This document shows positions 1 through 64,000 of a DNA stretch of 64,000 nucleotides, in pieces. The stretch covers positions 1 through 64,000 of the forward strand of contig JAEUHX010000041.1 of NCBI GenBank assembly GCA_016792805.1. Direction: 5' to 3'. The stretch comes from Planctomycetota bacterium (GTDB lineage Bacteria; Planctomycetota; UBA1135; JACQFD01). Position 1 is the first letter of the stretch. Every line of letters begins with the position of its first letter. Both the position numbers and the translations under genes were made by a program. A model generated the notes under the pieces. That model saw only the letters and a program-made list of their open reading frames with translations. It was not told the origin of the DNA and did not search any database.

Positions 1-40
1 CGGTCGCGAACTCTTTGGGCACAATCGCCAGTTCGCCGGC

Positions 41-82
41 CGAAAACAAAAAGAGCGGACAAGCACTAAGTGCCTGTCCGCC
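41..82 (-). terminator. Rho-independent terminator of the initiator tRNA
   Basis: Read on the minus strand, a 7-bp stem (55-61 with 75-81) continues after one mismatch into four more pairs (63-66 with 70-73) closed by a three-base loop. It is followed by a T-rich run (TCTTTTTGTTTT). It lies 14 bases past the CCA end of the minus-strand tRNA, which is where transcription of that gene should stop. Confidence 0.88.
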
Positions 83-95
83 CGTAGTTTATGAT

Positions 96-171
96 TGGTA
101 GCGGGGGCAGGATTCGAACCTGCGACCTCCGGGTTATGAGCCCGACGAGCTGCCAGCTGCTCCACCCCGCG
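96..171 (-). tRNA. Initiator tRNA-Met (CAT anticodon)
   Basis: This is a full 76-nt cloverleaf with encoded CCA. The anticodon loop is CUCAUAA, giving CAU. Three features mark it as the initiator rather than the elongator: three consecutive G-C pairs at the base of the anticodon stem (29-31 with 39-41), an A11-U24 pair in the D stem, and no Watson-Crick pair at 1-72. The 1-72 position is C against U, not the common bacterial C against A. The other six acceptor pairs are perfect. It is followed by a strong terminator. Confidence 0.95.
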
Positions 172-280
172 ATCCACGCACCTGGAGGCGAAGCCGCCTC
201 CGGGCGCGATTTGAGGCGAGGAGACTAGGGCCGCCGGCCGACCCCGTCAAGTCACAGGGCCGCCGCGCGACCACCTCCGC

Positions 281-823
281 CTACGGAACAAAGGGCAGCT
301 TCGCCTGCGCCACCTTGGTGCTTCGAATGGTCAGGCCGCCGCGGAACTCGTTGCCCCCGATTTGTCCATCAACCGTCTCGCCGCCCAGAGAATTCACGGT
401 CGCGCCGGTGACTGCCCCTGCGCCGTTTTTCTTGAGCGTGATCAGGCAGGTCGCGTAGCCGCCGAAGTAATTCGACGAAAGATTGAACTCAAAGTACGCG
501 TCCGTCGCGATCGCTTCATTGGCCCCTTCCGTCGAGAAGGAGTCGTCATAAGTGCTCTGCCAGTTCGGCGACGCCGCCGTGCCGACATTGGTGTAGATTT
601 CAAAATCGTACTCGGAGTTCACACTATCCCACACGAAGTGCATGTAAGCCGTCGTCTTGATCGATGCCTTCTTGATGAACCCCGTGTTGGCATCGATCGT
701 GTAGCCGCTCGACGACGCCGTAACTTTGAACCAGAAATCGTTGAGCGCCTGCGCCGAAGCGCTGGCTGCGTAGAGCGTGAAAGCCAACAGGAATGCGAGC
801 ATTAGCTTGAACGTTCGGAACAT
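281..823 (-). CDS. Small secreted protein of unknown function
   Basis: The product is 180 residues. I chose the ATG at 823, 55 codons inside the longer open frame, because it starts a clean signal peptide (MFRTFKLML, a hydrophobic core of Leu, Ala and Phe, then an ASAQA cleavage site) and has a GAGG purine stretch about 7 bases upstream. The mature part is about 155 residues. It is rich in Thr, Ser, Asn, Tyr and Gly, has no cysteine pair pattern and ends in alternating hydrophobic segments that suggest a beta-rich fold. I do not recognise the family. The gene stands alone between the tRNA and the C25 peptidase gene on the same strand. Confidence 0.7.
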   Translation of the reverse strand: MFRTFKLMLAFLLAFTLYAASASAQALNDFWFKVTASSSGYTIDANTGFIKKASIKTTAYMHFVWDSVNSEYDFEIYTNVGTAASPNWQSTYDDSFSTEGANEAIATDAYFEFNLSSNYFGGYATCLITLKKNGAGAVTGATVNSLGGETVDGQIGGNEFRGGLTIRSTKVAQAKLPFVP

Positions 824-1073
824 TTGTGCCTCTTTGAGTTCGACGAATGGAAGAAACCACGGTGTCGGCAAAGTGCAAAATCTGTGCGCAACGTGCCGAC
901 GGAGCCCAGCTCTCGGAACGCCCAAGGGCTGGATCGGTGGCCGCGCACGAAGCGGCGCCCGCGGGTCCGCCGTGTCTCGAATGGGCACAGCGGAGCAACG
1001 GGCACCTTCCTTCTGGGCCGCGCCCCGAGTGGCGCGTTACGGACGTTTCCGGAGCCCCGTCCCTGAGTCCGAC

Positions 1074-2453
1074 CTACGGCGCCGCCGTCAGGCATGGGTC
1101 GCCGAAGAGTATGAACTTCATCCCCTGGAAGAAGATGCTCGGCGGATACCAGCCGTCGTCGGGGGCGAGCGCCGCAAGCTGCTCCGTCGCGAAGTAGTGC
1201 CGGATCGCGTCCCGCCACGCGTCGCCAAGCGTGGCGCCCTCGGTCGCCAGCCCGCGCACCATCCCATCGACGAGCGTCAGCCCGCACGGCTGGCTCCCCG
1301 TATTGCACCCGAAGTAGGCGACCGCTCCCCCATCGCCTTTCCGCAGCAGCTGCTCACCGAATCCGCTCGGGTTGAACTTCCCGCGCTGGTACGGCGCAGG
1401 CGGAGGCGGCGGCGCCGAGAACCGCTCACCGTGATTCGACCCGGGGTGCTCCGCGCCGAGCACATCGCGATAGCCCTCGTACGGCGGCAACGTCGCGAAG
1501 CGCGCCGTGGAGCAGCCGGCAGAAAGCACAATCGGCAACATTTCCGAATTTTGTAACTTCTCGATCGACGCCGTCGACAGCGAGTGCTCCCATCCGTGGT
1601 CATGGCCGTGGCCGGCATGGACGAGCAATCCTGCGCCGGAATTCAAGAATCCGACGAGCTCGCCCTCGCTCGGAGGCGCCGGGCGCTCCGCGCTTCCGTC
1701 GGCGTAGAAATACTGTTGCTTCGACCAACGCGCGTCGAGCGAAGCCGCCATGCGCTCGAATTGTGGCCTGCAGTCCACCCAGCCGCCGACGACGGCGAAG
1801 CCCGAGCGTCGATGCCAAGGGATCGCGCTTGCGGCGCTGCGCGCAGCGCGGCGGGCAGCTTCCTCTCGGTTCACGGTCTTTTTCGCCAGCAGCGCCACTT
1901 CGTCCGCACTGCTCACCGGCCAACGCCCGACCGCGAGCTCCGGCACATAGTCGATGCCGTCGAAGTTCACAGGATCCGATTTGTGCTTCTCGCCGCGCAC
2001 TTCGCCGTAATAGTGCGCATGGAAGCCATCCTTTCGCGTGTTCCAATCCTCGAAGGATCCATCCGCTTTCGCCACGTCGCCGTAGTACAAATCGCTCGGA
2101 TAGAACGCGTAGTCGAAGGCTTCCTTCGTGACGCGGTCCAGCACCATGTAGCGCACCGGCATCACGTCGGCATCGCCGACCAAGAGCACATATCCAGCCG
2201 AACGACTCCGCCACGCTTCATAGAGAAATAATTTTAACTTCTCCGGGTCATCGGCGCCGCGCCCCTGCGCGAGCACACTCTCCAGCTCGACGACCTCGAC
2301 CGGCCGCTGCGCGCGGCGAAGCTCCACGAGCGGCGCCAGCGCCGCATGGAAGCCCCGCGGCGCCACGATCACCAAAGACCTGCTCAAGGCGGGAGAGGCA
2401 GGAGCGCTCGCAGCACCCTGCCCGAGAAGCGCGAGAAACGCGGCGAGGATCAT
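1074..2453 (-). CDS. Gingipain-like C25 family cysteine peptidase, secreted
   Basis: The product is 459 residues. The start at 2453 gives a signal peptide (MILAAFLALL, cleavage near ASA) and removes an unlikely Arg/Pro-rich extension. The chain then follows the peptidase C25 pattern. A nucleotide-fold-like N half has the VLLVGDADVMP segment (residues 89-99). The catalytic His motif is HAGHGHDHGW (279-288), and the catalytic Cys sits in SAGCSTARF (311-319, Cys314). Family knowledge says these are caspase-fold endopeptidases that cleave after basic residues, usually exported. The C-terminal adhesin and sorting domains of true gingipains are absent. GGGAG lies directly against the ATG, so the exact start is uncertain. 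Divergent from the esterase gene. Confidence 0.85.
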   Translation of the reverse strand: MILAAFLALLGQGAASAPASPALSRSLVIVAPRGFHAALAPLVELRRAQRPVEVVELESVLAQGRGADDPEKLKLFLYEAWRSRSAGYVLLVGDADVMPVRYMVLDRVTKEAFDYAFYPSDLYYGDVAKADGSFEDWNTRKDGFHAHYYGEVRGEKHKSDPVNFDGIDYVPELAVGRWPVSSADEVALLAKKTVNREEAARRAARSAASAIPWHRRSGFAVVGGWVDCRPQFERMAASLDARWSKQQYFYADGSAERPAPPSEGELVGFLNSGAGLLVHAGHGHDHGWEHSLSTASIEKLQNSEMLPIVLSAGCSTARFATLPPYEGYRDVLGAEHPGSNHGERFSAPPPPPAPYQRGKFNPSGFGEQLLRKGDGGAVAYFGCNTGSQPCGLTLVDGMVRGLATEGATLGDAWRDAIRHYFATEQLAALAPDDGWYPPSIFFQGMKFILFGDPCLTAAP

Positions 2454-2541
2454 CTCCCCATTCTGCGGCGGGCAACCCCCGGGAGCCGCTCCGCGATCCT
2501 CCGATGGCGCCGATCCGCCCACCCGACGGCACAATCGCGGC

Positions 2542-3567
2542 ATGCCGAGATTCGAGCCCTGCCGCGTCGAGATGGTGCCCGTCGAGTCGCGCGCGTTGCG
2601 CCGCAATGCGCTGCGCGATCCGTGGCGCCGCGCGCTGCCGGTCGTGCTGCCGCCGGGGTACGACGCCGCACGCCACCGCCGCTACCCGGTGATCTGGGTG
2701 CTCGCCGGCTTCCTCGGTACGGGGCGCATGCTGCTCAACCGCAGCATGACGGTGCCAGCCCTCGACGAGCGCGTGGCGCGCCTCGTGGCGCGTGGCTCGA
2801 TGCCTCCGGCGATCCTCGCGCTCCCCGACTGCATGACCGCACTCGGCGGCTCCCAGTACCTCGATTCGCCGGCCGTCGGCGCCTACGAAACCCACGTCTG
2901 CGATGAGCTCGTGCCGCTCGTCGACTCGCATTTCCGCACCATCCCGCGCCGCGAGGCGCGCGCCGTGGCGGGCAAGTCCTCCGGCGGCTACGGAGCGCTT
3001 CGACTCGCCATGCGCCGGCCCGATTTGTTCGCCGCTGCCGCATCGCACTCGGGAGATTGTTACTTTGAATATTGTCACGTTCGCGACTTCCCCATGGCGG
3101 TGAACGCCATCGTCGAGGCGGGCGGCGTCGCGAAATTATTAAAAAAAGTGCGGTCCACAGAAAAGCCCAAACATGAGGACCAGATCGCGATGATGACCGT
3201 CGCGAGCGCCCGCTGCTATTCCCCCAATCCGCGGTCGCGCGATGGGTACGACCTGCCGTTCGAGCTGCCGAGCGGACGCATCCGCGAGGACGTGGTCGCC
3301 CGCTGGCTCGAGCACGATCCGGTTCGAATGGTGGAGCGACGCCAGCATGCGCGCGCGCTCGCCAAGCTGAAGCTTCTTTTCCTCGATTGCGGCACGCGCG
3401 ATCAGTGGGCTTTACACCTCGGGCTGCGCGTGCTCGCGGAGCGGCTCACGCGCCTTGGAATTCGCCACGAACACCACGAATTTCCCGACGACCACCTTTC
3501 GATCTCCTACCGCATGGACGTCTCGCTTCCCAAGCTCGGGAAGGCGCTCGCGCGGGAGGCGTCGTAG
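2542..3567 (+). CDS. Putative esterase, alpha/beta-hydrolase fold (esterase D/enterochelin esterase type)
   Basis: The product is 341 residues with no signal peptide. The fold is recognisable from a LPPGYDAARHRRYPVIWVLAG strand-loop region (residues 36-56), the nucleophile elbow G-K-S-S-G (144-148, Ser146) and a late DDHLSISYR segment that supplies the probable catalytic His. This matches the PF00756 esterase group, which hydrolyses S-formylglutathione, siderophore esters or acyl sugars. The sequence does not tell which substrate applies. The next gene starts 6 bases after the stop, so the two are probably one transcript. An internal Met at residue 11 is an alternative start. Confidence 0.82.
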   Translation: MPRFEPCRVEMVPVESRALRRNALRDPWRRALPVVLPPGYDAARHRRYPVIWVLAGFLGTGRMLLNRSMTVPALDERVARLVARGSMPPAILALPDCMTALGGSQYLDSPAVGAYETHVCDELVPLVDSHFRTIPRREARAVAGKSSGGYGALRLAMRRPDLFAAAASHSGDCYFEYCHVRDFPMAVNAIVEAGGVAKLLKKVRSTEKPKHEDQIAMMTVASARCYSPNPRSRDGYDLPFELPSGRIREDVVARWLEHDPVRMVERRQHARALAKLKLLFLDCGTRDQWALHLGLRVLAERLTRLGIRHEHHEFPDDHLSISYRMDVSLPKLGKALAREAS

Positions 3568-3573
3568 CTGCCG

Positions 3574-6009
3574 ATGGACCGCCGGTTCCTCGTGATCTTG
3601 GGCCTGCTCGCCCTTCTGGCGGGCGCGGCCGGATTCTTGATCTTGCAAGGCGACGTTGAGAGTGCCGCTCCGCGCGAGCCCGAAGCAGCCTCTGGGCCGA
3701 GCGCTTCCGCGTCGGCCACGCCGGACGAGACGTCGCAGGCGACGGGTGTCGCCGGCGTCGGCGGGCGCACGATCTCTGGACGCGTGGTCGACAGCGGCGG
3801 AGCCCCCATTGCCGGCGCGAAGATCATTGTGGGCGATCGGACGATCGAGGCGGGCGACGATGGCCGCTTTTCACAGATCCCAGTTCCGGAGGTTCGCGGG
3901 CTCGAGAGCTTCGTCATCGCCGCGAGCGAGTGGCACACCACCGCCGTGTTTCTGCTTGAGGGCTCGGCGAAAGGATCGGCTCGAAAGCTCACACTTCGCG
4001 CCGGTGAGAATTCAATCGGAGACGTTGTGCTGCGGGCGTCGGGCGCTGTGGAGGGCACCGTCTTCGACGACCGCGATTTCCCCGTGGAGGGCGCTTTTGT
4101 AACTCTCGACGGCCTCGGCCGCGGCAAGCCCGCGGAGGGCTCCTACGTGCGCACCGATGACCGCGGCAAATACAAACTCTCGGGCGTGCCTCCTGGCGAG
4201 GCCAAACTTCGGGTTTGGCTGAATCGGCGTGAGTCGGTGAGCGATCCCATTCGCGTGAAAGCCATGGCGGTGGCGCAGGCGCCCCCCATCGCATTATTGC
4301 GGACCGCCGGCGAGCGCGTGATGCGCGGAAAAGTGATCTCAAGCGACAACGGCGAGCCCCTCGGCGGCATCCGCGTGCGGGTGGCGATCCAGGGAGGCGA
4401 GCAGCTCGCGGGCTACACCGGCCTGGATGGCACTTTTGCGATTATCAATCTTCCCGACATGAGCACGCCCGTGCCGCTCGAGGCAGAAGGACATGGATTC
4501 GGCAAGCGGCGCTTCGGGCCTTACGCGCCGAGCGACGACAGCATCGTGCTCACCCTCGAGGGCGGTGCGCCGATCGCGTTGCGCGTGCTCGACGCAGCGA
4601 CGAGTGCTCCGATCGAGGAGTACGGCGCCTGGACCTGCTCTCCCGAAACGCGCGCCGAGACCGACGAACAGCCCCCCGTCGAGAAGCATCCGGGAGGCGA
4701 CAGCGTCGTGCGCGCCTCCGCCCCGCGGCGCACGCGTCTCGTGGTGAATGCGCCGGGATATTTATTACTTGAGACACACATCGAGACGACGCAGCGAACC
4801 GTAGAGGTGAGACTACAAAAAGGGTCGCCCGTGACTGTAAAGGTCGTCCGGCGCAATCAGCCGCTCGCGGGAGCGCGCGTCTCGATCTGTTTCCCGAAGG
4901 CGCCCGACTCCGCGAGCGGCGGCGGGATCGGCCTCCAGGCGCTCCAGTCGTTCACACAAGATTTGAACGTGGCGGAGGGCGGGACGCAGTCGATCAAGGT
5001 GGGCGCCGACGGAGCCGACCTCGGAAGTGTGACGCCGCCAGTGCGCGCTCGATCCGCCGACCGCGAGCGCATCACGGGTCCGGATGGCATCGCGCGGTTC
5101 GAAGCGGTCCCGCCCGGCACCCTCGTCGCCATCGTCACAGATAAGCAGAATGCGCGGGCGCGCTCGTCGGCCTTCAAACTGCAAGCGGGCGAGCCGGGGC
5201 ACGTCGTCGTGGCCTTCCAGGAGCCCGGCTCGGTGACGGGCACCGTTGCCGGAATTCTTGAGGGCGAAGCGCTCACCGTTTTATTGAAACGCAACGAAGA
5301 GGATGAGCCCAATTTTCGAAAGGTGGCAACGGTTCAGCCTGACGGCACCTTTCGAGCCGACGGCCTTCGCGCGGGGAAGTACCTCGCGGCCATCCAGTAT
5401 CCCGATGACGCGAGCCCGCCCGACTTGAACGGGCCGGGTGTCGTCGCCCTCGAGGTGCCGAGTGGAGGCGTCGCTCCGATCGAGCTCGACACCGCCAAAG
5501 ACGGCCGGGCAACCATCCAAGTGCAACTTTCTTGGATCGGTTCAGGACCGGGGAAGCTGCGGGCGCGCTGGCAGCGCTCATCGCCCAATCCGACGCGCAT
5601 CGGGCGCGAGCAGCCGGTCGACGACGGCGGGCGCGTCTTGCTCCAGCGCGTGCTGCCAGGAACTGTGCATGTTGACTTGCTGAGCGCCGGGCAGCTCACG
5701 CTCGCGCGCCTCGGTCCAATCGAGGTCGCAGCAGGCGAGAATGCACAGATCTCGAAGTCGCTCAACCTTGGCACCGTCCGGATTCGCGTCGGCCCGAAAC
5801 AACAAAAAGAGGGCGTTCACGTTTCGATCCAAATCCCTGCCCCCGGCGTGAGCGGGACGGCACCCACCAACGAGGAGGGCGAGCTCGTCATTGCGGCCCC
5901 CGAGGGCCAGGTCTCCGTCTCGGCCAACGTCGACGGGAAAGTGCGAACGGGCTCAATCCTCGTGCAGGTCGGCGTCGAATCGCTGCTGGAGCTGCGCCAG
6001 CTGCCGTGA
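3574..6009 (+). CDS. Large membrane-anchored protein with carboxypeptidase-regulatory-like repeats
   Basis: The product is 811 residues. The N terminus (MDRRFLVILGLLALLAG) is a single membrane anchor or uncleaved signal. A Ser/Ala-rich linker follows, then a series of beta-sandwich modules of the CarboxypepD_reg type. The visible repeat core is ISGRVVDSGGAPIAGAKI near residue 69, with related segments GTVFDDRDFPVEGAFV, GKVISSDNGEPLGGIRV and GTVAGILEGEALTV. Such domains are non-catalytic structural modules exposed outside the cytoplasmic membrane. No enzymatic motif is present. It begins 6 bases after the esterase stop and ends convergently with sbtB. A related but shorter protein is encoded at 51601-53310. 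Confidence 0.78.
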   Translation: MDRRFLVILGLLALLAGAAGFLILQGDVESAAPREPEAASGPSASASATPDETSQATGVAGVGGRTISGRVVDSGGAPIAGAKIIVGDRTIEAGDDGRFSQIPVPEVRGLESFVIAASEWHTTAVFLLEGSAKGSARKLTLRAGENSIGDVVLRASGAVEGTVFDDRDFPVEGAFVTLDGLGRGKPAEGSYVRTDDRGKYKLSGVPPGEAKLRVWLNRRESVSDPIRVKAMAVAQAPPIALLRTAGERVMRGKVISSDNGEPLGGIRVRVAIQGGEQLAGYTGLDGTFAIINLPDMSTPVPLEAEGHGFGKRRFGPYAPSDDSIVLTLEGGAPIALRVLDAATSAPIEEYGAWTCSPETRAETDEQPPVEKHPGGDSVVRASAPRRTRLVVNAPGYLLLETHIETTQRTVEVRLQKGSPVTVKVVRRNQPLAGARVSICFPKAPDSASGGGIGLQALQSFTQDLNVAEGGTQSIKVGADGADLGSVTPPVRARSADRERITGPDGIARFEAVPPGTLVAIVTDKQNARARSSAFKLQAGEPGHVVVAFQEPGSVTGTVAGILEGEALTVLLKRNEEDEPNFRKVATVQPDGTFRADGLRAGKYLAAIQYPDDASPPDLNGPGVVALEVPSGGVAPIELDTAKDGRATIQVQLSWIGSGPGKLRARWQRSSPNPTRIGREQPVDDGGRVLLQRVLPGTVHVDLLSAGQLTLARLGPIEVAAGENAQISKSLNLGTVRIRVGPKQQKEGVHVSIQIPAPGVSGTAPTNEEGELVIAAPEGQVSVSANVDGKVRTGSILVQVGVESLLELRQLP

Positions 6010-6167
6010 TGCTTCCGCGCGAGCGCGCCAAGCGGCATCCATCACAATTTCGCGCGCAGATGCCGATACCACTTATCGATTGAGGAGTTCGGCGCGCGCG
6101 CCAACCCAACTGATTCGTCGCGGAACACCCTTGAGGTAGGATCTCGTGCCTTCAGCGGGCCGACACC

Positions 6168-6470
6168 CTAAACGTATTTGTCTCCACGTACCACGTGCAC
6201 GTCGTGCACGAATGCAATAATCGCGTAGTGCGGGAAGTAGCGTTCGGCCAAGCGCTCCAGAATTCGATCCGCGGCGTCCGGCCCGACCACCGCTTCGATC
6301 CGCACGTTCTTCCCGCCGAGTTCCGACGTGCGAAGCCCTCGGGAGCCTTCACCCGTCGCCTCCGAGACCGTAAACCCCTTCGCGCCGAGAGAGCGCATTT
6401 CCTCACAAATCCGGTCGCCGAGAACCGACTCGGCAACCACCGTCACAAGCTTCAGCGGTGTCGTCTTCAT
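6168..6470 (-). CDS. sbtB: SbtB-like PII-family regulator of bicarbonate transport
   Basis: The product is 100 residues. It starts at the ATG at 6470, which overlaps the sbtA stop as ATGA (6470-6467), a sign of translational coupling. The sequence follows the ferredoxin-like PII fold: KLVTVVAESVLGDRI, then a loop GEGSRGLRTSELGGKNVRIEAVVG, then AERYFPHYAIIAFVHDV. SbtB proteins bind adenine nucleotides and plug the SbtA trimer from the cytoplasm. The Cys-rich C-terminal loop (CGPxGC) of some cyanobacterial SbtB proteins is missing here, as the chain ends at RGDKYV. The assignment rests on the fold plus its pairing with sbtA. Confidence 0.85.
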   Translation of the reverse strand: MKTTPLKLVTVVAESVLGDRICEEMRSLGAKGFTVSEATGEGSRGLRTSELGGKNVRIEAVVGPDAADRILERLAERYFPHYAIIAFVHDVHVVRGDKYV

Positions 6471-7444
6471 CGCGGGCCCTCCGCCATCCAAAGCGCGAGG
6501 CGATGGAAAAGTGGGATTCCGAGTGCGAGGTTGAATGGAAACGTCACTGCGATCGCGAGCGTCAACGGAACGCCCGGATTTGCCGCGGGAAGCCCGAGCC
6601 GCACGGCCGCCGGCGCGGCGATGTACGACGCGCTCGCCGCCAACACGCCGAGCGTCGTGCAGCCGCCGACCGACAAGCCGACCAGCCTCCCCGCTCCGAC
6701 TCCGAGGAGCCCGTGAACCAGCGGAGCCGCCACGGCGAAAACCAATAATCCCACGCCGATTCTGCGTAGCTCCCGCGCGCGGCGACCGGCCGTGAGCCCC
6801 ATCTCCAGCAGGAAGATCACGAGTGCGCCTCGGTAAAGATCCACAAAAAGCGGCGCAACCGGCGAAAAGCGCTCCTTGCCGGCGAGGGCCCCAATCACGA
6901 GGCCGCCCACCAGCAGCACGATGCTCCGCCCCGCCAGCACTTCACGAATCACGGCCCCCATCGGTTCTCCGCTGCCGTTCGAAGCCGATCGCCCGAGCAC
7001 CAGCGCAATCAAGATCGCTGGCACCTCCAGCAGGGCGACGAGCGCCGGCAGAAACCCCTCTGCTGGCGTCGTCACCGCTTCGAGATATTGTGAGCACGCG
7101 ATAAATGTTACTGCCGACACCGAGCCGTAATGAGCCGCGAGAGCAGCGGCGTCGACGGCCGAGACGCGAAGCGCGCGCCTCAGAAATCCAAAATCGAGAA
7201 TGGCCGTTCCGAGCCCGAGCGCAACGGTCGCAATCGCAGGCCAAACGATCTGTGAAGGGGCGAAGCGCGAGATTTCGACGCCGCCCTTCATTCCAATTGC
7301 GAGGAGCAGATAGATCGAAAGGGCGCTGTAAAGATCGTCGGGAATCTTGAGGTCGCTGCGCACCCAGGCGGCGGCCACGCCGAGCGCAAACGAAAGGACG
7401 ATCGGAGAGAGCAGGTTGGCGGCCAGCAGCTCGAGCGGTCCCAC
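6467..7444 (-). CDS. sbtA: Sodium-dependent bicarbonate transporter, SbtA family
   Basis: The product is 325 residues from the GTG at 7444. The longer frame adds 77 Arg-rich residues that do not look like protein. About ten hydrophobic helices are visible. Family-like segments are NLLSPIVLSFALGVAAA at the N end, LLLAIGMKGGVEISRF in the first repeat, and LLEMGLTAGRRARELR in the second, consistent with the inverted-repeat SbtA fold (DUF897). SbtA imports HCO3- with Na+ at the inner membrane. The coupled PII-like gene downstream strengthens the call. No clear Shine-Dalgarno lies before the GTG, so the start could be a few codons off. It follows the DprE1-like gene on the same strand by 77 bases. 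Confidence 0.88.
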   Translation of the reverse strand: MGPLELLAANLLSPIVLSFALGVAAAWVRSDLKIPDDLYSALSIYLLLAIGMKGGVEISRFAPSQIVWPAIATVALGLGTAILDFGFLRRALRVSAVDAAALAAHYGSVSAVTFIACSQYLEAVTTPAEGFLPALVALLEVPAILIALVLGRSASNGSGEPMGAVIREVLAGRSIVLLVGGLVIGALAGKERFSPVAPLFVDLYRGALVIFLLEMGLTAGRRARELRRIGVGLLVFAVAAPLVHGLLGVGAGRLVGLSVGGCTTLGVLAASASYIAAPAAVRLGLPAANPGVPLTLAIAVTFPFNLALGIPLFHRLALWMAEGPR

Positions 7445-7521
7445 GTGTCGCAGTTTGGGATGATCCCTTGTCCGCCGCCATAGGGCTTCCGATGGCGCGT
7501 CCCTCTTCCTGCGGAACCCGA

Positions 7522-9018
7522 TTAGACCGTTGCGAGCGTCCGCGCATCGGCGCCGAACACGCGCTGGAAAAGCTTCGTCTGAAGGAGCCCCTTCGGATCG
7601 CAGCGGCGCTTCATCGCGAGGAACCGATCGACGTTCGCGGCAGGCCACACATCGCGGTGAGCACCCGGCCGGCATGTGGCATCCTTCGAAAAGTAAAATC
7701 TCCCGCCGACTCCGAACACGACCGGGTCCATCCGCTCCGCGAGCTTCCAGAGTGCGGCGCGATTCGATTCAGTCACTTTATAGTCGAGGGCCAGCGAGTA
7801 GCCGTCGACCGCGTGTGTGAGAAGAAATGGATCGGGGCGATGCCGCTTCAGCACACCGAGGTACGGCGGCAGCCCGGCACTCTGCGACATCTCGATCAGC
7901 GACTCGAAGACACGCCGCGCGTCCTTCTCCGGAATGAAACTCTGGTACTGTATCAAGCCGCCGGGTCCGTAGGCGAACTTCCAATTCGGAACGTAATCTA
8001 ATAAAAAGGAGAAGGCCGCGAGCGGCTGGCGATAAGTATATCCGTCGGCGTGTATCCTCGACGCCAGGTACTTCGCCATGTTGATGAGCCGCATGCCCTG
8101 ATTATTCACAAATGGCCGAAGCGCCATCCAGGTCCACCCCTTCGGAATCACTCCCAAAATGTACGAAGGGAGCTCCTGGTTCACGGGCTGGAGCGACGCC
8201 TCCGGGTGAGGGTCCTCACCCTCATGCAGATAGCGCGCGGCGTGGATGATGCCGCGACCGATGGAGCTTCCGGTTCCGAAGCAGTCGACCCAGCCGACGA
8301 GGTAGTCCATCGAGCTGCGCCGCTCGTCAAACGCCCGAAAAGTCGTCTCGAAATCGGGCAGCACAACCGGCTCCACCTCGAGCAAACCCGAGTGAACCCG
8401 CTTGAGCTGGAGCGTGATCGACGTGAACGCCCCCAAGAGCCCAAGCCCACCGATTGCGGAATAGTAAAGCTCCGTATTCTCCCTCGGCGAGCAGGTCACC
8501 TCCTCGCCGGTCGGCAGCAGCATTGTGAACTCCACGATGTGCTCGCCGAACGTTCCGCGTTTGAAATTGTTTTTTCCGTGGGCGTTCACCGCGGCGAGCC
8601 CGCCCATCGATGCGAACATCGTCCCCGTGACCACCGGCGGCCACCACCCGAACGGGAGCGTCGTGCGCCAGATTTGTGCAATCGTGAGACCAGGCTCCGC
8701 CTTCAGGAGACCCGTATTCGGATCGAACGCAAGAATCCGGTTCATCCCCGAGGTATCCACCACGACGCCGCCTTCGTTCTGGAAGGTGTCGCTGTAAGAG
8801 CAGCCCGAGCCGCGCATGGCGATGGAACGCCCTTGGCGTGAAGCCTCCTCGAAGGCGCGCACCAGCGTCTCGCGTTGTGTAACAAAAACGACGCGGCCCT
8901 GCGAGCGCAGCGCGCGCCCCCAGCTCTGCACGAGCTCGAGCGGCTCCGCCAGATTCAAGTCCCATCGCGCTTCGCCGGCGCGCCCGCCGCGGCTGGGCTT
9001 CGCGACCGGTGCGTTCAC
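7522..9018 (-). CDS. FAD-dependent oxidoreductase, DprE1/aldonolactone-oxidase-like
   Basis: The product is 498 residues. I chose the GTG at 9018 because it overlaps the stop of the SDR gene as GTGA and has GGTGGGG about 6 bases upstream. The N half is a PCMH-type FAD-binding domain (MRGSGCSYSD, then ASMGGLAAVNAHGKNN). The C half ends with GGRFYFSKD and MKRRCDPKGLLQTKLFQR. The NAHGKNNFKRGTFGEHI segment closely follows the DprE1 family pattern (HGKNH..GSFG). DprE1 oxidises the 2'-OH of decaprenyl-phosphoryl-ribose, and its SDR partner reduces the ketone. A related epimerase role here is inferred from the pairing. Lactone oxidase is the alternative. Confidence 0.78.
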   Translation of the reverse strand: MNAPVAKPSRGGRAGEARWDLNLAEPLELVQSWGRALRSQGRVVFVTQRETLVRAFEEASRQGRSIAMRGSGCSYSDTFQNEGGVVVDTSGMNRILAFDPNTGLLKAEPGLTIAQIWRTTLPFGWWPPVVTGTMFASMGGLAAVNAHGKNNFKRGTFGEHIVEFTMLLPTGEEVTCSPRENTELYYSAIGGLGLLGAFTSITLQLKRVHSGLLEVEPVVLPDFETTFRAFDERRSSMDYLVGWVDCFGTGSSIGRGIIHAARYLHEGEDPHPEASLQPVNQELPSYILGVIPKGWTWMALRPFVNNQGMRLINMAKYLASRIHADGYTYRQPLAAFSFLLDYVPNWKFAYGPGGLIQYQSFIPEKDARRVFESLIEMSQSAGLPPYLGVLKRHRPDPFLLTHAVDGYSLALDYKVTESNRAALWKLAERMDPVVFGVGGRFYFSKDATCRPGAHRDVWPAANVDRFLAMKRRCDPKGLLQTKLFQRVFGADARTLATV

Positions 9019-9785
9019 GGAGGGCCCCACCGAGTGAATATAAATCGCGGAATATTGCGAATCACAAATCCTACGAGCCCCCATTTCGCCGGAACGTAAC
9101 GCACGTGGGCGCGCGCGCGCGCCGCAGCTCGAATGCTCCGCGCGCACTCATCGACCGGGAGCGGCGCGATCGATCGGTTCATGTTCGGGCGCCCCACGAG
9201 CATGGGCGTATCGATGTAGCCCGGCTTGATCGTGAGCACCGAGACACCGTTCCGCACCAGCCGGTTGCGCAGCCCTTCCAGAAATGTATCCATCCAGGCC
9301 TTCGACGCGCAGTAGCCCGGATTGCCGCGCCGCCCGCGATCGGCCGCGACGGACGAGATCCCTACGATCTGCCCAGCGCGCCGCCTCTCGAAGTGCGCTG
9401 CTGCGAGGTTGAACCACGCGCTCGCCGCGACGCAGTTCACTTCAAGGATCTCCCGATCCTTCTCGAGGTCGTACTCATCCTCGCGCAGAATCGGCATGAC
9501 ACCGGCGCAGTAGTAGATCTCATCGAGGCCGCCGAGCTCAGCCACGGCGCGATCGAAAAGCGCGCGCGTCGCGCCGTGGTCGGTCACGTCGAACGCGTAG
9601 GTGCGGACCGTCGCCGGCGCACATTGCGACGCCAGCATGCGGAGTTCTCCTTCGCGGCGCGCGACGGCGCCGACGGCATAGCCCTCGCGCGCGAGTTCGC
9701 GAACCAGCGCGGCGCCGATGCCGGAAGAGGCGCCGACGACGAGCGCTCGTCCGGTGACGGGACCCGAAGATGGGGGTGCGGCCAT
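9015..9785 (-). CDS. Short-chain dehydrogenase/reductase, DprE2-like partner
   Basis: The product is 256 residues. It has the classical SDR layout: cofactor motif GASSGIG (residues 18-24), YYCAGV in place of NNAG, catalytic Ser in GISSVAA, and the YCASK catalytic Tyr-Lys motif. The C end is hydrophobic (GLVGFVIRNIPRFIF), which suggests membrane association and is also seen in DprE2-type reductases acting on lipid-linked sugars. It overlaps the FAD enzyme by 4 bases as the upstream partner of the operon. The divergent gene starts at 9851, leaving a 65-base shared promoter region. Confidence 0.82.
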   Translation of the reverse strand: MAAPPSSGPVTGRALVVGASSGIGAALVRELAREGYAVGAVARREGELRMLASQCAPATVRTYAFDVTDHGATRALFDRAVAELGGLDEIYYCAGVMPILREDEYDLEKDREILEVNCVAASAWFNLAAAHFERRRAGQIVGISSVAADRGRRGNPGYCASKAWMDTFLEGLRNRLVRNGVSVLTIKPGYIDTPMLVGRPNMNRSIAPLPVDECARSIRAAARARAHVRYVPAKWGLVGFVIRNIPRFIFTRWGPP

Positions 9786-9850
9786 GGCGGGAAGTATGTC
9801 CCACCCCTTCGGCCTTTTCGCAGGGGCGGCATTTCGCTACGAAGGCGGAC

Positions 9851-11584
9851 ATGCGCTTTCCGCCCCCCGCGACGATCCCGGTGGCGCTCGCCATGGCGGC
9901 CCTCGGAAGTTGCGGCAGAGAAAGGGCGCGATCGATCCAGCTCGAAGAGGTCGGCCTTTCCACGAACATCGATGTCCGCGTGAAAAGCGGCGATCCGCGC
10001 CGCTGGTACATCCCGGAAAGCAACGGCAGTGGTGCCGCCTGGCTCGATTACGACAGCGACGGCGATATGGACCTGCTGATCGGTAACGGCGCTTCCGTGA
10101 ACTATGTGGAGGACGGCAAGCGCCTCGAGATCGTGAAGGACGGCGGCACTCGGCTCTACGCGAAGGATTGGAAGGAGGATCACCCTTTTCCCTTTTTCGA
10201 CGCCACCGAAGCATCTGGACTCTCCTGTAAGGAGTGGGTCAACGGGATCGCGACCGGCGACATCGAGGGCGATGGAGACACCGACGTCTATTTCGCGAAC
10301 TTCGGAATCGACGCTCTCTACAGAAACGACGGAGGGAAATTCCGCGACGCCACGGAGGAGTGTGGACTGCGCAACGAGAAGTGGGGGGCTTCGGCCGCAT
10401 TCGCCGATGTCGACAACGACGGCGACCTCGATCTATATGTTGCAAACTACTGTGAGTTCGATCCGGAAAACCCGCCTGCCGGTGGGAAGCGAAATGTGAT
10501 TCAAGGGGTTGAAGTCGCCTGGGGCCCCGAGAAAGAGAATCCCGGCATCAATCTCGGCGCACCGGACGTCTTCTTCCGCAACCAAGGAAAAGGAATATTC
10601 AAGAATGAAACGGTCGAAGCGGGGCTGGCGCTGCGAAAGCCGCTCTGCTCCTACGCAGTCGTCTTCAGCGACATCGACCTGGACGGCTGGCAGGATATTC
10701 TCGTTGCCAACGACGGGCAGCCGAGCAACCTCTTTCACAATAAGGGACTTGGCCGATTTGTCGAAGAGGGAGAGGCGCGCGGATTCGCATACAACTCGAA
10801 GGGACAGGCCACGGCGGCCATGGGACTCACGGTCGAGGACTTCGACGGTGACGGCGACATGGACGTCTTTCGCACAAATTTCGATCTGGAGGCCAATTCG
10901 CTTCTCGTGAACGACGGCAAGGGGAACTTTACGGATCGGGCGGAGGAGTTCGGCCTCGCGGCGCCGAGCCTCGACCGCCTCGGCTGGGCCTGCGCATTTT
11001 GGGACGGCGACAACGACGGCGATTACGACATCCTCGTGGCCAATGGCCATGTGTATCCTCAGGCCGAGAAAATCGGCATGCACGCATGGCTGCAGCGAAG
11101 CCAACTCTTCGAGTGCTACCGCGACGAAGCCGGAATGCTCAAGTACCGCGATCGGTCCAGCCGGATCACAGACCCGTTCAGCCTTCCGGCCGCAGCACGC
11201 GGAATCGCCATCGGTGATCCCAATAATGATGGGCGGGAGGATGTGGTGATCGTCGATATCGACGGGCCTCCTCGCTTGTTCCGTAATGTCACACGAAATC
11301 CCGGACACTTCATCACCGTGCGGCTCATCGGGGTGGTCAGCAATCGCGACGGGTATGGCGCCCGTGTGACCGTATTCACCGGCGGCCGATCATTCGTGAG
11401 AGAGATGCGGACCACGCAGGGACTTTACAGCTCCCATGACCCTCGGCTTCACTTCGGGCTCGGCAACGAACGGGACGTGCTCAAGGTCGTCGTCGAATGG
11501 CCCTCGGGAACAGTACAGATCGTCGAGAAGCCGCAGACCGATACATTTATTACAATCCGCGAGCCGTCGAACGCCCCCCGTTAG
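9851..11584 (+). CDS. FG-GAP/VCBS repeat lipoprotein with C-terminal ASPIC/UnbV domain
   Basis: The product is 577 residues. The start at 9851 follows GAAGG at a good distance and gives a lipoprotein signal with LGSC lipobox. The longer frame (9770) would overlap the divergent SDR start. The body is a beta-propeller made of calcium-binding FG-GAP/VCBS repeats, each with a DxDxDGDxD loop (for example DYDSDGDMDLL, DVDNDGDLDLYVAN, DFDGDGDMDVF). The last ~100 residues form the ASPIC/UnbV domain (GHFITVRLIG, then RTTQGLYSSHDPRLHFGLG). This CRTAC1-like family is common in planctomycetes and acidobacteria and its function is unknown. The radical SAM gene begins 12 bases after its stop, so this is the first gene of that operon. 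Confidence 0.88.
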   Translation: MRFPPPATIPVALAMAALGSCGRERARSIQLEEVGLSTNIDVRVKSGDPRRWYIPESNGSGAAWLDYDSDGDMDLLIGNGASVNYVEDGKRLEIVKDGGTRLYAKDWKEDHPFPFFDATEASGLSCKEWVNGIATGDIEGDGDTDVYFANFGIDALYRNDGGKFRDATEECGLRNEKWGASAAFADVDNDGDLDLYVANYCEFDPENPPAGGKRNVIQGVEVAWGPEKENPGINLGAPDVFFRNQGKGIFKNETVEAGLALRKPLCSYAVVFSDIDLDGWQDILVANDGQPSNLFHNKGLGRFVEEGEARGFAYNSKGQATAAMGLTVEDFDGDGDMDVFRTNFDLEANSLLVNDGKGNFTDRAEEFGLAAPSLDRLGWACAFWDGDNDGDYDILVANGHVYPQAEKIGMHAWLQRSQLFECYRDEAGMLKYRDRSSRITDPFSLPAAARGIAIGDPNNDGREDVVIVDIDGPPRLFRNVTRNPGHFITVRLIGVVSNRDGYGARVTVFTGGRSFVREMRTTQGLYSSHDPRLHFGLGNERDVLKVVVEWPSGTVQIVEKPQTDTFITIREPSNAPR

Positions 11585-11596
11585 AGTTACATTCCC

Positions 11597-13834
11597 ATGC
11601 GCGTTCTGCTGATCAATCCGCCGCAGGCACACTTCACCCAGCCGCTTCTGGCGCTTCCGTCGCTTGCCGCGTACCTCCGGAGCCATGGGTTCCCGGAGAC
11701 TGCGATGATCGATGCGAGCATCGAGGCCTACGACGATTTCTTGACTTCCGCGCGGCTGCGCCGGTCGCTTGAGCGCGTCCGTGCACCGCAGCGGCTCAAG
11801 GAGCTTGACGCAAAGCCCGAGCTTCGGTTTCGGCAGATGGAAGAGTATCAGCAGCTCTCCGAGATCGCGCTGAGCGGCGAGGCGATCGTGGAGGGCATCG
11901 ACGAGGCGAAGCGCGTGCTTCGATCGCCTCGGGAGTTTTACGACTACGAGCGTTATTTGTGGGCAGCGCGGACGGTGGAGCAGGGGCTGCGGCTCTTCTC
12001 GGCGGAGTATTCACCCACACGCCTCACGGCCCACGGATTCGTGATGCGGGCACAGATCGAGCGCTCGGAGGAAATCCTGGGCGCCATCGACAACGAGCGG
12101 GAGAATCCTTATGTGGAGTGGTTTCGGGAGCGCCTCATGCCCCGAATCCGAGCGCTCAACCCCGACATCGTCGGCATTTCCGTAACTTTCGGGAGCCAAG
12201 CGATTCCGGCCTTCACGCTCGCCAAGCAGCTCAAGGAATGGAAGCCCTCCATCCATATCACCATGGGCGGCGGGCTGCTCGCCTACGTCGCAAAGAAGCT
12301 GTCGAAGCGGCGTGAAGTCTGGAACGTCCTCGACACCTTCGTCATGCTGGAGGGCGAGCGGCCGCTCTTGGAATTGTGCAAAGCGGTGGACCGCGAGAAG
12401 CGCGGCGAGGCTCGCGATTGGTCGCGCATCGGCAACCTGCTCTATCGCGACGGAGAAACGGGAGAAGTGGTGGCGACGCCCGAGCTGGCGCCGCTCGAGA
12501 TCCAATCGCTTCCGACGCCCGACTTCGACGGCCTACCGCTGCATCTCTACTTCTCTCCGGAGCTTGTGCTGCCGCTCGCCATCACGCGCGGCTGCTACTG
12601 GGGGAAATGTGTGTTCTGCACGCTCTACACGGTGATCGGCCCCGGATACCGCGGACGGTCCATCGAGCAGACGGTCGCCGACATCGCGGCGCTCAAAGCA
12701 AAGTACGGCACGAAGCACTTTTATCTCGTCATCGAGGACTTGCCGCCGAACATGGCAAAACGCCTTCCCGGGGCGATTCTCGAGGCGAAGCTGGACATCG
12801 ATTGGTGGTGCGACGCTCGGCTCGAGCACGACGTGTTCGATCAGCAGACATGTCAGGAGCTTGCCGCCTCCGGATGCAAGCGCATCGCCTTCGGCTACGA
12901 GAGCGCCAGCCGCCGAGTCCTCGACCGCATGTGTAAGGGCATCGACCCCGACCGCAGCATTCAGCTCGTCCAGCGCTGCCACGATGCCGGGATCAGCGTC
13001 ACGCTGTATGTGATGGTGGGCTTCCCGACGGAAACCCGCGAGGAGGCGGAACTCACGCTGAGAACGATTCTCGCCCACCGCGAGAAGATCCAGGAAGTGA
13101 GCGTCCGCGTCTTCTACCTCGATGAGACTTCGGAGGTTTTCCGCCGTCGGCAGGAGTTCGACATCGTGGAGGTCTACCCCGACCCGAAGGCCGACCTCCA
13201 GGTTTATTATGATTTCAAGGCGGGCAGCGGAATGAGCCGCCGCGAGGCGCGCCAAATGTATCTTGAGTTCACTCGAGCGCTACGCTCCCTCTTCCCGGTG
13301 TTCCAGAACACCAACATGCTCTATCACGAGCTCAAGTCTCACTATTTCCTCTACCTGGCGAAGCACGGCTCCTGGAGCGCGCTGACGGAGAACGTCCTCG
13401 AGCGCACGGCCTCGCAGAGTGATCTCGATGGGCGGCCGCGCGCCCGCGCTCGAGTGCGATCCCTTCCGCTCCGATTTGACCGCGGCGCCATCGACCAGCG
13501 CCTCACGGCCGTCGATTCCGCGACGATCCGACCCCGTTACCAAAGCGATTTGTTAGATGAGGAGGATCGGGAACGGTTCGACCGCGATCTCGCGCCACAG
13601 ACACCGAGCGACTGCGTCCTCGTCTACGACCTCAACGCCGCAGAGGCCCAGGCCCTTTCCCCTGCTGCATTTGAGCTATTTCGCCGCTGCGACGGGCTCC
13701 GTTCGGAGGAAGAAATTGTTGAGATCATCCCGGCCCCCTACCGCGACGACGCGCGCCACGCCCTGCGGGCACTCGCCGCTGCGGGACTCCTCGAACGATC
13801 CTCGCCTGGTCTTCCCGCATCGGTACGTTCGTAG
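11597..13834 (+). CDS. B12-binding radical SAM protein with C-terminal PqqD-like domain
   Basis: The product is 745 residues. The N part (1-260) is a cobalamin-binding Rossmann region (RVLLINPPQ, then IVGISVTFGS and ITMGGG). The radical SAM core starts about residue 325 with RGCYWGKCVFC. The cluster cysteines 333, 338 and 341 are spaced CX4CX2C rather than the usual CX3CX2C. Later core segments are FGYESASRRVLDRM and YVMVGFPTET. The last ~80 residues (LSPAAFELFRRCDG, then EEIVEII and LRALAAAGLL) read as a PqqD-like winged-helix peptide-binding (RRE) domain. Such fusions usually modify ribosomal peptides. The gene lies between the ASPIC lipoprotein gene and a 64-residue peptide gene 18 bases downstream. 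Substrate and chemistry are unknown. Confidence 0.85.
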   Translation: MRVLLINPPQAHFTQPLLALPSLAAYLRSHGFPETAMIDASIEAYDDFLTSARLRRSLERVRAPQRLKELDAKPELRFRQMEEYQQLSEIALSGEAIVEGIDEAKRVLRSPREFYDYERYLWAARTVEQGLRLFSAEYSPTRLTAHGFVMRAQIERSEEILGAIDNERENPYVEWFRERLMPRIRALNPDIVGISVTFGSQAIPAFTLAKQLKEWKPSIHITMGGGLLAYVAKKLSKRREVWNVLDTFVMLEGERPLLELCKAVDREKRGEARDWSRIGNLLYRDGETGEVVATPELAPLEIQSLPTPDFDGLPLHLYFSPELVLPLAITRGCYWGKCVFCTLYTVIGPGYRGRSIEQTVADIAALKAKYGTKHFYLVIEDLPPNMAKRLPGAILEAKLDIDWWCDARLEHDVFDQQTCQELAASGCKRIAFGYESASRRVLDRMCKGIDPDRSIQLVQRCHDAGISVTLYVMVGFPTETREEAELTLRTILAHREKIQEVSVRVFYLDETSEVFRRRQEFDIVEVYPDPKADLQVYYDFKAGSGMSRREARQMYLEFTRALRSLFPVFQNTNMLYHELKSHYFLYLAKHGSWSALTENVLERTASQSDLDGRPRARARVRSLPLRFDRGAIDQRLTAVDSATIRPRYQSDLLDEEDRERFDRDLAPQTPSDCVLVYDLNAAEAQALSPAAFELFRRCDGLRSEEEIVEIIPAPYRDDARHALRALAAAGLLERSSPGLPASVRS

Positions 13835-13852
13835 AATCTGTATGGTGATCCC

Positions 13853-14047
13853 ATGAGCGACCCGCAGAATCCCAAGAAGGCCCATGCCCCGGCCGATTCC
13901 GGCTCGACGCTGCCTCCCGAAGCGGCTCCCCAGAGTGCCGCCCCGATCGAGGAGAGCAAGCCGGCGCCTCCGGCAAAGTTCGTCTTCAAAGTCGTCCGCG
14001 CCGATCCCAAGAATGCGTTCGACTTCGAGGACGTCGCAGATAAGTAA
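13853..14047 (+). CDS. Small Pro/Ala-rich peptide, candidate radical SAM substrate
   Basis: The product is 64 residues. The ATG at 13853 is 18 bases after the radical SAM stop, with a GGTGA purine stretch just upstream, and the stop is 14 bases before the acetyltransferase gene. The first ~42 residues are polar, disordered and rich in Pro, Ala, Ser and Glu, like a leader. The last 22 (from KFVFKVV to FEDVADK) are denser in Phe, Val, Asp and Lys, like a core. There is no cysteine and no membrane segment. No known precursor family is recognised. Its position right after an enzyme carrying a PqqD-like domain is the reason to think it is a modified peptide. It could also be an unrelated small protein. 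Confidence 0.62.
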   Translation: MSDPQNPKKAHAPADSGSTLPPEAAPQSAAPIEESKPAPPAKFVFKVVRADPKNAFDFEDVADK

Positions 14048-14061
14048 CAAAGACGCAGCGA

Positions 14062-14922
14062 ATGTTTTGTGATCTCGAGACGGCATCTCGCATCGAGGAG
14101 GCCGAGGCGCGCATGATGGCGGAGATCGCCCGTGTGGCCTGTGACGCAGGCGGCGCGCGCGGCTGCATGATCGAGCCGATCGAGGAGGGCGTGGCGCTTT
14201 TCCTGCGCCATGGTTCGCCGCTGAACAAAGCGATCGGATTCGGCCTTCGAGGGCCCATCCGCGAGGAACTCCTCGACGCCATCGAGGAGCGGTGGCGGAA
14301 GGCCAACGAAAACTTACAGATCGAGCTGGCGACTGTCGCGGCGACCGGAACGGTTCAACAATTCGTGGCACGCGGCTACAGGCTCGCGGCCTTCGAGAAT
14401 GTGCTCGGGTGCCGGCCAAAGGACGCCGCCGACTCGATGGCCCATCGCTCTGCTCATCAGGTCGAGCGCGTCGATCCAGCGGAGCGCCGTCGCTGGGTGG
14501 AGCAGGTCGCCGATGCGTTCCTCGCTGGAGACGGCACGGGAGCGGGAAGCGCCGACGCCTTCTCGCGCGATGAAATTGTAAACACCATGCTGGAGACGCT
14601 CTCCGTCCCTTCGATGCGATCGTATGCCGTGCGGGTCGACGGCGCGTGGGCGGGCGGCGGCTGCATGCGCATCGATCCAGCCGGAGTCGCGCAGCTCTGC
14701 GGGTCGTCAACAGCGCCCAGCCTGAGGCGCCGAGGTGTGCAATCGGCCCTCTTGGCGGCGAGGCTCGCCGAGGCCGCGAGCTGTGGATGCAGCGTCGCCG
14801 TGCTGACAGCCCAACCCGGATCTCGATCGCAGCAGAACGCACAAAAGCAGGGGTTTGCTCTGCTTTACTCGCGCGCCCTACTCGTCAAGGATCTCTCCCT
14901 CCCGCGCACGCCTCACGCGTGA
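14062..14922 (+). CDS. GNAT-family N-acetyltransferase
   Basis: The product is 286 residues. The C-terminal half (about 150-286) carries the GNAT fold. A central strand precedes the acetyl-CoA loop LRRRGVQSALLAARL (motif A, a variant of RxxGxG/A), followed by the late QNAQKQGFALLYSRALLVKD strand-helix-strand. The N half resembles a second, degenerate GNAT lobe (FVARGYRLAAFENVL), so it may be a tandem-GNAT protein. It is the last gene of the ASPIC, radical SAM and peptide operon and is followed after 29 bases by a strong terminator. In that setting it might acetylate the peptide, or give resistance to it. Both are inference. Confidence 0.8.
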   Translation: MFCDLETASRIEEAEARMMAEIARVACDAGGARGCMIEPIEEGVALFLRHGSPLNKAIGFGLRGPIREELLDAIEERWRKANENLQIELATVAATGTVQQFVARGYRLAAFENVLGCRPKDAADSMAHRSAHQVERVDPAERRRWVEQVADAFLAGDGTGAGSADAFSRDEIVNTMLETLSVPSMRSYAVRVDGAWAGGGCMRIDPAGVAQLCGSSTAPSLRRRGVQSALLAARLAEAASCGCSVAVLTAQPGSRSQQNAQKQGFALLYSRALLVKDLSLPRTPHA

Positions 14923-14951
14923 TGGATCGCGGAGGCGGGCACCGCTTGCGG

Positions 14952-14987
14952 GGTGCCGCGCAAGGATTCGCGCGGCACCTCTTTTTC
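14952..14987 (+). terminator. Rho-independent terminator closing the radical SAM operon
   Basis: A perfect 10-bp stem (14952-14961 with 14970-14979) with an 8-base loop is followed by TCTTTTTC. It sits 29 bases after the acetyltransferase stop, so it defines the end of the ASPIC, radical SAM, peptide and GNAT transcript. It also argues against starting the next gene at 14953 inside the stem. Confidence 0.9.
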
Positions 14988-14997
14988 GGTGCTCGCC

Positions 14998-16650
14998 ATG
15001 CTCCAGCCGATTGTTCAAGGCGCTCTTTGGAGCGCGCTGCTGTTCGCGTCTTCCATCGCGCAGACGCTTCCTGTTGCCACCCTGCTGCCCTCCGGCCCCA
15101 GTTCGAACGATCAATTCGGAAAGGCTGCAGCCATCCATGGCGGGCAGGCCGTCGTGGGATCGAGCCGCCCCAGCGGGGGCTTCGCAGGAGCGGCTTTCAT
15201 CTTCGAGCGGCAGCCGGACGGATCGTTCTCACAAAAAGCGATGCTTGTTCCGCCTGTGGGAGTCACCTCCTCGAGCTTCGGAACCGCTGTGGCCATCACC
15301 ACGGATCGTGTTGTGGTCGGATCCCAGCACGACAGCGATCTCGGCGCATCCTCGGGCGCCGCCTATGTATTCGAGCGCGACGCACTTGGAACCTGGTCAC
15401 AGACCGCGAAGCTCCTTGCAAATGACGGAGCGACGAACGACCAGTTCGGCTGCTCGGTCGCGATTGATGGAACGCGAATTGTGGTAGGCGCGCTGGCCAA
15501 GAATGCAAGTTTTCCGTCGGCGGGCGCTGCGTACATTTTCGAGAAGCAGGCATCGGGGACGTGGCTCCAGGTGGCCAAGCTCGTCCAGGCCGACGCCATT
15601 CCAATGACACTCTTCGGCTGCCATGTGAGTCTCTCGGGCGACTGCGCCGCCATCGGCGCCAGAGGCGACGACGACAAAGGATTCAATTCCGGATCCGTTT
15701 CGATCTTCGAGCGTGATGGAGCGGGTCTGTGGACTCTCGCCAATAAAGTTACGGCTGCCGACGGATTCTCGAATGATGGATTCGGCTTCTCAGTCGCAGT
15801 CTCCGGCAGCCGGCTCCTCGTCGGTTCGCATCTCGACGACGACCTCGGCTTGGGCTGCGGCGCCGCCTATCTGTTTGAACGCCTCGGACCGAATGCCTGG
15901 ACGCAAGCAAAGAAGATCGTTCCCGCGGACGGCGCAGCTTCGGATCGCTTCGGCAGCTCGGTTGCGCTCGACGGAGATCTCGCCATCATCGGAGCCGTGC
16001 AGGACTCCCTCGGGACGACGTCCTTCGCAGGCTCGGCCTATCTGTTTCAACGGGACCTCCTCGGCAATTGGAATCAGAGTGCCAAGCTGACCGCCGCTTT
16101 CCCGGTCGCGAGCGGGCAGTACGGAGGGTCCGTGGGAATTTCAGGTGAGCGCATTCTTGTGGGATCCCCCCAGGCCTCGAACGGAGCTTTCATAAAAGCT
16201 GGCCTCGTCGATTTGTGGCGAACTGACGGCTCGGGCTGGAGCGAAATCCTGGGAGCCGGCGTCGCCGGCTGCTCCGGCGCCCACACCGTGGCGCTCGCGA
16301 AACCGCCGGAGGTTGGAATCGCGGGTTTTGGCTTCTTGAGTTCGGCCGCCCCCGCTTCCAGCCTCGGCGTCGGCCTGCTGACGGACCAGTCTCTAGGGAT
16401 TCCGGTCGATCTGCTCGGGATCGGGATTCCGCTCCATACGGATCTGTTTACATCGTCGGCCGTCCTCGGACTCGACGTGCCGAGCAACGCGGCGGGAGCC
16501 GGTTCCGTTCTGTTCAGCATGCCCAATGATCCGCTCCTCGTGGGCACTCACTTCACAGTACAGATTCTCTGGGCGTGGACGGCGTGCAGCCTCCCTCCCT
16601 ACAACCTGAGCAGCACCCCTGGCCTCACGTTCCGCGTGCTCGCGCCGTAG
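14998..16650 (+). CDS. Secreted FG-GAP repeat protein with planctomycete-type C-terminal tail
   Basis: The product is 550 residues. I chose the ATG at 14998 because it begins a signal peptide (MLQPIVQGALWSALLFASS, cleavage after IAQ) and lies just past the terminator. The body has about seven repeats of the form FGxAVAI-G-xVVGS-D-GAAYVFER-GTWSQ, an integrin-alpha-like seven-bladed propeller lacking the DxDxDG calcium loops of the 9851 gene. The last ~110 residues are a separate beta domain (GAGVAGCSGAH, GIPVDLLGIGIPLHTDLF, GTHFTVQILWAW), the tail found on many exported proteins of some planctomycetes, probably for surface retention. Function is unknown. Monocistronic or leading the trpF-like gene 65 bases downstream. 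Confidence 0.84.
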   Translation: MLQPIVQGALWSALLFASSIAQTLPVATLLPSGPSSNDQFGKAAAIHGGQAVVGSSRPSGGFAGAAFIFERQPDGSFSQKAMLVPPVGVTSSSFGTAVAITTDRVVVGSQHDSDLGASSGAAYVFERDALGTWSQTAKLLANDGATNDQFGCSVAIDGTRIVVGALAKNASFPSAGAAYIFEKQASGTWLQVAKLVQADAIPMTLFGCHVSLSGDCAAIGARGDDDKGFNSGSVSIFERDGAGLWTLANKVTAADGFSNDGFGFSVAVSGSRLLVGSHLDDDLGLGCGAAYLFERLGPNAWTQAKKIVPADGAASDRFGSSVALDGDLAIIGAVQDSLGTTSFAGSAYLFQRDLLGNWNQSAKLTAAFPVASGQYGGSVGISGERILVGSPQASNGAFIKAGLVDLWRTDGSGWSEILGAGVAGCSGAHTVALAKPPEVGIAGFGFLSSAAPASSLGVGLLTDQSLGIPVDLLGIGIPLHTDLFTSSAVLGLDVPSNAAGAGSVLFSMPNDPLLVGTHFTVQILWAWTACSLPPYNLSSTPGLTFRVLAP

Positions 16651-16715
16651 GACGACGCGGGCGGCGCGGAGGATCGCCTCTCGCACTTTTCACGGACCGA
16701 GGAGACCATGGACCG

Positions 16716-17438
16716 ATGGGCTCCTTGCTCCGAAGCCTTTTCCAGCCGACGGCGTCCGCTCGGGCGCGACTGAAGATCTGTTGTATCGCCGACGAGCGCG
16801 AGGCGCAGACGGCCATCCACGCGGGCGCCGACGTGCTCGGGCTCGTCTCCGCGATGCCGAGCGGTCCCGGCCCCATTCGCGAGGAACAGATCCGGGCGGT
16901 CGCCCGCGCCGTCGAGGGACGGGTCATTACCTTTCTTCTGACAGCGCTTCGCGATGCCGACGCGATCATCGAGCAGCATCGCCGCTGTGGGACTTCCGCG
17001 ATTCAACTTGTCGACGAGGTCGCTGTCGGAGCCTACGAGCGTATTCGTGGCCGCCTTCCCGGAATTGGAATTGTGCAGGTCATTCATGTCGAGAACGAGT
17101 CGGCCGTCGCTTCGGCCGCACTCGTTGCGCCCCACGTCGACGCGCTCCTGCTCGACTCGGGGCGTCCGACGGCGCCGACTCCTGAACTCGGCGGCACCGG
17201 GAGAGTTCATAATTGGTCAATCTCCCGGGAGATCGTGAGCTCCGTCGCTCGCCCAGTATTCCTCGCCGGAGGGCTGCGCCCCGACAATCTCCGCCAAGCA
17301 CGCGCACAAGTGTCCCCCTTCGGGTTCGATATCTGCTCGGGGGTGCGCACCGACGGCAGGCTCGATCCTGCGAAGCTGGAGGCGGTGATTCGCGCCCTCG
17401 GCGACTCGGAGGTATCTTCGACCCATGCGGATTCTTGA
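16716..17438 (+). CDS. TrpF-like phosphoribosylanthranilate isomerase-family (beta/alpha)8 enzyme
   Basis: The product is 240 residues starting at the ATG at 16716, 11 bases after GAGGAG. The TrpF signature is readable: LKICCIADEREAQTAIHAGAD at the N end carries the catalytic Cys. LLLDSG holds the catalytic Asp, GGTG and FLAGGLRPDNL form the phosphate site, and SGVRTDGRLD closes the barrel. TrpF converts phosphoribosylanthranilate to CdRP in tryptophan synthesis. No other trp gene is nearby, and the partner gene (17425) is unrelated, so a side function or a lone trpF are both possible. The catalytic residues argue that it is active. Confidence 0.8.
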   Translation: MGSLLRSLFQPTASARARLKICCIADEREAQTAIHAGADVLGLVSAMPSGPGPIREEQIRAVARAVEGRVITFLLTALRDADAIIEQHRRCGTSAIQLVDEVAVGAYERIRGRLPGIGIVQVIHVENESAVASAALVAPHVDALLLDSGRPTAPTPELGGTGRVHNWSISREIVSSVARPVFLAGGLRPDNLRQARAQVSPFGFDICSGVRTDGRLDPAKLEAVIRALGDSEVSSTHADS

Positions 17439-18021
17439 CGATTCGACCCGGCCCCGGCGCGTCCTGCTCTACAGCGGGCACCGCATCGACGCCCCGAACC
17501 GGAAGTCTCCCCGATTCCCGGCCCAGCTTGAGCCGACCGTGCGCGCCATGCTCTCGCGGCACCTCGACCGTTGGAATATCGGGCCGGGAGATCTGGCGCT
17601 CGGCAGCGGGGCCAACGGCGGCGACATCCTGGTGCTGGAGCTCTGCCGCGAGCGCGGCGCCGACATCCAAGTGTTACTTCCCTTCTCGGAAGCCGAGTTT
17701 CTCCGGCGCTCGGTGTGCGTCGAGGGCACTGCATGGGAATCTCGCTTCAGCGAGCTTCGCAAGGAGGGACGCTGGCTCACGCTCGCGGAGCGATCGGGCC
17801 CGCCGCTGGAGGGCGAGCCCTTCGGACAGACAAATCTGTGGATTATTGAAACAGCCAGGGTGCTGGCTCCCGAGGGGCCTTTCTATGCACTTCTCGTATG
17901 GGACGAGAAAGGGCAAGGCGACGGGCCCGGAGGCACGGCCGATTTTGTTGCCCGCGCCAGCGAACTCGGCGCGGAGATTGCCATTGTGAATCCCACAAAA
18001 TTGCTCCACCCGGGCGAGTAG
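17425..18021 (+). CDS. SLOG-like Rossmannoid ligand-sensing protein
   Basis: The product is 198 residues and overlaps the end of the trpF-like gene by 14 bases. The frame shows the pattern YSGHRIDAPNRKSPRFP, then LALGSGANGGDILVLELCRERGADIQVLLPF and EAEFLRRSV. This resembles the LOG/SLOG-like domains that often sit in front of signalling modules, where a GxxxGxD/E turn binds a nucleotide-type ligand. Here the domain stands alone, with no effector fused. SLOG domains are found in bacterial nucleotide-signalling conflict systems, and a TIR gene lies 3.4 kb downstream, but opposite-strand genes separate the two. Function is otherwise unknown. Confidence 0.6.
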   Translation: MRILDDSTRPRRVLLYSGHRIDAPNRKSPRFPAQLEPTVRAMLSRHLDRWNIGPGDLALGSGANGGDILVLELCRERGADIQVLLPFSEAEFLRRSVCVEGTAWESRFSELRKEGRWLTLAERSGPPLEGEPFGQTNLWIIETARVLAPEGPFYALLVWDEKGQGDGPGGTADFVARASELGAEIAIVNPTKLLHPGE

Positions 18022-18053
18022 AGCGCGTGCGCGCGCGGCGGGCGGGTTGTGAC

Positions 18054-18375
18054 CCGGGATAAGTTGGGCGTGCCCGCGAGGTTCTCACAATAGGCGAGCG
18101 ACGCGCCCGGCAGCGGTGCCATGTCGGTGCAGACGAGCTCACCATTCTGTCCGATCTCGAAGGAGCCGCGGTCGCTGGCGCGGATAAGCCCGCCGAGCGC
18201 TCCCGCGCCTGTGTTCCCGGCGTAGCCGTAGACGAGCGAGTTAGGCGAGAAGTTACCGTGAAGGAGTGGGCACCAGTTGGGCCTCATTGAAGCGAGCAGC
18301 GAACTGCGCTTGAGCAAATGCGGCTGACGAAGCGAGCACCAGAACTCCGGCACAAGTAGCAGTGAAACGAATCAT
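18054..18375 (-). pseudogene. Broken, internally deleted paralogue of the CHRD secreted protein
   Basis: The 5' piece (18375 down to about 18253) encodes a signal peptide (MIRFTATCAGVLVLASSAAFAQ) and a CHRD-like start (FAARFNEAQLVPTPS) that aligns with the start of the intact gene at 18566-20080, then hits a stop. From about 18254 down to 18054 another frame encodes SLVYGYAGNTGA and LPGASLAYCENLAGTP, which align with RYGFSAPTGA and LQAASLAYCEDTAGTP near the intact gene's C end. So most of the gene is deleted, the remaining ends are out of frame, and the final ~60 residues are lost. It lies next to its intact relative, which suggests tandem duplication followed by decay. Confidence 0.75.
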
Positions 18376-18565
18376 GGAGTCACCGGACGGGAATTTGGGG
18401 ATCGGCGAACGCGCCGGCCCTTCACGCACGCACGGCGCAACCCATCGCCGAACCCCATCGCGCGCTCGCCCTTCTCGCGTACCCCTCGAGTTGTTTGCAA
18501 CGCAACCGGGCTTCGTTACTCCAGCATCCGGCGGCGGGAAGGCGCACGCCGCGAACCCAACTGCG

Positions 18566-20080
18566 CTATTCTGTAAGGAAGATCTTGAGCGCGTCGCTCG
18601 TGGCGACGCCGAGCGGCGAGGCACCCGGATCCAGCGTGAACCACTGCAGAAAGAATGTCTCGCCGATCAGGCTCGCAGTATTGGGAACGTCGAACGAGAT
18701 CGAGGCGCGTCCCTCCGCGTTAGTTACAGTCGAATAGGCCGCCAGTGCGTTGCCCCATAGGTAGTGACCGACGAGCCCCGCAAAAGCCAATTCGAGCGGC
18801 GTCCCCGCCGTATCCTCACAATAGGCTAAGGACGCCGCCTGCAACGGCACGGCATCCGTGGCAATCACATCGACACGCTCCCCGAGCGCCGGCCTCCCAA
18901 TTGAGCTGATCCGAACCAAGCGCCCAAGCGGCGGCGCCCCCGTAGGCGCGGAGAATCCATATCGAAGCGGATTCTGTACAGTGTTGCCGCTGGCCAGAGG
19001 CAGTAGCGGATTCGCGATGTAGGCACACAGCCGCAGCCTTCCCAGACGGAGATCATCCAGGAAGCCATTGGCGGGCAGTGAAGCCGACCAGGAAGTTCCC
19101 GGGGGGACCGGGATCTGGAATGCGCTTTGGAGCGGCTCGCCCGGGAAGCCCACTCCGAGCGCAAGAAATGCCAATCCACTATCCCACGAAGCCTCGACGG
19201 ATAGGGTGTTCCCGCTGAGATTGTAAGTAATCACTCCAAGGCCTGAGAACGCCGGCGGCCCCGGCGGAACGCCGGCTCCTCCCTGCAGCCTCACAAAGTA
19301 GGTTTCCTCAAGGGGCTTGACCGCCCCACGAATCGCGCCGCTCGGAAATGCGACAGTGCGCACCTCAACATAGAGGTCTCCCAGCTCGAGAAGTGAAATC
19401 TCGGAATTGTTGAGCCGGCGCTTGTACGTCTTCGTCCAAGACCCGAGCGTGCCGGTGCCGAGGTCGATTAAAATCGGACCATTACTATTCGGCGTCCCTT
19501 GACGAAGCGACGCACCAAGCACGCTCGTGCTGAGCCCGGCCGTGGTGATATCCACTGTGAGCACTCTCTCAGGCATGCGCAGCTCGAGCCGCGCTGTGCC
19601 CGTTGCGGTGCTCGTCGACGGCGGCACGGCGGATGCGCCGTCGAGGGCCGCTTCGAATCGGCGCTCGTAGCTTCGGGAGATCTGCCCGCGAATGGCGCCA
19701 TCGGGGTGCAGATGTGATTGAATTACCACATAAAATTCGCCGCGCCAAAGACTCAGCTGCTCAGCGTCGGAGAGCGGTGTGGTCTCGCCCGAGATTTCTC
19801 CGGGGCCCGCAATCGTGAGGACTCGAACCAAGCTGCCATTGGTTCCGGGAGCCCCTTGCCGCAGCTGCGCTCCGATCGGCGCCGAGACCTCGTGGTCGAT
19901 GCGATAATAGAAGCGTCCCGAGGAGGTATCGAGAGAAAAGTAAGCTCTTCCTTCCTGGCCGGCACCGGTCGGTGGCACGACTTGATTGTTCTCAAGCCAC
20001 GCCCCGAAGGGTGCTTGGCCGCGGGCCGCGGAAGGAACGGAAAGCAATGCGAGAAGGAACGCCAACGCGTGTCGGAGCAT
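18566..20080 (-). CDS. Secreted CHRD-domain protein with planctomycete-type tail
   Basis: The product is 504 residues. The ATG at 20080 is preferred over 20113 because it starts the signal peptide (MLRHALAFLLALLSVPSAARGQ). Two to three CHRD (chordin) domains follow. Each has the pattern ENNQVVPP or DGASAVPPSTS, then a bulky LRQGAPGTNG or LRQGTPNSNG turn and a closing HPDGAIRGQIS or FPSGAIRGAVK. CHRD domains are immunoglobulin-like beta folds of unknown role in bacteria. The C part (GRLVRISSIG, ASLAYCEDTAGTP, SLIGETFFLQWFTLDP) is the secretion-type tail shared with the pseudogene next door. Divergent from the patatin gene with a 137-base gap. Confidence 0.82.
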   Translation of the reverse strand: MLRHALAFLLALLSVPSAARGQAPFGAWLENNQVVPPTGAGQEGRAYFSLDTSSGRFYYRIDHEVSAPIGAQLRQGAPGTNGSLVRVLTIAGPGEISGETTPLSDAEQLSLWRGEFYVVIQSHLHPDGAIRGQISRSYERRFEAALDGASAVPPSTSTATGTARLELRMPERVLTVDITTAGLSTSVLGASLRQGTPNSNGPILIDLGTGTLGSWTKTYKRRLNNSEISLLELGDLYVEVRTVAFPSGAIRGAVKPLEETYFVRLQGGAGVPPGPPAFSGLGVITYNLSGNTLSVEASWDSGLAFLALGVGFPGEPLQSAFQIPVPPGTSWSASLPANGFLDDLRLGRLRLCAYIANPLLPLASGNTVQNPLRYGFSAPTGAPPLGRLVRISSIGRPALGERVDVIATDAVPLQAASLAYCEDTAGTPLELAFAGLVGHYLWGNALAAYSTVTNAEGRASISFDVPNTASLIGETFFLQWFTLDPGASPLGVATSDALKIFLTE

Positions 20081-20217
20081 GGACGGGCCGGTCGGTAAGC
20101 GGAGAAGAATCAAGTCGGAACGTCCCCTTCAGCGCGGCCCCGTGCCGAAGCCCATCAACAGACTCACGAATCCCGTTCGAGTTAGGATACGGCCCTCGTT
20201 GGAGTCTCGACCTCGCC

Positions 20218-21411
20218 ATGACCACACCTGTCCTACGCCGAACGCTCGCGGAGAAGCTTGCCCCCCACAGCGGACACAGACGCCTCCTCTCGCTGGATGG
20301 AGGCGGAATTCGAGGAGTGATCACTATTCAAGTGCTCAAGCGAATCGAGTCTCTCCTGCGTGCGGAGCTGTCCGCGGGGTCTGACTTTCGCCTTTGTCAC
20401 TATTTCGATTACGTGGCGGGCACGAGCACGGGAGCAATCCTCGCAGCCTGCATTGCTTGGGGTATGAGCGCCGACGAGATGGACAGTTTCTACCGGACGA
20501 GCGGCGAGGAGATGTTCAAAAAGGCCGGCCTCCTGGACGCGATCATGAAACATGGGTACGACGCGTGGCCGCTGACTCAGCGGCTCCGGCAGGTGTTCGC
20601 ATTCGACGGTGAACCGATCACTCTCGGCAGCGACCGCCTGCGCTCCCTCTTGCTGATGGTCATGCATAACGTGACCAGTGATTCTCCGTGGCCTGTGACC
20701 AACAATCCGAGCGCAAAGTACAATCAGCGCGGCGGCCCAGGCAGAACCTCGACGTCGTCGAATCTTGATCTTCCGCTCTGGCAGCTTGTGCGCGCCAGCA
20801 CCGCCGCCCCCACGTACTTTCCGCCCGAGCGCATCACAATGGCCGGGCGAACGCACGTCTTCGCCGACGGCGGGATCACGCCGTTCAATAATCCTGCGTT
20901 TCAGCTCTTTCTCGAGGCGACGCTCGATCCCTACCGTCTTCTGTGGCCTTCCGGCAAGGACAAGCTGCTGATTGTTTCAGTGGGAACCGGGACTTTCCCC
21001 CACGTGATTCCAAAGATCGAGAAGAGCAACCCCAATAAGCTCGAGAGCGCCCTTGCCGCAATCGACTCGCTGATGAACTCCGCGGTGCACTTCCAGGATC
21101 TCCTCTGCCGAGCCTTCGGACACTGCCGCTTCGGCGACTGGATCGACCGCGAAGTGGGGACACTGGCGGAGAACGCCTTCGGGAGCCTTCCCTTCGGCGT
21201 CCCGAAGGGGACGGGTGAACGTCTCTTTACTTATGTTCGCTACGACCTGGAACTCACTGCCGGCGGCCTCGAAGAGGTCGGTTGCAAGCATGTCGCGCCG
21301 AGCGACGTTCAGAAGCTCGACGCCACCGACCAGATCATTGCGCTCGGCGAAGTGGGCGAAGGGCTCGCCAAGAAAGTCGATCCATCCCATTTCCAAGGCT
21401 TTCTATCATGA
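20218..21411 (+). CDS. Patatin-like phospholipase (CapV-like)
   Basis: The product is 397 residues from the ATG at 20218. The longer frame adds 82 residues with no patatin features. All catalytic landmarks are present: the oxyanion loop DGGGIRG (27-33), the nucleophile elbow GTSTG (68-72, Ser70) and the dyad Asp in ADGGI (Asp217). The SPWPVTNNPSAKYN and LWQLVRASTAAPTYFPPE segments match bacterial patatins of the type used as membrane-degrading effectors in CBASS (CapV). No cyclase is nearby. Its stop overlaps the start of the TIR gene as ATGA (21408-21411), so the two proteins are made together. A soluble cytoplasmic lipase acting on the inner membrane is the expected activity. Confidence 0.9.
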   Translation: MTTPVLRRTLAEKLAPHSGHRRLLSLDGGGIRGVITIQVLKRIESLLRAELSAGSDFRLCHYFDYVAGTSTGAILAACIAWGMSADEMDSFYRTSGEEMFKKAGLLDAIMKHGYDAWPLTQRLRQVFAFDGEPITLGSDRLRSLLLMVMHNVTSDSPWPVTNNPSAKYNQRGGPGRTSTSSNLDLPLWQLVRASTAAPTYFPPERITMAGRTHVFADGGITPFNNPAFQLFLEATLDPYRLLWPSGKDKLLIVSVGTGTFPHVIPKIEKSNPNKLESALAAIDSLMNSAVHFQDLLCRAFGHCRFGDWIDREVGTLAENAFGSLPFGVPKGTGERLFTYVRYDLELTAGGLEEVGCKHVAPSDVQKLDATDQIIALGEVGEGLAKKVDPSHFQGFLS

Positions 21412-23180
21412 GCCAGCAACACAAATTGCTCGAGAGCCTGCCCCTTTCCGACGGAAGAGTGCGGGGCGAAATCTCGGTCCCGGATGCCACGGTTCGCGGA
21501 CTGCTCAAGATTTGTCAGGATCCTGCCGCCGATGTGCGCGACGTCGGCTGGCGAGCTCTCACCCGGCTGCCGCTCTCAAGGACGCAGTGGCTTGAAGTGA
21601 TTCCAGCCGTCGTTCGCGCTCTCGAGGAGGTTTCACAAAAAAAGACGCCGCACGAGTCCACAGACCCCGAGTCGGGCCTCAGCTGGGACTCCCTTTCGTT
21701 GATCACAAGCGCGCCCTATGTGCCGGGCACGCAAGCGCGACAGGCGCTCCGGACGATGCTGCACCGGCCGGGTCATTCACAGCTGCCAGCCGGTCGTGTG
21801 CTCGCGGCCGCGGGCGACCTCGCCGGGGAGGAGTTCCTCCAGGCGAGGGGAGAGCCTCTGCGCCCCAGGCCGACTGTCAACAATTACTCCATCGACCGCG
21901 AGCCGCTGCCCGCCCTCGATCTCCGCGCACCGATCGCAAAGCTCGTCGAAGAATTTGTGTTGCATGCGCGCGCACGACACCTTCGGGCCGCTTTGGCTTG
22001 GGAGCTCTCGCGGCGGCGCGTCGAGGAGGTGCTGGCTGCTGCCACGCCGCTGCTCGATGACTCCGACCCGGAGACGCGATTTGCCGCTGCTGCGCTGATC
22101 GGCGACGTCGCGATCTTGTGTGTCTTGCAACAGAAGCCCGCCTACGGGGAACGCGGCTTCCCGAAAGTCGATCTCCCGATCCCGAGCGCGCCGCACACAT
22201 CGTCAAAAGCGAAGCCGCCCCACGGCGGAGCAGGCCACCTGCGCCCTGACCGCGTCGAAGAGGTGCTCCCAGCTTCGGCTCCTTCACCAGCGCCTACCAA
22301 ATCTGCAGACGCCGAGGACACGGCACTGCCGGCTTCCTCCGCTAAGCCCGCGCGCGAGGCAGTGCTGCTCGGCGCGAACTCGCCGCGCTCTGTAAGAATC
22401 GGCCAGCGTTTCACAGTGAACTTCATCGCGTCGATCGAAAGCCGCCGTGCCGAGGTGGAGAAGATTCTTCAAGAATCGAGCCCTCAATCCCACACCGTGC
22501 TCGGCGCCCAAAAGTGCATGTGGGCCACCGGCGTCACGGTCGAGGTGCGGCTTCGCGCGGAAGGGATCGAGGTCGAGGAGGAACGCCAACCCTTCGTCTG
22601 GAACGGCGAGCAACAGATTCTCCCCTTCGATTGCAAAGTATCGCCGGCAGCGGCGCTCGGCCCCGTTCCACTCCGGTTGGATGCCTTCATCGGCGGCGTC
22701 CGCGTGGCCGCCGTGCGGCTCGATATCGAGATCACACAAAGTGCCGCGTCCCCGGCGCAGGTCAGCGCCACCGCAGCTGCATATCAAAGCGCCTTCGCCT
22801 CCTACTCCTCGAAGGACCGCCAGCGCGTGTTCGACATGGTGAGCGCGCTGCGCAATGTGGCGGCCATCGATGTCTTCCTCGACGTCGACACACTTCGAAC
22901 AGGCAAAAAGTGGAAAGAGCAGCTCGAAGCCGAGATTCTCGCACGCGAGGCGTTCATACTTTTCTGGTCCAAGAATGCGGCTGGCTCTCACTACGTGGAT
23001 TGGGAATGGCGCACCGCCCTCGCGCGCAAGCCGGCAGAAGCCTTCGAAGTCCAGCCGCTAGAGCCGCCGCGCGACGCGCCTCCGCCGGAGGAACTCAAGG
23101 ATCGCCACTTCGGCGATGCGCTCCAGTCGCTCCGCAAGCTCCAGGAGCTGCGGGACGCGGCGGCGGGCTCAGCGCCGTAA
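21408..23180 (+). CDS. TIR-domain protein with N-terminal helical repeats, coupled to the patatin
   Basis: The product is 590 residues from the ATG at 21408, overlapping the patatin stop. Residues 25-240 look like short alpha-helical (HEAT-like) repeats, with DPAADVRDVGWRAL and DSDPETRFAAAAL as examples. Residues 260-318 are a low-complexity Pro/Ala linker. Residues 325-442 are a beta-rich module with FVWNGEQQILPFD. Residues 459-545 are a TIR domain: AFASYSSKDRQRV, DVFLDVDTLRTGKKW, FILFWSKNAAGSHYVDWEW. Glu533 sits where the catalytic glutamate of NAD-cleaving TIRs lies. The pairing with a lipase suggests a sensing and effector module. The architecture is not one I can name. Confidence 0.85.
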   Translation: MSQQHKLLESLPLSDGRVRGEISVPDATVRGLLKICQDPAADVRDVGWRALTRLPLSRTQWLEVIPAVVRALEEVSQKKTPHESTDPESGLSWDSLSLITSAPYVPGTQARQALRTMLHRPGHSQLPAGRVLAAAGDLAGEEFLQARGEPLRPRPTVNNYSIDREPLPALDLRAPIAKLVEEFVLHARARHLRAALAWELSRRRVEEVLAAATPLLDDSDPETRFAAAALIGDVAILCVLQQKPAYGERGFPKVDLPIPSAPHTSSKAKPPHGGAGHLRPDRVEEVLPASAPSPAPTKSADAEDTALPASSAKPAREAVLLGANSPRSVRIGQRFTVNFIASIESRRAEVEKILQESSPQSHTVLGAQKCMWATGVTVEVRLRAEGIEVEEERQPFVWNGEQQILPFDCKVSPAAALGPVPLRLDAFIGGVRVAAVRLDIEITQSAASPAQVSATAAAYQSAFASYSSKDRQRVFDMVSALRNVAAIDVFLDVDTLRTGKKWKEQLEAEILAREAFILFWSKNAAGSHYVDWEWRTALARKPAEAFEVQPLEPPRDAPPPEELKDRHFGDALQSLRKLQELRDAAAGSAP

Positions 23181-24013
23181 AGCTGGAATCGCCCCACGGC
23201 GCCGGATCAGGCAACAAATCCAGATGATCGGGACGTTCGATGGACGCCCGGTGCCGTCGTGATCTTCGAGAGCGAGGTGGGGAGCGTTGGCTCGTGGTCG
23301 GTGTGAAATCGAGCATCAGCCCGGCATCGGCGGTCACCTCGTGGGAGTCCTCAGCGAGCTGCCGATGCTTCGGCCCATCGGTCCGGAGAGAGGCCTCAGG
23401 CACAATTCCCGCGAGGCACTCGATTTGCAAACCGCCCGCCAGGAGCCTCTCCGCTGCGGGAGGGATTCGCCCCCGTGCGCCAAAGCAACCAGCACCTTTA
23501 GACGATTCTTAACAATTTCCGATGCCACATAAAGCATCGGTCACGAATCTTGAGGTGCTCTCGGGGCGTCGGCGCGATCGACGGGGACGTCTGTGGCAGC
23601 GACGCCACGCACCCGAGCCGTCCCTTCGCCCAGGCGTTCGATCGTTCGCGATCCCGACGGCGCCTCGATTTGTGGCTCTGCGAGCCGCGCCGAATTCGGC
23701 GGCGCCTCCAAGCCCGGAGTAGCCAAGGCCCCCGAGACCAAGCGTGGCCGTCTTCGAGTTCCCTCTGCGCGTGGGCCGTGCGGAGGCGGGGTGGGAAAGA
23801 GCCCTCGCTGCGCTGCGATCGGCCATGGCACCCCGGTTCGAAGGGGACACGCCCGGCGCGCGGAGACGTCCGTGCGCCTCCGAACAGGATCGCGCGCTTG
23901 CGAACGCCCCTCCGGGCCTGCCGCAGGCGGAGCCCGTCCGGAAGTTCGCCGTACCATCGGAGCTCGGGTTGCCGTCCAACTCCGGTTCACGCTCCGTAGC
24001 AGCCTCCCCACAT
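23181..24013 (+). other. Gene-poor interval before the SBBP gene
   Basis: No convincing gene is seen in these 833 bases. The open frames here on both strands are Arg/Pro-rich and show no family pattern. A 7-bp inverted repeat (23519-23525 with 23534-23540, 8-base spacer) lies in a locally AT-rich patch around 23500-23545, with no T-run beside it. This patch could be a promoter or regulatory site for the gene starting at 24014, but nothing more can be supported. Confidence 0.4.
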
Positions 24014-27000
24014 ATGCACTCTTCGATCTCGCAATGGCTCTCTTCGATTCTCTTGGGTCTGACGGCAGCCGGTGCGTCGGCCCAGTCCCCCGCCGTTCCG
24101 ACGGCCCGCGTGCCGCTCCACTTCGTTGAGAACGGCGGCCAGCTCGACGGTGAGGCCGTTCTGTATGCACAACGCGGCGGCATCGCCATGGCCGTCGCGG
24201 CCGATGGGTTCGCCGTGCGCTATGCGATCTTGGAGGACTCGCCGCCCGCCGAGGCCACATTTTCGCGGGGGCTATCAGCGAACGCCCGCGTCCGCGGCGG
24301 CACGCTTCGTTTCCGGTTCGAAGGGGCGAGCCCCGATGCGACCGTCCTCGGTGTGCGTGAGCTTCCGGGGCGAACTCACTATCTCATCGGACCGCGCTCG
24401 CAGTGGCACACGGATCTCAAGTCGTACGGCGCGGCGAAGATCGTGGGTATTCGCCCCGGTGTCGACCTGGATCTGTACGAATCTTCCGGTCTGCTCAAGT
24501 ATGATCTCACAGTTGCTCCGGGAGTGGATTGCGAGGCCGTCGTGATGCTGTGCGAAGGCGCCGAGGCCCTCTCCGTGGGCGCCGACGGGGCCCTCGTGGC
24601 GCGCACGCCGTTCGGTGAAGTGCGGCAGCCGAAGCCGGTCACCTTCGAGCGAGACAGCGCAGGCGAGACACGGCCGGTGGAGGCCTCGTTCCGGCTCCTC
24701 GGCGGGAATCGGTTCGCGATCGCGGCACCCGCGCGGGATGCGGCGCGCACACTTGTGATCGATCCCGGAATTGTGTACTCGACGCTCATCCCAGGCTCGG
24801 GCGTCGACACGGGATTCGACTGCGCCGCCGGCGCGGCCGGAAATTGTTATGTGACCGGATTCACCTTCTCGACGAATTTCGCGGTGAAGGCCGGTTCCTT
24901 CGACGTCTCGGCCAACGGCTTCGTCGACGCGTACTGCTTCAAGCTCAACGCGGCGGGCACGGGCTTTGAGTATGCCACCTATCTCGGCGGGCAGAGCACG
25001 GACCAAGGCATCGGCGTGGCGGTCGACTCGACCGGAGCCGCGTACGTGGCCGGCGCCACGCTGTCGACCAATTTTCCTGTGGTCCCTGGGTCCTACGACA
25101 CGTCGTTCACAGGAGGTCAACAATACGGCGACGTGTTTGTTGTGAAACTCAATCCTGCGGGCAGCAATCTCGTCTATGGAACGCTGCTCGGAGGCCAGCT
25201 CGATGAAGTGGCGCTTCGCATCGCCGTCGACAACGCGGGCAAAGCGCACGTCACTGGCTGGACGCGCTCCGGGGAATTTCCGACGACGGCGAACGCCTTC
25301 GACCGCACCTATAACGGCACGATCTCGAATTCGCTCGGCGACGCATTTGTGACTCGCCTCAATGCCGCGGGGACCCAGCTCGACTACTCGACCTTCCTCG
25401 GAAGCTCGGAGCCCGACGCGGGCGCCGGCATCACAGTCGCGAATGACGAGACGATCTTTGTGACCGGCATCGCGGGAAGCGGCTTCCCGGTCTCCGCCAA
25501 CGCGTTCGACAAGACGTACAACGGCTTCAGCGACGCATTTGTAGCACGCATCAATCCGCTGATGAGCGGCAACGCGTCGATCGTTTACTGCACCTATCTC
25601 GGCGGCGGCGGATTCGACACGGGCTACGGCATCACTCTCGACGGGGACAAGAATGCGTATGTCTGCGGCCAAACCTTCTCGGGCGGCTCCACATCGTTCC
25701 CCGTGACGATGGTCGCGCTCGACAAAGTGTACAATGGCAACGGAGATGCCTTCGTTACGAAGCTCAATTCCGCGGGCACTTCGCTCGTATATTCAACATT
25801 CCTCGGCAGCACGGGCACTGACGCCGCGAACTCGATCCGAGTGGATTCGGGCGGCGCCGCATTTCTCGCAGGCCGGACTTCCTCGGCGGCGTTCCCCAAG
25901 GTGGTCGGCGCGTTCGATTCGAGCTATGGCGGCGCTCAAGACGGCTTCGTCTCGAAGCTCAACGCAGGCGGATCCGTCCTTCTGTCGTCCTCTTTCGTGG
26001 GTGGCGCTGGAAAGGACGAGGCCTTCGGCCTCTCGCTCCTCACGACCGACGAAGTGTTCGTTTCGGGAACGACACAGTCGGCCGACTTCAAGACGACCGC
26101 AGGCGTCGTCGACACCGTCTTGAGCGGCCAGGATGCATTCGTAATGCGCGTCAACCTGGGGCCCGTGCCTGTGCTGGCGCTCGCGGAGCTCAAAAATACG
26201 GACAAGACCGATGACACCGTCGTGATCGAGTACGAGGTCGGCGAAGCGACTCCCGTCATCGTGAATCGAACCATACAGAATCTCGGGAGCCCGACATCGG
26301 TGCTTTCCTGGATCGTCGAGGAGCTCACGGACGCCCCGTGGCTCGCGCAGACCCCCGACCAGGGTCAGGTCGTCGCCGAGGAGGCCGGGCAGACGGTCGT
26401 GCTCGCCGCCGATCCCACGGGCCTTGCGGTGGGACCCTTCACCACGACGCTGCGATTTACCAATGAAGACGAGACTACACAGAAAATTGATGTGCCCGTC
26501 CTGCTGACGGTGCAGGAGGGAACGGTCGCCGATTTCGTGGTGGGCGATTCGCTCAACGGTTCCATCGCATTCAATGGTGAGTTTGACGCCGGACGGTTCG
26601 AGGGACTCTCTGGCGAGACGGTGACCGTTGCCGTGGCAAGCACAGTTCAGGCCGAGACGCTGAAGCCCGAGATCCGCTTCCAGGACTCCGTCGGCGGAAC
26701 GACGCTCAAGACCTTCGTGCTGCCGCATTCCACAAAAGTAGCGAAGCGTAATTATAAGCTTACGAGCAGCGGAACCTTCCGCCTCCGTGTCACAGGCACG
26801 AGCCCGACGACCGGAGGATATTCGATCACAACCTCCTCGAAGCTCCCGGCGAACGCGAAGCCCTTCACAAAAAAGAACGCCGTGCCGAAGAGCAACGGCT
26901 TCCCGGTGGACGTCCTGGTGGGGTTGAAGGCCGGAGGGAAGCTCGATGCGACGGTCCTGCCGACGACGACCATCACGGGCCCGCTCGCCGTGGCGCTTCT

Positions 27001-27202
27001 GAGCCCCTCGGGAACATCGATCGACGTGACTGCGCAAACGCAGCCGTTCGGGGCCAATGGACTCCAGCTCGTGCAGGTTCCGATCACGCAGACGGGTAAC
27101 CACACGCTGCGCGTGACGGGGATCGCGACGAAGAAGGAGAAGGTGACGATCGCTGTGACGCCTCAGCTTCCGGGAGTGAACGGCCCGGTCTCGTTGCCCT
27201 AG
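24014..27202 (+). CDS. Large secreted SBBP beta-propeller repeat protein
   Basis: The product is 1062 residues starting at the ATG at 24014, which opens a signal peptide (MHSSISQWLSSILLGLTAAGASAQ). Residues ~30-230 match the domain that precedes SBBP repeats (FVENGGQ, then YEFDLTV-like LLKYDLTVAPGVD). From ~250 to ~690 there are about eight SBBP repeats, each reading as YSTFLGGS-D-ITVD-AYVAGxTxSxxFP-GAFD-YNG-DAFVxKLNxAG. The remaining C part has an Ig-like segment and a pre-peptidase C-terminal-like region (GDSLNGSIAFNGEFDAGRFEG). Function is unknown, and it is exported and probably surface-attached. The stop codon TAG is also the first three bases of a repeat element (27200-27281). Confidence 0.86.
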   Translation: MHSSISQWLSSILLGLTAAGASAQSPAVPTARVPLHFVENGGQLDGEAVLYAQRGGIAMAVAADGFAVRYAILEDSPPAEATFSRGLSANARVRGGTLRFRFEGASPDATVLGVRELPGRTHYLIGPRSQWHTDLKSYGAAKIVGIRPGVDLDLYESSGLLKYDLTVAPGVDCEAVVMLCEGAEALSVGADGALVARTPFGEVRQPKPVTFERDSAGETRPVEASFRLLGGNRFAIAAPARDAARTLVIDPGIVYSTLIPGSGVDTGFDCAAGAAGNCYVTGFTFSTNFAVKAGSFDVSANGFVDAYCFKLNAAGTGFEYATYLGGQSTDQGIGVAVDSTGAAYVAGATLSTNFPVVPGSYDTSFTGGQQYGDVFVVKLNPAGSNLVYGTLLGGQLDEVALRIAVDNAGKAHVTGWTRSGEFPTTANAFDRTYNGTISNSLGDAFVTRLNAAGTQLDYSTFLGSSEPDAGAGITVANDETIFVTGIAGSGFPVSANAFDKTYNGFSDAFVARINPLMSGNASIVYCTYLGGGGFDTGYGITLDGDKNAYVCGQTFSGGSTSFPVTMVALDKVYNGNGDAFVTKLNSAGTSLVYSTFLGSTGTDAANSIRVDSGGAAFLAGRTSSAAFPKVVGAFDSSYGGAQDGFVSKLNAGGSVLLSSSFVGGAGKDEAFGLSLLTTDEVFVSGTTQSADFKTTAGVVDTVLSGQDAFVMRVNLGPVPVLALAELKNTDKTDDTVVIEYEVGEATPVIVNRTIQNLGSPTSVLSWIVEELTDAPWLAQTPDQGQVVAEEAGQTVVLAADPTGLAVGPFTTTLRFTNEDETTQKIDVPVLLTVQEGTVADFVVGDSLNGSIAFNGEFDAGRFEGLSGETVTVAVASTVQAETLKPEIRFQDSVGGTTLKTFVLPHSTKVAKRNYKLTSSGTFRLRVTGTSPTTGGYSITTSSKLPANAKPFTKKNAVPKSNGFPVDVLVGLKAGGKLDATVLPTTTITGPLAVALLSPSGTSIDVTAQTQPFGANGLQLVQVPITQTGNHTLRVTGIATKKEKVTIAVTPQLPGVNGPVSLP

Positions 27203-27281
27203 CAGGTCGCTGAAACACTCATTCCGGCGCTTCTCGTCCCCATTTCAAATCGCTCAAAAGCAGTTTTTCAACAATCTGCTA
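27200..27281. repeat. Short member (copy E) of the palindromic MITE-like repeat family
   Basis: 82 bp with inverted ends: TAGCAGGTCGCTGAAAC at the left and, read on the other strand from the right, TAGCAGATTGTTGAAAAAC. The ACTCATTCCGGCGCTTCTCGT segment matches one arm of the longer copy at 36836-37000, so this copy looks like an arm-deleted derivative. Both ends carry TA, as a TA target duplication would. Its left TAG is the stop codon of the SBBP gene. Confidence 0.75.
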
Positions 27282-27662
27282 TCGTCCCGTTTCATTGATT
27301 TCTTTGTGAGGTCACAGCGCTCCCCGACGATGGGAATCTGCAGGCTCGATCGAGTCCCGGGCGCCCAAGACGAGTTCATCCGACTTCTCAAATGGATCGA
27401 CGGCGTGGAATGGGGCGTGCGGCTCCCCCATCGATCTGTAAGGTCGCGGGTATGGAGGACGACCTCCAAGAGTTCGGCTCGGCAGGTTCGGCAGACGCGA
27501 GGCCATGGCGCGCGCGGTTCGGATGCCGTCTTGAGCGTCCTCCCAACGCGCGCCCGCAGGCCGCGAGTCCTCGCGATACCGTTGCGCGCGGCGCCGGTTC
27601 ACCGGCGATGCCCGAATGAAAACCACTCATTCGCGCGGGTACTCTGAGATCCGCCGCTCCCC
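27282..27662 (+). other. Intergenic stretch before the M28 peptidase gene
   Basis: 381 bases without a supportable gene. Frames here (for example 27306-27647) are Arg/Ser-rich with no family pattern. It begins with an AT-richer patch (27282-27310) just past the repeat. No hairpin terminator or operator was seen. Confidence 0.35.
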
Positions 27663-28658
27663 ATGAAACTGCTGCTCCTTCCCGCGCTCGCGCTCCTCTC
27701 GGTCCTCCAGGGACCTCCTGCCTCCCTTCCGGCCGCAGGGCCTGCTGCGCGGCTCTCTCGCACCAAGCTCCTCGACCACGTCGCGGTGCTGGCGGACGAC
27801 GCCATGGAGGGGCGCAGGACCGGCACGCCGGGCGCCGAGAAGGCGCGCGCGTATCTCCTCAAGGAGATCACCGCGCTCGGCCTTCCTCCGATCGCGGAAA
27901 AGTATGAGATTCCGTTTCAGGCGAAGCGCGGGAATCGTGAAATCTCGGGCGTCAATCTCGCCGCGAAGATCGAGGGGAAGGAGCGCAAGGATCTGTGGAT
28001 TGTGATCACCGCACACTATGACCACGAAGGAATGAGCAAGCCGCGCGCTGCGGCAACCAGTCCGGCGCCGCCTTCCGGCTCGGCAGGTTCGGCACGGAGC
28101 GAGGATTGGATTTTCAACGGCGCCGATGACAACGCATCGGGAACAGCCGCCATTCTCGAGATCGCACGCTACTTCAAGGCGCACCCGCCCCGCACTTCCC
28201 TGCTATTCGTTTGGTTCGACGCTGAGGAGAGGGGGCTCATCGGTTCACGGGAGTTCTGCAAGAATCTTCCCGTGCCCAAAGAGTCGATTCTCACTAATGT
28301 AAACTTGGACATGGTGAGCCGAAACGAGAAAGGTGAGCTCTGGGCTTGCGGAACCCGCTACTACCCCGACCTGAAACCTTTTGTGGAATCCGTCGCGTCG
28401 CGCGCTGCAGTGACATTGCGTATCGGCCACGACGGAGAAAACGGCCCCGGCCGCGATGATTGGATGCCGCTGTCGGACCACGGCTCCTTCCATGCTGTCG
28501 GCATCCGTGCGCTCTACTTCGGCGTCGAAGACCACGCCGATTACCACAAAGTGACCGACGAGTTCTCGCGCATTCAGCCCGACTTCTACCATCGCGCGAC
28601 GGAGACCATCCTCGACGCCATCCTCGCGTTCGACGCGGGGCTGATGCCTGCGAAGTAA
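27663..28658 (+). CDS. Secreted M28-family zinc metallopeptidase
   Basis: The product is 331 residues with a signal peptide (MKLLLLPALALLSVL). The zinc-site motifs of M28 aminopeptidases appear in order: ITAHYDH (first His and Asp-adjacent strand), GADDNASGTAAILEIARYF (bridging Asp), WFDAEERGLIGSREF (catalytic Glu pair), NLDM (Asp), and a late VEDHADYH (last His ligand). A Pro/Ala/Ser insertion (about residues 120-140) sits between the first two motifs. Members remove N-terminal residues from peptides outside the cytoplasm. It is an isolated gene, followed by the palindrome and the ATPase gene. Confidence 0.9.
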   Translation: MKLLLLPALALLSVLQGPPASLPAAGPAARLSRTKLLDHVAVLADDAMEGRRTGTPGAEKARAYLLKEITALGLPPIAEKYEIPFQAKRGNREISGVNLAAKIEGKERKDLWIVITAHYDHEGMSKPRAAATSPAPPSGSAGSARSEDWIFNGADDNASGTAAILEIARYFKAHPPRTSLLFVWFDAEERGLIGSREFCKNLPVPKESILTNVNLDMVSRNEKGELWACGTRYYPDLKPFVESVASRAAVTLRIGHDGENGPGRDDWMPLSDHGSFHAVGIRALYFGVEDHADYHKVTDEFSRIQPDFYHRATETILDAILAFDAGLMPAK

Positions 28659-28714
28659 GTCGCCGGCTCGAGGATCGGCAGGTGTTCCTTTAGGGCGATG
28701 CGCTCGGCGCACCG

Positions 28715-28745
28715 TGCAGATTTGCAATTGCACTGCAAATCTGCA
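28715..28745. promoter_or_regulatory. Perfect 12-bp inverted repeat in front of the ATPase gene
   Basis: TGCAGATTTGCA (28715-28726) and TGCAAATCTGCA (28734-28745) are exact reverse complements around a 7-base spacer, ending 12 bases before the ATPase ATG. It has no T-run, so it is not an ordinary terminator. It could be an operator for an autoregulating protein, or an end signature of a mobile gene cassette. Confidence 0.7.
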
Positions 28746-28757
28746 TGATCAGGCGCG

Positions 28758-29999
28758 ATGGCCAGATCCCACTTCCTCCAGCGCGCGATTGCTCCTGTGC
28801 TTCGCCGGGCGGCCCGAGAGTTCCCAGCTGTCATTCTGACCGGACCACGCCAGACCGGGAAGACGACGCTGCTCCGCGAGCTCTTCGGATCGACTCATCG
28901 TTACGCGTCACTCGATGATCCGGCCACGCGGCGCTTCGCGGCGGAGGAACCTTCACTTTTTCTCGAGAGATTCGCACCGCCGGTGATTGTGGACGAGGTT
29001 CAACACGTTCCCTCTCTCCTTACCACCATCAAGTTGGCGATTGACGCCAAGCGCAGCTTTCCCGGCCAATTTCTGATCACCGGCTCTCAGCAGCTTTCAC
29101 TGATGGCGGGCGTTTCCGAAAGCCTTGCGGGACGCGCAGCAATCTTGAGTCTCCTCTCCCTATCGCTGGGAGAGCGGTTTCGATCTCCAAGCTCGAGCCC
29201 CTTCACCTCGGGCGCCGGCTCGAGCCGCGGAGTGAAAGCGCACTCTCGAGAGTCGCTCGCCAAACTATGGATTCGTGGCTCGTGGCCCGAACTCGTTTCT
29301 CAGCCTGAGCGCGATGCAGGCCTCTGGTATTCGAGCTATCTCCAGACCTATTTGGAACGAGATGTAAGATCGCTTCGAAATGTGGGCGATCTTCGGGAGT
29401 TCCAGTCGTTTCTTCTGGCGTGTGCGGCGCGATGCGCACAAATCTTGAGCCTCTCCGATCTCTCAAGAGATCTGGGAGTTGCTGTGAATACGGTAAAAGC
29501 CTGGATTAGCGTCCTGGAGGCGAGCCAGCAGGCCATTCTTCTAAGACCTTACTTTCGAAATGTCGGCAAGCGACTTGTGAAGTCGCCGAAGCTCTATTTT
29601 CTTGAGACTGGGTTTCTTTGCCACCTTCTTTCTCTAAGGGACGCCGACCATGCGATGTCCGGTCCCGCCGGTGGTGCCCTTCTGGAGACGGCGGTTCTTT
29701 GTGAAATCTTACGCGGCTTCATGAATCGCGGCGAAGTGCCGAGAGTATATTATTGGCGTACCGCCCAAGGCGACGAAGTCGATTTCTTAATTGAATGGGA
29801 GGGTCGGCTCCGGGCTATTGAAGTCAAGCTCACCAGCGATCCAAAGCCCGAGCATGCGGCCGGAATCGCGCGCCTTCGAGAGCTTCTTCCCGAGGTCGCA
29901 TCGGGTGAGGTGGTGTGCCTCACTCGGGAGCGGCTGCCGCTGTCGCGAGGCGTCGATGCAGTGCCATTTATGGATTTCGCTCTCCACCGTACATACTAA
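28758..29999 (+). CDS. AAA-family ATPase with DUF4143 domain
   Basis: The product is 413 residues. The N part is an AAA_14-type P-loop ATPase with Walker A GPRQTGKTTLL (about residues 28-38), Walker B-like PVIVDEVQ and a sensor segment FLITGSQQLSLM. The C part is DUF4143, with YLQTYLERDVRSLRNVGD and the nuclease-like end YYWRTAQGDEVDFLIEWEGRLRAIEVK. This family is abundant and patchily distributed, often stand-alone and horizontally moved. Its role is unknown. The flanking perfect palindrome and third codon positions that look less GC-rich than the neighbours fit an acquired gene. It ends convergently with dnaE2, sharing 4 bases. Confidence 0.88.
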   Translation: MARSHFLQRAIAPVLRRAAREFPAVILTGPRQTGKTTLLRELFGSTHRYASLDDPATRRFAAEEPSLFLERFAPPVIVDEVQHVPSLLTTIKLAIDAKRSFPGQFLITGSQQLSLMAGVSESLAGRAAILSLLSLSLGERFRSPSSSPFTSGAGSSRGVKAHSRESLAKLWIRGSWPELVSQPERDAGLWYSSYLQTYLERDVRSLRNVGDLREFQSFLLACAARCAQILSLSDLSRDLGVAVNTVKAWISVLEASQQAILLRPYFRNVGKRLVKSPKLYFLETGFLCHLLSLRDADHAMSGPAGGALLETAVLCEILRGFMNRGEVPRVYYWRTAQGDEVDFLIEWEGRLRAIEVKLTSDPKPEHAAGIARLRELLPEVASGEVVCLTRERLPLSRGVDAVPFMDFALHRTY

Positions 30000-32900
30000 T
30001 GAAAATCCCGCGACGCGCCCGCGAGGCGCGCCAGCTCGGGAAGATCCCACAGGCGGCGCACCTTCACGTGCACCACCTCCCCCTGGCGCTCCAGCGTGCC
30101 GTCGGCCACGAGCCCGGTGGCATTGCGCGCCACGGCGCGATCGCGCTCGAAAACGCGCGCCGGAAGAATGAGATTCGACGCGCCCGTCTCGTCCTCCAAA
30201 GACACAAAAACCACCCCCGACGCCGTCTGCGGACGCTGCCTCGTCAGCACAATTCCTGCGACGCGAACTTCCGTGCCGTGGGGAAGCGCCTCGAGCTCGC
30301 TCGCCGCGCGTACCCCAGCGCGCTCGAGCGCTTCCCGCAAAAATGCCATCGGGTGCTGGCGCAGCGAGAGCCCCGTCGATTCGTAATCTCTGACCACTTG
30401 TTCCTGCTCCGGTGCGGGTGCGAGTTCGGGGGACACAAAGTCACTCTCCACCGACTCGAACAGCGGCGGCCGCTCCGCCACGCCGAGCGCCTCCCAGAGG
30501 GCCGTGCGCCGCTCGAGGCCGAGCGATGCGAACGCGTCGGCCGCCACCAGCGCCTCGAGCGCCCGCTTGCCGAGGGAAGCCCGCCGCGCGCACTCCTCGA
30601 CCGAGCGGAAAGGACCGCCCTCCGCGCGCGCCGCGGCCACGCGCCGTCCTGCGTCCTGCGGCAGATCGCGCACCAGGCGCATCCCCAGCCGCAGCGCCGG
30701 CCCCGGCTCGCCCCAATGCTGCGGCAACGCGCCATCCTGGGCGGGGCGCCCGCGCCGCCAAGCCGACGAGCCCGTGGCAAGATTCGTAAGAAATGCACGC
30801 GCCTCAAGAGTGCAATCCCACTCGCTCACATTGACATCCACGGGGCGCACCTCGACCCCGTGCTCCCGCGCATCGCCCACGAGCTGCGCCGGCGCATAGA
30901 AGCCCATCGGCTGGCTATTGAGGAGCGCCGCGGTGAACGCGCATGGGTAGCGCCGCTTTAAGTAAGAAGTGGCGTAGGCAAGGAGCGCGAACGAGGCCGC
31001 GTGGCTCTCGGGAAACCCATACTCGCCGAATCCACGGATCTGCTCGAACACCCGCTCCGCGAACTCCAATGGATAGCCGCGCTCCCTCATGCCGCCGATG
31101 AACTTCTTATAAAAGCCTTCGAGGACGCCGCGTTTCTTCCACGCGCCCATGGCGCGCCGCAGGCGATCGGCCTCGCCGGGGCTGAAACCGGCGGCGATGA
31201 CCGCGATGCGCATAACCTGCTCCTGAAAAAGCGGCACGCCATGGGTTCGTTCCAGCACCTCGCGCAGCGCCGGAAATTCATCGACGTCGTAGGACTCCTC
31301 GCCGGCGCGCCGCCTTAAATAAGGATGCACCATTCCGCCCTGGATCGGACCGGGGCGAACGATGGCGACCTCGACGACAAGATCATAAAACCGCCTCGGA
31401 CGCAGCCGCGGCAGCATGGAGCGCTGCGCACGGCTCTCCACCTGAAACACCCCGACGGCGTCGGCATGGCAAAGCATCTCGTAGGTCTCCGGGTCCTCCG
31501 CCGGCAGCGTCGCTAAAGTAAGCTTCTCTGCAGCGCCGACGCCCGGAACCGCACCAGCGGCCTCACCTCCCGCCGAGCGATCGGCCGTCTCCGACGCGAT
31601 CGCCGGGCGCCCATAGGGCTCCCCATGGAGGCCGTCGTCGAGCCGCGGAGACGTGTAATGTTCGGCGATGAGGTCGAAGCACTTCCGCGTGGCCGTCAAA
31701 ATCCCCAGCGCCAAAATATCGACTTTCAATAATCCGAGCGCCTCCAGGTCGTCCTTGTCCCACTGCACCACAGTGCGCCCCTCCATGGCGGCGTTCTCAA
31801 TCGGCACGAGTTCGCACAGAGGCCCTCGAGACATCACAAATCCCCCGACGTGCTGTGACAGATGCCTCGGGAAATCTTCGATCTCGCAGGCGAGCTCGGC
31901 CACCAGCGACACGGCGCGGTCCTGCGGGTCGAGCCCCGCCTCCCGCAGCGTCCGGGCGTCGAGCCCGCCCCCTTCGCGGTACGGCGCCCGCGGATCGCCC
32001 CCCGACGGCGCCTCCGGCGAGAGGCCGTGGTAGCGATCCACCGTCTTGGCGAGCCCATCGACCTGGTCGAGCGAGAGTCCAAGCGCCTTCCCCACCTCGC
32101 GCACGGCGCTCCGTCCGCGGTAACAAATCACTTCAGCCGCGATGCCGGCGCGATCTCTCCCGTATTTTTGATAGATATATTGAATTACTTCCTCCCGGCG
32201 CTCGTGCTCGAAGTCGACGTCGATATCCGGAGGCTCATTGCGCTCCTTCGAGACGAAGCGCTCGAACAGCAGCTCGCTGCGCGCCGGATCGACCGACGTG
32301 ATCCCGATGCAATAGCAGACCGCGGAGTTGGCGGCCGAGCCGCGCCCCTGGCAGAGGATGCCGCGGGAGCGCGCGAAGGCCACGGCGTCGTAGACCGTCA
32401 GAAAGTAGGGCTCGTAGCGCAGATCGGCCAAGAGCGCCAGCTCGTGCTCGATCTGTAGCTTCACTTTCTTGGGCACTCCGCGTGGATAGCGCTCCCGCGC
32501 TCCGATTTCTGTAATCTTCCGCAGCCAGCTCGCCGGCGTCTCTCCCTCGGGCACGATCTCGTCGGGATATTCGTAACGAAGCTCGCCCAGCGAGAACGCG
32601 CAGCGCCCAGCCACCTCCACGGTGCGCTCCACGGCCTCCTCGCCGCGCACGCCCAGGATCCTCCGAAAGATCGCGCGCTGCTCGTTCGCGTCGCGCAGCG
32701 TGCGCTCGGCATTGGGGAAGCGGTGGCGTCCCGCCGCTGCCACGGTAGTGCGCTCGCGAATGGCCACCATCACATCTTGAAGCCGCTGGCGCGCCCGCAC
32801 ATGGGTATGCGCATCATTGGTAACAATCAACGGTACGCTCGCCGCCTGCGCCGCCTCCGCGATCGCCCGGCAACGCGACCCGTCGTCGTAGGCGCCGTGG

Positions 32901-33376
32901 GCCTCCATCGACGCGTAGAGCCGATCGCCGAATCCCTCCCGCAGCTTGCGGAGCACCGCCGGAAGCTCGGCGGCATCGCCGGAGCCGTCGGTCTTCGGCA
33001 CTGCGACGGCGATCAGGCCCGGCGCGCTTCGCAATAAATCGTCAACAAAAAGAAGACACTCACCTTTCGGCGCGCGCCTCCGCCCCACCGTGAGCAGACG
33101 GCACAGATTCCCATACCCGCTGCGATGCTGCGCCAGCAGCACAACGGAGGCGGCGGCGACATCGCCGGGCTCCACCTCGGCGCCGATGAGGAGCGGCAGC
33201 CCCGCCTCCTTCGCCGCCCCGTGGGCGCGCACGACGCCGGCCATCGACGAGAGATCGGTGACCGCGAGCGCCGCAAGCTCGAGTTCGCGGGCGCGCTCCA
33301 CCATCTCGTCGGGCTGCGACGCGCCGCGCAAGAACGTGAAGCAGGTCTTGGCGCGGAGTTCGGCGTAGGAGGACAT
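29996..33376 (-). CDS. dnaE2: Error-prone DNA polymerase III alpha subunit DnaE2 (ImuC)
   Basis: The product is 1126 residues from the ATG at 33376. The N end is a PHP domain (YAELRAKTCFTFLRGAS, then AVTDLSSMAGVVRAH). The palm carries the C-family motifs GRGSAANSAVCYCIGIT and EPPDIDVDFEHERREEVIQYIY. The fingers region has the DnaE2 signature FPRHLSQHVGGFVMSRG and FYDLVVEVAIVRPGPIQGGMVHPYLRRR. An OB-fold ends the chain (AGIVLTRQRPQTA). In the ImuA/ImuB/DnaE2 mutasome this subunit performs translesion synthesis and damage-induced mutagenesis. imuA-imuB lie 12 kb away rather than adjacent. A LexA box sits directly upstream. Confidence 0.94.
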   Translation of the reverse strand: MSSYAELRAKTCFTFLRGASQPDEMVERARELELAALAVTDLSSMAGVVRAHGAAKEAGLPLLIGAEVEPGDVAAASVVLLAQHRSGYGNLCRLLTVGRRRAPKGECLLFVDDLLRSAPGLIAVAVPKTDGSGDAAELPAVLRKLREGFGDRLYASMEAHGAYDDGSRCRAIAEAAQAASVPLIVTNDAHTHVRARQRLQDVMVAIRERTTVAAAGRHRFPNAERTLRDANEQRAIFRRILGVRGEEAVERTVEVAGRCAFSLGELRYEYPDEIVPEGETPASWLRKITEIGARERYPRGVPKKVKLQIEHELALLADLRYEPYFLTVYDAVAFARSRGILCQGRGSAANSAVCYCIGITSVDPARSELLFERFVSKERNEPPDIDVDFEHERREEVIQYIYQKYGRDRAGIAAEVICYRGRSAVREVGKALGLSLDQVDGLAKTVDRYHGLSPEAPSGGDPRAPYREGGGLDARTLREAGLDPQDRAVSLVAELACEIEDFPRHLSQHVGGFVMSRGPLCELVPIENAAMEGRTVVQWDKDDLEALGLLKVDILALGILTATRKCFDLIAEHYTSPRLDDGLHGEPYGRPAIASETADRSAGGEAAGAVPGVGAAEKLTLATLPAEDPETYEMLCHADAVGVFQVESRAQRSMLPRLRPRRFYDLVVEVAIVRPGPIQGGMVHPYLRRRAGEESYDVDEFPALREVLERTHGVPLFQEQVMRIAVIAAGFSPGEADRLRRAMGAWKKRGVLEGFYKKFIGGMRERGYPLEFAERVFEQIRGFGEYGFPESHAASFALLAYATSYLKRRYPCAFTAALLNSQPMGFYAPAQLVGDAREHGVEVRPVDVNVSEWDCTLEARAFLTNLATGSSAWRRGRPAQDGALPQHWGEPGPALRLGMRLVRDLPQDAGRRVAAARAEGGPFRSVEECARRASLGKRALEALVAADAFASLGLERRTALWEALGVAERPPLFESVESDFVSPELAPAPEQEQVVRDYESTGLSLRQHPMAFLREALERAGVRAASELEALPHGTEVRVAGIVLTRQRPQTASGVVFVSLEDETGASNLILPARVFERDRAVARNATGLVADGTLERQGEVVHVKVRRLWDLPELARLAGASRDFH

Positions 33377-33378
33377 CG

Positions 33379-33396
33379 ACTGTTCCCATATACAGT
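33379..33396 (-). promoter_or_regulatory. LexA (SOS) box of dnaE2
   Basis: On the minus strand, ACTGT-ATATGGGA-ACAGT matches the CTGT-N8-ACAG SOS operator of proteobacterial type exactly. It ends 2 bases before the dnaE2 start codon, so LexA bound here would block initiation and cover the ribosome-binding region. Related boxes precede imuA and lexA in this window. Confidence 0.85.
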
Positions 33397-33592
33397 ATTC
33401 CTCCGGGAGCCCCTGGGAAGCCCCCTGTCGGAGAGCACGACCGGCTGGGGTCGTCCGATCGTCGCACCCCAAGCGATGGGCACCGGCGCCATCGGCCGCG
33501 TGCGGAGCACGCCGCGACGAGCGATTTCCTCCTCTCGGCACGAGTCGCTCGGGCGGATAGGCTCCGATCCCACATCTCCTCGGAGCCCAATC

Positions 33593-34819
33593 ATGAGCCT
33601 TCGATCCATCGCGCGACTTTTTGTTACAGCACTCGCAGCCATGCTCTTGGCCATCCCCGCGCTGGCTCACGAGTTCTATCTCGTCGTAGGGAAAGACAAG
33701 ATTCCGCTCCCCAAGCAACAGGTGCTCCTTTTCGATCCGCTCTCCGTGATCTACGTCCCCAAAGGCGGAACAGCGAAGCTCTTGGTCGAGGATCCGGGCA
33801 CCTGCACCGCAAACCTCACCGCAACAATTCTCCAGGGTTCCGAATCGTTCACCGTCTCGGCCGACCGCCCGAATGCGGTGAAGTCCCATACCTATATTCT
33901 CACCGGCCAACAGTTCGACCTCGGCATCATCAATATTCAGATTCTCGGATCCGGGGGAGCCTGCAACGAAGACTCCAATAATCTGTTCTACGTCGCGGTC
34001 GTCGACCAGAAAACCGTCGACAAGGAGATCAAGAATCTCTTCAAGAGCGAAGTGGCCAGCTACAAGGCGGCCATGAAAGGGCTCGTCTCCAGCTTTGGGC
34101 AGACCACGGCGGGGATCCTCGGAGACGCTGCCAGCGGGAGAATCTCTGTGGATGAGGCGTACGAGGAAATTGCCGATGCCTTCGACTTCTTCCTCGATTT
34201 CGCCGACGACGCGGCCGCCGACCGCCTCGACGCGATCTATATGGCCGCACGCACGATCCTCCTCAGCAGCGGTTACGACGACCCGACGATCGCACCGCCC
34301 TCCATTGTGTCTTCGGGAGACTGCAGCCCCTATCGAATGGCTATCGCTTCCATGCACGCCGAGGCGCAGAAAAGTTACAACTCATCAAACAAGATTCTCA
34401 AGAAAGCGCTCGCGTCGCTGCTGAAGCTGTCGTCGAACCACGTCGCGATGTGCGTCTCCTCGACGCCTCTCGAGGTCACAAACGGTCCCGCCCTCGGCAT
34501 TGGCCCGATGGCCCAGCAGCAGACGACGCCGCTCACGATCCGCAGCGTGAATTGTAAGTACATCGCCGAGATCAGCTCGCGCACCATCACCGTGAAAGGG
34601 CGCGCCGACTTGGCGCAGGGCAACGAAGTCACGGTGCAGATCACGGGCCCCGCCGACGCCAACGGAACCCCCGCCTACTCCACGTCGATCGTCGCCACCG
34701 TGGGAAGCGACGGGAAATGGGAGGTGGTCTACCAGGACGCGTCGATCATTGCAGGCACAGGAACCGTCACGGCCACGCACCCGACGGGAACGACTTCAAA
34801 AACTTACACCTGCGACTAA
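33593..34819 (+). CDS. Secreted protein of unknown function with C-terminal Ig-like domain
   Basis: The product is 408 residues starting at the ATG at 33593, 8 bases after GGAG. It has a clear signal peptide (MSLRSIARLFVTALAAMLLAIPALA, cleavage before HEFYLVVG). Residues ~27-130 are beta-rich, and ~135-290 are predicted helical, with many Ala, Lys and Ser. The last ~95 residues form a bacterial Ig-like or bacterial-surface beta domain (ISSRTITVKGRADLAQGNEVTVQITG). Six cysteines (in pairs DPGTC, GGAC, SGDC, MCVS, VNC and the terminal TCD) could form disulfides. I do not recognise the family. It is divergent from dnaE2. Confidence 0.75.
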   Translation: MSLRSIARLFVTALAAMLLAIPALAHEFYLVVGKDKIPLPKQQVLLFDPLSVIYVPKGGTAKLLVEDPGTCTANLTATILQGSESFTVSADRPNAVKSHTYILTGQQFDLGIINIQILGSGGACNEDSNNLFYVAVVDQKTVDKEIKNLFKSEVASYKAAMKGLVSSFGQTTAGILGDAASGRISVDEAYEEIADAFDFFLDFADDAAADRLDAIYMAARTILLSSGYDDPTIAPPSIVSSGDCSPYRMAIASMHAEAQKSYNSSNKILKKALASLLKLSSNHVAMCVSSTPLEVTNGPALGIGPMAQQQTTPLTIRSVNCKYIAEISSRTITVKGRADLAQGNEVTVQITGPADANGTPAYSTSIVATVGSDGKWEVVYQDASIIAGTGTVTATHPTGTTSKTYTCD

Positions 34820-34845
34820 CTGCCCGAGGGAGAAGTCATCCGAGG
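34817..34845. repeat. Possible partial end (copy F) of the palindromic repeat family
   Basis: CTGCCCGAGGGAGAAGTCATCCGAG, starting two bases past the TAA stop of the preceding gene, resembles the outer arm of the copies at 57586 and 61553 when these are read on the opposite strand. The similarity stops after about 25 bases, so this may be a remnant or chance. Confidence 0.35.
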
Positions 34846-35070
34846 GCTGTCCCTCGAGTACCTGCTCAACGCAAGCCGCCGGTGGTATCGACGACGGAGC
34901 GCTAGCCGCGGGAATCGCCCACGCAGGGGGCCGCCGGCGATTCGAAGCGCCAACCCCCGTTGAGGTTCCCTTCAAACAGGTCTCCGCCGCTCCGCGGGGG
35001 CGTCGGGCGGTCTCTCGAGTTCTGGACTCTGTGCGCCGGGCGGACGAAATTCCGCCCGAAGCCTCCTCCT

Positions 35071-35610
35071 ATGAACACTGACATCTGCCTCCGACCCGCC
35101 CTTTCTGTGCTGCTCTCGACGGGCGCGCTGCTCCTCCTCGCAGGCTGCATGGGGCCACAACCGAGGCGCGCCTCGTACGATCCGCAGGAGCACGTCCCCT
35201 TCGAACGCGCAGGCACTGCCTCGGTTTCCGGCCGCCTCTGGATGTATGTTCCGAACGGCGGCGGGAAGATCGATCCGTGTGCTGGGGTCGCGGTCTCTGC
35301 GGTGCCGGCCACCCGCTACTGGACCGAGACGGTGGAGCGCCAGTACCGCGACGGTGAGGAGCTCGACAACACCGACCCGCGTGCCTTCGCATCGCGCCGT
35401 GCCACCCACGCCGACTCCCAGGGGAACTTCCGCATCGATGGATTGCCTGGCGGCACCTACTTCATTGTGGCGCTCCTGGGGAGCACGGCACCGGTCGAGG
35501 AGGAATCGCTCCCGCAGCCGATGATGCAGTCGGTCTCGCGGTCGGCCTGGGTCATCCGCCGCGTCGACCTCCCGGAGGGTGGCACGCAAACCGTGGAACT
35601 GACCTTCTAA
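35071..35610 (+). CDS. Lipoprotein with a carboxypeptidase-regulatory-like domain
   Basis: The product is 179 residues from the ATG at 35071. The signal ends in LLAGC, a good lipobox, so the mature protein is attached to a membrane by its Cys. After a short linker there is one beta-sandwich module: SVSGRLWMYVPNGGG, GVAVSAVPATRYW, and a later DSQGNFRIDGLPGGTYFIVALL, the hallmark of CarboxypepD_reg domains. It has no catalytic residues. It may serve as a structural or carbohydrate-associated surface protein. The FIST gene begins 28 bases downstream. Confidence 0.8.
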   Translation: MNTDICLRPALSVLLSTGALLLLAGCMGPQPRRASYDPQEHVPFERAGTASVSGRLWMYVPNGGGKIDPCAGVAVSAVPATRYWTETVERQYRDGEELDNTDPRAFASRRATHADSQGNFRIDGLPGGTYFIVALLGSTAPVEEESLPQPMMQSVSRSAWVIRRVDLPEGGTQTVELTF

Positions 35611-35638
35611 GGGCGCCTGCGGACTATCGATTCCGACC

Positions 35639-36838
35639 GTGCGCTGGACCTCCGCACTCAGCACCCAGCCCCGCCCCGCCGATGCGCTGCGGGAGGCTTG
35701 CACTGAAGCGGCTTCGCGCCTCGAAGGGGCGCCGGCCGACTTAGCCTTTCTCTTCGTCGGCGGCTATGCGCCCCGAGGCCTCGAATCGGCCGCTCGGCTC
35801 GTGCGCGAGCTCACCGGCGCGCGGCGACTTCTCGGTTGCACGGCCGGCGGGGTGATTGGCGGCGGCCGCGAGGTCGAGCAGCGCCCGGCCGTGAGCCTGA
35901 CGCTCGCGTCCTTGCCGAATGTGGAGATCATCCCGTTCCATGTCTCGGCGGATGACTACCCCGACGGCGACGCGCCGCCCTCGGGGTGGCACCACATGAT
36001 CGGCATCGAGCCTGACCGCAAGCCGGCATTTGTGCTCTTGCCCGATCCCTGGAGCTCCGATTCCGAGCGGCTGCTGGCTGGGCTCGATTACGCCTACCCG
36101 AATTGTATAAAAATCGGCGGGCTCGCGAGCGGGGCGCGCCATGCGGGCGGCAACCGCCTCTTCCTCGATGACATGGCCCGAGACGGCGGGACGGTGGGGA
36201 TCGCGCTGGCGGGCAATCTGGTGGTGGAGACCGCCGTCGCCCAGGGGTGCCGTCCGGTCGGTGCCGTCGGACGCGCGTCGAAATCTCAAGGTCACTATTT
36301 GCTTGAGATCGATGGCCAGCGCGCCTTCGACTTCGTACAGAAGCAGTTCGATGAGATGTCGGACGAGGAGCGCGCTCTCGCGAACCGCACGCTCTTCCTC
36401 GGCATCGCGATGGATCCGTTCCGAGAGAAGCCGCCGGAAGCCGGCGATTTCTTGATTCGTAATTTCGTCGGCGTCGACCCGCAGCGCGGCGTCGTCGCGG
36501 TCAATGAGGAGGTGGGCGTCGGACGCGCGGTCCAGCTCCACGTCCGCGACGCCAAGACGAGCACCGACGATTTGGTGCATGTCCTGAAGCGAACCTTGCG
36601 CCGCGCGAAAGGGGCGCGCCCCGAAGGAGCGCTCCTCTTCTCGTGCCTCGGCCGCGGGCGCCATTTGTACGGAGAGGCCGATAAAGACACAAAGCTCTTC
36701 CAATCGGTCGCGGGCGAAGTCCCCCTGGGCGGATTTTTCTGTAATGGAGAGATCGGCCCCATCGGGAAAGAGACTTATCTGCACGGCTTCACGTCGAGCT
36801 TCGGACTCTTCCGGGCGCCGATGGCATCACTGCCCTAG
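35639..36838 (+). CDS. FIST-domain sensory protein
   Basis: The product is 399 residues starting at a GTG (35639). The N half is the FIST N domain (LAFLFVGGYAP, ARRLLGCTAGGVIGGGREVE, then WHHMIGIEPDRKPAFVLLPDP and KIGGLASGARHAGGNRLFLDD). The C half is FIST C (ENRIFVGIAMD-like LFLGIAMDPFREKPPEAGDFLIRN, then ALLFSCLGRGRHLYG and GGFFCNGEIGPIG). FIST proteins bind small ligands, possibly amino acids, and feed signalling proteins. No kinase or cyclase lies next to it, so its output partner is not visible. The TAG stop is the first three bases of a repeat element. Confidence 0.88.
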   Translation: MRWTSALSTQPRPADALREACTEAASRLEGAPADLAFLFVGGYAPRGLESAARLVRELTGARRLLGCTAGGVIGGGREVEQRPAVSLTLASLPNVEIIPFHVSADDYPDGDAPPSGWHHMIGIEPDRKPAFVLLPDPWSSDSERLLAGLDYAYPNCIKIGGLASGARHAGGNRLFLDDMARDGGTVGIALAGNLVVETAVAQGCRPVGAVGRASKSQGHYLLEIDGQRAFDFVQKQFDEMSDEERALANRTLFLGIAMDPFREKPPEAGDFLIRNFVGVDPQRGVVAVNEEVGVGRAVQLHVRDAKTSTDDLVHVLKRTLRRAKGARPEGALLFSCLGRGRHLYGEADKDTKLFQSVAGEVPLGGFFCNGEIGPIGKETYLHGFTSSFGLFRAPMASLP

Positions 36839-37000
36839 CAGGCTGTTGGAAGATCGCTTTCGAACGACTCGAAGCTCACTTTTCGCGAGATCGAGGAGAG
36901 ACGCGCGAGGTGTAGCCAAGGAGTTCCGTCAATCACAGCTCGACGCTGAGATCGCGAGAAGGAGACGAGAAGCGCCGGAATGAGTTCCTCAATGACCTGC
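36836..37000. repeat. Palindromic MITE-like repeat, copy D
   Basis: 165 bp, an imperfect long palindrome centred near 36918 on TGTAGCCAAGGAGTTCCG. The left end TAGCAGGCTGTTGGAAGATC pairs with a right end that reads GCAGGTCATTGAGGAACTC on the other strand. Its right arm is 80-90% identical by eye to copy E (27200). The left TAG is the stop of the FIST gene. Confidence 0.8.
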
Positions 37001-37089
37001 CGGCTGCCCGTGGCGAGAGTCATTGGGGCTGCGAACGGGAATCAGCGCCCTGGAGGGATCGTCTACGCGAGCAGCGGATTGTGCCCACG

Positions 37090-37965
37090 ATGACAAACTC
37101 TCGCTGGAGCCTGCTCGCCTCGGGGCTCGCATGCACCTTGGCCGGTGCAGCCTTCGTTGCTTCGCTTCGAGTCGGCAGCGCGTCTCGCGATTCCGCGGGC
37201 GCGATGGAACCGTCGGTCGGAGCGCACGAATCGGCACTGGACTCCCGGCTTCGCGCCTTGGAGCAGCGCGTGGCAACTGCACCGGGCGCTGCGAACGCGC
37301 GCTCCGAACGCGCCGAGAGCTCGGCGGGACCAGATTCGAACGCACTGGAGTCGCGCATGACAAATCTCGAGCAGCGGGTTTCCCGGATCGAGCGCGCACT
37401 GGCGCTTCCGGAGCACCCGCCAGCCGAAGCCAGCGCCGAACAATTTCACAAGGCGCTGCACGCTCTTGGCGTATCGCACCCGGGCGAAACCAATGCCGCG
37501 GCGGTCCGCCTTGAGCGCATAGCACTTCGGGAGCGATTTTTGGCAGCTTTCCCCCAGGACTCCAAATCAAAAGTAGAGTTTACTTATCTTATCTCCGATT
37601 ACCTTTTCGCCGAGAGGCCGGAGGAGGCGCTCGCTGCCATCACACGGCATGCGAGAGCGCTGGGACTTGAAGATTGGCAAGCAGAGCTCGCACGCGCTGA
37701 GGTGGCGAGCTCCAAGCGGCAGCTCACCAATTATCGGGCGGCTCTGCAGCGAGCGACCGACGACGCACAGATCCCCATGGGAGAACGCGCACAAGCGGAG
37801 TTCTTCATTGCGCACAGCTTCTTGGAGGAAGGGCGCGCGGCTGACTCGAGGGCCGCCTTCGAGTCCTTCATCAGCCGCTACCAAGCCTCCGACAAACCGG
37901 AGGTGCTCCAGCTGATCGAAGGAGCTAAGCTGCAGATGAATAAGTTGAAGTCCACCGGAAAGTAG
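37090..37965 (+). CDS. Membrane-anchored coiled-coil/TPR-like protein
   Basis: The product is 291 residues if it starts at ATG 37090. A GTG at 37081 is an alternative, and neither has a clear ribosome site. Residues 1-30 are a hydrophobic anchor (WSLLASGLACTLAGAAFVASL). Residues ~50-110 have two LEQRV-centred heptad stretches (LRALEQRVA and NLEQRVSRIERAL) typical of coiled coil. The remainder is alpha-helical with the character of TPR-like repeats (FHKALHALGV, EEALAAITRHARALG, ADSRAAFESFISRY). It resembles membrane-anchored scaffolds rather than an enzyme. It follows repeat copy D and shares no operon with a neighbour. Confidence 0.68.
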   Translation: MTNSRWSLLASGLACTLAGAAFVASLRVGSASRDSAGAMEPSVGAHESALDSRLRALEQRVATAPGAANARSERAESSAGPDSNALESRMTNLEQRVSRIERALALPEHPPAEASAEQFHKALHALGVSHPGETNAAAVRLERIALRERFLAAFPQDSKSKVEFTYLISDYLFAERPEEALAAITRHARALGLEDWQAELARAEVASSKRQLTNYRAALQRATDDAQIPMGERAQAEFFIAHSFLEEGRAADSRAAFESFISRYQASDKPEVLQLIEGAKLQMNKLKSTGK

Positions 37966-38058
37966 CGGGAGCGGATTCGCCTGCGGCCGGCGGCGCGAGA
38001 GCGCGAGGGTGAGGCCACCGCCCTTTCAACGGCGCCTTCTGTTGCGATCCGCCGAACA

Positions 38059-39546
38059 CTACGGGGTGGGAGCGTAGAGCGCGATCTCCGCGAGAAGCGG
38101 TGCCTCGCGCGCGTCGAGAATGCGGACGCGGAAGCGCGAACCTTCGAGGACGCCCGGCTCAAGGATGCGGCGGCGTCCGATCGTCGTGCCTGATGCGACG
38201 GTCACCCAGGCGCCCTCTTTCCACAGATCGACCTCGAACCGCTTGACGCGCTGGCCAAGCTCAATCGGCTCGCGCAGCTCGATTCTGTGAATTCGACGGA
38301 GCGCCGGAAGTGTGACCTCGAGTTCGGCCGCGCGCGCGCCGCGCGGCGCCGCCCAGAATGTGTGCGCGTCGCCGTCGGTGGCAAGCGCCGCGTCGTAGCC
38401 CGGCCGCTCTGCCGTGGCGCGAATCGCCGCGCCGAGCGCCACGTTGGTCCGCAAGCACGCCTCGCGCGCAGCGCGGAACTCGAGGAGCCGCGCGACGTCG
38501 TTCTCGTGCACGAGGCCGCGGCGATCGACGGGAAGGTTCAGGAGAAGATTGGCATTGCGCCCTACGGAGGCGTGCCAGATCCGCATGAGATCTTCTGTTG
38601 ACTTCACCTTTCCGTCCTCGGCCGGGTGGTAGAACCAGCCGGGGCGGATCGACACGTCGCACTCTGCAGGCACCCAGTGGGGCCCATCCTCGTGGCCGGT
38701 CGCAAGCTGCTTCTCGTCGGCGACGCCCGGAGCAAACCGCTCGCGATGGAGCATCGACCAATTGGTGGGGTCGCCGAGTCCCGACTCATTGCCGACCCAG
38801 CGCACATCGGGACCCGCATCGCTGAAGATCACCGCTTGCGGCTGGAGAGCGCGCACCGTCTGCACGAATCCCGGCCAATCATACACCTGCTTCTTGCCGT
38901 TCGGCCCCTCGGCGCAGGCGCCGTCGAACCAAACCTCAAAGATCGAACCGTAGCCGGTGAGGAGCTCGGTGAGCTGCTTCTTGTAATACTCGTTGTAAGC
39001 AGGCGAGTCGCCGTAGAGCTTACAATTTCGATCCCACGGCGAGAGGTAGACGCCGAACCGAAGACCAAACTCGGCGCAAGCCTGGGAGAGATCCCGCACG
39101 ACGTCGCCCTTGCCGCCGCGCCATGGGCTCGAAGCAACGGAATGCTTTGTGTATGCGCTCGGCCAGAGGCAGAAGCCGTCGTGGTGCTTCGCCGTGAGGA
39201 TCAGACCGCGCATCCCGGCCTCGCGGGCGACGCGCGCCCACTGTCGACAGTCGAGCGCCGTCGGCTGAAAGAGCTTCGGATCCTCCGAACCCTCACCCCA
39301 TTCCCGATCGGTGAAGGTGTTCATTCCGAAGTGTATGAATCCATAATACTCAAGCTCGTGCCAAATGCGCTGCCCCGCCGAGGGCACCGGCGCGACCGCT
39401 TCCACCGTCTCGCGATTCCCATGAGCCTCGTTCTTGGGAGCAGGCGCGCACGCAGCCGAAAGGCCGAGAGCAGCGGTGATGAGTGCCACGCCGACGCGGC
39501 GTGGGCGGATGCGCTTGCAGTGCATGCGTCGGCCTCGAGGGTTCAC
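38059..39546 (-). CDS. GH29 alpha-L-fucosidase with C-terminal F5/8-type domain, lipoprotein
   Basis: The product is 495 residues. The GTG at 39546 overlaps the stop of the SDR gene as GTGA. The N end has a lipoprotein signal (LSAAC, Cys33). The GH29 core shows YYGFIHFGMNTFTDREWG (65-84), LILTAKHHDGFCLWPS, and the nucleophile Asp208 in EVWFDGA. These enzymes hydrolyse alpha-L-fucosides by retention. The last ~140 residues (NVALGAAIRATAERPGYDAALATDGD and later) form a discoidin-like carbohydrate-binding module. It is therefore a membrane-attached fucoglycan-degrading enzyme. The upstream coupled SDR may be a metabolic partner. Confidence 0.9.
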   Translation of the reverse strand: MNPRGRRMHCKRIRPRRVGVALITAALGLSAACAPAPKNEAHGNRETVEAVAPVPSAGQRIWHELEYYGFIHFGMNTFTDREWGEGSEDPKLFQPTALDCRQWARVAREAGMRGLILTAKHHDGFCLWPSAYTKHSVASSPWRGGKGDVVRDLSQACAEFGLRFGVYLSPWDRNCKLYGDSPAYNEYYKKQLTELLTGYGSIFEVWFDGACAEGPNGKKQVYDWPGFVQTVRALQPQAVIFSDAGPDVRWVGNESGLGDPTNWSMLHRERFAPGVADEKQLATGHEDGPHWVPAECDVSIRPGWFYHPAEDGKVKSTEDLMRIWHASVGRNANLLLNLPVDRRGLVHENDVARLLEFRAAREACLRTNVALGAAIRATAERPGYDAALATDGDAHTFWAAPRGARAAELEVTLPALRRIHRIELREPIELGQRVKRFEVDLWKEGAWVTVASGTTIGRRRILEPGVLEGSRFRVRILDAREAPLLAEIALYAPTP

Positions 39547-40352
39547 TTTTGTGTGCGGACGTGCTCGTTCAGCCAGCGCACCGTCGCAACGGAGAGGCGC
39601 CGCGGAGCAAAACGCGTCGACTGGGCGAGAAGGGAATTCAAGAATCCGGGGATGATCACTCGCTTCCCGCGCTGAAGGCCGCGGAGACCCGCATGCGCCA
39701 CGGCGCTCGCCGACATCTGCCAGCCGCTTTTCTTGAGCGCCGTCGTATCCATTCCGGCCACATCGGTGAATTCGGTCGCCGTCGGCCCGGGGCAGAGGGC
39801 ACTCACCGTGATTCCCGTGCCGTCCAGCTCATTGGCGAGCGCTTCGCTCAGCGAGAGCACATAAGCTTTTGTGGCATAGTACACGGCCATCAGCGGCCCG
39901 GGCTGGAAGGCGGCTGTGGATGCCACCATCAGAATTCGCCCGCGGCCCCGAGCGCGCATCTCCGGAAGAAGGAGCCTCGTGAGCTCCGTCAGCGCCGTGA
40001 TGTTCACCTGGATCATTGCCGCATTCCGGTCCGACGGCGTGTCGGCGAAGAACCCAAAAGCGCCGAGTCCCGCATTATTAATCAGCACTTCCACGACGCA
40101 GCCGCGCTCCCGCATCGCGGAGGCGAGCTGCCCCGGTCCCGCAGGATCGGAGAGATCACAGATACACCACTCGGCCTCGCCGCCGGCGGCGCGAATCTCC
40201 TCGGCGAGTGCACGGAGCTGAGGCTCGCGGCGCGCCGTCAGCACGACGCGATGCCCCGCGCGCGCCAGCTCAAGGGCAAGCTCGCGACCGATGCCGCTGC
40301 TCGCGCCCGTGACGAGCGCCACGGGAGTCCGCGAATCCGCCGAGTGAACCAT
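39543..40352 (-). CDS. SDR family oxidoreductase
   Basis: The product is 269 residues. The start at 40352 is chosen because it begins the SDR fold directly. The longer frame extends 373 residues over the opposite-strand MFP gene. Motifs: GASSGIG (cofactor), LINNAGLGAFG, STAAFQPGP with catalytic Ser, YYATKAYVLSLSEAL with catalytic Tyr and Lys, and a PGPTATEF segment after strand six. These enzymes reduce carbonyls or oxidise alcohols with NAD(P)H. The C end is basic (RTRFAPRRLSVATVRWL), seen in SDRs similar to 3-oxoacyl-type reductases. It is coupled by 4-base overlap to the fucosidase gene. Confidence 0.84.
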   Translation of the reverse strand: MVHSADSRTPVALVTGASSGIGRELALELARAGHRVVLTARREPQLRALAEEIRAAGGEAEWCICDLSDPAGPGQLASAMRERGCVVEVLINNAGLGAFGFFADTPSDRNAAMIQVNITALTELTRLLLPEMRARGRGRILMVASTAAFQPGPLMAVYYATKAYVLSLSEALANELDGTGITVSALCPGPTATEFTDVAGMDTTALKKSGWQMSASAVAHAGLRGLQRGKRVIIPGFLNSLLAQSTRFAPRRLSVATVRWLNEHVRTQK

Positions 40353-40499
40353 GGCCGGGCATCGTAGGAAGCCCCCTCCACACCCGCGAGCATGCGGCAG
40401 CCGCCGCGGACGCGCCCCCACTCCCGTCCCCGCCGCCGCCCTACACCCGTGCGAACCGCGCTGCCTCAAGCGACCTTTCTCCGCTTTCCTGGGTCCTCC

Positions 40500-41759
40500 A
40501 TGCTCGTCTATTCGCTCGCGCTCGCTGCCTTCGCCTTCTTGCCACGCAACTCCGTGCCCGCAGCACAGGGGGGCCCGGCGCCAGTTGTAATCTCCACCGT
40601 CGCGCGCGATCGAATCGCGCCGCAACGGACCTTCCCGGCTGCAACAGAAGCGCCAAGGCGCGCGCGCGTCGGCTCCGAGGTGGAGGGGAAGGTCCTCGAG
40701 GTGCTGGCGCGCCGCGGCGCGCGCGTCGAAGCCGGCGCCGTGCTCTGCCGCCTTCGATCCACACAAATCGATCTCGAGCTTGAGGCGGCACGGGCGGATC
40801 GAGAGCTGCGAGCGGCCGAGCTCGCGGAACTCAAGAATGGCCCGCGTCCCGCCGAGATCGGCGCTGCGCGCGCCAAGCTGCGTGCCGCAGAGGCGGACCT
40901 CACCTATCGAGAATGGTCGCTCGCACAGATCGCCAATCTTGAGGTTGGAAAGGTAGTTTCCGAGGAACTGCTGCAGCAGCGCCGACTCGACGTGCGCCGG
41001 GCAACGGCCGTGCGCGATGAGGCGTCCTCGGCGCTGCAGCTGCTGGAGGAAGGCACGCGTCCCGAGCGGATCGCCCAGGCGGCAGCGCGCCTCGCGGCCC
41101 AGGAGCAGGCCGTGCAGCGTCTCGCCGACCGAAAGGCGCAGCACGAGATTCGCGCGCCCTTCGCCGGGTGGATCGCGTCGGAGCTCACGGAGGCCGGCGC
41201 CTGGATCGTGCAGGGTGACCCCGTCGCGGAATTGTTGGATCTTGATCCGATCGAAATTGTGGTGCCCGTTCCCGAGGACTTCGCCGCCGCGCTCTCCGTG
41301 GGCGCGAAAGCAACAGTCACGCTCGATGCGCTTCCGGGGCAGACTCTCGAGGGCACCGTGCGGGCCGTCCCCCCGCTTGCCGACCCGCAGTCGCGCACGA
41401 TCGCCGCGCGCATTTCTATTGCCAATCGCAACGTATCCGGTCAGCCATGGATCCGCGCCGGAATGTTTGCACAAGTACAGCTCACCGTGGGCGAGGCGGT
41501 CGATTCGCTCGTCGTTCCGAAGGACGCGCTCGTGCTCGGGGGCCCCGAGCTCGGCGTCTATGCTGTGGACGCCGGCCCGGGCGGCGCTGGCGAAATCGCG
41601 CGCTGGGTGGGCGTGAAGCTTCTCGGCAGCGCCGGCGATCGCGTGGCCATTCAGGGCGAGATCGCCGAAGGAGCGCGCGTGGTGATCCGCGGGAATGAAC
41701 GTCTGCGTCCCGGACAGCCTGTGGCCGCATCGACGGCGAAGGGTGACGTGCAGAAGTGA
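40500..41759 (+). CDS. RND efflux periplasmic adaptor (membrane fusion protein)
   Basis: The product is 419 residues. I chose the ATG at 40500 as it begins the signal segment (MLVYSLALAAFAFL). The chain has the MFP layout: a lipoyl half (GSEVEGKVLEVLARRGARVEAGAVLCRL), a long coiled-coil hairpin (LELEAARADRELRAAELAEL and RLAAQEQAVQRLADRKA), the second lipoyl half (IRAPFAGWIASELTEAGAWIVQGDPVAELLD), and a beta-barrel ending with the membrane-proximal PKDALVLGGPELGVYAVD. It carries substrate from the RND pump to an outer-membrane channel. The RND gene follows with a GTGA overlap. No TolC-like gene is in the window. Confidence 0.9.
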   Translation: MLVYSLALAAFAFLPRNSVPAAQGGPAPVVISTVARDRIAPQRTFPAATEAPRRARVGSEVEGKVLEVLARRGARVEAGAVLCRLRSTQIDLELEAARADRELRAAELAELKNGPRPAEIGAARAKLRAAEADLTYREWSLAQIANLEVGKVVSEELLQQRRLDVRRATAVRDEASSALQLLEEGTRPERIAQAAARLAAQEQAVQRLADRKAQHEIRAPFAGWIASELTEAGAWIVQGDPVAELLDLDPIEIVVPVPEDFAAALSVGAKATVTLDALPGQTLEGTVRAVPPLADPQSRTIAARISIANRNVSGQPWIRAGMFAQVQLTVGEAVDSLVVPKDALVLGGPELGVYAVDAGPGGAGEIARWVGVKLLGSAGDRVAIQGEIAEGARVVIRGNERLRPGQPVAASTAKGDVQK

Positions 41760-44700
41760 CTCTCGTTCGAACGTTTGTCGAGAACCCGGTCAAAGTCGCC
41801 GTCGCTGTCCTGATGGTGGCGCTGTTCGGCGTGATTTCACTTTTCCGACTCCCGATCCAGCTCACGCCGGAGGTGCAGGTGCCGATGCTCACTGTGGAGA
41901 CGCGGTGGCCCGGCGCGAGCCCCGAGGAGATCGAACGCGAAATTGTGCAGGAGCAGGAGGAGCAGCTGAAGAGCGTGGAATCGCTCGTGAAGCTCAGCTC
42001 CGAATGCCAAGATTCGCTCGGGCGTGTGATTCTTGAGTTCTCGGTGGGGACGGACATGTCGGAGGCGCTCGTCAAAGTGAACGCGCGCCTCCAGCAGGTC
42101 CGCGAATATCCCGCCGATGCCGATGAGCCGGTCATCACGACATCGAACGCGTCGGACACTCCGATCGCCTGGTTTATCCTGCGCCCGCGCGTCTGCACGC
42201 GCGAGCAGGTCGCCGAGTTCCAAAAGGCGCACCCGGAGCTCGCCGCCGCGCTGGAGCCGGTCCGCAAAGCCCACAATAGCGGACTGCGGCTCGCGCGCTT
42301 GCGGAGGATCTGTGAGCAGATTCCGGCTGTGCGCTCGCTCTTGCCGCCGGACATCGACGTCACGGAGCTGCGCCGCTTCGCGGAAGACACCATTGAGTCG
42401 CGTTTCGAGCGCGTGGGAGGCGTCTCCAACTCGAACGTGCTTGGAGGACGCGAGGAGGAGCTGCAGGTGGTCGTCGATCCGCAACGACTTGCCGCGCGGC
42501 AGATCACGATTCAGGATTTGCGCAATGCGCTCGTCGCCCGCAACCGCGACACCTCGGGAGGCGACTTCTGGGACGGGAAACGCCGATTTGTGGTGAGAAC
42601 CCTCGGCCGATTCCGTTCCCCCGAGGACGTCGAGTCGGCCATCGTCACGACGCGTGCGGGAAGCCCCGTCTATGTCCGCGACATCGCCGAGGTGCACCCG
42701 GGTCACAAGAAAGCCGACAGCGTCGTCCGCAACTTCGGCACGCTCTCGCTCGCGATCAATGCGCAGCGCACCCGCGGCGCCAACGTGCTCGAGGTGATGG
42801 CGGGGCTTCGCGTCGCCAATCGCGAACTCAATGAAGGCATCTTGAAAGACCGCGGCCTCCAGCTCGAGCAGGTGTACGACGAGACGGAGTACATCGATTC
42901 GGCCGTCGGCCTTGTGCAGGAGAACATCCTTTACGGCGGCATTCTCACGATTCTAATTTTGTTACTTTTTCTGCGCAGCGGCCGATCGACGCTTCTGCTG
43001 GCGCTCGCCATCCCGACGTCGATCGTGGGAACGTTCCTCGTGCTGGCGCTGCTCGGGCGCTCATTGAACGTCGTGAGCTTGGCCGGCCTCGCCTTCGCCG
43101 TCGGCATGCTCGTCGACAACGCGGTCGTCGTGCTTGAGAACGTCTATCGGCACCGGCAAGAGGGCAAGTCGCCTCTCGATGCGGCGATCATCGGCACGAC
43201 GGAAGTGTGGGGTGCCGTCGTGGCCTCGACGCTCACGACCCTCGCCGTGTTCCTTCCCGTCCTTTTTGTGAAAGAGGATGCGGGACAGCTCTTCGCCGAC
43301 ATCGCGCTCGCCATCAGCGCGGCCGTCGGGCTCTCGATGGTTGTGGCCGGTATTGTGATTCCGGTTGCGGCTTCGCGCCTACTCCAGGCCAGCAGCGTCG
43401 AGACACTCGAAGGCCGGGCGTCGGGCTCCTTTGTACGAAAGCTGCTGTTGCCGCTCGATGCGTCGGCAGGCCGGTTTGTACGGGCGATCCTCGCGATCAA
43501 CCGTTGGCTGCATCGCAGCGCGATTCGCTCAGTGGCCTGCGTGCTGGCGATGACCGCCGCCTCGGTCCTCGCCTCGTGGGCCATGATCCCGAAGGTGGAG
43601 TATCTTCCGGGCGGAAACCGCAACCTTATTTTTGCGATCGTCCTGCCGCCCCCGGGCTACAACCTCGACGAGCTGACCCGCCTCGGGGAAACGATCGAGC
43701 AGAGGCTACAAAAGTGGTGGGATGTGGATCTGGAGGGTCCAACCGACCCCGGGCCGCGCGATTTCCCAGCGGTGTCCGACTTCTTTTATGTTGCGTTCGG
43801 ACGTCAGGTGTTCGCGGGATTGCGCGCCGCAGATCCGCTGCGCGCAGCGGAACTCGTCGGCGTCGTGCAAGGGGTCACCTCCGATCTGCCCGGCACCTTC
43901 GCCATCGCGCGCCAGAGCAGCCTGTTCGAGCAGGGTCTCACAGCCGGACGCACGATCGACGTGGAGATCTCCGGCCCGGATCTGCCGCGGCTCATCGACC
44001 TCGGCCGAGGAGCCTTCTTTGGCGCCATGATGGCGGTGCCAGGCGCTCAGGTGTTCCCAAAGCCGAGCCTCGATCTGTCGAACCCCGAAGTTCATATCTT
44101 GCCGCGCTGGGAGAAGGCACAGGATCTTCGTCTCAACGCGGCCGACCTCGGCTACAGCGTCGACGCCTTCGTCGACGGCGCCTACGCGGGAGATTATTTC
44201 ATCGGCGGCGACAAAATTGATCTCTCAATCGTCGGCGCCAAGCGCTATGCGAAAAGTGCACTCGACCTCGAGCAGATCCCGATCGTGACCCCGGCGGGGC
44301 AAGTGGTTCCGCTCGCGGCGGCGGCGCGCGTCGAAGTCTCGAGCGGTGCCGAGCAGATCAATCATCGCGAGAGGCAGCGCACGATCACGGTGCAGGTGGC
44401 GCCGCCCGATTCGATGGCGCTCGAGGATGCGCTCGAAAAAGTGCAGGCCGCTGTCGTGGCGCCGCTCCGAGCGGATCCATCCCTCGGCTCCGAATATCGA
44501 GTACACCTTTCGGGAACTGCGGACAAGCTGCGCGCCACGTGGGAGTCGCTGCGCTTCAATGTTCTCCTGGCGCTGCTCATCACCTATCTGCTCATGGCCG
44601 CGCTCTTCGAGTCGTGGCTCGATCCCCTGGTCGTGATCTTCTCGGTGCCGCTTGGTGCTGTGGGCGGCCTCGCTGGATTGTATCTTCTGAACCGGTTCGT

Positions 44701-45073
44701 GGTGCAGCCGCTCGACGTGCTCACGATGCTCGGGTTCGTGATCCTCATCGGGACGGTCGTCAACAATCCGATCCTCATTGTTCACCAGTCCCTCGTGCTG
44801 ATGCGGGAGCACAAGATGCCGCTCGATGACGCCGTCCTCGAAAGCGTCCGGACGCGCATCCGCCCAATCTTCATGACGACCGTCACGACAGTGATCGGCC
44901 TCGTGCCGCTCGTCGTCTCGCCGGGCGCCGGCAGCGAACTCTATCGCGGCCTAGGCGGCGTGCTCCTCGGCGGCCTCTCGGTCTCGACGCTCTTCACGCT
45001 GGTCCTCGTCCCAACGCTCTTCCACCTCGTCTACCGCATTCGGGGCGCCGCCCGTTCGCGGGCGTCTCTATGA
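41756..45073 (+). CDS. RND-family efflux transporter permease (AcrB-like)
   Basis: The product is 1105 residues from the GTG at 41756. The RND plan is clear: TM1 at VKVAVAVLMVALFGVISLF, the first porter region (PGASPEEIEREIVQEQEEQLKSVE), TM2-TM6 including LAGLAFAVGMLVDNAVVVLENVYR, where the conserved Asp sits, then the second periplasmic half and TM8-TM12 (LLALLITYLLMAALFESW and LTMLGFVILIGTVVNNPILIVHQ). A long insertion in the first half (about 130-200) is not typical. Substrate class is unknown, and the Asp-rich proton relay in TM4 suggests a proton-driven pump. Ends convergently with imuB, overlapping by 6 bases. Confidence 0.9.
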   Translation: MTLVRTFVENPVKVAVAVLMVALFGVISLFRLPIQLTPEVQVPMLTVETRWPGASPEEIEREIVQEQEEQLKSVESLVKLSSECQDSLGRVILEFSVGTDMSEALVKVNARLQQVREYPADADEPVITTSNASDTPIAWFILRPRVCTREQVAEFQKAHPELAAALEPVRKAHNSGLRLARLRRICEQIPAVRSLLPPDIDVTELRRFAEDTIESRFERVGGVSNSNVLGGREEELQVVVDPQRLAARQITIQDLRNALVARNRDTSGGDFWDGKRRFVVRTLGRFRSPEDVESAIVTTRAGSPVYVRDIAEVHPGHKKADSVVRNFGTLSLAINAQRTRGANVLEVMAGLRVANRELNEGILKDRGLQLEQVYDETEYIDSAVGLVQENILYGGILTILILLLFLRSGRSTLLLALAIPTSIVGTFLVLALLGRSLNVVSLAGLAFAVGMLVDNAVVVLENVYRHRQEGKSPLDAAIIGTTEVWGAVVASTLTTLAVFLPVLFVKEDAGQLFADIALAISAAVGLSMVVAGIVIPVAASRLLQASSVETLEGRASGSFVRKLLLPLDASAGRFVRAILAINRWLHRSAIRSVACVLAMTAASVLASWAMIPKVEYLPGGNRNLIFAIVLPPPGYNLDELTRLGETIEQRLQKWWDVDLEGPTDPGPRDFPAVSDFFYVAFGRQVFAGLRAADPLRAAELVGVVQGVTSDLPGTFAIARQSSLFEQGLTAGRTIDVEISGPDLPRLIDLGRGAFFGAMMAVPGAQVFPKPSLDLSNPEVHILPRWEKAQDLRLNAADLGYSVDAFVDGAYAGDYFIGGDKIDLSIVGAKRYAKSALDLEQIPIVTPAGQVVPLAAAARVEVSSGAEQINHRERQRTITVQVAPPDSMALEDALEKVQAAVVAPLRADPSLGSEYRVHLSGTADKLRATWESLRFNVLLALLITYLLMAALFESWLDPLVVIFSVPLGAVGGLAGLYLLNRFVVQPLDVLTMLGFVILIGTVVNNPILIVHQSLVLMREHKMPLDDAVLESVRTRIRPIFMTTVTTVIGLVPLVVSPGAGSELYRGLGGVLLGGLSVSTLFTLVLVPTLFHLVYRIRGAARSRASL

Positions 45074-46861
45074 AAAAACGCCGGCCAAAATCTCCTGCGT
45101 AAGCTCGCTGCAAATCCACAAGCGCCGCCCCGAGGCCAGCTCCACGACCCAATAATCGCGCCGCGATCTGTCGCCGACGGCGCGATCCGCAGAAGATCCC
45201 ACAGAAGGCGCCCCCTTAGAAGACATCACCCCCATAGAAGACATTACCGAGGAACCTGACAAATCCCACCAGCCGGTTTCGATCCGCTCGGGTCCTTCCG
45301 CGCCGACGATCGGGTGCCGCTCGCCGCCGAGGGTGATCGCGGTGGGCTCACCGGCGGCGTCTCGCTCGAGAACCACCGGCACTGGAGTGCGCACCATGGC
45401 GAGCGGACGCGGGCGCAGATGCGGCAGCGCTCCGCCTTTTTCCTCGATCTGCCGCACCCCGATCCGCCACGCCCGCTCGGGCCGCGCCTCATCCAACAAT
45501 TCCACGGCGCCGAAGACCCCAGCCCCGAGTCGCGCTTCGAAGCGATCCAATAATTCTCGCCACTCCTCCCGCGCATCGCCGTCTTCGGGGCCGTCATCCG
45601 AAAGCTCAAAAAAAGCCGGGGCGCCGTAGGCGAGCGGCTGCACCCGCGCTGCGCGCACCGCGAGCGCCTCGATCCCCTCCCCAAGGTCGACCCGCTCGAA
45701 CCGCGCCTTCAGCACCGTGAGCAACCACGCAGCCGAACGCCGCGGCTCCGACAACTTCACAGAAATCTGCTCTCGCCGCCGCTCGCCGCCTACCACCGCC
45801 GAAGGCCGGTCCAACGTCACCGCAGGCCGCTCCACCACCACCGCCAGCTCGCTCACCCCGAGGCCGCGCGCCTCAAGCTGCGACGCCAATCCGTCGGCCA
45901 TCCGCTTCAGCGCCCACTCCACCGCCGCGGGCCGATCGATCGGCTCAGGCCACTCGATTCGCTCCTCCGGGAGGAACTCCTCCGCAATGGCCGTGATCGC
46001 CTCGGGCGCGATCCCAAGGGCGCGGTCGAGAGATCGCCCCACTTCCGCTCCGAGGCGCGCCGCCAATGGGTCGCGCGGCAGATTCCACAATTCCTCGATC
46101 GTCATAATTCCAAGCGCCGCGATGCGCGCCGTCGCCTCCTCGGAAAGCCCCAAGGCCGCCGGCGAGAGGCGCGCCAGCGCCGCCGCCTCGCCGCCGGGCG
46201 CCACCACCAACGGCTCCCGCCCCACGGCGAACCGCGCCAAAGCGCGCGCCGCTGAGAGCGTCGACGCCACGGCACACCGCGAGGCATAGCCGCGACGCCC
46301 CACGATCTGTATGGCCCGGGCCGCCGCCACCCGGGGCGCGCCGCTCACGGCCTCGCACCCCGTCAAATCCAAAGCCAACACATCGGATCCCTCGATTCCC
46401 ACAATCGGCGACAACACGCCGAGGGCCGCCGCCAGCGCCGTCAGCTCTCGCCGATCCTCGTCCGGCCGATGGGGCAAATCCCACAATGAGGGGAGCACGG
46501 CGCGCCCCTGCGACAGCGTCATGCCCACCCATACACCGCCGCGCTCCGCCGCAGCCGACACCGCGGCAATGCGCCGCGCGCCGCGCTCCTCGACGGTGAG
46601 CGCCAACGGCTCGTGCCGAAGCCGGCCCGCCGCCCCCTTCGCCGACGACGCGCCCCCCGCGGCGCTACCGGCGACGAGCCCGCGTACGGCGCGGTCGGTG
46701 GAGAGGCGCGGAAGCGCGATGCACAAAATCGTCTTCGCGGGCGCCATCCCCGCGGCGTTCAGCACCCGAGTTTTGTAACGATCCGGAATCGATCTTTTCG
46801 TGCTGGAATCGTTTCTCGACGGCTCGAAGTCCGGGGAGATTCGCACGGCGGGCATACCCAT
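45068..46861 (-). CDS. imuB: ImuB, catalytically inactive Y-family polymerase of the SOS mutasome
   Basis: The product is 597 residues from the ATG at 46861. A consensus GGAGGT (46875-46870) sits exactly 8 bases upstream, which decides this start over internal ATGs at 46855 and 46747. The Y-family core begins around residue 40 at ILCIALPRLSTD. The catalytic SxDE-type palm site is replaced by DVLALDLTGCEA, in keeping with ImuB being a structural adaptor that binds the sliding clamp. A late HRP-like hydrophobic segment and a basic C end follow. It overlaps imuA by 197 bases out of frame, unusually long. Partners here are ImuA and DnaE2. Confidence 0.88.
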   Translation of the reverse strand: MGMPAVRISPDFEPSRNDSSTKRSIPDRYKTRVLNAAGMAPAKTILCIALPRLSTDRAVRGLVAGSAAGGASSAKGAAGRLRHEPLALTVEERGARRIAAVSAAAERGGVWVGMTLSQGRAVLPSLWDLPHRPDEDRRELTALAAALGVLSPIVGIEGSDVLALDLTGCEAVSGAPRVAAARAIQIVGRRGYASRCAVASTLSAARALARFAVGREPLVVAPGGEAAALARLSPAALGLSEEATARIAALGIMTIEELWNLPRDPLAARLGAEVGRSLDRALGIAPEAITAIAEEFLPEERIEWPEPIDRPAAVEWALKRMADGLASQLEARGLGVSELAVVVERPAVTLDRPSAVVGGERRREQISVKLSEPRRSAAWLLTVLKARFERVDLGEGIEALAVRAARVQPLAYGAPAFFELSDDGPEDGDAREEWRELLDRFEARLGAGVFGAVELLDEARPERAWRIGVRQIEEKGGALPHLRPRPLAMVRTPVPVVLERDAAGEPTAITLGGERHPIVGAEGPERIETGWWDLSGSSVMSSMGVMSSKGAPSVGSSADRAVGDRSRRDYWVVELASGRRLWICSELTQEILAGVFS

Positions 46862-47840
46862 GGTCATCCACCTCCAATAAAACGCGCACCGATGCCACAG
46901 CACCGCGCGCGCGCATCACATCCACAAAAATTTGCCGCGGCGGCAGCCACGCCGTCGGAATCGGAGAATCGGCGAGCTCGCAAGTGTCCCGTCCCTGAAG
47001 TTCGCGAAACAAGTGCGAGGTCAGCGGCGCCGAGGTCAAGGCGGGCCGACGCAGCCATATCCAAGAGATATGTCGAGGAGGCCCAACGCAGAGATCGGCG
47101 TCGGGGGCCCGCAATTGTGAAGCGGTTTTCAGGGACGGGACACGAGTGTCCGGCTCCGCAACAGGAAAACCGCCTTGGCAAAACCCCACAGAAACAGCCG
47201 GCCCGACCCGAAGCCGCACCGCCGCCGCCGAAGGGCGCCCCGCCTCGCGGGCCGGACGCACCGCCAGAGCGAGCCCGCCTCCCAGCTCCGCCGCCAGCTG
47301 GAGCCTCCGCGTCAGCGCCGTATTGAGGCCTCGCAGAATACCACAAGTAGCCGCGACGGCCCGGCAGCGCACCGCCTGATCGAACGCCCAGAGCCCATCG
47401 GCCGCGCTCTTCGGACGCACCAATAGCAGTCGGCGGAGATCGAGGCCAAGCGCCGCCAACGCTGGCGGATGGACCCCCAAGGGCTCTCCGGGGGGCGGAT
47501 CGATCCACACAATTCTTCCACCGCCCCGAAATCGATCCTTCTCCGGCGACAGCTTCTCAGGAGATAGCGAGCTGCCCCGCGGTGGCTCGCCATCGACCGA
47601 CGGCCCTCGGCCGCCCGCCGCCGCCATGAGCGCCGCGAGAGACCAGGCGCCGCCGGGCTCCGCGTCGTCCATCAGCAACTCCGTCAGCGCCCCCGCGGGA
47701 AGCCCACCGCCGGGCAGCTCGCGATCGAGCGCCACCAACCCCGTCGGAATGTGCCGCCGCAAGCTCCCATCGCCGAAGCCGCCCTCTGCCTGCCGAATCT
47801 GGCGGCGGAGATCCTCGAGGAGAGGCGGCGTGACGGTCAT
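46665..47840 (-). CDS. imuA: ImuA (RecA-like/SulA-related mutasome protein)
   Basis: The product is 391 residues from the ATG at 47840. The first ~220 residues show the ImuA pattern: LRRQIRQAEGG, PTGLVALDRELPGGGLPAGALTELLM (a RecA-like fold without an intact Walker A), then LLVRPKSAADGLWAFDQAVRCRAVAATCG. Family members end near residue 250-260 at a segment like VRVLLEVDDHG, visible here near residue 325. The frame continues another ~63 residues through the start of imuB, so the true protein may be extended, or this tail may reflect a frameshift. A LexA box lies 16 bases upstream of the ATG. Divergent from the gene at 47925. Confidence 0.85.
   Translation of the reverse strand: MTVTPPLLEDLRRQIRQAEGGFGDGSLRRHIPTGLVALDRELPGGGLPAGALTELLMDDAEPGGAWSLAALMAAAGGRGPSVDGEPPRGSSLSPEKLSPEKDRFRGGGRIVWIDPPPGEPLGVHPPALAALGLDLRRLLLVRPKSAADGLWAFDQAVRCRAVAATCGILRGLNTALTRRLQLAAELGGGLALAVRPAREAGRPSAAAVRLRVGPAVSVGFCQGGFPVAEPDTRVPSLKTASQLRAPDADLCVGPPRHISWIWLRRPALTSAPLTSHLFRELQGRDTCELADSPIPTAWLPPRQIFVDVMRARGAVASVRVLLEVDDHGYARRANLPGLRAVEKRFQHEKIDSGSLQNSGAERRGDGAREDDFVHRASAPLHRPRRTRARRR
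46870..46875 (-). promoter_or_regulatory. Strong ribosome-binding site fixing the imuB start
   Basis: GGAGGT on the minus strand, 8 bases before the ATG at 46861. It lies inside the imuA frame, so imuB translation can start independently of imuA translation reaching its stop. Confidence 0.8.
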
Positions 47841-47855
47841 GGCGCCAGCATAACC

Positions 47856-47879
47856 GATACTGGATCGATGTCTAGTATC
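47856..47879 (-). promoter_or_regulatory. LexA (SOS) box in the imuA promoter
   Basis: On the minus strand, GATACT-AGACATCGATCC-AGTATC is a palindrome with exact 6-bp arms. The core CTAG-ACATCGAT-CCAG is a two-mismatch version of CTGT-N8-ACAG. It begins 16 bases upstream of the imuA ATG. It shares spacing and arm sequence with the boxes before dnaE2 and lexA. Confidence 0.75.
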
Positions 47880-47924
47880 CCTCCTCCTGTACACTCTCCG
47901 CTCGCGACACCGCCCCACCACGCC

Positions 47925-49187
47925 ATGCCCACGCCACTCGCTCCGCTTGCGCTCTTCTTCGCCGCGCTCCCGCAGGCCCCCGCACCGACGGCGGCAGAGC
48001 TTATGAATCGACTCGACGCGAAGCGAACCGGCGCCGCGTCGGTGGCGCTGCCGCCCGCAGTCACCTTTCAGGGGACGATCGAGATTCGCCGCACGGGCCA
48101 GCCCGATGCGCCGCCGCTCAGCGGAACGTTCACTTTCTATTGTGACGGCGGCAAGACCTTACAATCCGTTCAGTACGCACAAATCGGCAAAGCTGAGCGC
48201 GGACACGACGGCACCGTGACGTGGGAAACGAACCCCGTCGGCCCGCCGCGCATCTTCCGCGGGGCACAAGCCGAGACGGTCCGCCGCAACCAAGCCTTCG
48301 GACCTTGGCCCGGCTGGCGCGCGCTCTACGCGAAGCTTGACGATCCTCAGAAGCGCGAGCTCGACGGGCGCCCCCACGATGTGATCCGCGCCGTGTCACC
48401 GCTCGGAAAAGTGGATTCCTACTGGCTCGATCCGGAGACCGGGCTCCCGACACAAATCGAGATCGAATCCGTCGGGCCCGACGGCCCCGTGCCGACGACG
48501 CTGCGCTACAGCCAATGGAAAGCCGTCGACGGTGTTCTGTATGCACACGCGGTAAAGACGCTCGCGCCGGGGATCGAGTCGACGGTGAAGCTCGAGAAAG
48601 TCGCCCACGGCGCGGTGCCCGCCGACAAGTTTACATCTCCTGCGGCCATTCAGGAGCTCGCGCGCGCGGCGCAGTCGCGGCCGGATTCGAGCCCGGCATC
48701 ACAGCCGGCGGCAGCTCCCAAGATTGTTGAGCTCACGGCTCAGCCGTTCGCCTCGATCCGCATGAAAGCGAAGCCTGCCGAGATCGCACAAAAGCTTGCC
48801 GAGGCGCTCCCCGAGGTGGCGCGCTTCCTCGCAGCAAATGAGGCGGCCTACGGCAACCCCGGCTTTCCCTTCACGCGCTACCACCGCTACAGCGCCGAGG
48901 AGCTCGACATCGAAGCAGGGATCGCCGTGGAAAAGCCGATCGCGGCGACGGGGCGGATTCTCGCGGGCGAGCTTCCCGCGGGACGCGCCGCAGTCGCCAT
49001 CCATCTCGGGAAATATGATGATTTGGCTTCGACCCATCTCGTGCTTTCCCGTTGGGTCGCCGAGCAAGGGCTCGAAGCGGACGGACCTGCATGGGAGGTC
49101 TACGTGACCGACCCGGGCCTAGAGCCCGACCCCGCCAAGTGGCGCACCGATGTGTATCTTCCGCTGAAGGCCGCTGGCAAAAAATAA
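47925..49187 (+). CDS. Secreted LolA-like protein with C-terminal GyrI-like domain
   Basis: The product is 420 residues from the ATG at 47925, with a signal peptide (MPTPLAPLALFFAALPQAPA). Residues ~25-240 look like an outer-membrane lipoprotein-sorting (LolA-like) beta module: GTFTFYCDGGKTLQ, WLDPETGLPTQIEIE, LRYSQWKAVDGVLYAH. A Ser/Pro/Ala linker follows. Residues ~265-420 resemble the GyrI-like small-molecule-binding fold (EVARFLAANEAAYGNPGFPFTRYHRY, LPAGRAAVAIHLGKYDDL, WEVYVTDPGLEPDPAKWRTDVYLPLK). GyrI-like domains usually occur in cytoplasmic regulators, so an exported copy is unusual. Ends 32 bases from lexA, convergent. Confidence 0.72.
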   Translation: MPTPLAPLALFFAALPQAPAPTAAELMNRLDAKRTGAASVALPPAVTFQGTIEIRRTGQPDAPPLSGTFTFYCDGGKTLQSVQYAQIGKAERGHDGTVTWETNPVGPPRIFRGAQAETVRRNQAFGPWPGWRALYAKLDDPQKRELDGRPHDVIRAVSPLGKVDSYWLDPETGLPTQIEIESVGPDGPVPTTLRYSQWKAVDGVLYAHAVKTLAPGIESTVKLEKVAHGAVPADKFTSPAAIQELARAAQSRPDSSPASQPAAAPKIVELTAQPFASIRMKAKPAEIAQKLAEALPEVARFLAANEAAYGNPGFPFTRYHRYSAEELDIEAGIAVEKPIAATGRILAGELPAGRAAVAIHLGKYDDLASTHLVLSRWVAEQGLEADGPAWEVYVTDPGLEPDPAKWRTDVYLPLKAAGKK

Positions 49188-49219
49188 GCACCCCACAGAA
49201 AGAGCTCGCCTCTCGCGCG

Positions 49220-49975
49220 CTACCCGCGCCCCTTCGCACCCATCTCCGTCCGCACGAGCCCGACGACGATCCCTTCGACCGTCAGCGACTCCACGCGGAG
49301 ATCGATCTCCAACGGACGAAGCCGCGCATTCTCCGGCCGGAGCACGACGCGCGTGCCGCGCCGCTCAAATCGCTTGACCGTCACTTCTCCGGCGCCGGCC
49401 CCCACGCGCACGACAGCGATGGCCCCATTGCTGACATCCGGGGTGCGCTTCACGGCCACCAGATCGCCCGAGTGGATCCCGGCGTCGATCATCGAATCGC
49501 CCGCGACACGCAACAGATAATCGGCGCGCGGGCGAAAGGCGGCGGGATCGACCGCCACCTCCCCATCGAGATTCTCCTCCGCGAGGATCGGTGAACCGGC
49601 GGCGACGCGCCCGACCACGGGGAGACGGAGTAGCGCTCCCGCGGCCGACTCCGCTTGCGTTCGCGCGGCGCGGGCACTGGCCGCAGAGAGAGTGCGCGCG
49701 CGCCCGCGCGAGCGCCCACCGCGATCCGATCCCTCCGAAGCGGCTCCACCCGCAGGCAGATTCAACAAAAGGCGAATGCCGCGCGACTTTCCCGCCTCGA
49801 TCTCGATCGCGCCTTTCTGCGACATCAGCCGCAGGTGCTGCGCAGCCGCATTGGGAGAACGCATTCCGAAATGCGCGGCGATCTCCGCAATCGTCGGCGG
49901 GAACCCCCGCTCGCGCACGCATCGAGCGAGATAATCATACACTTCGCGCTGTCGGGGAGTGAGCTGTTCGGCCAT
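49220..49975 (-). CDS. lexA: LexA repressor
   Basis: The product is 251 residues from the ATG at 49975. The N winged helix-turn-helix reads TPRQREVYDYLARCVRERGFPPTIAEIAAHFGMRSPNAA. A long Gly/Arg/Ser linker (about 75-115) is longer than usual. The S24 peptidase part has the self-cleavage site V-A-A-G (Ala126-Gly127), the nucleophile Ser161 in VAGDSMIDAGI, and the general base Lys201 in EVTVKRF. RecA-stimulated self-cleavage relieves repression of DNA-damage genes. A LexA box lies 2 bases before its start codon, as expected for autoregulation. Confidence 0.95.
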   Translation of the reverse strand: MAEQLTPRQREVYDYLARCVRERGFPPTIAEIAAHFGMRSPNAAAQHLRLMSQKGAIEIEAGKSRGIRLLLNLPAGGAASEGSDRGGRSRGRARTLSAASARAARTQAESAAGALLRLPVVGRVAAGSPILAEENLDGEVAVDPAAFRPRADYLLRVAGDSMIDAGIHSGDLVAVKRTPDVSNGAIAVVRVGAGAGEVTVKRFERRGTRVVLRPENARLRPLEIDLRVESLTVEGIVVGLVRTEMGAKGRG

Positions 49976-49976
49976 G

Positions 49977-49994
49977 GCTGGATGGAAGGACAGT
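49977..49994 (-). promoter_or_regulatory. LexA (SOS) box of lexA
   Basis: On the minus strand, ACTGT-CCTTCCAT-CCAGC is one mismatch from CTGT-N8-ACAG. It ends immediately upstream of the lexA ATG, matching its position in front of dnaE2, so both genes would be blocked by bound LexA. Confidence 0.8.
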
Positions 49995-50101
49995 ACTCCG
50001 CCCGGAGAGCGAATCCACACTTCAATTTCGGCAGCTCCGCACTCCCCCCGCCACGAGCGACGCGAAGGCCGCGGGGCGCGCCGCCTGCGCCGGATCTCCC
50101 C

Positions 50102-51487
50102 TCAGAAGCTCAATCCGAAGGCGATCGAGAAATTGCTCCCCTCGTCGGAATAGCCGAGGTCGAGCCGGAAGATCGCCTCGCGGGCGAAGCCGATGCGGAG
50201 CCCCGCACCGTAGCTGTCATGAATCGTGGCGTGGCCGAGCTGCCCGAGATCGCTCGCCACGGTGCCGACATCATAAAAAAGTGCGAGCCCCACGCGCTCG
50301 ATGCGCACCGAATCGGTGATCGCGAAACCGCGCGGGACTGGCCAGAACCGATACTCTGCCGACGCGTGCCAAGCGGCGCGGTCGGTGAACCGATTATTGA
50401 CGAACCCACGGAGCGTGCTGGAGCCGCCGAGGCTCGGAAGATCATAAAAAGGAAGGTTGCCCGAGGTCTGCTGTAAGAACGCGCCGACCCCGAACGTATC
50501 GGTGGGCGGATTCTCCTCGAGCGAATCGCCGCCGTCGTGCAGCAGCGGAGGGAGCGGGACGGCGAAGCTGCCGTCGGCGGTCGCCACGCCTCCAGACCGA
50601 CCGGCGGTCTGGAACGGCGCCGCGTCGTAGCGGAGCCCAACGGTCCAGCCGCGATAGGGATTTGCCTGGCTGTCGCGCGTGTCGTAGCGGATCGAAGGCG
50701 CAACAAAAAGTGCGTCGATATCATCGCTCTCGCGAAAGATCCGGCCATAGGCTTGATGTGTGCTCGGAATGCCAGTCACGCGGCCGCGCATCAAATTGTG
50801 GTGCTCCACGCCAATGCCGAACCCCACAACCCAGTCGGAGCCGGGATCGGGCAACGTCAGCCGCGCATCGACTCCGGCGAAGGCCTCCTCGTCGGTGTAG
50901 CTCGACTCGTCATCCTTGGTCGTGCCGCTGCCGAGTCCATAAAAACGGCGGGTCAGCGTACGCTCGAATCCGGCCCGCGCCGTGATCGTGCTCCGCTCCT
51001 CGCGGATAATCCCTCCGTCGGGCAGGTCGCGATGGTGAATCCAGTAGCGCCAGACACCACGGTAGCTCTCCTGCCCTTCCGTCGTCTGGCTCGCCACGAC
51101 GTTGGCGAACTCACGCATGCGCGTGTCGCGAAAATTGATATCCGTCAGCGCAAACCCGCCGCCGGTGCCGACGTCCTTCTCCTTGAACACGATGGGCGTC
51201 ACAAAACTCGATACCAAGAATCGCTCGAAGACATTGCCCGGTTTCAGGCGCCCTTCGGGGGTGTAGCGCCAGCGCTCCGGATTGGGAATATCGTCGGGGA
51301 GCTTTTTCTTGGGAATCCGCCCGCTCGCGTCCATGCCGCGCAGCGGATCGAACTGCTGCGGTGACGAGGCCGGCTGCGACGCATCGGCCCCTGCAGAATC
51401 CGCCTGCGCGCGGTCTGCTTGCGCGCAAGCCATGCGCGCGGCTCCGACGAAGCCGACGAGGAGTGCAAGAGCCGGGCGAATCGCCAT
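50102..51487 (-). CDS. BamA/TamA-family (Omp85) outer-membrane barrel protein
   Basis: The product is 461 residues with a signal peptide (MAIRPALALLVGFVGAARMACAQ). After a Pro/Gln linker there is a 16-strand-type barrel: FVTPIVFKEKDVGTGGGFALTD, TLTRRFYGLGSGTTKDDESSY, APSIRYDTRDSQANPYRG and LGYSDEGSNFSIAFGLSF. The chain ends in Phe, the usual C-terminal barrel signal. No POTRA domains precede the barrel, so it is the short type rather than BamA itself. Its presence shows a diderm cell. It would insert proteins or act as a channel. Confidence 0.85.
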   Translation of the reverse strand: MAIRPALALLVGFVGAARMACAQADRAQADSAGADASQPASSPQQFDPLRGMDASGRIPKKKLPDDIPNPERWRYTPEGRLKPGNVFERFLVSSFVTPIVFKEKDVGTGGGFALTDINFRDTRMREFANVVASQTTEGQESYRGVWRYWIHHRDLPDGGIIREERSTITARAGFERTLTRRFYGLGSGTTKDDESSYTDEEAFAGVDARLTLPDPGSDWVVGFGIGVEHHNLMRGRVTGIPSTHQAYGRIFRESDDIDALFVAPSIRYDTRDSQANPYRGWTVGLRYDAAPFQTAGRSGGVATADGSFAVPLPPLLHDGGDSLEENPPTDTFGVGAFLQQTSGNLPFYDLPSLGGSSTLRGFVNNRFTDRAAWHASAEYRFWPVPRGFAITDSVRIERVGLALFYDVGTVASDLGQLGHATIHDSYGAGLRIGFAREAIFRLDLGYSDEGSNFSIAFGLSF

Positions 51488-51600
51488 CGGGCCGCGATCC
51501 TAGCAGCGCGCCGCGCGTGTCTTGCGGGAGACGCCATCGCCGCTCCTCCGCGGGGCGACCTCGCAAGTGGCCCAGGCCCTTGGCCCGGCGCCCCGCTGCC

Positions 51601-53310
51601 CTAAGGGACTCGAATCGCTCCGAGATCGAGGATCTCAGAGTCCGGAAGCACGATTTGCTGCGAACTCAAGATTCCCTCATTGCATCGAATCATAAGCTCG
51701 AGCGGTGTGCCGGTCGGGAGCCCTCGAAACTCCAGAGGTCCGATTGCAGGGCCCTTCAGAACTTTCCAACCGAAACTCGAAAAAATGGATCGGCCTTCGC
51801 TCGGCGCGGAGATCAGACAAATTACTCTTCTTCGATCTGAACCGATGCCGGCTGCGAGCCGAATGTCGAGTCGCAGAGCGCCCGAAGCCGGAATGACGTC
51901 AATGGCAAATTTCTGTGCACCTTTGCCCTCCGACGCCGGTCTCACATCGAGCGCTCCCTTCCCCTGAAAGAGCACGCCGTCCTCCCGGGCAATCACGACG
52001 TGGCACGAGGTGAGGCCGGGCGCCACATTCGACAGGAATGCGGGTTGCCCTACGCATCCCGAGAAAAGGCGGGTCTCCTCGTGAGTCTCAACACGTCCGT
52101 TCAGCTCAAGGCGTACCGTGTAGCGGCCATTCACTGGCTCATGGTTCGGTAGCAATCCGACGATCTCCACAGCGACGCGTCGCTCCGGGAATTGCTTGAG
52201 CACAATTCGTCGATGCGCGCGGTCGTGGCCGAGCTCCTCCACGGCGCTTTCATAGAGGTCACTGCGCTTTGGGTAAATCCGGATGCCTACAGCTCCGCTG
52301 AGGTCTCCTCGAAACTCCGCGATCCCCTTCTCGTCGGTGTCTTGGTCGATCAGGCTGTGGCCGTCTGGAATCGTGAGACTCACGATTGCGAAGACGGGCT
52401 CGCCGCTTGGATTCAACACTTGGCACGAAAATGACACAGGAGGATTGGGGAGCCTCACGTCTTGGCGCCAGCCCCCACCCGCGCCATCCATAGGAATCCG
52501 CGCGCGCAATCCCTCGACCGTTGCCATCAAAGTCCAGGGGCCTGCCGGAACATGTGCAAGGTCAAATTCTCCTTCACGATTATTCTCCCGGGCAGACCGC
52601 TTTTCGAACTCAGTCTCGACACACTTGAGCGAGGCACCAATGACGGGCTCGCCGTAGGAATCAACAAGGCGCCCCAAGAAGCGCTGCGTCGGCGGCAGTG
52701 AAACGGAGATCACAATGACCCGCCCGCGTTCGCGGCACTCGGCCGCCGATGGAACGATTCCAGTTTTTCGAGGAATCACAAATGCAGAGTCCCCTTCGAT
52801 CGGCTCAAAGCTCCACCCGCACTCTTGCTCCGGAGCGTCGATCTCGATCTCGCCGACCACGCGCAGCCCATCTGAGAGATCGCGCTGCTCCGCGTGGGAA
52901 AGGCCTTCAGTCCACGTGCAATCGATGCAGCGGGCTTTTGTCGCTTCGGTCCACTGCGCTTCCGGCTCCCGAGGTGCCTCCCCGTCCCAGAGATCGAGAT
53001 GGCCCCCAACATAAGTGGGAACCGGTGACACAAATCGAAAGATAACTTTTCCAGGAGCCGGCTCGGGCTCGGCGACTTCGGGAGCCGAGACCTCGCTGGT
53101 CAGCTTCGTCGGACGTGTGGCCTGTTCGACGGTCGCCACGGTTGCAGGCGCGGACGCGGGCGCCTGCGGCAAACTCGTGCCCTCCCCGGGCTGGGCCGCG
53201 GTCATCCACTGCGCGATGGACGCGGCGAGGATCCCCAGCAGGCAGCCGCCGAGAAGAAAAAGCAGCCGCCGACGCAGCGCGCTGGGGCGAATGCTGGGGG
53301 GGCGGCTCAT
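51601..53310 (-). CDS. Membrane-anchored carboxypeptidase-regulatory-like repeat protein
   Basis: The product is 569 residues from the ATG at 53310. The start is followed by basic residues and one membrane segment (LLFLLGGCLLGILAASIAQW). The outside part has a beta domain with a CxxC-like pair (RCIDCTWTEGLSH), then a CarboxypepD_reg-type unit FLGRLVDSYGEPVIGASL and later repeats ASLKCV, SFSCQVLNPSGEPVFAIVSLTIPDG. No catalytic residues are recognised. It is similar in plan to the protein at 3574-6009. Divergent from the S41 peptidase gene with a 221-base gap. Confidence 0.72.
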   Translation of the reverse strand: MSRPPSIRPSALRRRLLFLLGGCLLGILAASIAQWMTAAQPGEGTSLPQAPASAPATVATVEQATRPTKLTSEVSAPEVAEPEPAPGKVIFRFVSPVPTYVGGHLDLWDGEAPREPEAQWTEATKARCIDCTWTEGLSHAEQRDLSDGLRVVGEIEIDAPEQECGWSFEPIEGDSAFVIPRKTGIVPSAAECRERGRVIVISVSLPPTQRFLGRLVDSYGEPVIGASLKCVETEFEKRSARENNREGEFDLAHVPAGPWTLMATVEGLRARIPMDGAGGGWRQDVRLPNPPVSFSCQVLNPSGEPVFAIVSLTIPDGHSLIDQDTDEKGIAEFRGDLSGAVGIRIYPKRSDLYESAVEELGHDRAHRRIVLKQFPERRVAVEIVGLLPNHEPVNGRYTVRLELNGRVETHEETRLFSGCVGQPAFLSNVAPGLTSCHVVIAREDGVLFQGKGALDVRPASEGKGAQKFAIDVIPASGALRLDIRLAAGIGSDRRRVICLISAPSEGRSIFSSFGWKVLKGPAIGPLEFRGLPTGTPLELMIRCNEGILSSQQIVLPDSEILDLGAIRVP

Positions 53311-53531
53311 CGTTTGGGGGCGAGGCACACCGGGGAGCCTCTCAATCTTCATACCATTGATCGCCGCTCGCCGCGAGACCAGTGCGCGGGCTCAACCGTT
53401 CCGGCGGCGAAACCCCGTGGACGCGCGCGGGGTCCTCGGCGCGTTGAGCGCGGCAGCCGTGCAGGGAGGCGTCTACACTTCGCGCACTGCGCGCAGGCGG
53501 CCGACAGGCCGAGTGCGCCACACCGAGACCC

Positions 53532-55664
53532 ATGCAACGATTCCGCTCGCTCCTTCGTCCCCGTGCCGCGCTCGCGGCGGTTCTGTCACTTCTCGCCGCA
53601 TGCTCCTCGCGTCCCGCGCTGAGCCTCGAACAACGCCGAGAGATTTTTGAAGATGCTTGGAAACGCATCGGCGAGAAGCATTACGACCCAACGATGGGAG
53701 GAGTCGATTGGAGCGCGGTGAAAGTCCGCTACGCGCCGAAGGTCGACGCCGCTGGCAGCGAGGGCGAACTCGTCACCGTTTTGAATGAGATGGTGGGCGA
53801 GCTCAAGCATTCGCACGTCGGCGTGATGCCGCCCGATCCTGGCCGCTCGAAGCGGCCGAATATTGCTACAAAGAACTTGGACGCGCCGGTCCAGAGTGAG
53901 GCGCCGGGCTCTGCCCAGCCGGGAGCGAGTGCTCCAGAGAAGTCGCCGCTCGCCGAGGAACGGAGGCCGGGCGTCTCCGGATTGCGCGCCGCCTACGTCG
54001 ACGGTCTGGTTCTCGTCACGTCGGTGACCTCCGGCGGCCCGGCTGCGCGCGCGGGCGTGAGGCCAGGAGATGCTATCGAAGCAATCGACGGCGAGCCGGT
54101 GAGCGGACTGCTGGAGGAGATCCACAGGCGCTCCAACTCGCGAGTGGCTGGGATCATCCCATACGCCATCAATGAGCTGCTTGGCGGAAGAGCGGGATCC
54201 AAAGTCACGTTAAAGCTCCAGGGAGCGGATGGGGCCACCCGCGTCGCGACCCTTGAGCGCGCAGCGCCGGAGATTCCGCCCCTTGAGCTCGGAGCGCTCG
54301 GCTCGATGGACGCCGAGTTCGAGTCGAGGATCCTCGATGGCAATATTCTTTATGTGCGTTTCACGCCGTGTTTCGTGCCGCTGCAAGAAAAGCTCGAGCA
54401 GGCGCTTGAGAAAGCGGGCGATCCGGCCGGCGTGATTCTTGACGTTCGGGACAACCCGGGCGGGCTCGGCGCAGTGGCCATGGGCGTCGCTCGCCACTTC
54501 TTCTATGAGGAGCGCGAGCTTGGCTCGATGCGCATGCGCAACGCGCCGGAGCCCCTTCGGTTCAAGGTGAACCCCGATGAGTCGCCGTATCGCGGGCCGC
54601 TCGTGATTCTTGTGAACGAGTCCTCGGCCAGCACGTCGGAGATTCTTGGCGCCGGCATGCAGAAGCTCGGGCGCGCGCGCATCGTCGGGCAGACGAGTAT
54701 GGGCGCGGCGCTGCCTTCGGTCGTCGAGCGCATCGCCCATGATTGGCGTGTGCAGGCGGTGGTGGCCGACTTCACACTTCCCGACGGCACGTCGGTGGAA
54801 GGGATCGGCGTGGTTCCCGATGTCGCGGTGAAGCCAACTCGCGCCGATTACGTCGCGGGACGAGACCCCGTTCTGGAGGCCGCCGTGCGGGAACTCGCCA
54901 ACGCTCCGCGGCTTGCGCCGCCTCCGGCAAAGGCACAGCCGTCGGAGGAGGTCGCCGCGAGCCCCCGCAAGCCGTGCGAGATGTCGCCGGATATGGAGGC
55001 TTTGCTGCAGCAGATGGAGGCCGATCCTGCCGTACAGAAGCTACACAAAGCGAAGACCCTTCGCATATCGACGAGAATGTCCATCATGGACATGGAAGGA
55101 ACGAGCGTCACCACGGTGCTCAGCCCCGACAAAATGCACACGTTGGGTTCGCTCCCGATGGCCGGCGAGACCTTACAGGTCTATGACGGCAAGCGCGGCT
55201 GGTCGCGCAGCGACATCGAAGGCATGCGCGAGCTGCAGGGTGAGGAACTCGGTGCATTCAAGCGGGGCGCTCGCATGGACGCGGGCGCATGGCGCGAGAA
55301 TTTTGCCAAGTTGGAGATTCTGGAACGCAAAAAGGACGGTGAGCGCGACTGCATCGTGATTCAGCAGACGCCCCACGAGGGCGAAGGCGGGCCGATCACC
55401 ATTCACCTGGATGCGAAGACGCTGCTCCCCTACCGCTCGGAGTCCACAATGAAGTCCCGCATGGGACCGATCCACGTGGCGACGGATATTCAAGAATATG
55501 GCGACTTTGACGGCGTGCGGATGCCCAAAGTGATGTTGGCGAAGGTGGGCGGTGTCGAGCTGAAGACGACGATCGAAAAAGTGGAACTCGACGTGCCGGT
55601 GGACGAGGCGATGTTTAAGAAACCGGCGAAGAAGAAAAAGAAGGCGTCGGAGAGCGAGAAGTAA
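53532..55664 (+). CDS. S41-family peptidase lipoprotein fused to a LolA-like domain
   Basis: The product is 710 residues. The signal has a lipobox (LLAAC, Cys24). Residues ~30-130 are the S41 N region (EIFEDAWKRIGEKHYDP, LKHSHVGVM). A PDZ domain occupies ~150-240 (VTSGGPAARAGVRPGDAIEAIDGEPV). The S41 core has LDVRDNPGG and the nucleophile in NESSASTSEILGAG. The lysine of Ser-Lys type S41 proteases is not in the expected place (GQTSMGAALPS), so the tricorn-type Ser-His layout with HSH is more likely. From ~490 a second module (RISTRMSIMDMEGTSVTTV, VYDGKRGWSRS, IHLDAKTLLPYRSE) resembles a LolA-type lipoprotein-sorting domain. Confidence 0.83.
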   Translation: MQRFRSLLRPRAALAAVLSLLAACSSRPALSLEQRREIFEDAWKRIGEKHYDPTMGGVDWSAVKVRYAPKVDAAGSEGELVTVLNEMVGELKHSHVGVMPPDPGRSKRPNIATKNLDAPVQSEAPGSAQPGASAPEKSPLAEERRPGVSGLRAAYVDGLVLVTSVTSGGPAARAGVRPGDAIEAIDGEPVSGLLEEIHRRSNSRVAGIIPYAINELLGGRAGSKVTLKLQGADGATRVATLERAAPEIPPLELGALGSMDAEFESRILDGNILYVRFTPCFVPLQEKLEQALEKAGDPAGVILDVRDNPGGLGAVAMGVARHFFYEERELGSMRMRNAPEPLRFKVNPDESPYRGPLVILVNESSASTSEILGAGMQKLGRARIVGQTSMGAALPSVVERIAHDWRVQAVVADFTLPDGTSVEGIGVVPDVAVKPTRADYVAGRDPVLEAAVRELANAPRLAPPPAKAQPSEEVAASPRKPCEMSPDMEALLQQMEADPAVQKLHKAKTLRISTRMSIMDMEGTSVTTVLSPDKMHTLGSLPMAGETLQVYDGKRGWSRSDIEGMRELQGEELGAFKRGARMDAGAWRENFAKLEILERKKDGERDCIVIQQTPHEGEGGPITIHLDAKTLLPYRSESTMKSRMGPIHVATDIQEYGDFDGVRMPKVMLAKVGGVELKTTIEKVELDVPVDEAMFKKPAKKKKKASESEK

Positions 55665-55680
55665 CCGGTGCGGACGGATC

Positions 55681-55702
55681 GCCGCGGGGGACGCCCCGCG
55701 GC
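55681..55702. terminator. Hairpin between convergent S41 peptidase and acyl-CoA ligase genes
   Basis: A perfect 9-bp G/C-rich stem (55681-55689 with 55694-55702) with a 4-base loop lies between the two converging stop codons. There is only ATCCTTATC after it on the plus strand, so termination strength is uncertain. Its position fits a bidirectional terminator. Confidence 0.65.
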
Positions 55703-55713
55703 ATCCTTATCAA

Positions 55714-57573
55714 TCAATCCGCCAAGAGCTTTGTGATGACGGCGCCGTAGCGCTCGACCACCGCCCTGCGCTTCACCTTCAACGTCGCAGTCAATAATCC
55801 GTTCTGCACATCCAGCGGCTTTCGCAGAATGGCGATCCGCACTGGGCGCTCATAGGGACGGTACCCCGCCGACGAAGAGACCAGGCGATCGATCTCGGCG
55901 CGCAGCGCCTTGCGCGCCGCCTCATCTTCGATCCAATCCCCCGCGCCGTCGGCAACCGCCTTCGAAGTTACTTCTGCGAGCCGCTCCAGATTCGGAACCA
56001 GGATCACCCCAAGCTGCTTCGCATCCTGCCCGACGACCACCGCCTGCGCGATGAGTGGACTTGCCTTCAGCGCCGTTTCCACGCGCTCGGGCTCAATCTT
56101 CTCGCCGCCGCGCAGCGCAATCGTGTCTTTGGCGCGGCCCACGATCCAAATCTCCCCGCGTTCGTCGATGCGCGCCAAATCGCCCGTGTCGAACCAGCCG
56201 TCCTCGGGGAACGCCTTCGCCGTCTGCTCCGCGTCCCGATAGTAACCTTTCGTGACTTGTGGACCGCGAACGCGCAGCACTCCCACCTCGCCCGGTTTCG
56301 CCGTCGCGCCCTCGAGCGTCACGAGCTTCACATCCGTTCCGGGGATCGGCGCGCCCACCGGCCCCGGCCGATTGGCCCAGTGCCTGCGCACGGCGATCAC
56401 CGGCGACGTCTCCGTGAGCCCATAGCCATTCAGAATCGGAACGCCGAGCGCCTGCAGGAACTCATCGAGCGCGAAAGGCAGCGATCCGCCTCCGCTCACG
56501 GCCACCTTCAGCCGATCGAGCCCGGCCTTCTCGCGCAGCGGATCGAAAACCACTTTTCGCGCGAGCCACGCAAGCGGCGCCACAGCGAGCGCGGCAAGTG
56601 AGCTGCCGCGCGCCCGCGCGCGCACATGCGCCAGCGACAGCGCCTTCGCCGTCTCGAAGAGCCGCCGCCGCATCGGGGGCGCCTTGGCGACCTTATCGGT
56701 AATGCCTTCGTTGAGCCCTTCCCACACACGCGGCACCGTCCCGATCAACTGTGGCTTCTCGCTCTGGAAATCGCCCCGCAGCCGGCGCGGGTCGGTGTAG
56801 ACAAGTGTTGCCCCTTTGTCTAACACCACATATTCGATCAGCCGCTCGAACATGTGCCACGTGGGCAGGATCGAAAGAGCCACTTCTCCCGGGGCGACCG
56901 GAATGAGATCGCGCACGCCAGTCACGTTGGATAGCACATTTCCGTGGGTGAGCTGCACGCCCTTCGGCACGCCAGTGGTCCCGGAAGTATACACAAGCGT
57001 CAGCAGCGCGTCCGACGGCACCGTCGGCCCAAGCCGCGCAAGGTCATCCTCGCCTCGCGCGAGCCTCGCCTTCCCACGATCTAACAATTCGTCGAAGGAC
57101 AGCACGCGCAGATGCTCGAGCCGCCCAATCCGCTTCGGATCTCCCTCCAGCAGCACCAAGAAATCGAGCCCCGGCATCTGTGAGATCGCCTCCGCGAGCG
57201 CGCGAGCCCGCTCCACGCTCTCCACGACGGCGCCGCGCGAGCCCGAGTGCGAAAGAATGGTAATGATCTCCAGATTCGCGGTGTCGCCGCCGCGGGGCAC
57301 GTCGACGGCCCCCATCGCGCCGAGCGCGAGGTCGACGACGAGCCACTCCCGCCGATTGTCGGAAATGAGTCCGACGCGGTCGCCCGAGCGCACCCCAAGG
57401 TCGGCGAACCCGGCGCCCGCTTGGCGCACGAACTCGTAGAGTTCGCGATAGCTGACCGGCGAGTGATCCTTGCTGGTGCGCCGACGCAAACATTCACGGT
57501 CGCCGTATTCGCGCGCGACGCGCTGGAGCCAGAGCCCCACATTGGGCTCGCGAAGCGTGATGCCTTCGGTCAC
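55714..57573 (-). CDS. Long-chain acyl-CoA synthetase (AMP-forming)
   Basis: The product is 619 residues. It has the adenylate-forming enzyme motifs: the P-loop VYTSGTTGVPKGVQLTH (about 198-214), GYGLTETSPVIAV, WFDTGDLARIDERGEIWIVGRAKDTIALRGGEKIEPE (hinge and A8 region) and the late YRPYERPVRIAIL. This pattern is that of FadD15-like long-chain fatty acid CoA ligases, which activate fatty acids for degradation or lipid synthesis at the cytoplasmic side. Stands alone on its strand. Repeat copy A begins 12 bases before its start. Confidence 0.92.
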   Translation of the reverse strand: MTEGITLREPNVGLWLQRVAREYGDRECLRRRTSKDHSPVSYRELYEFVRQAGAGFADLGVRSGDRVGLISDNRREWLVVDLALGAMGAVDVPRGGDTANLEIITILSHSGSRGAVVESVERARALAEAISQMPGLDFLVLLEGDPKRIGRLEHLRVLSFDELLDRGKARLARGEDDLARLGPTVPSDALLTLVYTSGTTGVPKGVQLTHGNVLSNVTGVRDLIPVAPGEVALSILPTWHMFERLIEYVVLDKGATLVYTDPRRLRGDFQSEKPQLIGTVPRVWEGLNEGITDKVAKAPPMRRRLFETAKALSLAHVRARARGSSLAALAVAPLAWLARKVVFDPLREKAGLDRLKVAVSGGGSLPFALDEFLQALGVPILNGYGLTETSPVIAVRRHWANRPGPVGAPIPGTDVKLVTLEGATAKPGEVGVLRVRGPQVTKGYYRDAEQTAKAFPEDGWFDTGDLARIDERGEIWIVGRAKDTIALRGGEKIEPERVETALKASPLIAQAVVVGQDAKQLGVILVPNLERLAEVTSKAVADGAGDWIEDEAARKALRAEIDRLVSSSAGYRPYERPVRIAILRKPLDVQNGLLTATLKVKRRAVVERYGAVITKLLAD

Positions 57574-57585
57574 CGCGGCAGTCTA

Positions 57586-57748
57586 GCTGCCTGTGGCAGA
57601 AGTGCTCCGCAGAGCGAGCGCGAGGATTTTTCGCGAGATCGGGGAGGGCCGCCGCAGACGTAGCCAAGGAGCTACGGCGAGGCGGCCCGACGATGGGATC
57701 GCGAAAGAGTCCCGCGCGCAGCTCGGATGACTTCTGTCGCGGGCAGCA
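57586..57748. repeat. Palindromic MITE-like repeat, copy A
   Basis: 163 bp, an imperfect palindrome centred exactly on CGTAGC-CAAGGA-GCTACG (57659-57676). The left end CTGCCTGTGGCAGAAGTGCTCCGC pairs with a right end that reads CTGCCCGCGACAGAAGTCATCCG on the other strand. It is close to copy B (61553) along its whole length. It lies in the divergent gap between the acyl-CoA ligase and TraB-like genes, so both starts face away from it. Confidence 0.85.
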
Positions 57749-57800
57749 AAGCAGCGGCCTAGGGCTTACGGCGCGTAACCTCTCGGGACCACCACACACG

Positions 57801-58730
57801 ATGCGCACTCGAATCTTTGCACTCGTCGCGGCCATGGTGCTTGCGGCCGGCGCCTGCGCAACGCGGCGCCTTCCCGCGGTGCGGCGCGTTCCGACGACGG
57901 AAGCGGCTTTGCCGGTTGCGCTCGCGTACCCGGCGCGCGAGGACGCCGAGGTGACCCCCGCGCGCAATTGCGTGCGCTGGGAGTCGGTCTGGTCAACCGA
58001 TCCGCTGGATGGCGCCACCCGCGGGCTCAAGACCTCCATCACGCGCTGGAGCCACCCGGAAAGAAAATCACAAATCACGCTGATCGCCGCGGTCCACGTC
58101 GGCGACCCCGGCTATTACGATTCCATCCGAACGCTGCTCCATCGCTATGACCGCGTCCTCGTGGAAGGGCTTCGTGAGTCGCCCGACGGCCCGGCGGTCG
58201 ATCCCAAGGACAAAAAGGCGTTCCTCGAGACGATTGCCGTGGCGAAGCTCATCGCCGAAGGTCTCGACCTCGTGCTCCAGCGCGACCGCCTGGAGCACGG
58301 TGAGCTGTGGCGCCTCGCCGACGCCGACCTCGGCACCTTCTGCGCCGAGCTCCGCCGTCGCGGCGCCCAGTTCCCGTCCGAGTCGGCCGATTTCCAGAAG
58401 GGCGTGGAGCTACTCACCGAGCTTTTCGAGGACGCGCGCAGCGACGATCCATCCCTCGAGCGGCAGGAGATCTGGGCGAGGATTGGGCGCATCCTGGCGG
58501 CGCGCTCCGACGAGGACGCCTTCGACGAGGTGGCAATCACGTTCCGCAATCAGTTCGTTTGGAACGCGCTCGAGGAGGAGCTCGCTGCGGTGCCGCCGCC
58601 GAGATCCATCGGCCTCGTCTATGGCGGCGCCCACATGGAGGATCTCCACATGCGGCTCGTCGGTGCCGGTTGGCGCTGCCGCGATCTCCATTGGATCCCC
58701 GCTTGGGGGCTCGTGCGCCGCGATCCGTGA
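57801..58730 (+). CDS. TraB/GumN-family lipoprotein
   Basis: The product is 309 residues from the ATG at 57801. The signal ends in a lipobox-like AAGAC. The TraB/GumN-like core has ITLIAAVHVGDPGYYDSIRTLL, then YDRVLVEGLRE, a helical middle, and a C end with GLVYGGAHMEDLHMRLVGAGW. These conserved His/Glu/Gly-His motifs sit where members are thought to bind metal, though the biochemical role is unsettled. A 3'-end fragment of this gene is duplicated at 61716-61852 in front of tRNA-Pro. It follows repeat copy A. Confidence 0.82.
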   Translation: MRTRIFALVAAMVLAAGACATRRLPAVRRVPTTEAALPVALAYPAREDAEVTPARNCVRWESVWSTDPLDGATRGLKTSITRWSHPERKSQITLIAAVHVGDPGYYDSIRTLLHRYDRVLVEGLRESPDGPAVDPKDKKAFLETIAVAKLIAEGLDLVLQRDRLEHGELWRLADADLGTFCAELRRRGAQFPSESADFQKGVELLTELFEDARSDDPSLERQEIWARIGRILAARSDEDAFDEVAITFRNQFVWNALEEELAAVPPPRSIGLVYGGAHMEDLHMRLVGAGWRCRDLHWIPAWGLVRRDP

Positions 58731-58799
58731 CGCGGGGCGTCGCGCCGCGCCGCCGCCTTGCCGGACTCGACTTCAGTGCGCCCGAAATTCGAACCCCAT

Positions 58800-58865
58800 C
58801 GGGCCGAGGCGCGGCTCGCGGTGGAATGGTCGAAGGTCCCGACTCTCACGCCCCAGCCATGTGGC
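58800..58865 (+). pseudogene. Decayed tRNA-Pro remnant
   Basis: CGGGCCG-A-GGCGC-G-GCT at the left matches the first 18 bases of the intact tRNA-Pro at 61977, and the ~25 bases before it match the tRNA's own upstream sequence. Downstream the D, anticodon and T arms are mostly lost. It is the left copy of a duplicated TraB-tRNA segment. Confidence 0.6.
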
Positions 58866-59016
58866 TCCAAGGAGACTCCGAACTATTCGACCTGGCCACG
58901 GAGAGCGTGGGTCGGTCAGGCTGCCTTGACGCTCCTGAAACGCTGTGGGAGCCTCTGGTGAAGCGATTTGGTTGCCTAGGCGCCAACTCGAATCAAATTC
59001 CGAACGGAGCATCGTC

Positions 59017-59972
59017 ATGATCACATTTCGATCGCAAATGTGGAACTCTGTCGCAACACTGGCGAGTGGAGTCGTAATTCTCTCTAGCGAGTGCGTAGGA
59101 CAGGGGAGTCCAGTTCCCGCATCCGCCGTCCAGGACCGAGTGCTGATTGCATAAATCGGAGGCACGTCTCAGGCACAATCGCTTGCGAATTTCGGCTGGA
59201 CGATGTCCGCGGGGAGGCTCGGGTTCCTTACGGACCAAGAAGAAGATCTGCTGGTTGCTGCAATCCATGAGGACCTTCCATCGGGACTAAATTGTGGTGC
59301 TGGCTACTTTTTCTCGGACATCTTGCTCTCTCCCTCATCCTCTAAGCGGCTCCCTTTTTCGGATACGCCAACTACCTGACGAATCCAACTCAAATGTGGA
59401 TCGCCATCAAACCCGATCCGGCCGTCTCGGCCACCTTTGAGCAGTTCGGAGTTACTGTTGCTTCCGGAGACTTCGACGGAGATGGAAAAGCGGAGGTCGT
59501 CGCCTCGTATGTCTTCCAAAATATTACTTCCAGCTCGGCTACGAAGTTCGTAGACGACGCTCCCTTCGCAAGCGCAGGCTCCAGCGGATTCATCAAGCTA
59601 AAGAGCCCAATCTCCGGGAATGAGGCTCCTCGCGCCCGGTTTGGCCGCGGCTCCGCCGTGGTGAGCTGGAAGCACCAAGACAACGTCGTTCGCCCATGCC
59701 TCCTGGTGGGCGAGCCAGGCGCGTACACCCACGGAAGCTGCGAAGCTGGGAAGGCCCATCTGTACGCACTACCCATTCAGGCCCCGACGGACACGCCAGT
59801 CTGGACACTACAGAGCCCCACCCCGACACCCTGCGGCAACTTCGGCGCCGCCGTGGCCTCCCTTCGATACAACTCCACAGATCTAGGGCAGCAGTTCGCC
59901 ATCTCCGCGCGCGGTGAGCCTGCGGGCGGCCTCTCGGGCGCCGGGATCGTCTTTACCTATCGACCCCAGTAG
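59017..59972 (+). pseudogene. Broken FG-GAP repeat protein gene
   Basis: A signal peptide (MITFRSQMWNSVATLASGVV) starts at 59017. The frame meets TAA at about 59152, continues in the same frame after it with FG-GAP-like sequence (NFGWTMSAGRLG, then LLVAAIHEDLPSGLNCGAGYFFS), then shifts frame near 59345 beside a CCCTTTTTC run. The new frame continues FFGYANYLTNPTQ into FGVTVASGDFDGDGKAEVVASY and GNFGAAVASL, ending at 59972. Two lesions in ~200 bases argue for true decay, though homopolymer error could explain the shift. An intact relative is at 14998-16650. Confidence 0.8.
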
Positions 59973-60013
59973 ACCAGAGCAGAAACTTGTTCAAATCTCA
60001 CGCTGCTTTGACC

Positions 60014-61537
60014 ATGAAGGCGATTCGCCTGATGGGAGCCTCGTTACTTTTCCACCAGCAAGCAAGTGCACAGATCGCCGATCAGGCGTTGGTCTGGGTC
60101 AAAGACCCCGTAACACTTCAGCAGCGGGTCGCGCGCTATGATCGACAGCTCCATTGGCTTGGGAGCACCGACTTCCCGCTCTCGACAAGCTACACTTCAG
60201 GGAGCATTCGGGGATCGATGGATGGGAGCGGAACCTTCTGGGTCCCGCTCGACTCGATTCAGTATCCCCATGTAATGCGCATCGACCGAGCTGGAAACAT
60301 ACTTCCACTCATTACGCTCTCGCACTATTCGATGACGTCGGTAGCTGCGCCGAATGGTGATTTTTTCTTCACAACACGCATTCCGGTAAACACTACAGGT
60401 CCCCTCTACTGCTTGGCCTCGGACGGCTCGGTCAAGTGGGCGAGCATGAATCCGCTCACTACCTTCAACGCCGGCCTGGTTCCCCAGCGACTGGCGGTCT
60501 CTCCACTCGGCAAGCTCTATGTCGGCGGCGCCACCCAAGGGGCCTGTAGCTGCTTCATCGATCACGCTGCTGTGAACCGGATCGATCCCACGAATGGATC
60601 GATCCTCTCGACGATTACCTTTCCGGGGCTCGGGCCGGGCAGCAACAAAGTCTCCTACCTACTGGAAACGTTCGCTTCCCCCGACGATACCGTCTGGGCG
60701 TGGGTGCAAACGCCCCCGTCGGGCGCGTTCTACTTTCAGATCCGGAATAGTATCGTGGTGAAATCGTTCCCGAGCCTCGCAGGGGCGGGAGCCGGCACAG
60801 ATGCGCCAAAGGTCGATGGAAAAGGGAATCTCATTTGTTCGAGCTTCCCCAACTTTCCAATCACTCAAGCCAAAGACCTTGTTCAGCTTTCCCCTATCGA
60901 CGGCCACATCGAAAAGTGGATTCCTCTCCACGGTGCCATTTCGGGTCTCGCGCTCATCGGCGGAGGCGAAGAGGTCCTGGCATCGACGGCGAATTCAATC
61001 GAAGATCGCTACTTGGAACGAATCAACCTCGTAACAGGTGTGGTTTCGGCGCTTCGCATGGGGCCCGATCAACCCGGAAGTGTCCTCGCAGGCGGAGACG
61101 CGACGGGCTTCATCTATGCGAATATTGTGAATCGAGCTGGTGACTCCGATGGCGACGGCGCCGCCAATGGTCAAGAAACGGCCGCAGGATCGAATCCTTT
61201 CGATGCGACGAGCGTTCCGTGGGGCCCGAAGGTCTACCTCTCCTGGACAGCGAACCAAGCGATCGCGCTGCGTTATGTCGATCCTGACGGCATCGCGAGC
61301 CCGAGCGGCGGCCTCACGGCCATCGACCTCCAAGTGGAGGGCTACGGCGATTTGTTGCCTGCCATTCTCCCCTTTCTCACTTCTGCGACGCTATCAGCCG
61401 ACGGAAAGGAGTTCTCTGTGGAGTTCGGAGCGCTCCCGATTCCGAGCAACCTCAAGCTCCGTTTCACGGCTCGCGCCATGGATGCGACCGGCGCGATCGG
61501 ATCCGACTGGGCAGTGACCCCGCCTGGCGTTCTATGA
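60014..61537 (+). CDS. Secreted beta-propeller-like protein of unknown function
   Basis: The product is 507 residues from the ATG at 60014, with a signal peptide (MKAIRLMGASLLFHQQASAQ). The body reads as repeated propeller blades (RIDRAGNILPLITLS, NGDFFFTTRIP, GKLYVGGATQG, DAPKVDGKGNLICSS, GFIYANIVNRAG), in the style of NHL or streptogramin-lyase-like repeats. Around residue 385 there is a thrombospondin type-3-like calcium repeat (DSDGDGAANGQETAAGSNPFDATS). No catalytic residues are evident. It begins 41 bases after the end of the broken FG-GAP gene and is followed by repeat copy B. Confidence 0.72.
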   Translation: MKAIRLMGASLLFHQQASAQIADQALVWVKDPVTLQQRVARYDRQLHWLGSTDFPLSTSYTSGSIRGSMDGSGTFWVPLDSIQYPHVMRIDRAGNILPLITLSHYSMTSVAAPNGDFFFTTRIPVNTTGPLYCLASDGSVKWASMNPLTTFNAGLVPQRLAVSPLGKLYVGGATQGACSCFIDHAAVNRIDPTNGSILSTITFPGLGPGSNKVSYLLETFASPDDTVWAWVQTPPSGAFYFQIRNSIVVKSFPSLAGAGAGTDAPKVDGKGNLICSSFPNFPITQAKDLVQLSPIDGHIEKWIPLHGAISGLALIGGGEEVLASTANSIEDRYLERINLVTGVVSALRMGPDQPGSVLAGGDATGFIYANIVNRAGDSDGDGAANGQETAAGSNPFDATSVPWGPKVYLSWTANQAIALRYVDPDGIASPSGGLTAIDLQVEGYGDLLPAILPFLTSATLSADGKEFSVEFGALPIPSNLKLRFTARAMDATGAIGSDWAVTPPGVL

Positions 61538-61552
61538 ACTCTGTGCCCCAGA

Positions 61553-61718
61553 GCTGATTGCCCGAGGCAAAGGGCTCCGCAGAGCGATCGCGGGACTTCT
61601 CGGAGAGATCGAGGAGGACCGCCGTAGACATAGCAAGGAGTTCTGACGAGGCGGTCCGACGATGAGCTCGCGAGTTAGTCCCGCGCGCAGCTCGGATGAC
61701 TCTCGCCGCGGGCAGCAG
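61553..61718. repeat. Palindromic MITE-like repeat, copy B
   Basis: 166 bp, an imperfect palindrome centred near 61635 on CATAGCAAGGAGTTCTG. The ends CTGATTGCCCGAGGCAAAGGGCTCCG and (other strand) CTGCTGCCCGCGGCGAGAGTCATCCG mirror those of copy A. The right end runs directly into a fragment of the TraB gene, joined at a short GCAGGAG repeat. Confidence 0.85.
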
Positions 61719-61852
61719 GAGATCTGGGCGAAGATTGGGCGCGCCCAGGCGGCGCCCACATGGAGGATCTCCACATGCGGCTTGTCGGTGCCGGTTGGCG
61801 CTGCCGCGATCTCCATTGGATCCCCGCTTGGGGGCTCGTGCGCCGCGATCCG
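61716..61852 (+). pseudogene. Internally deleted copy of the TraB-like gene 3' end
   Basis: GGAGATCTGGGCGAAGATTGG matches 58466-58490 of the intact gene, then the sequence jumps at GGCGGCG to 58622 and runs through MEDLHMRL to RRDP nearly identically. The stop codon is lost (TGA to TGG). The jumps fall at short direct repeats (GCAGGAG and GGCGGCGC), the usual signature of deletion between repeats. Confidence 0.8.
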
Positions 61853-61976
61853 TGGAGCGGGGCGTCGCGCCGTGCCGCCGCCTTGCCGGATGCCAAGCCG
61901 CTCTCTACCCTCGTCGCCTCGAAACCTCGCACCCCTGCCGGAGTCCTCTCCGGTGCGCGCGAAATTCGGACCCGGT

Positions 61977-62054
61977 CGGGCCGTGGCGCAGCTTGGCTAG
62001 CGCGCTTCCTTGGGGTGGAAGAGGTCGGAGGTTCAAATCCTCTCGGCCCGACCA
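61977..62054 (+). tRNA. tRNA-Pro (GGG anticodon)
   Basis: This is a 78-nt cloverleaf with encoded CCA. Seven acceptor pairs are CGGGCCG with CGGCCCG, discriminator A. The anticodon stem CTTCC/GGAAG holds loop TTGGGGT, giving GGG for proline CCC/CCU. The T stem is GGAGG/CCTCT with one G-U pair around TTCAAAT. The 5' flank (about 61900-61976) is a near copy of the flank of a decayed tRNA at 58800. Confidence 0.95.
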
Positions 62055-62322
62055 TTTCTGGATTGTGGGGTGAGCCCGCACGTCGGGAGTAGCGTGGAGA
62101 GGCAGCCTCGGCGTTTGGATCGCCGGAGGCATGACGGCGTCTCCTGGTCGCGCATCGCCCTCGCAGCGATCAAAAAGCCACAATTGCCACGAATCCGTCG
62201 GCGTGAGGAGTTCAACAATCGAGTGCGCCGCACCGGCCACTCGCTGGAAGGCGCGGCTGGAATCGAGCCCGGCAAGAGCGCGCTCGTCCCGTTCCGAGCG
62301 TGAAGTCGAAGGGATCGTCGAG

Positions 62323-63114
62323 ATGACCATCGAGGCGACACGCCGGTTCGACGATCCGCTTTCCAAGGAGCGGCTCGTGGGCTGGCACGCTGCACTTTTC
62401 CCAACCGGGCGAAGTGGAGGGGAGAAGATCCCTGTGGGCGAGTGGAGACAAGGCCCCATGACGGTCGTTTCCGGCGTCCTGGGCCGCGAAAAAGTTCATT
62501 TCGAAGCGCCGGCCGCAGATCGAGTGCCTCAGGAGATGAGCCGCTTTCTCGCATGGTTCAATGGACCGGCTTCGATCGATCCGGTTCTCAAAGCTGCCAT
62601 CGCACATCTATGGTTTGTTACGATTCACCCGTTCGACGATGGCAATGGCAGAATTGCGCGCGCCATCACAGATGCGGCGCTTGCGCGCGCGGACGGCTCG
62701 CGAAACCGTTTCTACAGCATGTCCTCACAAATTGAGCTGGAGCGAAAGGTCTACTACCAGAAGCTCGAGGACGCGCAGCGAGGAACTCTCGATATCACCG
62801 GCTGGCTTGAGTGGTTCCTCGCATGCCTCGGCCGAGCGATCGACACCGCCGGAAGATCGCAGGCGCGGCTCGAGCGAAGAGCGGCGCTCATGCAACAAAT
62901 CCAGACGAATCCAATGAACGATCGGCAGCGGAGCGTCCTCCAAAGGATGCTGGAGAACTTTGAAGGTTTCCTGACGACATCCAAGTACGCCAAGCTCGCT
63001 CGCTGCTCCGCCGATACAGCCCTTCGCGATATTCAAGATCTCGTGAGCCGGGGCGTGCTCGCTCAAAACGATGCACGAGGCAGGAGCACGAGCTACCGCC
63101 TCGTCGAATCCTAA
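62323..63114 (+). CDS. 5'-truncated Fic/DUF4172-family protein
   Basis: The frame from ATG 62323 gives 263 residues. Homology to Fic proteins begins a few codons earlier at REVEGIVEM. It carries the Fic core PFGxHxFxxGNGRxxR as FVTIHPFDDGNGRIARAI, preceded by FPTGRSGGEKIPVGEWR and followed by FYSMSSQIELERKVYYQKLE. The C end has a winged helix (YAKLARCSADTALRDIQDLVSRGVL). Fic proteins transfer AMP or related groups. The usual N-terminal DUF4172 and inhibitory (S/T)xxxE(G/N) region is missing. Sequence upstream to the tRNA at 62054 does not encode it, so a 5' loss is likely. Convergent with the antitoxin gene. Confidence 0.7.
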   Translation: MTIEATRRFDDPLSKERLVGWHAALFPTGRSGGEKIPVGEWRQGPMTVVSGVLGREKVHFEAPAADRVPQEMSRFLAWFNGPASIDPVLKAAIAHLWFVTIHPFDDGNGRIARAITDAALARADGSRNRFYSMSSQIELERKVYYQKLEDAQRGTLDITGWLEWFLACLGRAIDTAGRSQARLERRAALMQQIQTNPMNDRQRSVLQRMLENFEGFLTTSKYAKLARCSADTALRDIQDLVSRGVLAQNDARGRSTSYRLVES

Positions 63115-63115
63115 T

Positions 63116-63355
63116 TTAGCTCGCCCCTTCGCGTTTTGTAAGAGCGCGGAAAAGCTCCTTGAGCTTGTCCGGCGTCAGCGTGCGCCGCGACTTCTTCGGC
63201 TTCTTGCGCTTCAGCTCCGTGAGGAGCGCGAGCGGAACGATCGCCGCCTTCGGCTTTCCGTGGCGCATCAAAATAGTTACTTTCTGGCGCTCCTCGGCAA
63301 GGACAACGAGGGCAGAGAGTCGCGTGCGCGCGGCACTGATCGACAGGCGCTTCAT
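63116..63355 (-). CDS. Phd/YefM-family antitoxin
   Basis: The product is 79 residues. The N end MKRLSISAARTRLSALVVLAEERQKVTILMRHGKPKAAIVPL matches the Phd/YefM DNA-binding fold: SISxAR, a leucine pair and HGKPxAAIVP. Residues 50-79 are basic and helical, as in the toxin-binding tail. No RelE- or Doc-like toxin gene lies beside it on its strand. The truncated Fic gene converges from the other side, with stops 2 bases apart. Doc toxins share the Fic fold, so a link is possible but the arrangement is not the usual operon. Confidence 0.8.
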   Translation of the reverse strand: MKRLSISAARTRLSALVVLAEERQKVTILMRHGKPKAAIVPLALLTELKRKKPKKSRRTLTPDKLKELFRALTKREGAS

Positions 63356-63399
63356 GCGCCGCCTACCATCGCCGAAGTCGTCCCCAACGGGAAGAGCCT

Positions 63400-63584
63400 G
63401 GAGGACGTTTCAAAAGTGCTCCCTGTGCTTGCTCTGGTACTGCGCACTGCGAGCGCGAGGAATCGTCGTCCAGCGCAAGGAGCTTCGCCGCAGGCGTAGC
63501 CAAGGAGCTACGACGAGGACGAGGCGACGAAGCGATGGGCGACGAGGCCCGCGCGCAGCTCGGATGATTTTTGAGACGTCCTCC
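63400..63584. repeat. Palindromic MITE-like repeat, copy C
   Basis: 185 bp with a 9-bp terminal inverted repeat GGAGGACGT, extended (GGAGGACGTTTCAAAAGTGCTCC at the left, GGAGGACGTCTCAAAAATCATCC on the other strand at the right). The central palindrome CGTAGC-CAAGGA-GCTACG (63495-63512) is identical to copy A, but the outer arms differ, so this is a divergent member. It fills most of the gap between the antitoxin and the sigma factor genes. Confidence 0.85.
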
Positions 63585-63652
63585 TTGGGCAACGAATCTA
63601 TGGGGTGCGCTGAATCCTCGCGCGCCCGTGCGGCATGTCTTCGCCGCTTCCC

Positions 63653-64000
63653 ATGACTCCGTCCAACTCCGCCGACTCGCTCCAAGAGCTACTCGCCCAC
63701 GCGAGCTGGCTTCGGGAACTCGCGCGCCGGCTCACGGAGTGCACGGCATCGGCCGACGACCTCACTCAAGATGTGTGGACTCGCGCTCTCGAGAACCCGC
63801 CGCACACGGAGGCTCCGCTGCGCGGCTGGCTCGCCACCGTGCTCCGACATCTCGTGCTCGAGCGACGCCGCGCTGGCGTGCGCCGCGCTGCGCGCGAGCT
63901 GCGAGCGGCACGCCCGGAGGCGCTCGAATCGGCGGAGAGCTTCGTCGACCGCGCACAGCGCCATCGAGAGCTGGTCGAGCATGTGCTCGCGCTCGAGGAA
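63653..64000 (+). CDS. ECF RNA polymerase sigma factor, N-terminal part (cut by window edge)
   Basis: The open frame from the ATG at 63653 runs off the right end with no stop, giving 116 residues. Region 2 of an extracytoplasmic-function sigma-70 factor is clear: ADDLTQDVWTRALENPP, then LRGWLATVLRHLVLERRR. The short region with a WxxT/VLRN-like segment resembles planctomycete sigma factors. Regulation, anti-sigma partner and region 4 are outside the window. Confidence 0.85.
   Translation, partial: MTPSNSADSLQELLAHASWLRELARRLTECTASADDLTQDVWTRALENPPHTEAPLRGWLATVLRHLVLERRRAGVRRAARELRAARPEALESAESFVDRAQRHRELVEHVLALEE

Follow-up and report, generated by a model that had tools for sequence, protein, structure and literature searches.

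Results

The window, as we call the whole 64,000-nucleotide stretch of DNA analysed here, carries four genes in a row on its forward strand, separated by gaps of 12, 18 and 14 bases: an ASPIC/UnbV FG-GAP propeller protein that is probably a lipoprotein (9851–11584; Pfam UnbV_ASPIC and FG-GAP_3), a 745-residue cobalamin-binding radical SAM enzyme with a PqqD-like C-terminus (11597–13834; Pfam, AlphaFold and Foldseek), a 64-residue peptide that is its candidate substrate (13853–14047; synteny, co-occurrence and a single copy in its own genome), and a GNAT acetyltransferase of 286 residues (14062–14922; Pfam Acetyltransf_1). The matches to UnbV_ASPIC, FG-GAP_3, Radical_SAM, B12-binding and Acetyltransf_1 all pass the Pfam cut-offs. 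On the same strand, an intrinsic terminator stem-loop (14950–14981) of 12 pairs, 10 of them G-C, runs into TTTTT; among the six sites in our scan, which overall returned no more of them than shuffled sequences did, it stands well above the rest in strength. Positions and gaps agree with a preliminary description of this DNA, which had read four same-strand genes closed by a strong terminator.

The enzyme contains a B12-binding domain at residues 175–260 (12119–12376; PF02310, 36.7 bits, above cut-off), found by Pfam in 41 of 41 enzyme homologues, and an iron-sulphur cluster motif, C333-x4-C338-x2-C341 (12593–12619), whose three cysteines are invariant across the same number of sequences. Its AlphaFold model (mean pLDDT 91.1, pTM 0.90) was compared with solved structures using Foldseek, and the nearest folds were the B12-radical SAM enzymes OxsB (E 2e-16) and TsrM (E 1e-15), which share 14–18% identity with it and do not act on ribosomal peptides of this sort. 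Among NCBIfam models the best match was TIGR03975, the RiPP maturation radical SAM C-methyltransferases (130.8 bits over residues 171–529); this lies below the cut-off of 281.85 bits, so the enzyme is not a member, and the score against the ApyD model NF050148 is likewise below its cut-off (85 versus 750 bits). The Pfam and NCBIfam scans reported B12-binding and Radical_SAM domains and no SPASM match.

The C-terminal end of the enzyme (residues 667–738; 13595–13810) is a PqqD-like, that is RRE-like, domain. Pfam is only suggestive for the window enzyme alone (16.4 bits against a cut-off of 23.4) and matches PqqD in 17 of the 41 homologues, with a best E of 4.8e-5. Aligning a profile of this domain by hhalign to one built from 20 planctomycete PqqD-family domains gave a probability of 98.4% over 59 columns, while 30 column-shuffled control profiles reached at most 3.7%. 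Moreover, the two strands (673–678 and 683–687) and three helices (689–697, 704–708 and 713–728) of the model follow the PqqD order. A sequence search of the PDB with the domain returned chance-level matches only and no PqqD. An enzyme ending in a PqqD-like domain, as first proposed, is thus borne out by profile, by modelled topology and by Pfam in its relatives. It is the sole PqqD-like match found in the window's genome. The roughly 600-residue relatives of the enzyme without a PqqD-like tail (L090–L097) are not accompanied by such a peptide.

In a tree of the enzymes, every peptide-linked sequence falls into one clade (support 100/99), and each class of peptide corresponds to one branch; the root of this clade is uncertain because it joins long outgroup branches.

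Close orthologues of the enzyme were collected from 29 contigs, nearly all labelled Planctomycetota, one of which ends too early for its downstream region to be read. All 28 readable loci contain a relative of the peptide. In 26 of them its gene follows the enzyme directly, mostly with a 4-base overlap at the stop of the enzyme; in one of the other two (L045) the peptide is fused in frame onto the C-terminal end of the enzyme, and in the other (L050), where the end of the enzyme is interrupted, it lies roughly 1.3 kb further on. Phylogenetic profiling of 392 planctomycete genomes gave the same picture: a profile of the class-A/B tail hit 13 genomes with a single copy in each, a set identical to the 13 top enzyme scorers, while a profile of NVFDK/NIFDK tails hit 19 genomes at E < 1e-10 (leaving out four weak matches with E from 3e-4 to 8e-3), exactly the next enzyme group. 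Four f44 loci have the peptide away from the enzyme, as does a fifth genome, in which it lies on another contig; in G259, with the two genes on different contigs, they still co-occur. Two peptides follow the enzyme in four further genomes, and in a fifth the contig ends at this point. Enzyme and ~60-residue peptide are therefore inherited together across many planctomycetes. The search around homologous radical SAM genes could have overturned the preliminary reading, had the peptide proved absent there; instead, it stays beside the enzyme across Planctomycetota. Outside this set, a small ORF after a Desulfobacterota enzyme (L065) ends in DNRFDK; it has no counterpart in L061, L062 or L064, and we took it to be a chance resemblance.

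The peptide is a genuine gene: purifying selection acts on its last 22 codons (pN/pS 0.29 among 23 relatives), and it is present in a single copy in the window's own genome. Scanning 40 peptides with Pfam and NCBIfam gave nothing recurrent, and left the window peptide without a family. Aligning the same 40 revealed how they are laid out: the N-terminal 30–50 residues, rich in Pro, Ala, Glu and Lys, vary freely; a strand-like motif begins 20–23 residues before the end (KFVFKVV in the window; YVFKI, FRFKR, LDLTVE or LDLEID in other classes); and the C-terminus is mostly [VI][AF]DK. The conserved portion, strand plus tail, is thus the last ~22 residues (FVFKVVRADPKNAFDFEDVADK in the window, 13979–14044), and the tail is nearly fixed inside each clade. 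Profile comparison connects the classes (A–B 95%, B–C2 68%, A–C2 48%, C2–D 51%, all above shuffled controls), with the EDIADK class, C2, as the bridge; direct similarity between classes A and D is not significant. In the clade with two peptides behind a single enzyme, the two share the strand and differ in the tail (GFTGQE[RM] and EDIADK), the pattern that would be expected of a recognition strand followed by a core. The polar Pro/Ala N-terminus, initially taken for a leader, is unlikely to be the recognised part because it is variable and mostly missing from the natural fusion in L045.

ASPIC/UnbV proteins are common in planctomycetes, and to our knowledge they have no assigned function. The one in the window has a candidate lipobox, ALGSC, at residues 17–21. 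In 26 of the 29 close loci its orthologue (51–58% identity) immediately precedes the enzyme gene; it is often translationally coupled, and in many cases has a lipobox. The orthologue is confined to the nine sampled class-A genomes and occurs in every one of them, adjoining the enzyme and scoring 600–694 bits against 320 for the next ASPIC paralogue; the window's genome encodes six ASPIC domains in total. In the window's clade, then, the ASPIC lipoprotein holds as a conserved third part. Elsewhere the neighbours change: different FG-GAP/ASPIC genes lie near the enzyme in three class-B loci, and FG-GAP proteins at L071, L075 and L089. Several f2 and f44 loci have a second B12-radical SAM enzyme upstream, and in f44 the space separating enzyme from peptide holds a propeller-bearing histidine kinase and a LuxR-type regulator.

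The GNAT does not keep this company. No homologue was found near the enzyme in the 29 loci, and one is encoded in 3 of the 13 peptide genomes, unlinked in the two besides the window's. We judge it to be a passenger on a transcript shared with the operon. Of the four genes initially grouped together, then, enzyme and peptide remain together, the ASPIC gene stays with them in the window's clade, and the GNAT falls away. Nor did any protease or transporter gene prove to be conserved within 6 kb of the enzyme in these loci.

Discussion

We think it reasonably probable that these genes form a RiPP-like module in which a B12-radical SAM enzyme, carrying its own recognition domain, modifies the C-terminal tail of its cognate peptide, the product probably having one fixed cellular role. 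The core would consist of two genes, joined by the ASPIC gene in the window's clade. We infer that the PqqD-like domain holds the peptide by pairing with its strand motif (KFVFKVV here, LDLTVE elsewhere), so that the last 12–16 residues could extend to the cobalamin and iron-sulphur active site. There the tail would be altered; the likeliest chemistry is cobalamin-dependent radical methylation or a related reaction at carbon, and the site probably falls among the final five or so residues ([DN][VIT][AF]DK). A structural model of the fusion protein L045 left the tail undocked, at low confidence (pLDDT about 45–54). The RiPP-like pathway proposed from the window's sequence thus stands in part: a pair of peptide and PqqD-bearing enzyme is kept across the phylum, the peptide being absent where the enzyme is, while the GNAT drops out and the N-terminal stretch is an unlikely leader.

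Two general marks of RiPP systems recur here, a short peptide gene genetically tied to its modifying enzyme (by synteny and exact co-occurrence) and an RRE/PqqD recognition domain (predicted from the hhalign match and the model topology). The closest parallel may be the aminopyruvatide pathway of Burkholderia, in which the B12-radical SAM enzyme ApyD, which also carries an RRE, methylates the penultimate position of a short precursor whose C-terminal Asp is conserved (PMC10635010); modification next to a conserved C-terminal residue would be a further likeness. The two differ in precursor tail (DK here, YLYD there), in the ASPIC partner, and in that the window locus has no MNIO, P450 or methyltransferase: no MNIO gene was seen among the Pfam-scanned window neighbours, and no such conserved gene cluster in the 29 loci. 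TIGR03975, the window enzyme's nearest NCBIfam model, has neither the PqqD-like tail nor a DK-type peptide. Mycofactocin and PQQ likewise arise from a small peptide and a radical SAM enzyme that has a PqqD-type partner, from substrates with constrained residues and as cellular (cofactor) products (PMC8326336); yet their enzymes have SPASM domains and no B12 domain, the reverse of the window enzyme, and their tail residues and partner genes are unlike those here. The best reading is a new RiPP-like family that would work as RRE-fused B12-radical SAM systems do. We count it as new within this known kind because it is of the RRE-fused type yet falls below the cut-offs of each named member.

The chief rival reading casts the peptide as an accessory subunit, which would bind the PqqD-like domain and gate or inhibit the active site with its tail, the enzyme's substrate lying elsewhere (the ASPIC lipoprotein or a small molecule). 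Translational coupling through the 4-base overlap points to roughly one peptide for each enzyme; the natural fusion in L045 and partner genes that differ from clade to clade are also consistent with this reading. Moreover, a conserved tail in place of a leader and a mostly ~1:1 coupling to the enzyme, both unusual for RiPP precursors, would count against the peptide being a substrate. We nevertheless regard a subunit as a serious but rather unlikely alternative: in one clade a single enzyme faces two peptides that share the strand but not the tail, the named enzymes that come nearest in family score (TIGR03975 and ApyD) work on peptides, and PqqD-type domains in known systems serve precursor binding (PMC8326336).

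Other explanations fare less well. A conventional secreted RiPP, antimicrobial or similar, exported and cleaved by general cell machinery, would have the usual anatomy of a small peptide beside a PqqD-bearing radical SAM enzyme; we consider it improbable, given the single copy, a tail nearly fixed within clades and the lack of a conserved protease or transporter within 6 kb in the 29 loci. A protein tag like Pup or UBact would share the short length, disordered N-terminus and conserved C-terminus, and came to mind from Desulfobacterota, where ARC ATPase, Dop and PafA-like genes of Pup-proteasome operons adjoin distant homologues of the enzyme. The Pup ligase (PF03136) is missing from the window's genome and from all sampled peptide-bearing genomes, and the peptide ends in Lys rather than Gln or Glu; this idea is largely refuted, and we hold it very improbable. 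The idea that the ORF arose by chance, or is some unrelated small gene, has nothing in its favour beyond the ORF's shortness and lack of a family; exact co-occurrence, the purifying selection on it and its conservation from family to family leave that idea a negligible chance.

If the tail is indeed modified, the product would be cofactor-like, signal-like or enzyme-bound rather than a variable antibiotic. We lean this way because the tail is fixed within clades, the coupling to the enzyme is mostly ~1:1, one fusion occurs, and no exporter or protease is conserved; in the window's clade, its role may be tied to the ASPIC propeller lipoprotein, which, as first proposed, might receive or display the product. 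A conserved tail, 1:1 coupling and a natural fusion would extend RiPP logic from a variable secreted product to a fixed cellular component. Strict co-inheritance also defines an unannotated peptide family, together with the B12-radical SAM enzyme dedicated to it, in a phylum about whose small molecules and surface biology little is known, and gives ASPIC/UnbV proteins a testable genetic partner; we found no open-access paper that joins ASPIC/UnbV, radical SAM and planctomycete peptides.

A bolder version, which we regard as doubtful, has the modified tail work together with an exported beta-propeller protein, as a cofactor or signal derived from the peptide; PQQ and its propeller dehydrogenases offer a loose analogy. 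The system would then count as a new class of RiPP, one with a housekeeping function in planctomycetes. The propeller partners would be the ASPIC/FG-GAP protein here and an FG-GAP protein or the propeller-bearing histidine kinase in other clades.

Rearranged loci and other gene neighbours

At one locus (L045:6001-8280), the B12-binding radical SAM enzyme and its candidate substrate peptide are fused in frame, with the strand and tail of the peptide joined to the end of the enzyme; this fusion is a single case and is metagenome-assembled. At a second locus, the C-terminal end of the enzyme is broken (L050:8199-9676), a second copy of this end lies ~1.3 kb further on, and an intact peptide is retained behind that copy.

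In four loci of the f44 family (L075, L080, L087 and L089), a LuxR-type response regulator separates the enzyme from the peptide, joined in three of the loci by a propeller-bearing histidine kinase. This placement hints at a signalling link for the f44 module.

Other neighbours vary among loci. In the window, an exported FG-GAP_2 propeller protein (14998-16650) starts immediately past the operon's terminator. In three related loci (L076, L077 and L078) the gene behind the peptide, ~2.5 kb past the enzyme gene start, encodes a protein in which the CxxCH haem motif occurs several times. Immediately upstream of the enzyme in L071, L073 and L081 is a small conserved protein, VISRDGVGVNERL, whose sequence, judged by eye, looks like the NifX/iron-molybdenum-cofactor family.

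In Desulfobacterota (L061, L063, L064 and L065), distant enzyme homologues (~30% identity) share Pup-proteasome operons with genes for an ARC ATPase, Dop and a PafA-like protein, and a conserved, uncharacterised protein of ~230 residues adjoins them; L065 additionally contains the mycofactocin glycosyltransferase MftF.
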